Made by a program: the position numbers and the translations under genes
NCBI GenBank assembly: GCA_004296805.1
Contig: SCVR01000117.1
Span: 1-34,626 of the forward strand
Reading direction: 5' to 3'
From: Dehalococcoidia bacterium
GTDB lineage: Bacteria > Chloroflexota > Dehalococcoidia > UBA2979
DNA: 34,626 nt
The notes under the pieces: generated by a model
What the model was told of the DNA's origin: nothing
Database searches by the model: none
Seen by the model: only the letters and a program-made list of their open reading frames with translations
Part shown: positions 1-34,626 of the stretch, piece after piece
How the letters are laid out: each line of letters begins with the position of its first letter
Numbering within the stretch: position 1 is the stretch's first letter

Positions 1-756
1 CGGAGCGAGCGTGGGAGCCTCCACGTAGTCCGCGAGCGAGACGCGCAGTCGGCGCATCCCAAGGCGGATCCGAGTCTTCACCGTCCCGAGCGGATCGCCC
101 GTCCGCTCCGCGATCTCCTGCTGGGTCAGCCCGCCGAAGTAGGCGAGTTCGATCACTTCTCGCTGGGCGGCCGGCAGGCGGGTCATTGCCGCACGTACCA
201 CCACCCGCATCTCCGACAGGATGACCCCCACCTCTGGGTCATCAAAGCGGTCGCCCCCGGCAATCTCCCGATCTGGATCCTCGTCACGCTCCTCGGACCG
301 GAACCGGCGGTTGCGCCGCCGCAACTCGTCCAACGCCCGATTCCGGGTTACGGACATCATCCAGGAGACGAATCGTCCCCGCGCCGGATCGAACGAGGTC
401 GGCTGCCGCCAGAGGCGGTGGAAGACCTCCTGCACCACATCCTCCGCGAGGTGGTTGTCGTGCAGGACCCGGAGGCTCACGGAGAAGACGAGGGCCCCGT
501 AGCGGTCATACAGCCGCTCAAGCGCCTCCACCTCTCCACGAGCGATGGCCGCAACCAGGTCGGCGTCCTCGGCCGCGCGGTCGCGCCGTGGATCGTCGCC
601 TGTAGTTGTTACGTCTCTGAGCCGGGCTCGGATTCGCGCCCGCGCTGTGGAAAGCGCGGACGGAAATGCTTCGCTGTCCCGCGCCGGAGACGACGATCGG
701 GACCGCGGCGCCGGAACTTCGCGCAGATCGTCAGAAGTGGAATCTGGCTTGCTCAC
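1..756 (-). CDS. ECF-type RNA polymerase sigma factor (partial, 3' end off window)
   Basis: This gene is missing from the ORF track because it runs off the left edge. Translating the reverse strand gives an open frame from a GTG at 756 to base 1, at least 252 residues. Region 2 is visible as RLYDRYGALVFSVSLRVL followed by AEDVVQEVFHRLW and the -10-recognition part RNRALDELRRRNRRFR. Region 4 is visible as LPAAQREVIELAYFGG, LTQQEIAER and GTVKTRIRLGMRRLR, the helix-turn-helix that reads the -35 element. The first ~65 residues are a low-complexity Arg/Ser/Pro-rich extension. The GTG start is chosen because GAGG lies 7 bases upstream; the frame stays open further upstream, so the start is uncertain. 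An anti-sigma gene, if present, would lie left of the window. Confidence 0.85.
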   Translation of the reverse strand, partial: MSKPDSTSDDLREVPAPRSRSSSPARDSEAFPSALSTARARIRARLRDVTTTGDDPRRDRAAEDADLVAAIARGEVEALERLYDRYGALVFSVSLRVLHDNHLAEDVVQEVFHRLWRQPTSFDPARGRFVSWMMSVTRNRALDELRRRNRRFRSEERDEDPDREIAGGDRFDDPEVGVILSEMRVVVRAAMTRLPAAQREVIELAYFGGLTQQEIAERTGDPLGTVKTRIRLGMRRLRVSLADYVEAPTLAP

Positions 757-870
757 CGTTGGCCTCGTAGACCCCGGTTGTGGTGGTGCGGCAATCGTAC
801 GCCAGGGGTTGCGGGGGTGCGTGATGGCCCGCGCGATCGGCTACGTGTACGGCAGCGTCAGACGACGGGG

Positions 871-1701
871 TTAGACCGCTGCACCGGTGGTGAACAGCAG
901 GCCACGCGCCAGTACTTCGCCGGCGAGCACCGCCCCCAGAGCGATGTAGAGGAGGCCCGTCGCGGACATCATTCCGCGGATCTGCGCCGACTTGAAGGCC
1001 AGCCACGTCACGCCGATCGGGAACACGAGCCCGACACCGACGCGGAGCCAGAACGCCGGGTTCGCCAGCAGGCCGATGTCGGCGCCGTCCGACATCGGAA
1101 CCTCGCGCACGGGGAGGATGGCACCAGCCAGCACCAGCACAGCCTGCACCCCGAGCGCCGCGAGGACGACCAGCGACATCTGCTCCATGGGCTCCTTCGG
1201 AAGTCGCCCGGAGGTCAGGTACCAGTGCCCCCATGTCATCGCCATGAGCGCCCCGCCGAGGACCGCAGTCGATGCCACCATCGACAGGGCGACACCCGCG
1301 AACGACCACGCAGGCGCGGAGAGGTATCCCGCAAGGAGCAGCAGATCGACCACACCGACCGCACTCCCCACGGTCCCCGAGAGCGCGCCTGCCCGACGCC
1401 GCTGGGCGAAGGCGGCGACCGCATACACGCCCGAGCAGGCGACGAAAGCCACGAGCACGACGGTGAAGGGCCAGAGCCAGCCATCAGAGAGCGCGTAGCC
1501 GTCGAGTTCGGTGCGGCGGTCGAGTGTCGTCACGGTCCAGAGCGCGAGGAGCCCGAGCGGCAGGACGAACATCGCCCCAGCCTTCACGTAACCGGCGGTG
1601 ACCTGACGGCGCGCATCGAACACGGTGACCATGGCGAGCGAGCCCACGGCCATTTCGACCAGCAGGACGAGGACGGTGTACGGAAGGGAGGCGGAGTTCA
1701 C
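871..1701 (-). CDS. Polytopic membrane protein of unknown function
   Basis: The 276-residue product has about eight hydrophobic segments (for example VLVLLVEMAVGSLAMVTVF near the N-terminus and LLYIALGAVLAGEVLARGLL near the C-terminus). It contains a short polar loop motif, MTWGHWYLTSGRLPKEPMEQ, between central helices. I do not recognise a characterised family with confidence. The overall plan resembles integral membrane proteins found beside respiratory or gliding genes, but that is only an impression. It lies 114 bp upstream of the sigma factor on the same strand and 31 bp downstream of the DUF1643 gene, so it is probably part of one minus-strand transcription unit. Confidence 0.75.
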   Translation of the reverse strand: MNSASLPYTVLVLLVEMAVGSLAMVTVFDARRQVTAGYVKAGAMFVLPLGLLALWTVTTLDRRTELDGYALSDGWLWPFTVVLVAFVACSGVYAVAAFAQRRRAGALSGTVGSAVGVVDLLLLAGYLSAPAWSFAGVALSMVASTAVLGGALMAMTWGHWYLTSGRLPKEPMEQMSLVVLAALGVQAVLVLAGAILPVREVPMSDGADIGLLANPAFWLRVGVGLVFPIGVTWLAFKSAQIRGMMSATGLLYIALGAVLAGEVLARGLLFTTGAAV

Positions 1702-1732
1702 GCCTCGATGGTCGCGGCGGGGGATCGCTGGG

Positions 1733-2209
1733 TCAACGCGGCACCTTGAACGGGCGGAGCGGCGTGGCGCTCGCGACGTAGAGTGGGTGTCGGGGGTGCC
1801 CGCTGCCGGTCAGGCCCAGACACCACACCGGGCCGGGCAGCGCACGCGCGCTGCGCCTCGCTGCGGCGGCCAGTGGCGCGGGGACGTTCCCCCAGCCGGC
1901 TACCACCCAATCAGCACGACCCAGCGCCCGACGCACGGCCTGGCGGTTCGCGGCGCCTGAGGCATCGGCCGCACGCGGGAGGTCGGAAGGCCTCGTGGCG
2001 ACGAAGGCGAAGAGGTTGACGACCTCGACGCTCCCAGCGCCCCAGGCCCGCGCGAAGGCCACACAGCGCCTGAGGGTCCGGTCGTCGTCCCGCGCGTCTG
2101 CCGTAGAGGGGTTGAGAAGGAGCCAGCAGACTCGGGGCCCGTCTCCCCATGACCGACCGAGGCTGTAGCGGTAGCGGCGATCCCGCGAGAACGAAGCCCA
2201 GCCGCTCAC
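1733..2209 (-). CDS. DUF1643 family protein
   Basis: The 158-residue product matches the DUF1643 pattern: the LLLNPSTADARDDDRTLRRC motif near residue 30, a following AWGAGSVEVVNLFAF segment, the WVVAGWGN strand, and the closing CLGLTGSGHPRHPLY motif. The family is about 150-180 residues long and this one is full length. Its biochemical function is unknown; members are scattered and often sit beside mobile or restriction genes, but nothing of that kind is adjacent here. The start is a GTG only 12 bases after the stop of the VOC gene, without a clear Shine-Dalgarno, so translation may be coupled to that gene. Confidence 0.8.
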   Translation of the reverse strand: MSGWASFSRDRRYRYSLGRSWGDGPRVCWLLLNPSTADARDDDRTLRRCVAFARAWGAGSVEVVNLFAFVATRPSDLPRAADASGAANRQAVRRALGRADWVVAGWGNVPAPLAAAARRSARALPGPVWCLGLTGSGHPRHPLYVASATPLRPFKVPR

Positions 2210-2221
2210 CAGGCGCGGAGC

Positions 2222-2593
2222 CTAGGCGAGCGAGGCGACATCGACGCCGTACTGGACGACTCCGAGCAGGTTCCCCGCCGGGTCCACGAAGTCCAGCGAC
2301 ACGCCTCCCGGAATCGCGTGATAGCCCTCGGGGATCGGCACGCCGTGCGATTCGAGGTGGCTGCGAACCGCGGCGACGTCCTGCACGCGGAACCTCGGCT
2401 GACTACCCTGCCCACCGGCCCCGATGTGCAGTCCCAGGTCGATGTTCGCGACTCGAACACGCACCCAGTGCGGGAGGTCGTCCTCGATGACGGTGCCGCC
2501 CATGACGTCTCGATAGAAGGCCGCGAGCACGGCCACATCCGGTCCGCTCACGAGCAGGTGGTCCAGGAGCCCGAGCCGCGGTCCGTCTGCCAT
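2222..2593 (-). CDS. VOC (glyoxalase/bleomycin-resistance-fold) family protein
   Basis: The product (about 123 residues from ATG 2593) has the VOC beta-alpha-beta-beta-beta layout: LLDHLLVSGPDVAVLAAFYRDVMGG at the N-terminus and GGVSLDFVDPAGNLLGVVQYG at the C-terminus. The His of LLDHLLV and the Asp of FVDPAGN sit where metal ligands are common in this superfamily. The substrate cannot be told. The ORF track start at 2683 would overlap the divergent DinB gene; the ATG at 2593 (or the adjoining GTG at 2596) has GAGGGC just upstream and begins right before the conserved fold, so I use it. It is the first gene of the likely minus-strand run down to the sigma factor. Confidence 0.75.
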   Translation of the reverse strand: MADGPRLGLLDHLLVSGPDVAVLAAFYRDVMGGTVIEDDLPHWVRVRVANIDLGLHIGAGGQGSQPRFRVQDVAAVRSHLESHGVPIPEGYHAIPGGVSLDFVDPAGNLLGVVQYGVDVASLA

Positions 2594-2666
2594 CACGCCC
2601 TCGATCCTGTCCACGGGTGCCAGCGGCCCATTGCCTCGCCGCGCCGGGAGGCGCACCATCCTCATC

Positions 2667-3197
2667 ATGCCGCAGTACGTCACCGCTGTGCATGGCGACC
2701 GCCGTCGCTACCTCGTGAAGGCCCTCCGCGAGGTGGGCCGCCGCATCACCCGGCTCGTCTCCGGTGTGGACGAGCACCTGCTGGACGTGGTGCCGGGAGG
2801 CGAGGAGCGGAGCATCGCGCAGATCGTGGGCGACCTCCGGGACGCGGAACGCGAGGACCAGCAGGCGCTCGAGGCCATGCTCCGCATCGACGGCTCCAAC
2901 ATCGCTGCCCGTAGCAGTGAGCGCGCGATCGAGCCCGCGCGGTACGACGCGGACGATGTGGCGGAACTGCTGTGGGACTTCGCCACGCTGCGCGAGGAAA
3001 CGTTGTGGATCCTCGAAAGCGCAGGGGGGCGATGGCGGAACGTCGGTATCCACCCGTTCCGTGGCGAGGTCGAGGTACTCACGTGGGTGCAGGAGATGTC
3101 GGAGCGTGACTTGGACGCGATGTGGCGTATCCAGCGCATCCGTGATCTGACGCGTCAACCGGACGAGCCGCCAGTGGCAGGCGACCCCGACCTCTAG
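2667..3197 (+). CDS. DinB-like four-helix protein lacking the usual metal histidines
   Basis: The 176-residue product is mainly helical and follows the DinB/YfiT four-helix pattern: an N-terminal helix LVKALREVGRRITRLV, the SIAQIVGDLRDAEREDQQAL helix, and a late helix VLTWVQEMSERDLDAMWRIQRI. In canonical members the second and last helices carry the metal-binding His and HxxxH; here these positions read differently and no such histidines are visible. It may be a metal-free member or only a structural relative. The start at ATG 2667 is preferred over 2631 because it reduces overlap with the divergent VOC gene and begins at a conserved-looking segment. It ends 6 bp from the converging YyaL-like gene. 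Confidence 0.65.
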   Translation: MPQYVTAVHGDRRRYLVKALREVGRRITRLVSGVDEHLLDVVPGGEERSIAQIVGDLRDAEREDQQALEAMLRIDGSNIAARSSERAIEPARYDADDVAELLWDFATLREETLWILESAGGRWRNVGIHPFRGEVEVLTWVQEMSERDLDAMWRIQRIRDLTRQPDEPPVAGDPDL

Positions 3198-3203
3198 GCG
3201 CGG

Positions 3204-4883
3204 CTAATCGAGGTCGTCGCTGTCCTCATCGTCGAGCGTGTCTCCGAACCCAACGAGGGCCACCGCAGCCGCAACGAGGGCCTCAGCGTCCGTGATGGGC
3301 GCGGAACAGTCGCGGCCTGCGCAGACGTAGGCCACACGCGGGCGGTCGATCGGGACGCCGAGGTCGCGCATCAACCCGGTGTCCTCTGCCAGCGACAAGC
3401 GCTGGACGGTCCGCGCGGCCACTGGCAAGCGAAGCGCGGCACGGTGCAGCGGGTCGACGACGCCATCTGGCTCGCCCACCGGGTACTCACCCACCACCTT
3501 CACCTCGGGTTCGGCGGTGAGCAGGCGATCCACCACCCGGGCGAAGGAGGCCACGGCAGCGCCGCGTCCCTCGAAACCTGGAGCGACCGCAGCCAGCGTC
3601 TCAGTGGCAACATCGAGGTAGCGGTCGTCATGGGTCAGCCGCGCCAGCCAGAGGTTGGCCTCGGCAGCGGCGACGTTCAGGGCGAAGGGGATCACGGCCT
3701 CGTCCAGCAACCCCAATTCTTCATGGCCAATGGCAGTGTCCAGAAACCCATGGCCGCGCTCCCACCACCCTCGTTCGAGCGAGCGAGCGAGACTGCGGGC
3801 GTGCTCGAGGTAGGAACCACTGCCGTTGACTTCGTACGCGGTCAGGAGGGCCAGCAACGTTTCGACTTGATCACCCAGCAGTCCGAGCACGCGTGGGAGA
3901 CCGTCCCAGGCGTGGTAGACACCCGCCTCTCCAGCACGCATCCGGTAGGTGATGAACTCGATTGCGCGCATGCCGCGGGCCGTCCAGTCGCGCCGGTTGA
4001 AGGCCGCGCCTGCCTCGATCAGGCCGCGTGCGGCACGTGCGGAGGAGTCCGCGTAGACCGGGGCGCCTGCCGGCGGCAGTGCGTGCCGGATCCCACCGGC
4101 GGAGTCGCCCAGGGCAGCATCGAGGAAGGCGACCGCCTCCTCGACGGTCTCGCGCGTGGCCTCGGCGTACTCCGGGTCCTCCCGCGCGAGTTCGGAGACG
4201 GCCAGCAGCGCATCGCCCACGTCGCTCCCACGGCACACGGAGCCCGGCCGGGAGACGCGACGCAATGACGTCGTGGCGATGCTTCGCGCCCGCTCGATCG
4301 CGCCGGAGGTGCGTCGCCGGTGGTGGGCGTAGCGCCAGAAGCGCGCAACTTCGGGAGACTCTTCGGTGTCCGGCAGCAGGTCGAGCGTGATGTCGAGGAT
4401 GGCCGGCGTCAGAGAGGAGCCGGCTCGACGATATGAGCCGGCGGCGCGTTCGGCGGCGCGGGTGATGCGGCCGGTTTCGGCCTCGTTCAGCACGTCGCCT
4501 CGGTCACCGTCCCATCGAGCGAGCGCGGAGGTGGCGAGCATCACGACGGCGTCCGCGTTCGGCTCGGCGCGGTCGAACGGCTCGCCCTCGGGCGTGAGCG
4601 CGAGCACGACCGGTGCGGGGCCGTAGCGGACGGCGACATCCGGCCGTTCGTCGACATCCACGCGAACGGTGACGAAACGCTCGGCCAGCGCTCGGAGGCG
4701 CGCATCCGCGAGGGCGTCGTGCAGGCGGCGATCTGCGCCGTCCCAGGCACCGCCAATGACGAGCAGGATGGGGCGGGCCGAGTCACGGGCGAGGTCAAAG
4801 GCCTCGGAGTCCCATGCGCGCCAGGGCAGCGCGTCCGACCAATCGGTCGAGGAGAGGGACACCGCATGTAAGTCGTCGGGCAC
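3204..4883 (-). CDS. YyaL/SSP411-like (DUF255 thioredoxin-fold plus alpha-barrel) protein with a degenerate active site
   Basis: About 559 residues. The N-terminal ~100 residues align by eye with the DUF255 thioredoxin-like domain: LPWRAWDSEAFDLARDSARP, then ILLVIGGAWDG, then FVTVRVDVDERPDV. In the family the second block carries a CHWCH motif; here it reads AWDGAD, so both redox cysteines are gone. The rest is a long all-helical domain of the glycosidase-like barrel type and ends with VAYVCAGRDCSAPITDAEAL, a typical C-terminal signature of this family. Members are usually 600-700 residues. I place the start at GTG 4883 because GGAGG sits 7 bases upstream; the track start at GTG 4913 lies in a likely -10 (TAACCT). 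Function in bacteria is not established. Confidence 0.8.
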   Translation of the reverse strand: MPDDLHAVSLSSTDWSDALPWRAWDSEAFDLARDSARPILLVIGGAWDGADRRLHDALADARLRALAERFVTVRVDVDERPDVAVRYGPAPVVLALTPEGEPFDRAEPNADAVVMLATSALARWDGDRGDVLNEAETGRITRAAERAAGSYRRAGSSLTPAILDITLDLLPDTEESPEVARFWRYAHHRRRTSGAIERARSIATTSLRRVSRPGSVCRGSDVGDALLAVSELAREDPEYAEATRETVEEAVAFLDAALGDSAGGIRHALPPAGAPVYADSSARAARGLIEAGAAFNRRDWTARGMRAIEFITYRMRAGEAGVYHAWDGLPRVLGLLGDQVETLLALLTAYEVNGSGSYLEHARSLARSLERGWWERGHGFLDTAIGHEELGLLDEAVIPFALNVAAAEANLWLARLTHDDRYLDVATETLAAVAPGFEGRGAAVASFARVVDRLLTAEPEVKVVGEYPVGEPDGVVDPLHRAALRLPVAARTVQRLSLAEDTGLMRDLGVPIDRPRVAYVCAGRDCSAPITDAEALVAAAVALVGFGDTLDDEDSDDLD

Positions 4884-4934
4884 GTTGGCGCCTCCGCATA
4901 TGGAGGTTAGCACGCGCTCCGGTGGCGCCCGGCC

Positions 4935-5468
4935 CTACAGCCCGATGACGTCCGCGTGGCCGAGGAGCCCGCGCGCCATCGTGACACTCCCGAGGTGGCC
5001 GTTCCCGTGCGCGATCAGGACCTGCCACATGTGCTCGGCACGGGCGCGTTCACCCCATGGCCGGACGGGAGAGATGGTGTCGAGATACGCCTGACTCATC
5101 GCCTCCAGCCGAGGCAGGACGCCCACCTTCACGGCCTCGATGTATTCGACCATTGCGGACGGCTCGGGGAATCGGAGCGCGTACGCCTCCTCGGGTGGCA
5201 TCCCGGTGCCTTGCGCCGTCTTCGGGAGGCCGAAGCGGGTGTCGTAACCGTCACGGAGCCAGATGGGCTGATCGCGGTCGAAGGCGAAGAACAGGACGTT
5301 GTCCACGGTGCGGGCGACGTGCCACATCTCGAATGCGATCGAGTTCGCGCTCGGTGCCCCACGGAAGTGGATCTGGTCGTGCGTCAGGTCAACGAGGCTC
5401 TTCGAGCAATTGTCGAGCAGCCGTCCCACCAGCAGGGAAAGATGCGCCCCCGTCGTCGTCTCGGCCAT
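4935..5468 (-). CDS. DinB family protein
   Basis: The 177-residue product is a DinB-superfamily four-helix bundle. The metal-binding triad is visible: H50 in EMWHVARTVD, and H154 and H158 in LIAHGNGHLGSVTMARGLLG. Members include bacillithiol or mycothiol S-transferases, maleylpyruvate isomerases and damage-inducible proteins, so the substrate cannot be assigned. The ATG at 5468 is used rather than the track start at 5600: it has GAGG 6 bases upstream, and the longer form would overlap the PspC gene and adds an Arg/His-rich segment foreign to the family. It lies 51 bp upstream of the YyaL-like gene on the same strand. Confidence 0.85.
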   Translation of the reverse strand: MAETTTGAHLSLLVGRLLDNCSKSLVDLTHDQIHFRGAPSANSIAFEMWHVARTVDNVLFFAFDRDQPIWLRDGYDTRFGLPKTAQGTGMPPEEAYALRFPEPSAMVEYIEAVKVGVLPRLEAMSQAYLDTISPVRPWGERARAEHMWQVLIAHGNGHLGSVTMARGLLGHADVIGL

Positions 5469-5512
5469 CGTCCACCTCGATCCCTTCGCACGTCCGATGC
5501 GCGAACGAGTGC

Positions 5513-5938
5513 CTAGACACGGTTGCGGCGGGAGAGCATCACGACGATGACGCCGATGGTGATGAGGAGCAGCGGGCCACCGGCGAAGCCGGGCATCCAC
5601 CCGCCGTGCATCCAGCCCATCCCCATCCAGCCGATGCGACCCATCAGGAGCCAGGCGCCTACGGCGAGCAGGCCGAGACCGATGATGAACCCGGTGTCAC
5701 CTCGCTCACGCGCCGTTGCCGGTCGTGCGGCGGCCGCTGCGGACTCCGGGAGCACGATCCACAGGACGATGTAACCCATGAACGTGAGGCCCCCGACGGG
5801 GCCGACCAGCAGCAGCAGGACCGCGATCACCCGAACCAACGTCGGGTCGATCGCGAAGTACTCGCCAATGCCACCGCAGACACCGCCGAGGCGACGGTCG
5901 TGGCTGCGCGTCAACCTTCGGGGAGTTGGTTCGTTCAT
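5513..5938 (-). CDS. PspC-domain membrane protein
   Basis: The 141-residue product starts with a PspC domain: RRLTRSHDRRLGGVCGGIGEY, FAIDPTLVRVIAVLLLL, and the following membrane helix ending in IVLWIVLPE. A second half has two more hydrophobic helices separated by a Gly/Met/Trp-rich loop (GRIGWMGMGWMHGGWMPG), and ends with LLLITIGVIVVMLSRR. PspC domains respond to envelope stress in enterobacteria; in other phyla they are often stand-alone and of unknown role. The ATG at 5938 begins just before the domain; the track start at 6028 would run into the EVE gene. It follows the EVE gene by 11 bp, so the two are probably co-transcribed. Confidence 0.88.
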   Translation of the reverse strand: MNEPTPRRLTRSHDRRLGGVCGGIGEYFAIDPTLVRVIAVLLLLVGPVGGLTFMGYIVLWIVLPESAAAAARPATARERGDTGFIIGLGLLAVGAWLLMGRIGWMGMGWMHGGWMPGFAGGPLLLITIGVIVVMLSRRNRV

Positions 5939-5949
5939 CGGACGCTGCC

Positions 5950-6393
5950 TTACGCACGCTCGCGCACGAGGCGCTCGATGACGTCGAGGTCGTGCTGCGA
6001 GATCTTGTGGACGTTGCCGCGGAAGCACATGCCCAACTTCTTCGGGCCGAACGGTTTCGTCTTCTCCAGAAGGTCGGTGATCTCGCGGATCTCGACGTAG
6101 TTACCGGGTTTCGCGATCACGACGGGCTTCGTCGGCAGGCGGAAGGGGTAGTCCTCTTCCTCCTTCACCTCAGAGTGGAGGCCAATGTCCTTCGTTTCCT
6201 CGCGGACCGGCCCGGTGACCTCGACGACCCCGCCAAACTGCACGACGCCGGTGAGGTAGTAGACGATGCGGTCGCCGGGCTGCATCTCTGCGGTCTGGCG
6301 GCGGCGCGAGGCCTTAAAGGGTGAGAGGTCGAACTTGCGCTTCCGCAGGATCTCGAAGTTCTCGGGCGTCCCCACATTGATCCACGCCTGCAT
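5950..6393 (-). CDS. EVE-domain protein (PUA-like fold)
   Basis: The 147-residue product is close to a bare EVE domain: an N-terminal AWINVGTPENFEILRK, the MQPGDRIVYYLTGVVQFGGVVEV core, then PFRLPTKPVVIAKPGNYVEIREI. EVE domains belong to the PUA superfamily and bind modified bases in DNA or RNA. Stand-alone EVE proteins occur widely in bacteria. The start ATG 6393 has GAGGAG 6 bases upstream. A likely -10 (TATCCT, 6424-6419) gives a leader of about 20 bases. It heads the unit EVE-PspC, possibly continuing to the DinB gene. Confidence 0.85.
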   Translation of the reverse strand: MQAWINVGTPENFEILRKRKFDLSPFKASRRRQTAEMQPGDRIVYYLTGVVQFGGVVEVTGPVREETKDIGLHSEVKEEEDYPFRLPTKPVVIAKPGNYVEIREITDLLEKTKPFGPKKLGMCFRGNVHKISQHDLDVIERLVRERA

Positions 6394-6436
6394 TGCTCAC
6401 TCCTCGTGTCACGTGCGCAGGATACCCGGATAGCAA

Positions 6437-6460
6437 GAGGCCCTGCGTGGGCAGGGCCTC
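6437..6460 (-). terminator. Hairpin downstream of the IscA-type gene
   Basis: GAGGCCCTGC and GCAGGGCCTC form a perfect 10-bp stem around a GTGG loop, 32 bp after the stop of the Fe-S carrier gene. On the minus strand it is followed by TTGCTATCC, a weak T-rich tail. It separates this gene from the EVE gene. Confidence 0.7.
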
Positions 6461-6492
6461 GATGCGTGTCCAAGTTTGACGCTAGCTAGCAG

Positions 6493-6924
6493 CTAGCAGG
6501 GACGCGGCGTCCCCGGGTTCGAGCCCGTCTGGAAGGACGAGCCGCAGGCGCAGGACGAAACGGCGTTCGGGTTGTAGATGGTGAAACCGGACTTCATCAG
6601 GTCCTCGACGAAGTCGATCTCGGCGCCCGAGATCATTGGGACGGACTCGCGGTCGAGGACCACGTTCACACCGCCATCGAGGACGACGATCTGGTCTTCG
6701 GCCTCGGCCTTCGGGGCGATCGCCATGCCGTACTGGTAGCCGGAGCAGCCACCACCGACGACGAAGACGCGGAGCATCCCGTCCGGGTAGCCCTTCGCCT
6801 CAAGGAGCGACTTCGCCTTCGTGGCGGCGCGCTCGGTCATCGTCACCACCGGGCCGAGGGCGACCGGAGCGGGCTGAGGCTTGCTGGAGATGGTGGCGCC
6901 CATACCGGGCAGCGGGATGCTCAT
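6493..6924 (-). CDS. Iron-sulfur cluster assembly/insertion protein, IscA/ErpA (HesB) family
   Basis: The 143-residue product carries the A-type carrier signature: TMTERAATKAKSLLE, GGGCSGYQYGM with C60, and SSCACGSSF with C125 and C127. These three cysteines bind the Fe-S cluster or iron for delivery to target apoproteins. A ~25-residue Pro-rich N-terminal extension precedes the domain. The ATG at 6924 has GGAGG 5 bases upstream. The track start at 6981 is rejected because it lies inside a good -10 (TATGAT, 6982-6977). The gene neighbours a SufR-like regulator and a cysteine desulfurase, so its role in Fe-S assembly is well supported. Which of IscA, ErpA or SufA it matches cannot be told. Confidence 0.92.
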   Translation of the reverse strand: MSIPLPGMGATISSKPQPAPVALGPVVTMTERAATKAKSLLEAKGYPDGMLRVFVVGGGCSGYQYGMAIAPKAEAEDQIVVLDGGVNVVLDRESVPMISGAEIDFVEDLMKSGFTIYNPNAVSSCACGSSFQTGSNPGTPRPC

Positions 6925-6976
6925 AGAGACCTCCGGAGTCGTGCGCGCGGGGATCGCGCTGTCAGACTGCTCATGA

Positions 6977-6982
6977 ATCATA
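6977..6982 (-). promoter_or_regulatory. -10 element for the IscA-type gene
   Basis: TATGAT on the minus strand matches the -10 consensus at five of six positions and lies about 50 bases before ATG 6924. No good -35 was found at 16-18 bases, so the promoter may be activator-dependent or regulated. Confidence 0.4.
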
Positions 6983-7034
6983 ACCGACCAACGTCACCCC
7001 TGCCTATGGGGAGTGACAGCCGCGTTCGACGGAG

Positions 7035-7727
7035 CTAGACGGCGGCCGGGGCGGCCTCCAGCGGGGAGCGGGGCACCGAGGTGGGGACAAGGTACCCGCA
7101 GACGAAGTCGCCAGGGAGCGATTCAGCGCGGAGCGGCTGGACGTCCACGCCCAGGATGCGGGACAGGAGCACGCGGTCATGGTCACAGGCGCCGTCGTGC
7201 TCGCCGAGGAGGCGGGTGCAGGGGCAGCCACGCCCCAGGAGGCTGAGGCCCGTCGGGCCCTCGGCGACCTCGAAGTCGAGGCCCTCCTCCGACAGGAGGT
7301 GGGCGACGGAGCGGACGCGCTCCGCAAGCGTGTCGCCCTCGACGCGTGCGCGGTACTCGCCAGCGAGGCGCTCTGCCATGCGCGCGAAGATCAGGTCCGC
7401 GAGCTCGGTGCCGGAGCGACCCGCGGTCTCCGCCGCGCTTAGCGAGACGATCTCGCTGAGCAAGCGGCGCGTCATGCGCACGTAGTGTTGACGGAACAAC
7501 TCGGAGCCGGAGTCAGTGATCGCGAAGATGTGGCGGGGGCGCCCGGTGCCACCTCGCTCTGGCGCGACGGACACGAACTTGTCGCGCAGCAGGAGGTCGA
7601 GGTGGCGACGCACGGTTGCGCCGGCCAACTTCAACTCGCGTGCAAGGTCGTCCACCCCCATGCGCTCCCGCCTGCGCAGGAGAGCGAGGATTTGCTCGCG
7701 AGTACCGTCAATGCCGTTCGTCGCCAT
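7035..7727 (-). CDS. SufR-like Fe-S-sensing transcriptional regulator
   Basis: The product (230 residues from ATG 7727) has an N-terminal winged helix: EQILALLRRRERMGVDDLARELKLAGATVRRHLDLL, then the wing RGGTGRPRHIFAIT. The C-terminal half holds cysteines at 169, 171, 182 and 211 (numbered from the track start). As I recall, SufR proteins have a C-X12-C-X13-C-X14-C pattern; C169, C182 and C211 fall exactly on the first, second and fourth positions, while the third is Asp196. A [4Fe-4S]-binding repressor of Fe-S assembly genes is therefore likely. It is divergent from a cysteine desulfurase and upstream of an A-type carrier. TACTAT lies 7 bases before the ATG, suggesting a leaderless mRNA; a GTG sits one codon upstream. 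Confidence 0.82.
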   Translation of the reverse strand: MATNGIDGTREQILALLRRRERMGVDDLARELKLAGATVRRHLDLLLRDKFVSVAPERGGTGRPRHIFAITDSGSELFRQHYVRMTRRLLSEIVSLSAAETAGRSGTELADLIFARMAERLAGEYRARVEGDTLAERVRSVAHLLSEEGLDFEVAEGPTGLSLLGRGCPCTRLLGEHDGACDHDRVLLSRILGVDVQPLRAESLPGDFVCGYLVPTSVPRSPLEAAPAAV

Positions 7728-7734
7728 CACCTCG

Positions 7735-7740
7735 ATAGTA
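7735..7740 (-). promoter_or_regulatory. -10 element of the SufR-like gene (leaderless type)
   Basis: TACTAT on the minus strand lies 7 bases before ATG 7727, too close for a normal leader. This is the TANNNT-N6/7-ATG arrangement seen at several other genes here. Confidence 0.5.
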
Positions 7741-7800
7741 GGAGGGAGGGTGATCGTTTGCTACCACGCCCGTTGATGGGTGCGCCCGGCAGGAGGGATG

Positions 7801-7812
7801 CGCGGTTCCGCG
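7801..7812. promoter_or_regulatory. Candidate operator palindrome between sufR-like and desulfurase genes
   Basis: CGCGGTTCCGCG has perfect 5-bp arms around TT and covers the place where the -35 of the cysteine desulfurase promoter should be. It could be the binding site of the divergent SufR-like repressor. Short GC palindromes are common in such DNA, so this is tentative. Confidence 0.3.
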
Positions 7813-7830
7813 GGCCGATCCGGGAAGTCC

Positions 7831-7836
7831 TATCCT
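7831..7836 (+). promoter_or_regulatory. -10 element of the cysteine desulfurase gene (leaderless type)
   Basis: TATCCT lies 7 bases before ATG 7844. Transcription would begin at or next to the start codon. Confidence 0.5.
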
Positions 7837-7843
7837 CGGTGGC

Positions 7844-9070
7844 ATGACGGCGCAGCGCCCCGCGCGCATCTATCTGGACCACGCGGCGACGACGCCCCCT
7901 GACCCGTCTGTGGTCGAGGCGATGCTGCCGTACCTCACGACTCACTGGCACAACCCCTCCTCGATCTACGTCGAGGCGCAGGAGGCCCGCCGGGCGATCG
8001 ATGAGTCGCGGGCAGTCGTCGCACACCACGTTGGCGCGCGCGCCGAGGAGATCGTGTTCACCTCGGGAGGTTCAGAGGCGGACAACCTCGCGTTGCGTGG
8101 GGTCCTCGCAGCAACGAGGCAGCGAGGTCACCACGTGGTCATCTCCGCCGTCGAACACCACGCCATCCTCGACCCGGCGGAGCAACTCGAGCTGGACGGA
8201 CTCGCCGAGGTGACGCGGGTGGCCCCCGGCCTGGACGGGCGTGTCGACCCGGCCGCGGTAGAAGCCGCCGTCCGTGACGACACCGTGCTGGTGTCGGTCA
8301 TGCACGCAAACAACGAGGTGGGGGCGGTGAACGACATCGCCGCAATCTCGCGCGCGGTGCACGCGAAGAACCCTCGGACGACCGTGCACACCGATGCGGT
8401 CCAGTCTGCGGCGCACCTCGGCGTGCACGTGGACCGGCTTGGCGTCGACCTGATGACGGTGACGGCGCACAAGATGTACGGGCCGCGTGGCGCCGGTGCG
8501 CTGTACGTCCGCAGCGGGACGCCACTCGCGGGGCAGATCCTCGGTGGCGGCCAGGAGCGACGTATCCGCGCCGGCACCGAGGACACCGCCGCCATCGCCG
8601 GCTTCGCGCGCGCCATCACACTCGCCTCGGAGCGGCGCGAGGCAGACGTGTCGCACGAACGGCATCTGCAGGCGCGCCTGATCGAGGAGCTGCCGCGTCG
8701 CATCCCGCTCCTGGCAATCACCGGCCCGCGCGATCTCGACCACCGGCTGCCGGGCAACGTCTCGTGCTGCGTGGGGTTCGTCGAGGGCGAATCGATCCTG
8801 CTCGCGCTCGACCTCGCGGGCATCGCGGCGTCCTCGGGCTCCGCGTGCACCACCGGCTCCGTCGAGCCGAGCCATGTGCTGGTCGCGATGGGCGTGCCCG
8901 AGGATCTGGCGCGTGGATCGCTGAGGTTCACCCTCGGTCGCCAGAACACCGAGGCCGACGTGGAGCGGCTGCTGGCGGTGCTACCCGGTGCGGTCGCACG
9001 CCTGCGTGCGCTCTCACCGATCCCGGTCACGGAGGCGCCCGCCTCGTGGCTGCCGTGGCTCGCCTCGTAG
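7844..9070 (+). CDS. Cysteine desulfurase, NifS/IscS family
   Basis: The 408-residue product is a class V PLP enzyme that takes sulfur from cysteine as a persulfide for Fe-S assembly and other thio-transfer. Visible features are IYLDHAATTPPDP at the N-terminus, SGGSEADNLAL near residue 75, the conserved SAVEHHAI histidine, TDAVQSAAH, the PLP lysine K210 in TVTAHKMYGPRG, and the catalytic loop SSGSACTTGSVEPSHVL with C335. Length and the short SSGSAC loop fit the IscS/NifS group I rather than SufS. It is divergent from the SufR-like gene, which probably controls it. No iscU-like scaffold gene lies next to it in the window. Confidence 0.95.
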   Translation: MTAQRPARIYLDHAATTPPDPSVVEAMLPYLTTHWHNPSSIYVEAQEARRAIDESRAVVAHHVGARAEEIVFTSGGSEADNLALRGVLAATRQRGHHVVISAVEHHAILDPAEQLELDGLAEVTRVAPGLDGRVDPAAVEAAVRDDTVLVSVMHANNEVGAVNDIAAISRAVHAKNPRTTVHTDAVQSAAHLGVHVDRLGVDLMTVTAHKMYGPRGAGALYVRSGTPLAGQILGGGQERRIRAGTEDTAAIAGFARAITLASERREADVSHERHLQARLIEELPRRIPLLAITGPRDLDHRLPGNVSCCVGFVEGESILLALDLAGIAASSGSACTTGSVEPSHVLVAMGVPEDLARGSLRFTLGRQNTEADVERLLAVLPGAVARLRALSPIPVTEAPASWLPWLAS

Positions 9071-9083
9071 GCGGCTGCGAGGT

Positions 9084-9112
9084 TTGCCGCCCTCGAAGGC
9101 CGGGCGTAGCAT
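9084..9112 (+). promoter_or_regulatory. Promoter of the nuoB unit
   Basis: TTGCCG (9084-9089) and TAGCAT (9107-9112) are separated by 17 bases. The -10 is 7 bases before an ATG at 9120 that opens a ten-codon mini-ORF, so the transcript would be leaderless with respect to that ATG. Confidence 0.5.
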
Positions 9113-9119
9113 GCGGCGG

Positions 9120-9152
9120 ATGGCGAATCTGACAGCGGGGGCTCGCTTGTGA
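9120..9152 (+). CDS. Ten-codon leader ORF overlapping the nuoB start
   Basis: The ORF encodes [10 protein letters not shown] and its TGA stop overlaps the GTG start of nuoB in GTGA (stop 9150-9152, start 9149-9151). It begins 7 bases after a -10-like TAGCAT. The arrangement would let ribosomes that initiate on a leaderless transcript terminate on, and restart at, the nuoB start, which otherwise has only a G-rich stretch upstream. The peptide itself probably has no function. It is too short for the ORF track and could still be chance. Confidence 0.4.
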
Positions 9153-9889
9153 CCACGGCGCCACGTTCTCTCAACCTCGGTCTGGACATCGCGGCCGCAG
9201 CGGCGGGCGAGGGTGCGCTGCACCTGCCGCACCCGTTGCTGGGCGAAAAGGAACTGACGGGGGCGGACCTCGAAGAAGAGGTGCGCAAGAACGTCCTGCT
9301 GACGTCCGTGGACACTCTGGTGAACTGGGCCCGCGCGCACTCGCTGTGGCCGGCGATGTTTGGCCTCGCCTGCTGCGCGATCGAGATGATCGCCTCGGCC
9401 ACCTCGCGTTATGACATCGCGCGCTTCGGCTCCGAGGTGTTCCGCGCGTCACCGCGACAGGCAGACTTGATGATCGTGGCGGGGACGGTGACCTGGAAGA
9501 TGGCGCCGGTGGTGCGCCGCATCTACCTGCAAATGGCCGACCCGAAGTGGGTCATCTCCATGGGCGGCTGCGCGATCATGGGCGGGCCGTTCGCCTACGC
9601 GTACTCCGTGCTGCCCGGGGTGAACCTCATTGCACCTGTTGACGTCTACGTGCCCGGGTGCCCGCCGCGGCCGGAGTCGCTGCTGCAGGGGCTGATGATG
9701 CTGCAGGACAAGATCAAGCACTTCGACGTGACGGGGCAGCGCGCCCGTCCTGAGCCGGACGGCGACTTCTCCGCCTACCTGCCTGAAGGCGACCCGGTCC
9801 GCCGCGAACTTGAGTCCCTGTTCGCGCCGTTCCCCGGACTCGACGATCCGGACCGGATGTCGGGCGGCGTCTCGCTCGCGCACATCTAG
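9149..9889 (+). CDS. nuoB: NADH-quinone oxidoreductase subunit B (isolated nuoB)
   Basis: The 246-residue product has the complete NuoB/PSST core that binds cluster N2 next to the quinone site of complex I. The four ligand cysteines are visible: C75 and C76 in [11 protein letters not shown]141 in [12 protein letters not shown], and C171 in [12 protein letters not shown]. NuoB proteins are often 160-200 residues; this one has about 45 extra residues at the N-terminus and a ~50-residue C-terminal tail. No other nuo gene is nearby, so it is either a dispersed subunit or a second copy. The GTG start is inferred from the GTGA overlap with the mini-ORF; the N-terminal extension contains no other obvious start. 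Confidence 0.92.
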
Positions 9890-9955
9890 CCGATCCAGCC
9901 TCGATCTCTCCCGAGCCTTCACCGAAGTCCGCACGACGGTGTCCCGACGCTCCGG

Positions 9956-9961
9956 CATACT
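9956..9961 (+). promoter_or_regulatory. -10-like element before the lipoprotein gene
   Basis: CATACT lies 6 bases before ATG 9968. The spacing matches the leaderless pattern, though the first base departs from TANNNT. Confidence 0.3.
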
Positions 9962-9967
9962 GCGCGC

Positions 9968-10876
9968 ATGACGCATCTGAGCCCCCGCCTGCAGTCCGCG
10001 GCCGTCGCGGTCGCCTTCGTGCTGGCGCTGCTCCTCGCGGCGTGTGGCGGCAACGACAAGGCAACCCCCGCGAGCAGCGCGACCGCCGTCGGCTCGACAG
10101 GCGGAGGTGGTGCGGCGAAGGCACCCGCAGCCGTCACGGCGCAGACACGGGCAATTGGCGCGCCTCAGCCTGGCACCGTGCCAGTCTGGCTCACCTCGTA
10201 CGCAGTGCTCGCGTGGTCCGACCACGTCGACCAGCCGGGGCGCGTCGCGTTCACGATCTCGAACCGCAGCCTGCAACGTCATTCGTTCGCCATCATCCGG
10301 TTCGATGGTGACCTGCGGGCGCTCCCGAGGAGTTCCAACCAGATCGCGACCAACCAGGTGAAGGTGGTCGGACAGACCGACGCCCTCGAACCCGGCCGCG
10401 AGGTGGACCTGAGCGTGAACCTGGAGGCGGGGAAGTACGTGCTCACCTCGCTGTTCGCGCAGGACTACACGGACGGGATGGCGGCGACGTTCACCGTTGG
10501 AGGTTCGAGGCCCAGCGCGCCGAAGCCGAAGCTCCCGGCGGACGGTGCGCTGGGGATCTACGTGACCGAGAACGGCGCGTTCGCCTCGAACGGCCTCGTC
10601 CGAAGCGGGAAGACGAAGGTGACGGTGCAGAACCTGGGCACGAAAGCGCGTGAAGTCGTGATCGTGAGATGGCGGGGCGCTGACGACTCGCTCCCGACCA
10701 AGGACGGCGTCGTCCTGGTCGACGGGCTGCAGGAGGTGCACCCGGTCCCGGCGTTGCTGGCCGGCGAGGAAGCCCAGATGGAGATCGATCTCAGGAGCGG
10801 TTTCTCATACGTCGTGGCCTCATTGGTGAAGGACGAGTACGACAAGGGCATCCGGACGCAGTTCAAGGCAAACTGA
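9968..10876 (+). CDS. Lipoprotein with two cupredoxin-like domains
   Basis: The 302-residue product has a signal peptide with lipobox LLAAC (C26), then a low-complexity Ala/Gly/Thr linker to about residue 60. Two beta-sandwich repeats follow. The first, about residues 70-180, shows VAFTISNRSLQRHSFAII and the closing LEAGKYVLTSLFAQDYTDGM, typical of cupredoxin-like domains; the second, about 195-302, shows TKVTVQNLGTKAREVVIVRW and SGFSYVVASLVKDEYDKGI. The complete type-1 copper set is not present: there is no cysteine after the signal peptide, and the second repeat lacks the histidine. It is probably a surface or periplasmic binding protein. It lies directly upstream of the nickel superoxide dismutase but has its own spacing, and a link is not proven. 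Confidence 0.75.
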   Translation: MTHLSPRLQSAAVAVAFVLALLLAACGGNDKATPASSATAVGSTGGGGAAKAPAAVTAQTRAIGAPQPGTVPVWLTSYAVLAWSDHVDQPGRVAFTISNRSLQRHSFAIIRFDGDLRALPRSSNQIATNQVKVVGQTDALEPGREVDLSVNLEAGKYVLTSLFAQDYTDGMAATFTVGGSRPSAPKPKLPADGALGIYVTENGAFASNGLVRSGKTKVTVQNLGTKAREVVIVRWRGADDSLPTKDGVVLVDGLQEVHPVPALLAGEEAQMEIDLRSGFSYVVASLVKDEYDKGIRTQFKAN

Positions 10877-10886
10877 CGACGGGATG

Positions 10887-10912
10887 GGCGTTCGGTTGAC
10901 ACGTTGAACGCC
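10887..10912. promoter_or_regulatory. Inverted repeat over the -35 of sodN
   Basis: GGCGTTC and GAACGCC form perfect 7-bp arms around 12 bases that contain the consensus -35 TTGACA (10896-10901). The position fits a repressor operator. It could alternatively be a weak terminator for the preceding gene, but there is no T-run. Confidence 0.45.
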
Positions 10913-10925
10913 GCGGGCGGAGCAT
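10896..10925 (+). promoter_or_regulatory. Candidate sodN promoter
   Basis: A perfect TTGACA is followed after 18 bases by GAGCAT, a poor -10. The leader to ATG 10963 would be about 30 bases and contains GAGGAG 5 bases before the start. Confidence 0.4.
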
Positions 10926-10962
10926 CCGTGCCCGACCAACCCGCAGACAGCGAGGAGCCCAC

Positions 10963-11394
10963 ATGATCCGCAACGCGATCGAGCGTCTCATTCGGCCGGC
11001 CCAGACCGGCTACGCCCACTGTGACCTGCCCTGTGGCGTGTACGACCCCGCCCAGGCCCGCATTGAGGCGGAGTCCATCAAGGCCGTCCAGGAGCGCTAC
11101 CAGAAGGCTGACACGATGAAGTCCGCCGCTGAGACGGTGGAGGACTACCGCTCGCGGTGCCTCTCCATCAAGGAGGAGCGCGCGAACATGGTGAAGGAGC
11201 ACCTCTGGGTGCTCTGGACCGACTACTTCAAGCCCCCACACGTGGAGAAGTACCCGCAGCTGCACCAGCTGTTCTGGGACGCCACCAAAGAGGCCGGCCT
11301 GTCGAAGAAGTCGCAGGACCCGGCGCAGGGCGAGAAGTTGCTGGGCCTGATCAAGCAGATCGACACGATCTTCTGGGAGACGAAGAAGGCCTAG
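10963..11394 (+). CDS. sodN: Nickel-containing superoxide dismutase
   Basis: The 143-residue product contains the nickel hook HCDLPCGVYDPAQARIEAES, in which H19, C20 and C24 become residues 1, 2 and 6 of the mature enzyme after removal of the first 18 residues. The rest is the four-helix bundle typical of this small (about 120-residue mature) enzyme, ending FWETKKA. It disproportionates superoxide to oxygen and hydrogen peroxide. The gene for the maturation protease follows after 25 bp, the standard pairing. GAGGAG upstream supports the start. Expression is likely controlled at the inverted repeat over the -35, by analogy with nickel-responsive control of sodN in actinobacteria. Confidence 0.97.
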   Translation: MIRNAIERLIRPAQTGYAHCDLPCGVYDPAQARIEAESIKAVQERYQKADTMKSAAETVEDYRSRCLSIKEERANMVKEHLWVLWTDYFKPPHVEKYPQLHQLFWDATKEAGLSKKSQDPAQGEKLLGLIKQIDTIFWETKKA

Positions 11395-11419
11395 CCTTCT
11401 TCGGTCGACGGAGACTCCG

Positions 11420-12037
11420 ATGATGCAGCGGCTGTGGCTGGCGCTCGTCGCGCTGGCCGCGGCCGCTGTTTCTGTGCTCGCCGTCGCGCTACGTCGAGGC
11501 GTGATGCGTGTTGAGGTGGCGGGCGAGAGCATGACGCCCGCCCTTGAACCCGGCGACTTCCTGATCCTCCGTCGCGGCGCGCCACCCCTCGGCGCTGAGT
11601 ACGGGCACATCGTCGCGCTTCAGGATCCGCGGCCCGAGGGCGACGGGCGGCTGCTGCTGAAGCGGGTGGTGGGGCTGCCGGGCGAGGCGCTGCGCGTGGG
11701 CGGCAGCCTACAGGTGAACGGGCGCGTGCTCATCGAGCCCTACGCCCACGGCGACACGCCGACGGAGCAGCACCGCGGGATCAACCGTCTCGAGCCCGGG
11801 ACCTACTTCGTCCTCGGCGACCATCGAGGCGGATCCACGGACAGCCGGGACTTCGGCCCGATCCCTCGCGCCGCAATCGCCGGGCACGCGGTGCTGCGCT
11901 ACTGGCCGTTCGAGCGTGCGGGGCTGTTGAAGCCGCCCGAGCGACGGCTCCTTGGCATTGGGCCGGAACCGACACCCCCCACCGGCGCCCAGCCGCTGCA
12001 ATGGCACCCAACCAGTCCGGACGCGGGGAATCCCTGA
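11420..12037 (+). CDS. sodX: Nickel-type superoxide dismutase maturation protease (S26 signal-peptidase-like)
   Basis: The 205-residue product is a type I signal peptidase homologue with one N-terminal membrane helix (residues 6-25). The catalytic serine S37 is in VAGESMTPALEPGD and the general-base lysine K81 in LLLKRVVGLPGE; the later box GDHRGGSTDSRDFGPI is also typical of family S26. Its position right after sodN identifies it as the protease that frees the N-terminal histidine of the dismutase so nickel can bind. The last ~35 residues form a Pro-rich tail. GGAG lies 6-7 bases before ATG 11420. Confidence 0.92.
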   Translation: MMQRLWLALVALAAAAVSVLAVALRRGVMRVEVAGESMTPALEPGDFLILRRGAPPLGAEYGHIVALQDPRPEGDGRLLLKRVVGLPGEALRVGGSLQVNGRVLIEPYAHGDTPTEQHRGINRLEPGTYFVLGDHRGGSTDSRDFGPIPRAAIAGHAVLRYWPFERAGLLKPPERRLLGIGPEPTPPTGAQPLQWHPTSPDAGNP

Positions 12038-12113
12038 CTGTTGGCCGCCTCAGATCCGCCGACAATCGCGGCAGAAGGGGTGTGCCCACGGAGGGGCGCG
12101 CCACGGTGGCCCG

Positions 12114-13049
12114 ATGCCGGAAGGATACCGGAACGACCCCGCCGACCCGTTCGCGGCAGCGCGTGCGGCCCTTGCTGCGCGCATCGCGAACCGTCGGGCA
12201 GCCGCAGGTGAACGCCTGACGCTGGACGAGATGGTTGCCGGCGTCGCGGAGCTCCGCCCCCTCCCTGCCGTCGCCTTCCGAGTGCTTGAGCTGTCCGACG
12301 ATGGCAAGTTCTCTGCACACGAGCTCGCATCGCTGATCGCGAGCGACCAGGCCCTGACCTCGAAGATCCTGCGGCTCGCCAACTCGCCGTTCTATGGCTT
12401 CGCCCGACGGATCACGACGGTGCGCGACGCCGTGGTCTTGCTCGGCTTCCGGGCCGTACGCCAGTCAACCCTGGCAGCCTGCGTGGTCGGGGACGACCGC
12501 CGGAGCACAAACCTGGACTACGACGCGTTCTGGCAGTTTTGCGTCGCGACGGGAATGCTGGCGGAGGTCCTTGCCCGCACGGAAGGGCGCTATCAGGACC
12601 AGGCCTTCACCGCGGGGGTCCTGCACCAGGTGGGGGTGCTCGCCCTCGACCAGTTCCGGTCAGACCTCCTCCGCAGCGTCGTTGAGCGGACGGCCACGGG
12701 CGCCTCACGCTCGGCGGCGGAGCGCGACGTGCTGGGCTTCACGACGGCGGAGTTGGGCGGAGCGCTGGCCGACCATTGGGGCTTCCCGGCCGACCTGGTC
12801 GGCGCGATCGGCGGCCAGACGCGCCCGGTGGACGAACTGGCGGCCGAGGGCGGCCTGGGGGCCATCGTGGCCCGGGCACGCCTCTATGCCCGCGCGTACG
12901 GGCTTCCGGACGGGGTCGGCCCGGCCGAGCAGTCGGCACCCCCCGAGGAGTGGGCCGCCGGGCCGCTCTCGGTGTCCCTCCGGCAGGCTGGCGGCATGGA
13001 GAAGATCCTCGAGCGGGTGGGCGCGTTCATGGTGGCCGCCGCCGCCTGA
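12114..13049 (+). CDS. HDOD-domain protein
   Basis: The product (311 residues from ATG 12114) is an HDOD domain: LRPLPAVAFRVLELSDDGKF, the DQALTSKILRLANSPFYG segment, TTVRDAVVLLGFRAVRQ, and LHQVGVLALDQF, where canonical HD phosphohydrolases have metal histidines that HDOD proteins lose. HDOD proteins act in signalling and stress regulation without known catalysis. No other domain such as CheY or GGDEF is fused. The ORF track start at 11952 overlaps sodX; ATG 12114 begins 76 bp after the sodX stop and precedes the first predicted helix. The gene is probably unrelated to nickel dismutase function although it follows on the same strand. Confidence 0.85.
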   Translation: MPEGYRNDPADPFAAARAALAARIANRRAAAGERLTLDEMVAGVAELRPLPAVAFRVLELSDDGKFSAHELASLIASDQALTSKILRLANSPFYGFARRITTVRDAVVLLGFRAVRQSTLAACVVGDDRRSTNLDYDAFWQFCVATGMLAEVLARTEGRYQDQAFTAGVLHQVGVLALDQFRSDLLRSVVERTATGASRSAAERDVLGFTTAELGGALADHWGFPADLVGAIGGQTRPVDELAAEGGLGAIVARARLYARAYGLPDGVGPAEQSAPPEEWAAGPLSVSLRQAGGMEKILERVGAFMVAAAA

Positions 13050-13129
13050 GCCCGACCAGTCTGACCTCTCACTGAATCTGTGGCGCACGGCCAGCCGGAG
13101 CAGATCTCACCTCAGATGCCCTCGGGATC

Positions 13130-13158
13130 TTGCGCGCTGCCGTGGGATTCGGTACAAC
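13130..13158 (+). promoter_or_regulatory. groEL promoter
   Basis: TTGCGC (13130-13135) and TACAAC (13153-13158) are separated by 17 bases, immediately before the CIRCE element. This spacing is the usual arrangement for HrcA-repressed promoters. Confidence 0.6.
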
Positions 13159-13160
13159 CT

Positions 13161-14865
<1,705 letters not shown>

Positions 14866-14905
14866 CCAGAATTCCCCGTTCTTTCAGTCTCTGACGGAAC
14901 ACTCA

Positions 14906-14930
14906 GGGGGCCGGGAAACCGGCCCCCTTC
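14906..14930 (+). terminator. groEL terminator
   Basis: GGGGGCCGG and CCGGCCCCC form a 9-bp stem with a GAAA tetraloop, followed by TTCC. It lies 40 bp after the groEL stop. The T-tract is short but the hairpin is very stable. Confidence 0.75.
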
Positions 14931-14974
14931 CGCGTGCCGAAGACCGCTCCTACGCTCGATCGAGGCGGTCCCCC

Positions 14975-15427
14975 ATGACAAACGACAACGGTTTGACGCT
15001 CGACATCGATGCGCTGCTTGAAGCAGCGGCCGACACAGACGTGCTTGTGATCGGCTTCGACTTCATGGCGGAGCGGATCGTCGTCGACTTCCGCGCGGAT
15101 AACCGCGAACGGTCGCTCCCTCTGCTGGAATTGGCCCCGCCGATGGCGGACGCGCAGGAACGGGTCGCGTGGCTGGCCGAACGGCGCCCCGCGCTAGCGT
15201 CACCTGATCGCTTCCTGTTCTTCGTCTGGCCGCACACGATCAAGACACTGGCGGACTCACCAGTGATCGACCGCATCCTCGTCCGCCTCCGCGACGAGCA
15301 TGGCGTGGACTACCGCTCTGCGTGCGCGCGACTCATCGCAGACGTGCGGCGCGCGGAACACGCGGAACGCCTCGCGGCGATCCGCGGCACCGATGGCTTC
15401 GAGACGCTGTGGGAGCGCGAACGCTAG
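14975..15427 (+). CDS. Conserved-looking protein of unknown function
   Basis: The 150-residue product is soluble and acidic, with an N-terminal DIDALLEAAADTDVLVIGFDF segment, a central FLFFVWPHTIKTLADSPVIDRIL block and a charged helical C-terminus rich in Arg, Ala and Glu. I do not recognise a family. The ORF track start (14843) overlaps groEL; ATG 14975 lies after the groEL terminator and has GAGG 9 bases upstream. A possible -10 (TACGCT, near 14951) would give it its own promoter. It converges on the MFS gene with only 9 bp between stops. Confidence 0.65.
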   Translation: MTNDNGLTLDIDALLEAAADTDVLVIGFDFMAERIVVDFRADNRERSLPLLELAPPMADAQERVAWLAERRPALASPDRFLFFVWPHTIKTLADSPVIDRILVRLRDEHGVDYRSACARLIADVRRAEHAERLAAIRGTDGFETLWERER

Positions 15428-15436
15428 TCGGTCTGT

Positions 15437-16906
15437 CTACGAGGCCGTCCACCACGGTGCGTCACGATCGTCAGGGGCACCTCGGCCGATGAAGATGGAG
15501 ACCAGCGCGGCCGCGACCATGACCACAACGCCCGCCACGAAGACCTCGCGGAAGGTCACGACCTGCGCCTCGCTGATGAGGCGGTCGAAGTCGGGTGAGC
15601 CAAACTCCGCCTGTGAGGCACGCGCGTAGAAGCGCCCGAGGCCCGTCGAGGTCAGCACGGCCGTCCCGAGGAGCATGCCGGTCACCCGCGAGAGCGTGAG
15701 CCATGCGCTGACGGTCGCCCGTGAGTTCTCGGCGACACCGTGGAGTACGGCTGCCCCCAGGGGAGCGATCACGAGGCCAAAGCCGAGACCGCCGATGACC
15801 TGCGGACCGCTGCGGAGTACCTGAGAGAGCGGCGTGTCCCACGCCTGGAGCCCCAGGAAGCCAGTGGCGGCAAGCAGCATGCCGATGCTGGCCGTGAGCC
15901 GGAGTCCGAGGCGCGAGCCCAACCAGCCGCCTGCCAGCGCCCCTACTGGCACTGCCGCCGTCAGCCGCATCAGCGTGAACCCACCGTCGAGTGGCGATTC
16001 GACGAGCACGAGGTTCACAAACAGCGGCACGCCCACGAGGGCGGTGATCAGGCCGCATCCCAGCAGGACGCTCGCCAGGTTCGCCGCCAGCACCTCGCGG
16101 CGGGCAAGCAGCGAGGGCCGCACCATCGGTTCGGGCGTATGCGCTTCGTGCCACCAGAAGGCGGCCATGACGGCGAGCGCCGCTGCGACCATCGCCAGCG
16201 TGGTGACGAGGGGCCGGGTGTCGTTGGGGTCATCTACGAATGCGAACGTGAGGATCGTGAGCGACAGTCCGAGCAGGGCAGCCCCCGGCCAGTCGATGCG
16301 GCCTCGTTGTCGCTCGTCGCCAGCAAGCCGCCAGATCGCGTAGCCGATGGGAGCCGCCATCGGCAGGTTCACCCAGAACACCCAGCGCCATCCGGCGATG
16401 TCGGTGATGACTCCGCCCCACAACGGGCCAAGCAGCGCCCCGCCTTCCGAGGCTGCGGCGATGGCGCCGAGGCCGAGCAGGCGCTTCCCCTGCGGCACCT
16501 CGGCGGCCACGATCGCCATCGCGACCGGGACGACGCCGCCGCCGCCGACGGCCTGCAGCGCGCGTGCCATGACGAGCCACGTATAGCCGTGCGAGACAGC
16601 CACCAGGGCACTGCCCACGACGAAGAAGCCGATACAGGCGGCAAAGACGCGCGCCCGCCCGTACACGTCGGCGATGCGGCCGACGATCGGCAAGGCCACG
16701 AGGTAGCCGAGGAGGTAGCCGTTCACGATCCAGGACGATCGATAGAAGTCGTCCACGGTGAGACCGATGTCGCTGATGATCGAGGGGAGCAGCGTGACGA
16801 TCGAGGTCTGGTCGTCCGCCGCGACGAAGACACCGAGGGCGACCCAGGCGATCAGGGCGCGCGCCTTCCGGTCAGAGGCCATCGGGGTCGTCAACTCGCG
16901 GGCCAC
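15437..16906 (-). CDS. MFS exporter, DHA2 (14-TM) family, P55-like
   Basis: The 489-residue product has the length and hydrophobic pattern of 14-helix drug:H+ antiporter family 2 transporters. Visible motifs are the ADDQTSIVTLLPSI end of helix 1, the loop GRIADVYGRARVF (motif A), the VMARALQAVGGGGVVPVAMAIV helix (motif B region) and GPLWGGVITDIAGWRWVFWVN (motif C and following). The GTG start overlaps the stop of the upstream LprG-like lipoprotein gene in TAGTG, so translation is coupled; an ATG eight codons later is a possible alternative. In mycobacteria the LprG lipoprotein and the P55 (Rv1410) exporter are encoded in the same order and move triacylated lipids outward; a similar pair is the best reading here. 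Confidence 0.88.
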   Translation of the reverse strand: MARELTTPMASDRKARALIAWVALGVFVAADDQTSIVTLLPSIISDIGLTVDDFYRSSWIVNGYLLGYLVALPIVGRIADVYGRARVFAACIGFFVVGSALVAVSHGYTWLVMARALQAVGGGGVVPVAMAIVAAEVPQGKRLLGLGAIAAASEGGALLGPLWGGVITDIAGWRWVFWVNLPMAAPIGYAIWRLAGDERQRGRIDWPGAALLGLSLTILTFAFVDDPNDTRPLVTTLAMVAAALAVMAAFWWHEAHTPEPMVRPSLLARREVLAANLASVLLGCGLITALVGVPLFVNLVLVESPLDGGFTLMRLTAAVPVGALAGGWLGSRLGLRLTASIGMLLAATGFLGLQAWDTPLSQVLRSGPQVIGGLGFGLVIAPLGAAVLHGVAENSRATVSAWLTLSRVTGMLLGTAVLTSTGLGRFYARASQAEFGSPDFDRLISEAQVVTFREVFVAGVVVMVAAALVSIFIGRGAPDDRDAPWWTAS

Positions 16907-17610
16907 TACTTCGGGGCGTCGATCTGGATTGACTCATCGAACTTCGAGAGCGTGAGGCGCCGCAGCAGGTCGACTGGCTCACCGTCGCTCACAGCGCCCT
17001 CGATTTCGACGCGGACAAGCACCGGGTCGTCCACGCCGACCCACACGCGCGCCTTTAGTTTTCGTCCCGGGGCCGCGTTGGCGGCGAACAGCGTCATCTT
17101 CCCCGAGTCGACTGAGGCCTCGATGCGGTAGGTGGAACGGCCGCCGAGGTCCTCGCGGGCGACGACCTTCGCGTCCGTGGCGCCTCGCATGAGCGCGGTG
17201 ACACCGATGGCCGGGTCGAAGAAGGAGGCAACAGAGATCGTCTCCTCCTCCCACCGGCCGGTGACGGGGTTCGTGATGTAGGAGTGCCCCGGGAGGGCGA
17301 TGATCCCCACGGCGATGTTGAGCGGGCCTGCCTTCGCCTTCGCGTCCAGCCGCAGGCGGTCGGGGGGGACCACGTCGCCGCTGGCGGTGACCATCTGGAG
17401 GTTGCGGACGATCTGGGTCGTGCCCTTCTCGTGCTCCAGTTCGAAGTGGAACGCCTTGACCTTGTCCATGCGCTCCGCGCCGCGCCTTAGCACGTCGGCG
17501 GCGTCCACCTTCGAGACGTCGCTGCTCCCACCTCCCCGGCAAGCCGTGGCGAGCACCCCACCGAGCAGGGCAACAAACAGCACGGCGATCAGGCCCGCAC
17601 GACGACGCAT
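16906..17610 (-). CDS. LprG/LppX-like lipoprotein (LppX_LprAFG family)
   Basis: The 234-residue product has a signal peptide with lipobox ATAC (C24), followed by a domain that reads like the LppX/LprAFG family: an N-terminal helix VDAADVLRRGAERMDKVKAF followed by HFELEHEKG, then alternating strands such as SGDVVPPDRLRLDAKAKAG and KARVWVGVDDPVLVRVEIEG. These proteins form a half-barrel with a hydrophobic pocket for lipid acyl chains. Its start overlaps the selD stop (TGATG), and its stop overlaps the MFS start, giving a tight three-gene operon. The LprG-exporter pairing supports a lipid-transfer function; the specific lipid is unknown. Confidence 0.82.
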   Translation of the reverse strand: MRRRAGLIAVLFVALLGGVLATACRGGGSSDVSKVDAADVLRRGAERMDKVKAFHFELEHEKGTTQIVRNLQMVTASGDVVPPDRLRLDAKAKAGPLNIAVGIIALPGHSYITNPVTGRWEEETISVASFFDPAIGVTALMRGATDAKVVAREDLGGRSTYRIEASVDSGKMTLFAANAAPGRKLKARVWVGVDDPVLVRVEIEGAVSDGEPVDLLRRLTLSKFDESIQIDAPK

Positions 17611-18659
17611 CAGCGGACTTCCAGCGCGGCCGGGCCCGCCTCGACGTGGCCGATACGCCAGCAGCCTCCGGTCTGTGCCTCGATGGTCGAACGCAGGCGC
17701 TCGGCGTCCGCCGCGGCGACGGCGATGAGCAGCGGGCCAGAGGTCTGCGGATCGAAGAGCAGCGTGACCAGTGACTCATCGAGGCCGGCCGGCAGCGTCA
17801 CACGGTCGGCGAGCTGGGCACGGTTCCGCCCGCCGCCGCCGGTCGAAACGCCCTCGGCGGCGAAACGCTGCGCGTCGGGCAGCGCTGGCACGCGTGCGGC
17901 CTCGATGACGAGGCGGGCGTCCGAGCGGTCGGCCATCTCGCGCGCGTGGCCCATGAGCGAGTAGCCCGTGATGTCGGTCATCGCGTGGGCCCCGTGGGCG
18001 ACTGCCGCTTCCGAGGCTGCGCGGTTGAGCATGAGCATCGAGGTCACGGCAGCGTTGTAGCCGGCCTCGTGGCCCTCGCGTTGCTCCTTCGCGGCGGTCA
18101 TCAGGAGGCCGGTGCCGATGCGCTTTGTGAGCAACAGGACATCCCCGGGGAGCGCGCCGGCCTTCTTCATGATCCGCGCGGGGTCGATGATGCCCGTGAC
18201 GGAGAGGCCATACTTCGGCTCGGGGTCGAAGATCGTGTGGCCCCCGGCGATCACACCGCCCGCCTCCGCCACTTTCGCGGCGCCGCCTCGGAACACCTCG
18301 GTCAGCAGCGCGACGTCGAGGTCTTCGGGCCACGCGGCGATGTTGAGCGCGAGGCGGACCTGACCGCCCATCGCGTAGACATCGGACATGGCGTTCGCGG
18401 CTGCGATCGCGCCGTACGTGTACGCGTCGTCGACGACCGGCGGGAAGAAGTCGAGCGTCTGGACGATGGCGACCCCCGGGGCGACCTCGTAAACAGCCGC
18501 GTCATCGGCGCCATCGAGGCCGACGAGCAGTTCCGGATGCGCGCCAGCATGGAAGCCGGGGACGTTCCCGAGCACCTCGGCAAGCGTCCCGATGCCCATC
18601 TTCGCCGCGCACCCCGCGCACGATGCCAAGCCGGTGAGCCGGAACGCCTGTGTCGCCAT
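17610..18659 (-). CDS. selD: Selenide, water dikinase
   Basis: The 349-residue product makes selenophosphate from selenide and ATP, the selenium donor for selenocysteine and for 2-selenouridine in tRNA. From ATG 18659 the catalytic residues are C17 and K20 in ASCAGCAAKMG, the same numbering as in E. coli SelD; there is an extra cysteine at 14. Further matches are VQTLDFFPPVVDDAY, AANAMSDVYAMGG, GGHTIFDPEPKYGLSVTG and LLFDPQTSGPLLIAV. The start has a GAGGGGG stretch about 7 bases upstream; the track start at 18674 is a TTG. No selA, selB, tRNA-Sec or selenouridine synthase gene is nearby. It leads the operon selD, lipoprotein, MFS. Confidence 0.96.
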   Translation of the reverse strand: MATQAFRLTGLASCAGCAAKMGIGTLAEVLGNVPGFHAGAHPELLVGLDGADDAAVYEVAPGVAIVQTLDFFPPVVDDAYTYGAIAAANAMSDVYAMGGQVRLALNIAAWPEDLDVALLTEVFRGGAAKVAEAGGVIAGGHTIFDPEPKYGLSVTGIIDPARIMKKAGALPGDVLLLTKRIGTGLLMTAAKEQREGHEAGYNAAVTSMLMLNRAASEAAVAHGAHAMTDITGYSLMGHAREMADRSDARLVIEAARVPALPDAQRFAAEGVSTGGGGRNRAQLADRVTLPAGLDESLVTLLFDPQTSGPLLIAVAAADAERLRSTIEAQTGGCWRIGHVEAGPAALEVR

Positions 18660-18699
18660 CGGATGCCCCCTCAACGCGCCTCCAGCGTAGGCGTCTCGC

Positions 18700-18705
18700 T
18701 ACGAT
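18700..18705 (+). promoter_or_regulatory. -10 element of nth (leaderless type)
   Basis: TACGAT lies 6 bases before ATG 18712. The selD promoter must lie in the same 52-bp divergent gap. Confidence 0.45.
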
Positions 18706-18711
18706 CCGCCC

Positions 18712-19392
18712 ATGCCCCGGAAGCCTGCTGCCGCCCCGCCGCTCTGGTCGCCCGCCGAGATCATCGCCATCCTCGACGAGGCGTACGGGCGGGCGCCGCA
18801 GCAAGCGTCGCGGGCGCCGCTGTTCGAGTTGGTGCTGACGCTGCTGTCGCAGCACACCTCCGACCACAACTCGGGGGAGGCGATGCACCGGCTGGTGGAG
18901 CGCTTCCCCACGTGGGATGAGGCGCTCGCGGCGCCGGTCGAGGCGATCGAGGACGCGATCCGGGCGGGCGGGCTGGCGCCGACGAAGTCGAAGCGGCTGC
19001 ACGCGCTGCTGGCCGAGGTGCACGAGCGGCGGCCGGACTGGAACCTCGACTTCCTGGAGACGATGCCACTGGAGGACGCGAAGGCGTGGCTGACGAGCAT
19101 CAATGGGGTTGGGCCGAAGACGGCGGCGTGCGTGCTGCTGTTCGCCCTCGGCCGGCCGGCGCTGCCGGTGGACACGCACGTCGAGCGCGTCGCGAAACGC
19201 CTCGGGTTGGTGCCGGCGAAGATGCCGGCGGACAAGGCGCACGCGGCCCTCGAGTCGATGCTCGCGCCTGACGAGGTGTATGCGTTCCACGTCGATCTGA
19301 TCCAGCACGGCCGCCGGACGTGCCATGCGCGCGGCCCGAAGTGCGAGGGCTGCCCACTCCTCGAGCGGTGTCCGCAGGTGGGTGTGGTCTAG
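18712..19392 (+). CDS. nth: Endonuclease III family DNA glycosylase/AP lyase
   Basis: The 226-residue product belongs to the Nth/MutY superfamily. It shows LVLTLLSQHTSDHNS (the substrate-loop region), the helix-hairpin-helix INGVGPKTAACVLL with catalytic K136, and D154 in ALPVDTHVERVAKRLG. Four cysteines, 204, 211, 214 and 220, have the C-X6-C-X2-C-X5-C spacing of the [4Fe-4S] loop. The presence of Lys rather than Ser or Tyr at the HhH end fits a bifunctional enzyme that removes oxidised pyrimidines. The stop codon shares CTAG with the stop of the converging GNAT gene. Confidence 0.93.
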   Translation: MPRKPAAAPPLWSPAEIIAILDEAYGRAPQQASRAPLFELVLTLLSQHTSDHNSGEAMHRLVERFPTWDEALAAPVEAIEDAIRAGGLAPTKSKRLHALLAEVHERRPDWNLDFLETMPLEDAKAWLTSINGVGPKTAACVLLFALGRPALPVDTHVERVAKRLGLVPAKMPADKAHAALESMLAPDEVYAFHVDLIQHGRRTCHARGPKCEGCPLLERCPQVGVV

Positions 19393-19910
19393 GGGACGTC
19401 CGGGCGGTCGAGCATCAGTTGCATCTCGACGGCGCTCTGCCACTCTCCGAACTTGCGCCCGGTCTCGATCTCCTCGCCGATCACCGTGTAGCCGAACGAC
19501 CGATGCAGTTCCACGCTGCCGACGTTCGAGGACGTGATCCACGCCACGATCGTGCGCAGGCCTAGGGCGCGCCCGGCATCGATCGCGGCTCCGAGCAGCA
19601 GACGGCCGATACCCATCCGCTGGTATGGCGTGTCGACCATGATCGTGTTCTCGCGGGTGTACTGATAGCCACGCCGGCCTCGGTAGGTGGAGAGGTAGGA
19701 GAAGCCAATCACGCGTCCGCCCGAGGTGGCGACGAACACCGGAGACTTGTCGTCGTGCTCCTGGAACCACTCGATGCGCCGCTCGGCGGGCCACTCGTCG
19801 AGTTCCCAGGTGGCGACCCCCTCGCGCACCTCGCGGTTGTAGATCGCGTTAATCGCGTCGAGGTCGCCCTCGGTGGCGCGGCGGATCACGAGGTCGGCGG
19901 GTGGTGGCAT
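19389..19910 (-). CDS. GNAT family N-acetyltransferase (phosphinothricin-acetyltransferase-like), copy 1
   Basis: The 173-residue product is a GNAT acetyltransferase: LVIRRATEGDLDAINAIYNREV at the N-terminus, VFVATSGGRVIGFSYLS in the middle, and the acetyl-CoA motif VDTPYQRMGIGRLLLGAAID. The ELHRSFGYTVIGEEIETGRKFGEW end resembles the Pat/YncA subgroup, which acetylates small amines such as phosphinothricin or methionine sulfone; the true substrate is unknown. It is a close paralogue of the next upstream gene. TAGGTT lies 6 bases before the ATG, suggesting a leaderless message. Confidence 0.9.
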   Translation of the reverse strand: MPPPADLVIRRATEGDLDAINAIYNREVREGVATWELDEWPAERRIEWFQEHDDKSPVFVATSGGRVIGFSYLSTYRGRRGYQYTRENTIMVDTPYQRMGIGRLLLGAAIDAGRALGLRTIVAWITSSNVGSVELHRSFGYTVIGEEIETGRKFGEWQSAVEMQLMLDRPDVP

Positions 19911-19916
19911 GGCGAG

Positions 19917-19922
19917 AACCTA
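19917..19922 (-). promoter_or_regulatory. -10-like element before GNAT copy 1 (leaderless type)
   Basis: TAGGTT on the minus strand, 6 bases before ATG 19910, lies in the short gap between the two GNAT genes and would allow separate transcription. Confidence 0.35.
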
Positions 19923-19957
19923 GATGCGCGGTGTTTCGGTCAGGTGTCGCCGGGAGG

Positions 19958-20467
19958 CTATCCGAGGAGGATGCCCATCTGCACGAGCGTGCGCCACGCT
20001 TCGAACTTCCGGCCGGCCTCGGGGAGCCGGCTCATCACCGCGAAGCCCAGTCCTGCGTGGAGCGCGATGCTCGCGGCGTTCTCGGAGTCGATGCCCGCGA
20101 GGACGAGATGCGCGCCGGTGCGCCGCGCTTCCTCGAGTACGGCGGTGACGAGTAGCCGCCCGACGCCCCGACGCTGGTAGGCAGGATCGATGTAGACCGA
20201 GTCGGTGCGCGTCGTCCAGTACGCCGCGCGCGGGGAGTAGAACGAGAGGTGGGAGAACCCTGCGACCGTCCCATCCGGCGTGGCAGCCACAAACACGGCC
20301 TCGCCCTGACGCTGGTGGGCGTCGAACCAGACGCGACGGGCCTCCGCGGTCCACGGGACGGAGTCCCAGGTGGCGACTCCCTTGAGGATTTCGCGGTTGA
20401 AGATGGCATCGATCGCCGGGAGGTCGGCGACTGTGGCGGGGCGGACCACGAAGTCGGCGGGCGGCAT
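19958..20467 (-). CDS. GNAT family N-acetyltransferase, copy 2
   Basis: The product is 169 residues from ATG 20467. It parallels copy 1 along its whole length: FVVRPATVADLPAIDAIFNREI, then GVATWDSVPW, VFVAATPDGTVAGFSHLS, the acetyl-CoA loop IDPAYQRRGVGRLLV, and LHAGLGFAVMSRLPEAGRKF. The two genes are clearly an old tandem duplication. ATG 20467 matches the start of copy 1 (MPPADFVVR versus MPPPADLVIR); the track start at 20572 would run into the divergent arg leader. The substrate is unknown. Confidence 0.9.
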   Translation of the reverse strand: MPPADFVVRPATVADLPAIDAIFNREILKGVATWDSVPWTAEARRVWFDAHQRQGEAVFVAATPDGTVAGFSHLSFYSPRAAYWTTRTDSVYIDPAYQRRGVGRLLVTAVLEEARRTGAHLVLAGIDSENAASIALHAGLGFAVMSRLPEAGRKFEAWRTLVQMGILLG

Positions 20468-20476
20468 GGCGGAAGT

Positions 20477-20504
20477 GTGACACAGGGGGTCAGGCCCGTA
20501 TACT
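20477..20504 (+). promoter_or_regulatory. Promoter of the argJ unit
   Basis: GTGACA (20477-20482, five of six to TTGACA) and TATACT (20499-20504, five of six to TATAAT) are separated by 16 bases. Transcription would begin near 20511, giving a leader of about 170 bases before argJ. Confidence 0.6.
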
Positions 20505-20545
20505 CGCGACCTGACGAGACCCGTGCCTCGAAGGAGGATGGGGAG

Positions 20546-20626
20546 ATGACCATCACGCGCGCTCACTGCCACACCGCCGCTGTGCGTGTGCGCCGCGCGC
20601 GTACGGGCGTCCGCCGCCTCGGCTAG
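20546..20626 (+). CDS. Candidate arginine-rich leader peptide upstream of argJ
   Basis: A 26-codon ORF starts at ATG 20546, 8 bases after a strong GGAGG, and stops 55 bases before argJ. Seven codons are arginine, five of them in the block VRVRRARTGVRR (CGT, CGC, CGC, CGT, then CGC-CGC). It lies downstream of a good promoter and upstream of arginine biosynthesis genes, the classic position for a leader peptide that senses its amino acid by ribosome stalling or charged-tRNA supply. The following 55 bases are GC-rich and include a small stem over the stop codon (CGGC-TAGC-GCCG), but I see no T-run, so a simple intrinsic terminator is not evident. GC-rich DNA makes Arg codons common, so chance is possible. 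Confidence 0.45.
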   Translation: MTITRAHCHTAAVRVRRARTGVRRLG

Positions 20627-20681
20627 CGCCGCGCGTCGGGCACCCCGTCACTCAGCCTCACCCCTACCTCGGAGTCTCACC

Positions 20682-21923
20682 ATGCCACACCCCACGCCAG
20701 AACCCGCGGGCCTCGTCTGGATCGAAGGCGGCCACGTCACCACGCCGACCGGATTCGTGGCGGGTGGCGCCTACGCAGGCATCAAGACCTATGGCGATGA
20801 CCCACGCCTCGACATCGGCATCCTCGGGGGCGAGGGACCGCTGACGGTCGCCGGCATCTTCACGAAGAACGCCGTCACCGGGATCTCAGTGACGTGGGAC
20901 AAGGCGATCCTCGCGGAGCGCCGTGTCGTGCGCGGCCTCGTCTGCAACTCCGGCAACGCGAACACCGTGACCGGCGACCAGGGCGAGCGCGACTGCGCGC
21001 AGATGGCCGCGCTCGCGGCGGCGCGCCTCGGCTGCGACGCCCGCGAGGTGCTCGTCGGCTCAACGGGGGTCATCGGACGGCTGCTGCCGATGGACAAGGT
21101 CGAGCGTGGGTTGTCCGAGGTAGCCCTGACGAGCGACGGTGGACTCCGCTTCGCGCGCGCGATCATGACGACGGACACACACGAGAAGCAGTTCGCCGCC
21201 CAGATCGCCGCGGCGGGGCGCACCTACACGGTCGGCGGCTGCGCCAAGGGCGCGGGGATGATCCACCCGGACATGGCGACGATGTTCGCGTTCCTCACAA
21301 CGGACGCCCCGGCCGACCCTGCCTGGCTCGAAGCCACCCTGCGCGACATCGCTTCCCGCACGTACAACATGATCGACGTGGACATGGACACGTCCACGAG
21401 CGACACGGCGCTGATCCTCGCGTCCGGCCTCGCGGGCGGCGAGCCGCTGACGGCCGCGCACCCGGCGGCTGCCGCTGTCGCGGCAGCCCTGGAGGCCATC
21501 GCAGGCCGCCTCGCGCGCGGCGTCGCCCGCGACGCGGAGGGCGCCACGTGCCTGATCGAGGCCGTCGTGGAGGGTGCGGCGAGCGTCGAGGACGCGCGCC
21601 TCGTGGCCCGCACCATCACCTCGTCGCCGCTGATCAAGACGATGGTCACGGGACGCGACCCGAACTGGGGACGCGTGATGATGGCGGCCGGCCGCTCCGG
21701 CGCACGGTTCGAGGCCGCGCGCACCTCAGTGTGGATCGGCGACAACGAGGTGCTGCACGTTGGGCAGCCGACATCGGCGGACCTGGGGGCGGTGTCCCGC
21801 GCGATGGCCGGCGACGACGTGCAAATCCGCATTCACCTGGGCGCGGGCAACGCGGTGGCGACGGCCTGGGGCTGCAACCTGACCGCCGAGTACGTGAGCA
21901 TCAACGCGGACTACACGACTTAG
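20682..21923 (+). CDS. argJ: Bifunctional glutamate N-acetyltransferase / ornithine acetyltransferase
   Basis: The 413-residue product moves the acetyl group from N-acetylornithine to glutamate, recycling it in arginine synthesis. The self-cleavage site is visible in KGAGMIHPDMATMFAFLTT, where Thr of MATM becomes the nucleophile of the beta subunit. Other family motifs are VRGLVCNSGNANTVTG, STGVIGRLLPMDKV, DMDTSTSDTALILASG and TGRDPNWGRVMMAAGRSG. The start at ATG 20682 (GGAG 7 bases upstream) is preferred over the track start 20586, which overlaps the leader peptide. argB follows after 30 bp. Confidence 0.97.
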   Translation: MPHPTPEPAGLVWIEGGHVTTPTGFVAGGAYAGIKTYGDDPRLDIGILGGEGPLTVAGIFTKNAVTGISVTWDKAILAERRVVRGLVCNSGNANTVTGDQGERDCAQMAALAAARLGCDAREVLVGSTGVIGRLLPMDKVERGLSEVALTSDGGLRFARAIMTTDTHEKQFAAQIAAAGRTYTVGGCAKGAGMIHPDMATMFAFLTTDAPADPAWLEATLRDIASRTYNMIDVDMDTSTSDTALILASGLAGGEPLTAAHPAAAAVAAALEAIAGRLARGVARDAEGATCLIEAVVEGAASVEDARLVARTITSSPLIKTMVTGRDPNWGRVMMAAGRSGARFEAARTSVWIGDNEVLHVGQPTSADLGAVSRAMAGDDVQIRIHLGAGNAVATAWGCNLTAEYVSINADYTT

Positions 21924-21953
21924 TCGACGCGTCCAGCACGAGGGGATCCGCAG

Positions 21954-22718
21954 ATGGCACGCACCACCGTCGTGAAGATCGGGGGGTCAACCCTCGGTTC
22001 TGAGGACACCACGTTGCAGGACATCGTTGCGATGCACCGCGCGGGCGACCGTCCTGTCGTGGTGCATGGCGGCGGCGCGATGATTACCGACTGGCTGAAG
22101 CGCCTCGACATTCCGTCCCAGTTCGTCGACGGCCTGCGTTCGACCAACGCTGAGGCGATCAATGTCGTCGTGGGCGTGCTGCGCGGGGTCGTGAACACAC
22201 AATTGGTCGGAGAGATCGTTGCGCTGGGCGGGCGGGCGGTCGGCCTCTGCGGCGTGGACGGAGCGCTCGTACAGGCCGAGCGGTACGACGAGCGCCTCGG
22301 CTTCGTCGGGCGCGTCACGGGCGTGAACGCCGAAGTGCTGGTGGGGCTGCTCGACAGCGGGGTCATCCCCGTGATCGCGCCAATCGGCCTCGAAGCGCCG
22401 TCACAGCCGCTCAACATCAACGCTGACACCGTGGCAGGCGAGGTCGCGCGAGCGCTGAAGGCTGACAGCCTGGTGTTCCTGACAGACGTGGACGGCCTGC
22501 TGGACTCACAGGGGGCCCTCGTGCCGGAGCTTGGGCATGCGCTGGCCGCCTCGATGCGGGAAAGCGGCGTCCTGGGCGGGGGTATGATCCCGAAGGTCGA
22601 AGCCTGCTTCCGGGCAGCGGAGGCCGGTGTGGCCGCATCGATGGCGAACGGCACCGTGCCCGGCATGCTGCGCCGGGTTGCCTCCGGCGAACGAGTGGGG
22701 ACGCGCATCGTGGCATAG
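21954..22718 (+). CDS. argB: Acetylglutamate kinase
   Basis: The 254-residue product phosphorylates N-acetylglutamate. It shows the amino-acid-kinase nucleotide site TTVVKIGGSTLG, the VVVHGGGAMI loop, the substrate region LRSTNAEAINVVVGVLRG, NINADTVAGEVARAL and the ATP-side SLVFLTDVDGLL, then GGGMIPKVEAC. The protein begins directly at the first kinase strand. Arginine-inhibited kinases carry an extra N-terminal kinked helix, which is absent here, so this enzyme is probably not feedback-inhibited (inference from the family). GAGGGG precedes the ATG. Confidence 0.96.
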   Translation: MARTTVVKIGGSTLGSEDTTLQDIVAMHRAGDRPVVVHGGGAMITDWLKRLDIPSQFVDGLRSTNAEAINVVVGVLRGVVNTQLVGEIVALGGRAVGLCGVDGALVQAERYDERLGFVGRVTGVNAEVLVGLLDSGVIPVIAPIGLEAPSQPLNINADTVAGEVARALKADSLVFLTDVDGLLDSQGALVPELGHALAASMRESGVLGGGMIPKVEACFRAAEAGVAASMANGTVPGMLRRVASGERVGTRIVA

Positions 22719-22764
22719 GGGACGCGGCGAGCTGCTGCGGCGGCCACGACGACACAGGAGACGC

Positions 22765-25635
22765 ATGGGATTCCACGACGACGGTGAAGAACGCGGCAAC
22801 CTCGGCCCGCCGCCGGAGATCTTCCGGTTCGGTGGTATGGCCCGCGACCGTCGCCCACCTGCGGGCGCCTTGAAGTGGGTGGGCCTCGCCGCTGCTGCCG
22901 TCGTGATCTTCCTGACGCTGGACACGCTGAAGTCGATCTACGTGGACGTGCTGTGGTTCACGTCCGTGGGGTTCGGCTCCGTCTACAAGACGGTGGTGAT
23001 GTGGCAGGTCGTGCTGTTCGTCGCGGGCACCTTCATCACGGTCGCCGCGGTCGGCGGCAACATCTGGCTGGCGCGCCGCCTCGCGCCACAGGGCGTGGAT
23101 GAGTCGTTCCTGGAAGAAGTCGACCCTGAGGCGATCCGTCGCCTGGGCACCATCCTGCTGATCGCTGGCACGATCTTCCTCGGGCTGATCCTCGGCGCGG
23201 CCGCCTCGGGCGCGTGGCAGACGCTCGCGGCATGGCGAAACGCCGTCGAGTTCGGGCGAACCGATCCCCAGTTCAACCGCGACATTTCTTTCTACCTTTT
23301 CACCCTGCCGGCGTGGCACGCGATCCGCGCCTGGGTCCTCGGTGTGGTCACCGTCTCCCTGCTGGGCGCGGGCGCGGTCTATGCGCTCACGATGTCGCTG
23401 CAGCGGTTCGAGTTGAACATCACGCGCGCGATGCGCATCCACCTGTCGATCCTGGTTGCAATCCTGCTGCTCCTGATCACCGTCGGCTCGTATCTCGCGA
23501 TGTTCGACCTCGTCACCCGCGGGACGGGGATCGTCTACGGCGCCATGTACACCGACGTGAACGCGCGCCTACCTGTGCGGTATCTGCTGGTCGCCCTGGG
23601 CCTGTTTGCCACCGTCGTGACGGCGATCAACCCGTTCATGTCGGAGCGTGGCTATCGGGCGCCCGGGTTCGCCCTCGGCCTCTGGGTGTTCGCGGGGATC
23701 GTCGGCGGCGTGCTGTACCCCTCCACGATCCAGCGCTTCTCGGTCGAACCGAACGAGCGCCAGAAGGAAGAGCAGTTCATCGGCCGCAACATCGAGGCGA
23801 CGCGCTTTGCGTTCGGCCTCGACAAGGTGGAGGAGTCCCAGTACCCCGCGAACCAGGCCGTGACGCCGAAGGAGTTCGAGGAGAACCCGGAGACGATCCG
23901 GAACATCCGGCTGCTGGACCCGATCCCGTTGCTGGACACGTTCAACCAGATCCAGGCGATCCGGCAGTTCTACACGTTCCGCGATGTGGACGTGGACCGG
24001 TACAACATCGGCGGGCGTCCCCGCCAGGTGATGGTGGCGGCGCGAGAACTCGACGTGACGCGTGCGCAGGACCGGAACTGGACGCGCGAGCGCCTGCAAC
24101 TGACTCACGGCTTCGGCGCCGTGGTGTCACCGGTGAACGAGGTCCGTGAGGAGGGGCTGCCTATCCTGCTGACCTCGGACATTCCGCCGAAGTCGGACGT
24201 GCTGCCGCTGACGCCGGACGGATCGCGCATCTACTTCGGAGAACTGACCAACCACTACGTGGTCGGGCGATCAAGTGAGCCGGAGTTCGACTACCCGCTC
24301 GGCGAGGGCAACGCGGAAACGCACTATGTCCCCGACCGGGGGATCCGGATGAACTCCATCGTGCGACGGGCGGCGCTCGCGTGGCAGTTGGGCGACCAGA
24401 ACCTGCTGATCTCAGAGCGAGTGACCGCGGACTCGCGGCTCCTGATGCGACGGAACATCACCGAGCGCGTGAGCCACGTTGCGCCGTGGCTGCACCTGGA
24501 CAGTGACCCATACGCCGTCATCCTGGACGGCAAGGTGATGTGGCTGATGTCGGCGTACACCACGACCACGAAGTTCCCCTACTCGCAGCCGCGCGAGGGA
24601 GGTGTGAACTACATCCGGAACAGCGTCACGGTCACGGTGGACGCGCAGACCGGGGACATGCGGTTCTACCTGCAGGACCCCACCGACCCGATCGCCTCGA
24701 CGTGGGCGAAGGTGTTCCCGGGTCTGCTCCACCCGATGTCCGAGCTCCCCCCGGGTCTGCGCGAGCACCTGCGCTATCCACTCGATCTCTTCAAGATGCA
24801 GTCGCAGACGTACCTGCGCTACCACATCACCGACGCGAACGTGCTGTTCATCGGCGAGGACGCGTGGAACATCCCGACCGAGCGGTTCCGTGACCAGGAG
24901 CAGCCGGTCGAGCCGTATTACGTCGTGATGTCCCTGCCGCGCGGGGATGGCAAGCCTGAAGGCAAGTCCGAGTTCGTCCTGATCATGCCGTTCACGCCGC
25001 GACAACGGCAGAACACCGTGGCGTGGCTCGCGGGGCGCTCGGACGGCGACCTCTACGGTGGCCTCCGTGGCTATCGATTCCCCACCGAGGCACTGGTCTT
25101 CGGGCCGGCGCAGATCGAGGCGCGGATCGACCAGAACCCGGGCATCTCCGCGCAACTGACGCTGTGGAACCAGTCCGGGTCGCAGGTGATCCGCGGCAAC
25201 CTGCTGATGATCCCCGTAGGGTCCTCGTTCCTCTTCGTCGAGCCGATCTACCTCCAGGCTGAGAACTCGAGGCTTCCGGAACTCGTGCGCGTTGTGGTCG
25301 CCAACGGCAACAACGTGGCGATGGAGAAGACGTTGACCGAGGCGATCGAGGTGTTGCTCGGCAAGCGCCAGTCCTCGCTGCCGGGGGCCACGCAGCAGCC
25401 CGGACAGACTCCGGGCAACCAGGCCGGCCAGCCGGGGGCGCAGCCCACGCCTGCTCCGACGCCTGCCGCGGGTGCGACGCCGAGGGCGATCCCGACGGGT
25501 GACCTCCAGAAGTTGCTGGAGGAGGCACAGAGGAGCCAGCAGACGACGCAGGCCGAGCTGGACCGTCTGAAGCAGATCCTGGACGCGATCCAGCGACAAC
25601 TCGGGCCCACGCCGACACCAACGCCATCCCGGTAG
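22765..25635 (+). CDS. UPF0182 family large membrane protein
   Basis: The product (957 residues from ATG 22765) has about seven membrane helices in the first ~310 residues, including LKWVGLAAAAVVIFLTLDTL and MRIHLSILVAILLLLITVGSYL, then a large extracytoplasmic region of about 550 residues with the family's typical blocks (NIRLLDPIPLLDTFNQIQAIRQF, TYLRYHITDANVLFIGEDAW). A Pro/Ala/Thr/Gln linker and a C-terminal coiled coil (LQKLLEEAQRSQQTTQAELD) end the protein. Function of UPF0182 is unknown. AGGAG 4 bases before the ATG fixes the start; the track start 22627 lies inside argB. It is embedded between argB and argD with 41-46 bp gaps, so co-transcription is likely. Confidence 0.92.
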   Translation: MGFHDDGEERGNLGPPPEIFRFGGMARDRRPPAGALKWVGLAAAAVVIFLTLDTLKSIYVDVLWFTSVGFGSVYKTVVMWQVVLFVAGTFITVAAVGGNIWLARRLAPQGVDESFLEEVDPEAIRRLGTILLIAGTIFLGLILGAAASGAWQTLAAWRNAVEFGRTDPQFNRDISFYLFTLPAWHAIRAWVLGVVTVSLLGAGAVYALTMSLQRFELNITRAMRIHLSILVAILLLLITVGSYLAMFDLVTRGTGIVYGAMYTDVNARLPVRYLLVALGLFATVVTAINPFMSERGYRAPGFALGLWVFAGIVGGVLYPSTIQRFSVEPNERQKEEQFIGRNIEATRFAFGLDKVEESQYPANQAVTPKEFEENPETIRNIRLLDPIPLLDTFNQIQAIRQFYTFRDVDVDRYNIGGRPRQVMVAARELDVTRAQDRNWTRERLQLTHGFGAVVSPVNEVREEGLPILLTSDIPPKSDVLPLTPDGSRIYFGELTNHYVVGRSSEPEFDYPLGEGNAETHYVPDRGIRMNSIVRRAALAWQLGDQNLLISERVTADSRLLMRRNITERVSHVAPWLHLDSDPYAVILDGKVMWLMSAYTTTTKFPYSQPREGGVNYIRNSVTVTVDAQTGDMRFYLQDPTDPIASTWAKVFPGLLHPMSELPPGLREHLRYPLDLFKMQSQTYLRYHITDANVLFIGEDAWNIPTERFRDQEQPVEPYYVVMSLPRGDGKPEGKSEFVLIMPFTPRQRQNTVAWLAGRSDGDLYGGLRGYRFPTEALVFGPAQIEARIDQNPGISAQLTLWNQSGSQVIRGNLLMIPVGSSFLFVEPIYLQAENSRLPELVRVVVANGNNVAMEKTLTEAIEVLLGKRQSSLPGATQQPGQTPGNQAGQPGAQPTPAPTPAAGATPRAIPTGDLQKLLEEAQRSQQTTQAELDRLKQILDAIQRQLGPTPTPTPSR

Positions 25636-25676
25636 TCCGAGGGCAGCGCACCAGTCAGTCAGCAGAGGAGCGAGCG

Positions 25677-26882
25677 GTGAGCGATATCCCAACACGGGAC
25701 GCAGCGGTGCACATGACGAACTACCGGCGCATGCCGGTCACGATCGTGCGTGGCGAAGGCAGCCGTGTCTGGGACACCGAGGGCCGCGAGTACCTGGACT
25801 TCATCCAGGGCGTCGCCGTGAATTCGCTCGGACATGCGAACCCAGGCCTCGCAGACGTGATCGCGAAGCAGGCGCACACGCTGATGGCCACCTCGAACCT
25901 CTTCTACACCGAGGAGCGCACGCGGCTGGCTGAACTCCTCGTCGCGAACTCGGTCCTTGACCGCGTCTTCTTCTGCAACTCCGGTGCAGAGGCCGTGGAG
26001 GGCGCGATCAAGATCGCGCGCAAGTGGGGGATCCAGAACCGGGAGGGGGCGTACGAGATTATCTCGACGCACAACTCGTTCCATGGACGCACCCTCGCGG
26101 CCGTCGCCGCGACCGGGACACCGCACTACCGCGAGCCGTTCGGCCCGCCGATGCCGGGCTTCGTCTTCGTCGACTACAACGACGTCGAGCAGATCAAGGC
26201 CGCGACCACACCTCGGACATGCGCGGTGTTGCTCGAGCCAATCCAGGGTGAGGGCGGCGTGAACGTCCCGGATGCCGACTACCTGAAGCGCGTGCGGGCG
26301 TGGTGCGACGAACAAGGGATCCTGCTGATCCTGGACGAGGTGCAGACCGGCGTCGGGCGCACGGGGACGATGTGGGCATACGAGCAGGCTGGCATCGAGC
26401 CGGACATCATGACGTCCGCGAAGGGGCTCGGCGGGGGTATGCCGATCGGTGCGGTGCTGGCGAAGGAGGCCTACGCAGTCTTCGAACCCGGCGACCACGG
26501 GTCCACCTTCGGCGGAAACTCGCTGGCGGTCGCAGCGGGTGCGTACGTCATCACCCAGATGATCGACGGGGGTGTGATCGCGAACGCCATGGCACGCGGG
26601 GATCAACTGGCGCGGCGGTTGGCGGCCCTTGAGGATGTGTCGCCGCTGGTCGGCGGACAGCGCGGCGCGGGCCTCCTGCGGGGCCTGGAACTCACGGCCG
26701 ACGTCGCGCCTGAGGTGGTCGCGCGCTCGCTCGAACGCGGGCTGATCCTCAACCCGGTCCGGCCCAACGTGGTGCGGTTCATGCCGCCCCTGACCGTGAC
26801 GGCGGAGGAGATCGACCGCGCGGTCGAGATCGTCGGCGGGGTCGTCAGAGACCTCGCCGCCGAGCGAGCAGCGGCCCGATAG
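25677..26882 (+). CDS. argD: Acetylornithine aminotransferase
   Basis: The 401-residue product is a class III PLP aminotransferase that converts N-acetylglutamate semialdehyde to N-acetylornithine. It shows GEGSRVWDTEGREYLDFIQG, FFCNSGAEAVEGAIKIARKW, STHNSFHGRTLAAVAATG, LILDEVQTGVGRTGTMWAYE and the PLP lysine in MTSAKGLGGGMPIGAVLA, followed by STFGGNSLAVAA. The fold class cannot by itself exclude related omega-aminotransferases, but the arg context decides. The start is a GTG with GAGGAG upstream; an ATG at codon 12 is a later alternative. Confidence 0.94.
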   Translation: MSDIPTRDAAVHMTNYRRMPVTIVRGEGSRVWDTEGREYLDFIQGVAVNSLGHANPGLADVIAKQAHTLMATSNLFYTEERTRLAELLVANSVLDRVFFCNSGAEAVEGAIKIARKWGIQNREGAYEIISTHNSFHGRTLAAVAATGTPHYREPFGPPMPGFVFVDYNDVEQIKAATTPRTCAVLLEPIQGEGGVNVPDADYLKRVRAWCDEQGILLILDEVQTGVGRTGTMWAYEQAGIEPDIMTSAKGLGGGMPIGAVLAKEAYAVFEPGDHGSTFGGNSLAVAAGAYVITQMIDGGVIANAMARGDQLARRLAALEDVSPLVGGQRGAGLLRGLELTADVAPEVVARSLERGLILNPVRPNVVRFMPPLTVTAEEIDRAVEIVGGVVRDLAAERAAAR

Positions 26883-26913
26883 GCCGTCGCGCCCGCGCAC
26901 GCTGCGCGAGGGC

Positions 26914-26919
26914 TAGGAT
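26914..26919 (+). promoter_or_regulatory. -10-like element before the sensor kinase gene
   Basis: TAGGAT lies 30 bases before ATG 26950, with a GGGGG tract just before the start acting as ribosome binding site. It would let the kinase be expressed separately from argD. No clear -35 was found. Confidence 0.3.
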
Positions 26920-26949
26920 GGGCGCGGCGGGCGGGACGCAGGGGGCGCG

Positions 26950-29598
26950 ATGAGCGGGCTGTTCAACCGGCTCGCGGTGCAAACCGCGCTTTTCGCCATC
27001 GCCGTCCTCGTGCTCGTCGGGATCGTGCTGGCCATCCAGGTGGGCGCCGCCGTTGGCAAGAACGAGGAAGACCACTACAACGATCACATCCGGCGCGGCC
27101 GCGACCAGCTCCAGGAGCAGGTCACGACGTTCGCCAACCTCACGGAGACCGGCGCCGTGGTGCTGTCCGGGAGTCCTGAGCTGCGCGAGGCGGTCGCGAA
27201 GCGTGATGTCGCCGCAGCACTGAAGGCCGCCACCAACTTCTCGGAGATCGTCGGTACCCCGTTCCAGGGCACGCCTGGCATGCAGTTGTACGACGCCAGG
27301 GGCACTCTGCTGGTCCGGGCGCACACTCCGCTGAACAACCGTCAGCAGATCACACCGACCGAGGTCGCCCGCGTCCTCCGTGACGGCCAGTCGATCGGCG
27401 GCGTCCGTCACGATGAGTTGCTCGGCCTCGTGCTCTCGGGAGTGGCAGCGATCCGCAACTCGGATGGGGCCATCGTCGGGGCGATCGAGGTGATGTCCAC
27501 CATCGACTCCTCGTTCGCCATGGACCGGGCGAAGGCGTTGGGTATGAACGTCGCCATTTTCGACAAGGGCGGCGTGGTCGCCTCGTCCGAGGGCGACCTC
27601 CGGCTGGGCCCGGAGGAGATCACGAGAGCCGTCGCGGCCCAACAGAAGGATGGGACGGCGACCGTGATGGCAGGAGCCGAGAAGTACCTCTCAGCGTTCG
27701 TACCGCTGGCCTCTCCGAGCGGTGCCGAACTCGGGTACCTTTACGTCGGCATCGATGAGGGCGAGATCGACCAGGCGATCGCCGCGACCCGCCTCCGCAT
27801 GCTGCGGAGCGTGGCGCTGGCAACCGCGGCGGCAGCGGTACTGGGATGGGGCGCATCCCTGTTGGCGATCCGGCCGATCCAGTCGTTGGCCCAAGCGGCC
27901 CGACGGATCCAGGCCAACGATCTCGAAAGCGCGGTACCAATCGCGGGCCCAGCGGAGATCCGAGGACTCGGAGAAGCACTCGACGACATGCGCCTCGCGA
28001 TCCGGGAGGGCCGTGAGGCCATGCTCCTGGCCAACCGTGACCTGGCCGCACAGTTCGACGTGTCCACCGTCACCCTGACGGAGGTCACGCACGACCTGAC
28101 GGTGATCCAAGCGGTGCTCTCGCACCTCTCGGGCGAACGCTCCGGTGGCCTCGCCGGGGCAGCCGAGGAACTCGCCGATCTCGCGTGGCTGGACGGCGTG
28201 TTCGTGGCGGTTGCGACCGAAGCTGGTGACCTATCGGTCGCAGCGGTGGCGAACCTGGCTCCGGGGACGGCAGACGTCACGTTGAACCTCGCCCGGCAAC
28301 GCGTGGACGGCGACCTCTCCCGCGAATGGGAGGTCACGGATACCTCCGCCAACGGGGATACGGCTCGCCTCGCCGCATGGGGCGTCGGCGGCGTCTTCAT
28401 GACGCCGATGCTTACCCCCGACGGTGTGGCGGGCGTCCTCGCTATCACGTCCGCCGGACCGCTGAGCCTCACGGAGCGCCGACGTGACCTGGTCCGATCG
28501 GTGACGCGCGAGGTTGCGGCCACGCTTGAGCGCACGGAACTGCAGGACGAGGTCGATGAGAACCGTCGGATCGCGGAGGCCGTCCTCCGGGAGATGTCAG
28601 ACGGCGTGCTGGTGGTCGACCAGGAAGGGATCTGCCGGATCGCTAACCCGGCCGCGATCCGCCTGCTCGGCCGGGGACGCGCGGACATGATCGGGCAGCC
28701 ATGGGGCGCCTTCATCCCCCTCGCGGCCGAGACCCTTGAAGCGTTGCGGCTTCGGGCGTACCACCCAACCGGGCTTCCGGCTGCTCCCGCAATCCTCGCG
28801 TTGCGCGACCGACAGCTGGCCGTGACCTCCGGCCCGTTCCCTGACCCGGACCCCTCGCGCTCCGGCATGCTCGTCCTGCTCCGAGACCTCTCCGCAGAGG
28901 CCGAGGCGGAGCGCGTCAAGCAGGACTTCGTCTCCATGGTGGGGCACGAACTCCGCACACCCCTCACCTTGATCCGCACGACGATCGACCTCCTGTTCGA
29001 AGGCGACGCAGGAGCGCTGAACACCACGCAGAGCCGAATCGTCGAAGTGTTGCGTAACAACGCCGACCGCTTGATGTCGCTGATCACCGACCTTCTCGAC
29101 ATGTCGGCCCTTGACTCCGGGCGCATGCAGATCAACCCCGCGAATGTGGAGATCGATGCGATCGTCCGGGGGGTGATGGAAGATGTGCAGGGGACGGCAA
29201 CCGCGAAGCAACACTCGCTCCGAGCGGAGGTCCCCACCTCGCTCACCGTGTGGGCAGATGCAGTGCGCGCCCAGCAGATCCTCCAGAACCTCGTGGGGAA
29301 CGCGATCAAGTACACACCCGTCGGCGGCGTGATCGAGGTGCGGGTGCGCGAGGTGCCGGGCGGGTTCGTCGAGGTCTCCGTACGCGACGATGGCATCGGG
29401 ATCCCACCCGAGGAGCAGGCCCACCTGTTCGAGAAGTTCTACCGGACGACGGCGGGCCGCCGGACGACCGGTGGCACCGGCCTCGGACTGGCAATCGCGA
29501 AGTCGTTCGTCGAACTGCACGGGGGCCAGATCTGGTGCGAATCGGACGGGCGTTCGGGATCGCGCTTCGTCTTCACCCTACCGCGACGCCGGGTATGA
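26950..29598 (+). CDS. Membrane sensor histidine kinase: Cache-HAMP-GAF-PAS-HisKA-HATPase
   Basis: The 882-residue product has a membrane helix at about 10-32, an extracytoplasmic double-Cache-like sensor to about 278 (MQLYDARGTLLVRAHTPLNN, IVGAIEVMSTIDSSF), a second membrane helix at about 284-307, a HAMP segment to about 355, a GAF-like region at about 375-525, and a PAS domain at about 540-650 (DGVLVVDQEGICRIANPAAI). The kinase core has H666 in VSMVGHELRTPLTLI, the N box LQNLVGNAIKYTP, G1 VRDDGIGIPPEE and G2 GGTGLGLAIAKSF. No response regulator gene is adjacent, so the partner is elsewhere. It sits between argD and argG. Cache domains often bind amino acids or small acids, but no ligand can be assigned here. 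Confidence 0.93.
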   Translation: MSGLFNRLAVQTALFAIAVLVLVGIVLAIQVGAAVGKNEEDHYNDHIRRGRDQLQEQVTTFANLTETGAVVLSGSPELREAVAKRDVAAALKAATNFSEIVGTPFQGTPGMQLYDARGTLLVRAHTPLNNRQQITPTEVARVLRDGQSIGGVRHDELLGLVLSGVAAIRNSDGAIVGAIEVMSTIDSSFAMDRAKALGMNVAIFDKGGVVASSEGDLRLGPEEITRAVAAQQKDGTATVMAGAEKYLSAFVPLASPSGAELGYLYVGIDEGEIDQAIAATRLRMLRSVALATAAAAVLGWGASLLAIRPIQSLAQAARRIQANDLESAVPIAGPAEIRGLGEALDDMRLAIREGREAMLLANRDLAAQFDVSTVTLTEVTHDLTVIQAVLSHLSGERSGGLAGAAEELADLAWLDGVFVAVATEAGDLSVAAVANLAPGTADVTLNLARQRVDGDLSREWEVTDTSANGDTARLAAWGVGGVFMTPMLTPDGVAGVLAITSAGPLSLTERRRDLVRSVTREVAATLERTELQDEVDENRRIAEAVLREMSDGVLVVDQEGICRIANPAAIRLLGRGRADMIGQPWGAFIPLAAETLEALRLRAYHPTGLPAAPAILALRDRQLAVTSGPFPDPDPSRSGMLVLLRDLSAEAEAERVKQDFVSMVGHELRTPLTLIRTTIDLLFEGDAGALNTTQSRIVEVLRNNADRLMSLITDLLDMSALDSGRMQINPANVEIDAIVRGVMEDVQGTATAKQHSLRAEVPTSLTVWADAVRAQQILQNLVGNAIKYTPVGGVIEVRVREVPGGFVEVSVRDDGIGIPPEEQAHLFEKFYRTTAGRRTTGGTGLGLAIAKSFVELHGGQIWCESDGRSGSRFVFTLPRRRV

Positions 29599-29599
29599 T
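29572..29599 (+). promoter_or_regulatory. Candidate argG promoter
   Basis: TTCACC (29572-29577) and TATGAT (29594-29599) are separated by 16 bases and overlap the end of the kinase gene. The leader to ATG 29643 is about 37 bases and contains GAGG 6-7 bases before the start. Confidence 0.5.
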
Positions 29600-29642
29600 C
29601 AGGCCGTCCTGACCCGTCCCTGACCACCCCACTGAGGCCCAC

Positions 29643-30878
29643 ATGCCCGAGAAGATCGTCCTCGCCTACTCCGGTGGACTCGACACCTCCGTTGCCGCGC
29701 ACTGGCTGCGCGTCGAGCGCGGCTATGAGGTCCACTGCCTGACGGTCGACCTGGGCGCGCTCGGGGATGTCGAGGGCGCCCGCCGCCGCTCGGCCGAGGC
29801 AGGCGCCGCGAGCATCGACGTCGTGGACGCACGCGAGGACTTCCTGCGCTACTTCGTCTTCCCGGCCCTGCAGGCCAACGTCCTCTACGAGGGGCGATAC
29901 CCGCTCGCGACGGCGCTGGGGCGACCATTGATCGCGAAGTTGCTGGTGGACAAGGCGCGCGCTGTGGGCGCGACCGCGGTGGCACACGGCTGCACCGGCA
30001 AAGGCAACGACCAGGTACGCCTCGACGTCGGCGTGCAGACGCTGGCGCCGGATCTCCAGATCGTCGGCACGACGCGTGAGCACTCGATCTCGCGGGACGA
30101 GGCGCTCGCGTACGCGGCGAAGCACGGCATCTCCGTGCGGCAGACACTCGCCTCGCCGTATTCCACCGACGAGAACCTGTGGGGGCGCTCGATCGAAGCC
30201 GGCATCCTTGAGGACCCGTGGCTGGCCCCGCCCGAGGATGTGTACGAGTGGACGAAGCCGCTCGACCAGACTCCCGCGAAGCCGGTGGTCGTAGAGATCC
30301 GCTTCGAGCAGGGGATCCCGGTGGCGCTCGATGGCGAGGCGCTCGGCCCGGTCGCACTCGTCGAGCGGCTGAACGCCCTCGGCGGTGAGCACGGCATAGG
30401 CCGCATCGACATGATCGAGAACCGCCTCGTGGGGATTAAGTCGCGGGAGATCTACGAGTCGCCGGCGGCCGTGATCCTGCTGGAGGCGCACCAGATCCTG
30501 GAGCAACTGACGCTCACGAAGCAGCAGGTGCGCTTCAAGGACCGCGTCGGCCAGGAGTACGCCGACCTCGTGTACAACGGCTTGTGGTTCACTTCGCACC
30601 ACCGCGACCTCGCGCAGTACGTGACGAGCACGCAACGGCACGTCACCGGGGACGTGAAGTTGCGCCTCTGGCACGGCACGATCTCCGTGCAGGGCCGCCG
30701 CGCAGAGAAGAGCCTCTACTCGCAGCAGCTGGCGACGTACAACAAAGAGGGCGACCTGTTCGACCAGTCGCACGCGGCGGGCTTCATCCGACTCCACGGC
30801 CTGCAGGCGCAGATCCAGGCCCACCGTCAGATGCTGACGGAGCCGGGCGACCTGCTCCGCCTCGCCAGCCCGGAGTAG
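29643..30878 (+). CDS. argG: Argininosuccinate synthase
   Basis: The 411-residue product joins citrulline and aspartate using ATP. The N-terminal ATP pyrophosphatase motif VLAYSGGLDTSVAAHWL is clear, followed by AVAHGCTGKGNDQVRLD, DENLWGRSIEAGILEDPW and the C-terminal LWHGTISVQGRRAEKSLYS. Full length for the family. It has its own likely promoter, so argG may be expressed independently of argJBD. Confidence 0.97.
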   Translation: MPEKIVLAYSGGLDTSVAAHWLRVERGYEVHCLTVDLGALGDVEGARRRSAEAGAASIDVVDAREDFLRYFVFPALQANVLYEGRYPLATALGRPLIAKLLVDKARAVGATAVAHGCTGKGNDQVRLDVGVQTLAPDLQIVGTTREHSISRDEALAYAAKHGISVRQTLASPYSTDENLWGRSIEAGILEDPWLAPPEDVYEWTKPLDQTPAKPVVVEIRFEQGIPVALDGEALGPVALVERLNALGGEHGIGRIDMIENRLVGIKSREIYESPAAVILLEAHQILEQLTLTKQQVRFKDRVGQEYADLVYNGLWFTSHHRDLAQYVTSTQRHVTGDVKLRLWHGTISVQGRRAEKSLYSQQLATYNKEGDLFDQSHAAGFIRLHGLQAQIQAHRQMLTEPGDLLRLASPE

Positions 30879-30937
30879 CCGAGGCCGCGACGCACTGGAC
30901 ACGGCACGGATACTGAGGCGGCATTGGGAGCCGCGTC

Positions 30938-31474
30938 ATGAACTGGCTGATCGTCGCCCCGGTCGTCGCAGCAAAGTTCCTGCTGCCGATCGCCCTCATC
31001 CCGTTCCCGTTTCTGGCGGGATGGGCGAACTTCGTGCTCGACACCGTCGACGGCGACCTGCTGATCCCGGCGGGCCTCGGCAATTCGCTCGACCCGAACG
31101 AGAACCACCTCTACCAGAACATCGACAAGGCCGCGGACTACGTCACCTACATCTGCATGGTGATCGCGGCATGGAAGTGGCCGGTCAGGCGCTGGATCAT
31201 CGCGTTCTTCGTGCTCCGCACGATCGGGCAGACGGCGTTCTTCGTCACCCAGAACGAGTTGATGCTGCTGTTCTTCCCGAACTTCCTTGAGCCGCTGTTC
31301 TTGGTCTGTGCCACGCTGCTCCATTTCAAGCGGGCCGCCGCGTGGGACCACCTGACGAAGTACCGCTTCGTGTACGGGCCACTCATCTTCATCTACAAGA
31401 TGCAGGACGAGGTGCTGACACACCTCGTCGACTTCGACCGCTCGGAGGCGATCGGCCGGCTCTTCGGCGGTTGA
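30938..31474 (+). CDS. Membrane protein of unknown function
   Basis: The 178-residue product has about four hydrophobic segments: VAPVVAAKFLLPIALIPFPF, YVTYICMVIAAWKW, RRWIIAFFVLRTIGQTAFFV and LMLLFFPNFLEPLFLVCATLL. Conserved-looking polar parts are DTVDGDLLIPAG, NENHLYQNIDKAADY and the end FIYKMQDEVLTHLVDFDRSE. I do not recognise the family. GGGAG lies about 7 bases before the ATG. It follows argG by 59 bp and is probably co-transcribed with it. Confidence 0.7.
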   Translation: MNWLIVAPVVAAKFLLPIALIPFPFLAGWANFVLDTVDGDLLIPAGLGNSLDPNENHLYQNIDKAADYVTYICMVIAAWKWPVRRWIIAFFVLRTIGQTAFFVTQNELMLLFFPNFLEPLFLVCATLLHFKRAAAWDHLTKYRFVYGPLIFIYKMQDEVLTHLVDFDRSEAIGRLFGG

Positions 31475-31497
31475 CGGAGCCGGACGACTACCGCGTT

Positions 31498-31506
31498 TGC
31501 TATCGT
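31498..31506 (+). promoter_or_regulatory. Extended -10 before the PhnB-like gene
   Basis: TGCTATCGT fits the extended -10 form TGN-TATNNT. The leader to ATG 31534 would be about 20 bases, including GGGAGG. Confidence 0.35.
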
Positions 31507-31533
31507 GCCTCCCCACCGATGGGAGGCATGACG

Positions 31534-32025
31534 ATGAAACCGATCCGAGCGAACCTTTGGTTCGACACTCAGGCCGAGGACGCGGCGCGCTTCTACATCA
31601 GCGTGTTCAAGGATTCGAAGATGGGGAGCATCACGCACTCCCCGGAGGCTGGCCAGGAGATCACGAACCTGCCTCCGGGCAGCGTGCTCACCGTGACGTT
31701 CGAACTCAACGGACAACCCTTCCTCGCCCTCAACGGCGGCCCTGCCTTCACCTTCAGCGAGGCGATCTCCTTCGAACTCCCCTGCACGGATCAGGCCGAA
31801 CTGGACTACTACTGGGACCGGCTCTCCGAGGGCGGTGACCCGGCCGCACAGAATTGCGGGTGGCTGAAGGACAAGTTTGGTGTCTCCTGGCAGGTCGTCC
31901 CGGAGAACTGGGAGGCGATGGCGACCGACCCCGACCAGGCGAAGGTGGAGCGCGTGATGGCGGCCATGTTCGAGATGAAGAAGCTCGACTTTGCCGCGCT
32001 GCAGCGGGCATTCGACGGCACCTAG
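31534..32025 (+). CDS. PhnB-like VOC family protein (3-dmu-9_3-mt domain)
   Basis: The product (163 residues from ATG 31534) shows the PhnB/3-demethylubiquinone-methyltransferase-like VOC fold: IRANLWFDTQAEDAARFYISVF, PGSVLTVTFELNGQPFLALNGG and the signature CGWLKDKFGVSWQVVPENW. Despite the domain name most members are not methyltransferases, and the function is unknown. The ATG at 31534 has GGAGG 7 bases upstream; ATGs at 31519 and 31528 overlap or abut this ribosome binding site, and the track start at 31342 lies inside the upstream gene. Confidence 0.85.
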   Translation: MKPIRANLWFDTQAEDAARFYISVFKDSKMGSITHSPEAGQEITNLPPGSVLTVTFELNGQPFLALNGGPAFTFSEAISFELPCTDQAELDYYWDRLSEGGDPAAQNCGWLKDKFGVSWQVVPENWEAMATDPDQAKVERVMAAMFEMKKLDFAALQRAFDGT

Positions 32026-32077
32026 CCCGGACGCCTCGGCTGCCGGATTCGCCGTCGCACCCAACCGAGGCCTCGTG

Positions 32078-32083
32078 TAGCCT
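32078..32083 (+). promoter_or_regulatory. -10 element of argH (leaderless type)
   Basis: TAGCCT lies 6 bases before ATG 32090, and no Shine-Dalgarno is present in between. Confidence 0.45.
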
Positions 32084-32089
32084 CCGTCC

Positions 32090-33493
32090 ATGACGCAGCC
32101 CAGCGAAGGCTCCTCGAAACTCTGGGGTGGCCGGTTCTCCGGCGAGACCGACGCGCTCGTCGAGACCTTCAACGCTTCGATCGCGTTCGACCAGCGCCTC
32201 TACGCCGAGGACATCGAGGGCTCCATCGCGCACGCGGGGATGCTCGCCGCGCAGGGCATCATCTCGACGGAAGACCGGGACGCGATCATCCCGGCGCTTG
32301 AGGCGATCCGGTCTGAGATCGACGCCGGGACCTTCCAGTTCCGCCTCGACCGCGAGGACATCCACCTCAACATCGAGGCGGCGCTCACTGAGCGGATCGG
32401 CGACGCGGGCCGGCGCCTGCACACCGGCCGCTCACGCAACGACCAGGTCGCCACCGACACCCGTCTGTACACGCGCGCCGCCTGCGACGCGATCATCGAC
32501 GCCCTGCGCGCCCTGCGGGCCGCCTTCCTCGACCTCGCGGAGCGCGAGGCTGCCACCGCGATGCCCGGCTACACGCACCTCCAGCGCGCGCAGCCGATCT
32601 TGCTCGCGCACCACCTGCAGGCGTATGAGGCGATGCTCGCGCGGGACACCGAGCGATTCACACAGGCCCGTGCGCGCGCGAACGTGCTGCCACTCGGTGC
32701 CGCCGCCCTCGCCGGCGCGACCTACCCGATCGACCGCGCAGCCGTCGCGAAGGCGCTCGGCTTCGATGCCGTCGCCGAGAATTCGCTCGACGCGGTCTCT
32801 GACCGGGACTTCGTCGTGGATGTGCACTCCGCGGCCGCCCTTGCCATGGTGCACCTCTCGAGGTTTGCCGAGGAGGTCATCCTCTGGGCGACGGCCGAGT
32901 TCGGCTTCTTGCGCCTCGACGACCGCTACTCGACGGGGTCGAGCATCATGCCGCAGAAGAAGAACCCGGATGTGGCCGAACTCACGCGCGGCAAGAGCGC
33001 GCGCGTCATCGGCAACCTCGTCCAGGCGCTCACCATGCTCAAGGGGCAGCCGCTCGCCTACAACAAGGACAACCAGGAAGACAAGGAGTCACTGTTCGAC
33101 ACCGTCGACACGCTGCTCATCTGCCTGCGCGTCACGACCGGCATGCTTCCGACCATGAGGTTCGACCACGAGCGCATGCGTGCCGCCGCGGTCGCCAACT
33201 TCGCCCTCGCCACCGATGTCGCGGACTACCTCGCGAAGAAGGGGATCCCCTTCCGTGACGCACACGAGGCCGTGGGCAACCTCGTTGCGCGCTGCGAGCG
33301 CGAGGGACGCACCTTCGAGGACCTGAGCGTTGAGGACTTCCAACTCGCGCATCCGGCGTTCGAGGCGGACGTCCTCGCAATCGACCTCGACACGGCTCTG
33401 GCCGCGCGCGATGTGCCCGGCGGCACGGCACCGAGGCGCGTCACGGAGGCGCGTGCCGCGGCGCGCGCCCGACTGGCCGCGGAGCGCCACTAG
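32090..33493 (+). CDS. argH: Argininosuccinate lyase
   Basis: The 467-residue product splits argininosuccinate into arginine and fumarate. It has the family N-terminus LWGGRFSGETDALVETFNAS, DIHLNIEAALTERIGDAGRRLHTGRSRNDQ regions, the TAMPGYTHLQRAQP box and the signature loop GSSIMPQKKNPDVAEL with its catalytic serine. The stop overlaps the rpe start in TAGTG. The start follows directly on a leaderless-type -10. Confidence 0.97.
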   Translation: MTQPSEGSSKLWGGRFSGETDALVETFNASIAFDQRLYAEDIEGSIAHAGMLAAQGIISTEDRDAIIPALEAIRSEIDAGTFQFRLDREDIHLNIEAALTERIGDAGRRLHTGRSRNDQVATDTRLYTRAACDAIIDALRALRAAFLDLAEREAATAMPGYTHLQRAQPILLAHHLQAYEAMLARDTERFTQARARANVLPLGAAALAGATYPIDRAAVAKALGFDAVAENSLDAVSDRDFVVDVHSAAALAMVHLSRFAEEVILWATAEFGFLRLDDRYSTGSSIMPQKKNPDVAELTRGKSARVIGNLVQALTMLKGQPLAYNKDNQEDKESLFDTVDTLLICLRVTTGMLPTMRFDHERMRAAAVANFALATDVADYLAKKGIPFRDAHEAVGNLVARCEREGRTFEDLSVEDFQLAHPAFEADVLAIDLDTALAARDVPGGTAPRRVTEARAAARARLAAERH

Positions 33494-34167
33494 TGCCGCG
33501 GGCGCTGATCGCCCCGAGCATCCTCACCGCCGACTTCGGCCGCCTCGCCGAGCAGGCACGGGCCGCTGAGGCCGGCGGCGCTGACCTCTGGCACCTCGAC
33601 GTCATGGACGGCCACTTCGTCCCGCCGATCTCGTTTGGCCGTGAGGTGATCGCCGCCGTCCGCGCCGCCTCCGCCCTGTTCATCGAGGCGCACTTGATGG
33701 TGGCGAAGCCGGGCGAGCAGTTCGCCGACATGGCGGCGGCCGGCGCCCAGCGGCTTGTCTTCCACTACGAGGCCGTACGCGACCTCGACGCCGCGCGTGA
33801 GCATCTGGCGGCCGTGCACGCCCTCGGCTGCGAGGCTGGCATTGCGATCAACCCCGAGACGCCCGCCGAGGCGCTCTTCCCGCTGCTTGACGCCCTCGAC
33901 GAGGTCGTGGTGATGCTGATCCGTCCGGGCTGGGGCGGCCAGCAGATGCAACCAGCGCTCCTCGACAAGGTGCGCACACTGCGCGCCCGCGCAGACGCCA
34001 GCGGCCTCGTGTTGCCCATCGAAGTCGACGGGGGCGTGAAGGCGCACAACGCCTCGATGTGCGTGGACGCGGGCGCCACGCTGCTGGTGGCGGGAAGCGC
34101 GACGTTCAACCGCGAGCAGACGCCGGAGCAGGCGCTGGCGGAGTTGCGGGCGAGTCTCGAAAACTAG
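33493..34167 (+). CDS. rpe: Ribulose-phosphate 3-epimerase
   Basis: The 224-residue product is a TIM-barrel epimerase that interconverts ribulose 5-phosphate and xylulose 5-phosphate. It shows LIAPSILTADFGRLAEQ, the metal and catalytic block LWHLDVMDGHFVPPISFG, HLMVAKPGEQF, and EVDGGVKAHNASMCVDAGATLLVAGSA. The loop usually reading MTVNPGFGGQ is VMLIRPGWGGQ here, a noticeable but conservative variant. The GTG start overlaps the argH stop, so translation is coupled. There is no metabolic tie to arginine; the pairing appears to be a matter of operon position. Confidence 0.94.
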   Translation: MPRALIAPSILTADFGRLAEQARAAEAGGADLWHLDVMDGHFVPPISFGREVIAAVRAASALFIEAHLMVAKPGEQFADMAAAGAQRLVFHYEAVRDLDAAREHLAAVHALGCEAGIAINPETPAEALFPLLDALDEVVVMLIRPGWGGQQMQPALLDKVRTLRARADASGLVLPIEVDGGVKAHNASMCVDAGATLLVAGSATFNREQTPEQALAELRASLEN

Positions 34168-34253
34168 GGCGGTCGACGATGCCTCCGCCCAGACCGGCGG
34201 GGGCGCCGTGGCTCGAGGCCCGAGTCCCTCAGCGCGATCAGAAGGAGCGCCGC

Positions 34254-34358
34254 GTGGGACTCTCGGAGTGCACTTTGATTCAGATGATCTTCATGGAGGA
34301 CGTGGGCAAGAAGGTGATCCTGAGTGTGCCCTCGGGCACGTTTGAGCAGCGTCTGTAA
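34254..34358 (+). CDS. Possible small protein of 34 residues
   Basis: A GTG at 34254 with GGAG 6 bases upstream opens a 34-codon frame containing CTLIQMIFMEDVGKKVILSV and ending TFEQRL. The amino-acid mix (Ile, Met, Phe, Lys; no Arg/Ala run) differs from the usual high-GC shadow frames, which favours a real gene. I do not recognise it. It lies 86 bp after rpe. The ORF track extends it to 34059, but that part is antisense-like and overlaps rpe in another frame. Confidence 0.35.
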   Translation: MGLSECTLIQMIFMEDVGKKVILSVPSGTFEQRL

Positions 34359-34626
34359 GAAGACTCGGAGGATTGGTACGCAGAGCCGCGCCGCCTCAAC
34401 GAGACAGTGAGCGGTCGAAGGATCCATCCCGTCGACTCCCAGCCGACGGCTAGGCTCCGGGAAGGCTCCCGGACGTCCCTGCCGTCTTCATACGTCTGTT
34501 GCTACATCGGCCCTCCTTCACTCCCCTGAGGCGCGGAGCGGTCTGCCACCGGCCCCTATAGCGTACATATGTTCTATACGGATCTCAACTCCGCTCCTGC
34601 GCGTGGTGCGGCGCGCACGTACAGCG
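34359..34626. other. Non-coding tail of the window
   Basis: No convincing ORF is seen in this 268-base stretch. It holds a 7-bp hairpin (TCCGGGA-AGGC-TCCCGGA, 34456-34473) without a T-run, and an AT-richer patch (34557-34578) with TATAG and CTATA arms around CATATG, which could be a promoter or operator for a gene beyond the edge. It does not match a riboswitch that I recognise. Confidence 0.4.

Follow-up and report, generated by a model that had tools for sequence, protein, structure and literature searches.

Conserved tandem arginine codons in a leader peptide gene ahead of argJ in related genera of Dehalococcoidia

A short open reading frame situated between a promoter and argJ, a gene of arginine biosynthesis, is almost certainly a real and conserved leader peptide gene in five related genera of Dehalococcoidia, uncultured bacteria of the Chloroflexota. 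It probably senses the supply of arginine, and we lean towards a mechanism in which ribosomes stalling for Arg-tRNA would control argJ at the level of translation. Control by leader peptides is well established for Trp, His, Leu, Ile/Val, Thr and Phe, and arginine synthesis is usually under ArgR, or under T-boxes in some Firmicutes. As a kind, leader peptides have long been known; the version with arginine codons ahead of an arginine biosynthetic gene appears to be new, as none turned up in our literature search, most subscription papers lying outside its scope.

The window, a stretch of 34,626 nucleotides analysed as a whole, belongs to a draft genome assembled into 439 contigs, whose nearest named relatives are Dehalococcoidia. 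The features relevant to this analysis are the following.

20477–20504, + strand: promoter, read from the sequence, with the −35 element GTGACA at 20477–20482, a 16 nt spacer and the −10 element TATACT at 20499–20504
20533–20537, + strand: Shine-Dalgarno (SD) sequence GGAGG of the leader ORF, in a 5′ UTR that is almost invariant within the genus
20546–20626, + strand: leader peptide ORF MTITRAHCHTAAVRVRRARTGVRRLG, from ATG at 20546 to the stop TAG at 20624–20626
20585–20617, + strand: conserved Arg cluster, codons 14–24 (R14, R16, R17, R19, R23, R24)
20627–20681, + strand: 55-nt spacer between stop and argJ, C-rich and G-poor from about 20640, without terminator and without T-run
20671–20674, + strand: argJ SD GGAG, with CGGAGTCT conserved within the genus
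20682–21920, + strand: argJ, bifunctional glutamate N-acetyltransferase / ornithine acetyltransferase, the presumed controlled gene (NCBIfam, well above cut-off)
21954–22718, + strand: argB, acetylglutamate kinase, downstream in the presumed operon (NCBIfam, well above cut-off)
25677–26882, + strand: argD (acetylornithine transaminase), an argD-like ORF further downstream
29652 (position given): argG

The promoter GTGACA-N16-TATACT is the sole promoter-like match in 1.3 kb, with a shuffle expectation of about 0.0. A TATACT-like −10 box is present 5′ of argJ in most of the family, with or without an upstream ORF (uORF). The leader ORF comprises 26 sense codons, seven of which encode Arg, every one of them CGC or CGT, and the final clustered Arg codon ends 64 nt 5′ of the argJ ATG. 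The promoter, the strong GGAGG, the 26-codon ORF, its stop and the 55 nt to argJ, which the original prediction had listed, are all present in the sequence. Two details of that description need adjustment. The total of seven Arg codons is correct, but they do not divide into a run of five and a terminal pair: VRVRRARTGVRR holds six, the terminal pair among them, and codon 5 supplies the seventh. Similarly, the stretch before argJ has the length described but is rather C-rich and G-poor than GC-rich. A longer, GTG-started frame (20249–20626) encloses the leader ORF, and it gave zero protein-family matches. What can be read at this locus is a short translatable ORF between a promoter and a biosynthetic gene, which is the layout of an amino-acid leader peptide.

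Taken alone, the window leader could be a product of chance. Of dinucleotide shuffles of the window uORF, 25% reached its Arg count and 31% its clustering, and the caution, voiced at the outset, that GC-rich frames hold Arg codons by chance is justified for a single sequence. The other leaders behave alike when taken singly: compared with dinucleotide shuffles, none is significant in Arg content, save for the clustering in G014 and G015. Arg enrichment of single leaders was dropped as an argument for this reason, and only comparison between genomes decides. A chance ORF in GC-rich DNA, for which the shuffle P of about 0.3 for the window leader by itself would speak, is hardly credible once relatives are considered, since the SD, the frame, the TAG and the geometry recur in 14/14 leaders and no indels occur within the genus.

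The search for ArgJ covered the 44 genomes of the family, equivalent to the entire order in the set, and 393 genomes of the class; argJ upstream regions were compared across the family and 40 further Dehalococcoidia. An SD-led uORF lies between a TATACT-like box and argJ in 14/14 readable leaders, which belong to the genera g1 (that of the window), g8, g13, g16 and g17. All 14 end in TAG and carry tandem Arg codons around codons 16–26, and 13 of them open with ATG AC (Met-Thr). The peptides are otherwise highly divergent between genera, as exemplified by MTTQTRQDAPRLEPLRLRRRRATVAHSTPAQ, MTTWSALLSPSAAGAAWMGTCVRRRRVAITGSHRTSS and MTLVRATRTRTTDADALRRRARRRRPSAAPHPRLSDA, and the leaders of G017 and g13 are weak. 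Such a uORF was not found in 19 other tabulated family genomes, where the −10 box is nearer to argJ. Other Dehalococcoidia have an occasional short ORF containing Arg (e.g. MRRRRACCGSCA in G114), without common geometry. In the ArgJ tree the uORF-bearing genera group together (support 85/87), and only the AT-rich, long-branched g10 is nested among them. This topology suggests one origin of the uORF, with a possible loss in g10 or a misplaced branch of it. In argC, argG and argF of the same 16 genomes no comparable uORF was found, just scattered low-quality Arg-rich ORFs, which supports an Arg-codon uORF specific to argJ. One assembly, G021, contains two slightly differing argJ start regions (L004 and L111, on contigs C201 and C5), probably owing to a strain mixture (6% contamination).

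Within g1, identity is 87% in the uORF, which shows no indels, against 63% in the spacer and 75% in the upstream DNA. Substitutions in this genus alter other residues, and all four species retain the seven Arg positions found in the window leader. Summed over pairs, substitutions at the three codon positions number 21, 15 and 27; this only slight third-position excess indicates weak constraint on the peptide itself. Across the uORFs, amino acids besides Arg are barely conserved. Codons for the end product that remain clustered and conserved as the remainder drifts are the pattern by which a leader peptide is recognized, as far as sequence comparison can tell. An alignment of relatives had been named beforehand as the check that could refute the idea, and it leaves the idea standing: the frame and the Arg codons are conserved in 14/14 leaders and the flanks diverge.

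The choice of Arg codons is also distinctive. In the 14 uORFs CGT makes up 33% and CGC 53% of Arg codons, compared with 11% and 50% in the window genes. Together they account for 86% in the uORFs versus 61% in the window genes, and the CGG share is 6% versus 26%. CGT and CGC are normally decoded by one tRNA, and the bias points to a single tRNA-Arg isoacceptor.

The position of the cluster is steadier than that of the stop codon. In 13/14 leaders the last clustered Arg is at codon 21–26 and ends 46–71 nt before the argJ ATG. This distance is 46–52 nt in most of g8, g16, g17 and g13, 54–64 nt in g1 and 71 nt in G016. In G032 the automatic ‘last Arg’ falls at 28 nt, but the end of the tandem CGT CGT pair is 52 nt from argJ. 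The distance from the last clustered Arg codon to the uORF stop ranges from 6 to 57 nt, and since the stop shifts while the cluster remains in position, the Arg codons keep their place relative to the argJ start and not to the stop. From uORF stop to argJ start there are 10–16 nt in g8, g13, g16 and g17, whereas the g1 spacer varies between 45 and 55 nt. In g8 and g16 the stop adjoins the argJ SD (TAGCGGAG); in g13 and g17 argJ is without a clear SD. An extreme C-over-G skew occupies 20640–20711 and the same place in L003–L010, L014, L110 and L111, only in genomes with the uORF. It may be either rut-like or selected for low structure.

In the mechanism we propose, the leader peptide gene would sense how much charged arginine tRNA is available and relay this to argJ, with which the arginine cluster begins. 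Transcription would start near 20511, and ribosomes would load on the strong leader SD. With ample Arg-tRNA, a ribosome would pass the Arg cluster and reach the TAG; in the genera with 10–16 nt between stop and start, the ribosome terminating there would cover the argJ start region, and argJ translation would stay low. When charged tRNA-Arg is scarce, the ribosome would pause at the tandem CGY codons with its front edge about 35–50 nt before the argJ AUG. The argJ start would then be left free for a new ribosome, and argJ would presumably go up. In g1 the stop is 45–55 nt upstream, too far for a terminating ribosome to cover the argJ SD, so this genus must use another coupling step. The lack of a clear argJ SD in g13 and g17 would suit translational coupling, in which stalling would lower argJ.

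The alternative RNA structures that had been envisaged did not emerge. When a masked ribosome was placed at every codon of the leader, stalling at the Arg codons gave no consistent lowering of the argJ-start opening energy, in a procedure which models structure and does not test occlusion. A structural switch by stalling was rejected on these grounds. A ribosome masked at the uORF stop overlaps the argJ start and for that reason raises its accessibility, and adding queued or initiating ribosomes to the folding model changed little. No compensatory base pairs were seen in the g1 leaders, which provide only four sequences, and alifold of g8, g16 and g13 gave no common structure.

Several other readings of the same leaders have to be weighed against stalling-controlled translation. 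Attenuation of the classical trp/his type, with an intrinsic terminator, shares a general resemblance with the argJ arrangement and appears to operate in the same genomes at ilvB, where a peptide similar to LLVLVLT is accompanied, in several genomes, by a hairpin with a T-run. However, the absence of a visible T-run terminator, already remarked upon in the original prediction, holds throughout: the 14 argJ leaders are all devoid of terminators and contain no T-run exceeding three, and in four genera a terminator would not fit between the stop and the argJ start. The sequence of the 14 leaders rules this form out, and we give it almost no weight. Attenuation dependent on Rho is the main rival, although it too is unlikely. 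It would treat the C-rich, G-poor stretch at the argJ start as a Rho loading site, the position of the leader ribosome deciding on termination upstream of argJ or in its first part. These genomes encode Rho, the argJ leaders lack an intrinsic terminator, and in speF orf34 two Arg codons, Rho and structure at the ribosome binding site act together (PMC6386406). Over −50..+30 of argJ, every leader of g1, g8 and g16 has a C minus G of 0.24–0.30; of all 80-nt windows in the 34.6 kb, just 0.16% reach 0.25, and the average is −0.08 in 19 relatives without the uORF. The value is far lower, however, in the leaders of g17 (0.17) and g13 (0.04–0.12), while argG and nth in the window reach 0.19–0.21 and most trpE starts 0.12–0.34. 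Furthermore, the stall site precedes the C-rich stretch, so that simple exposure would act in the wrong direction, and C-rich, G-poor starts could also be selected for low structure.

Plain translational coupling, in which uORF ribosomes would re-initiate at argJ and raise its translation and the Arg codons would be a by-product of GC-rich composition, is in our judgement quite improbable. The 10–16 nt from stop to start in four genera is near the peak of 10–11 nt known for re-initiation leaders (PMC4833913), a ribosome placed at the uORF stop lowers the opening energy of the argJ start, and no leader exceeds its shuffles in Arg count. Nevertheless, between genera the stop shifts by tens of nucleotides while the Arg cluster keeps its distance from both argJ and the start of the uORF, and this account also has to accommodate the CGY bias as well as the retention of the cluster in 14/14 leaders while most other residues change. 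It also conflicts with the sister leaders of trpE and ilvB, which bear the product amino acids of their own operons. Arrest of the nascent peptide by free arginine sensed in the ribosome tunnel, in the manner of the fungal arginine attenuator peptide, could draw on the Arg-rich nascent chain of 20–25 residues present at the pause site. Arrest peptides require specific residues, however, and, Arg runs aside, the peptides are not conserved from genus to genus, which makes this reading very improbable.

The regulatory context argues for leader-based control. ArgR (PF01316) was found in 0/44 family genomes, most of them incomplete assemblies and 15 at least 90% complete; the control search was positive in 9/14 named genomes. 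Around argJ, no riboswitch or other Rfam RNA was matched, T-box (UGGNACCGCG) included. The argJ leader and, as positive controls, those of trpE and ilvB each carry codons of their own pathway's product. At trpE, a T-box and then a Trp-rich uORF (WSWWW, SWWWG, GRWWR, VWRWRR, WWCSRSW) precede the gene in L219, L221, L222, L225 and L228 and in other loci of L220–L231. The T-box motif TGGCACCGCG is present in 13/13 trpE loci, and in four scanned loci the T-box has E values of 1e-7 to 1e-9, under the Rfam gathering score. Trp codons occupy positions 16–26 of the uORF, whose stop overlaps trpE or ends 1–34 nt upstream. The last Trp codon is mostly 46–73 nt before the trpE ATG, G033 being uncertain owing to start choice. 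Genus by genus, the distances of the regulatory codons in trpE and argJ leaders resemble each other: 46 versus 46–49 nt in g16, 53 versus 51 in g8, 49 versus 46 in g17 and 61–73 versus 54–64 in g1. By analogy, the trpE leader may constitute a tandem tRNA-Trp sensor like B. subtilis rtpA, but one acting directly on trpE.

Ahead of ilvB (L235–L246), a conserved leader peptide ending in LLVLVLT or similar (DNA CTCGTACTCGTACTTACCTAG) is found directly 3′ of a TTGACG promoter. This leader (MANLTSPIADPAQAATLGGLLLVLVLT and relatives) is rich in branched-chain amino acids, and several genomes have a terminator-like hairpin some 100 nt upstream of ilvB. It gave no Rfam match at the gathering score and looks like an ordinary branched-chain attenuator. 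A His leader before hisG was considered and rejected, as hisG directly follows an upstream coding frame. With Trp-rich leaders before trpE and leaders rich in branched-chain residues before ilvB, codon-sensing leaders appear habitual in this lineage. Of the arginine attenuator originally proposed, the arginine-sensing leader is supported by its conservation, its specificity to argJ, the failure to find ArgR and the trpE and ilvB leaders; the terminator form of it has to be given up.

Known systems offer partial parallels. In the rtpLP leader studied by Chen and Yanofsky (2003, 2004), finishing the leader reportedly blocks the next start and stalling frees it. The rtpA (anti-TRAP) leader of B. 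subtilis combines tRNA-dependent ribosome stalling with an upstream T-box (PMC11255114). The argJ leaders share with rtpLP the regulatory codons, the lack of a terminator ahead of the next gene and, in four genera, a stop near its start, and the trpE leaders of these genomes likewise pair a T-box with a Trp-codon uORF. In contrast, the argJ leader concerns arginine instead of tryptophan, precedes a biosynthetic gene and not an anti-regulator, is longer and is without T-box. A stop adjoining the next SD or start, as in rtpLP, characterizes g8, g13, g16 and g17 but not g1. The stop beside the argJ SD, the kept Arg position and the trpE parallel would together fit the logic of B. subtilis rtpA.

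In Salmonella, the short tandem-Arg uORF orf34 of speF (SpeFL) senses arginine via Rho and structure at the ribosome binding site, without intrinsic terminator (PMC6386406). The argJ leaders share the short uORF with tandem Arg codons and the lack of an intrinsic terminator; in contrast, orf34 controls ornithine decarboxylase, and its leader measures about 500 nt against about 150 nt for argJ. The SpeFL core HIRRT..HIMM (DUF2618; HIRR) is absent from the argJ uORF peptides. The trp, his, leu, ilv and thr attenuators of proteobacteria and actinobacteria likewise place a leader rich in the end product ahead of the operon, but they require a terminator/antiterminator, which the argJ leaders do not have. 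The carA leader peptide of P. aeruginosa, as cited in PMC4997734, is associated with possible pyrimidine attenuation, arginine acting at transcription; it too precedes a gene of the arginine/pyrimidine pathway, the gene being carA.

Tentatively, and with slightly less than even confidence, we suggest that one ruler may serve argJ and trpE. Regulatory codons would be placed near codon 20–25 and about 46–65 nt before the start codon, in a leader that stands alone at argJ and behind a T-box at trpE. This would represent a recurrent terminator-free form of attenuation and, at argJ, the first arginine-codon leader for arginine biosynthesis. If true, a lineage without recognisable ArgR still controls its arginine pathway, and Arg joins the list of leader-peptide amino acids. 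Together with trpE, it would suggest a terminator-free leader architecture overlooked by annotation pipelines, which miss such leaders because the ORFs are too short.

The surroundings of the leader show some further features. ArgB starts (21954–21990) almost directly at its KIGG motif (MARTTVVKIGGS), without N-terminal extension. Such an extension is typical of arginine-inhibited acetylglutamate kinases, and its absence fits the proposed arginine insensitivity of this enzyme. A large gene, by appearance a UPF0182-like membrane protein, occupies 22807–25635 between argB and argD, and a gene resembling a sensor histidine kinase occupies 26950–29598 between argD and argG, within the arginine cluster. 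Divergent from the argJ leader, on the minus strand, 19961–20468 encodes a GNAT acetyltransferase resembling ArsN1, below the curated cut-off, and a second GNAT gene lies at 19389–19910.
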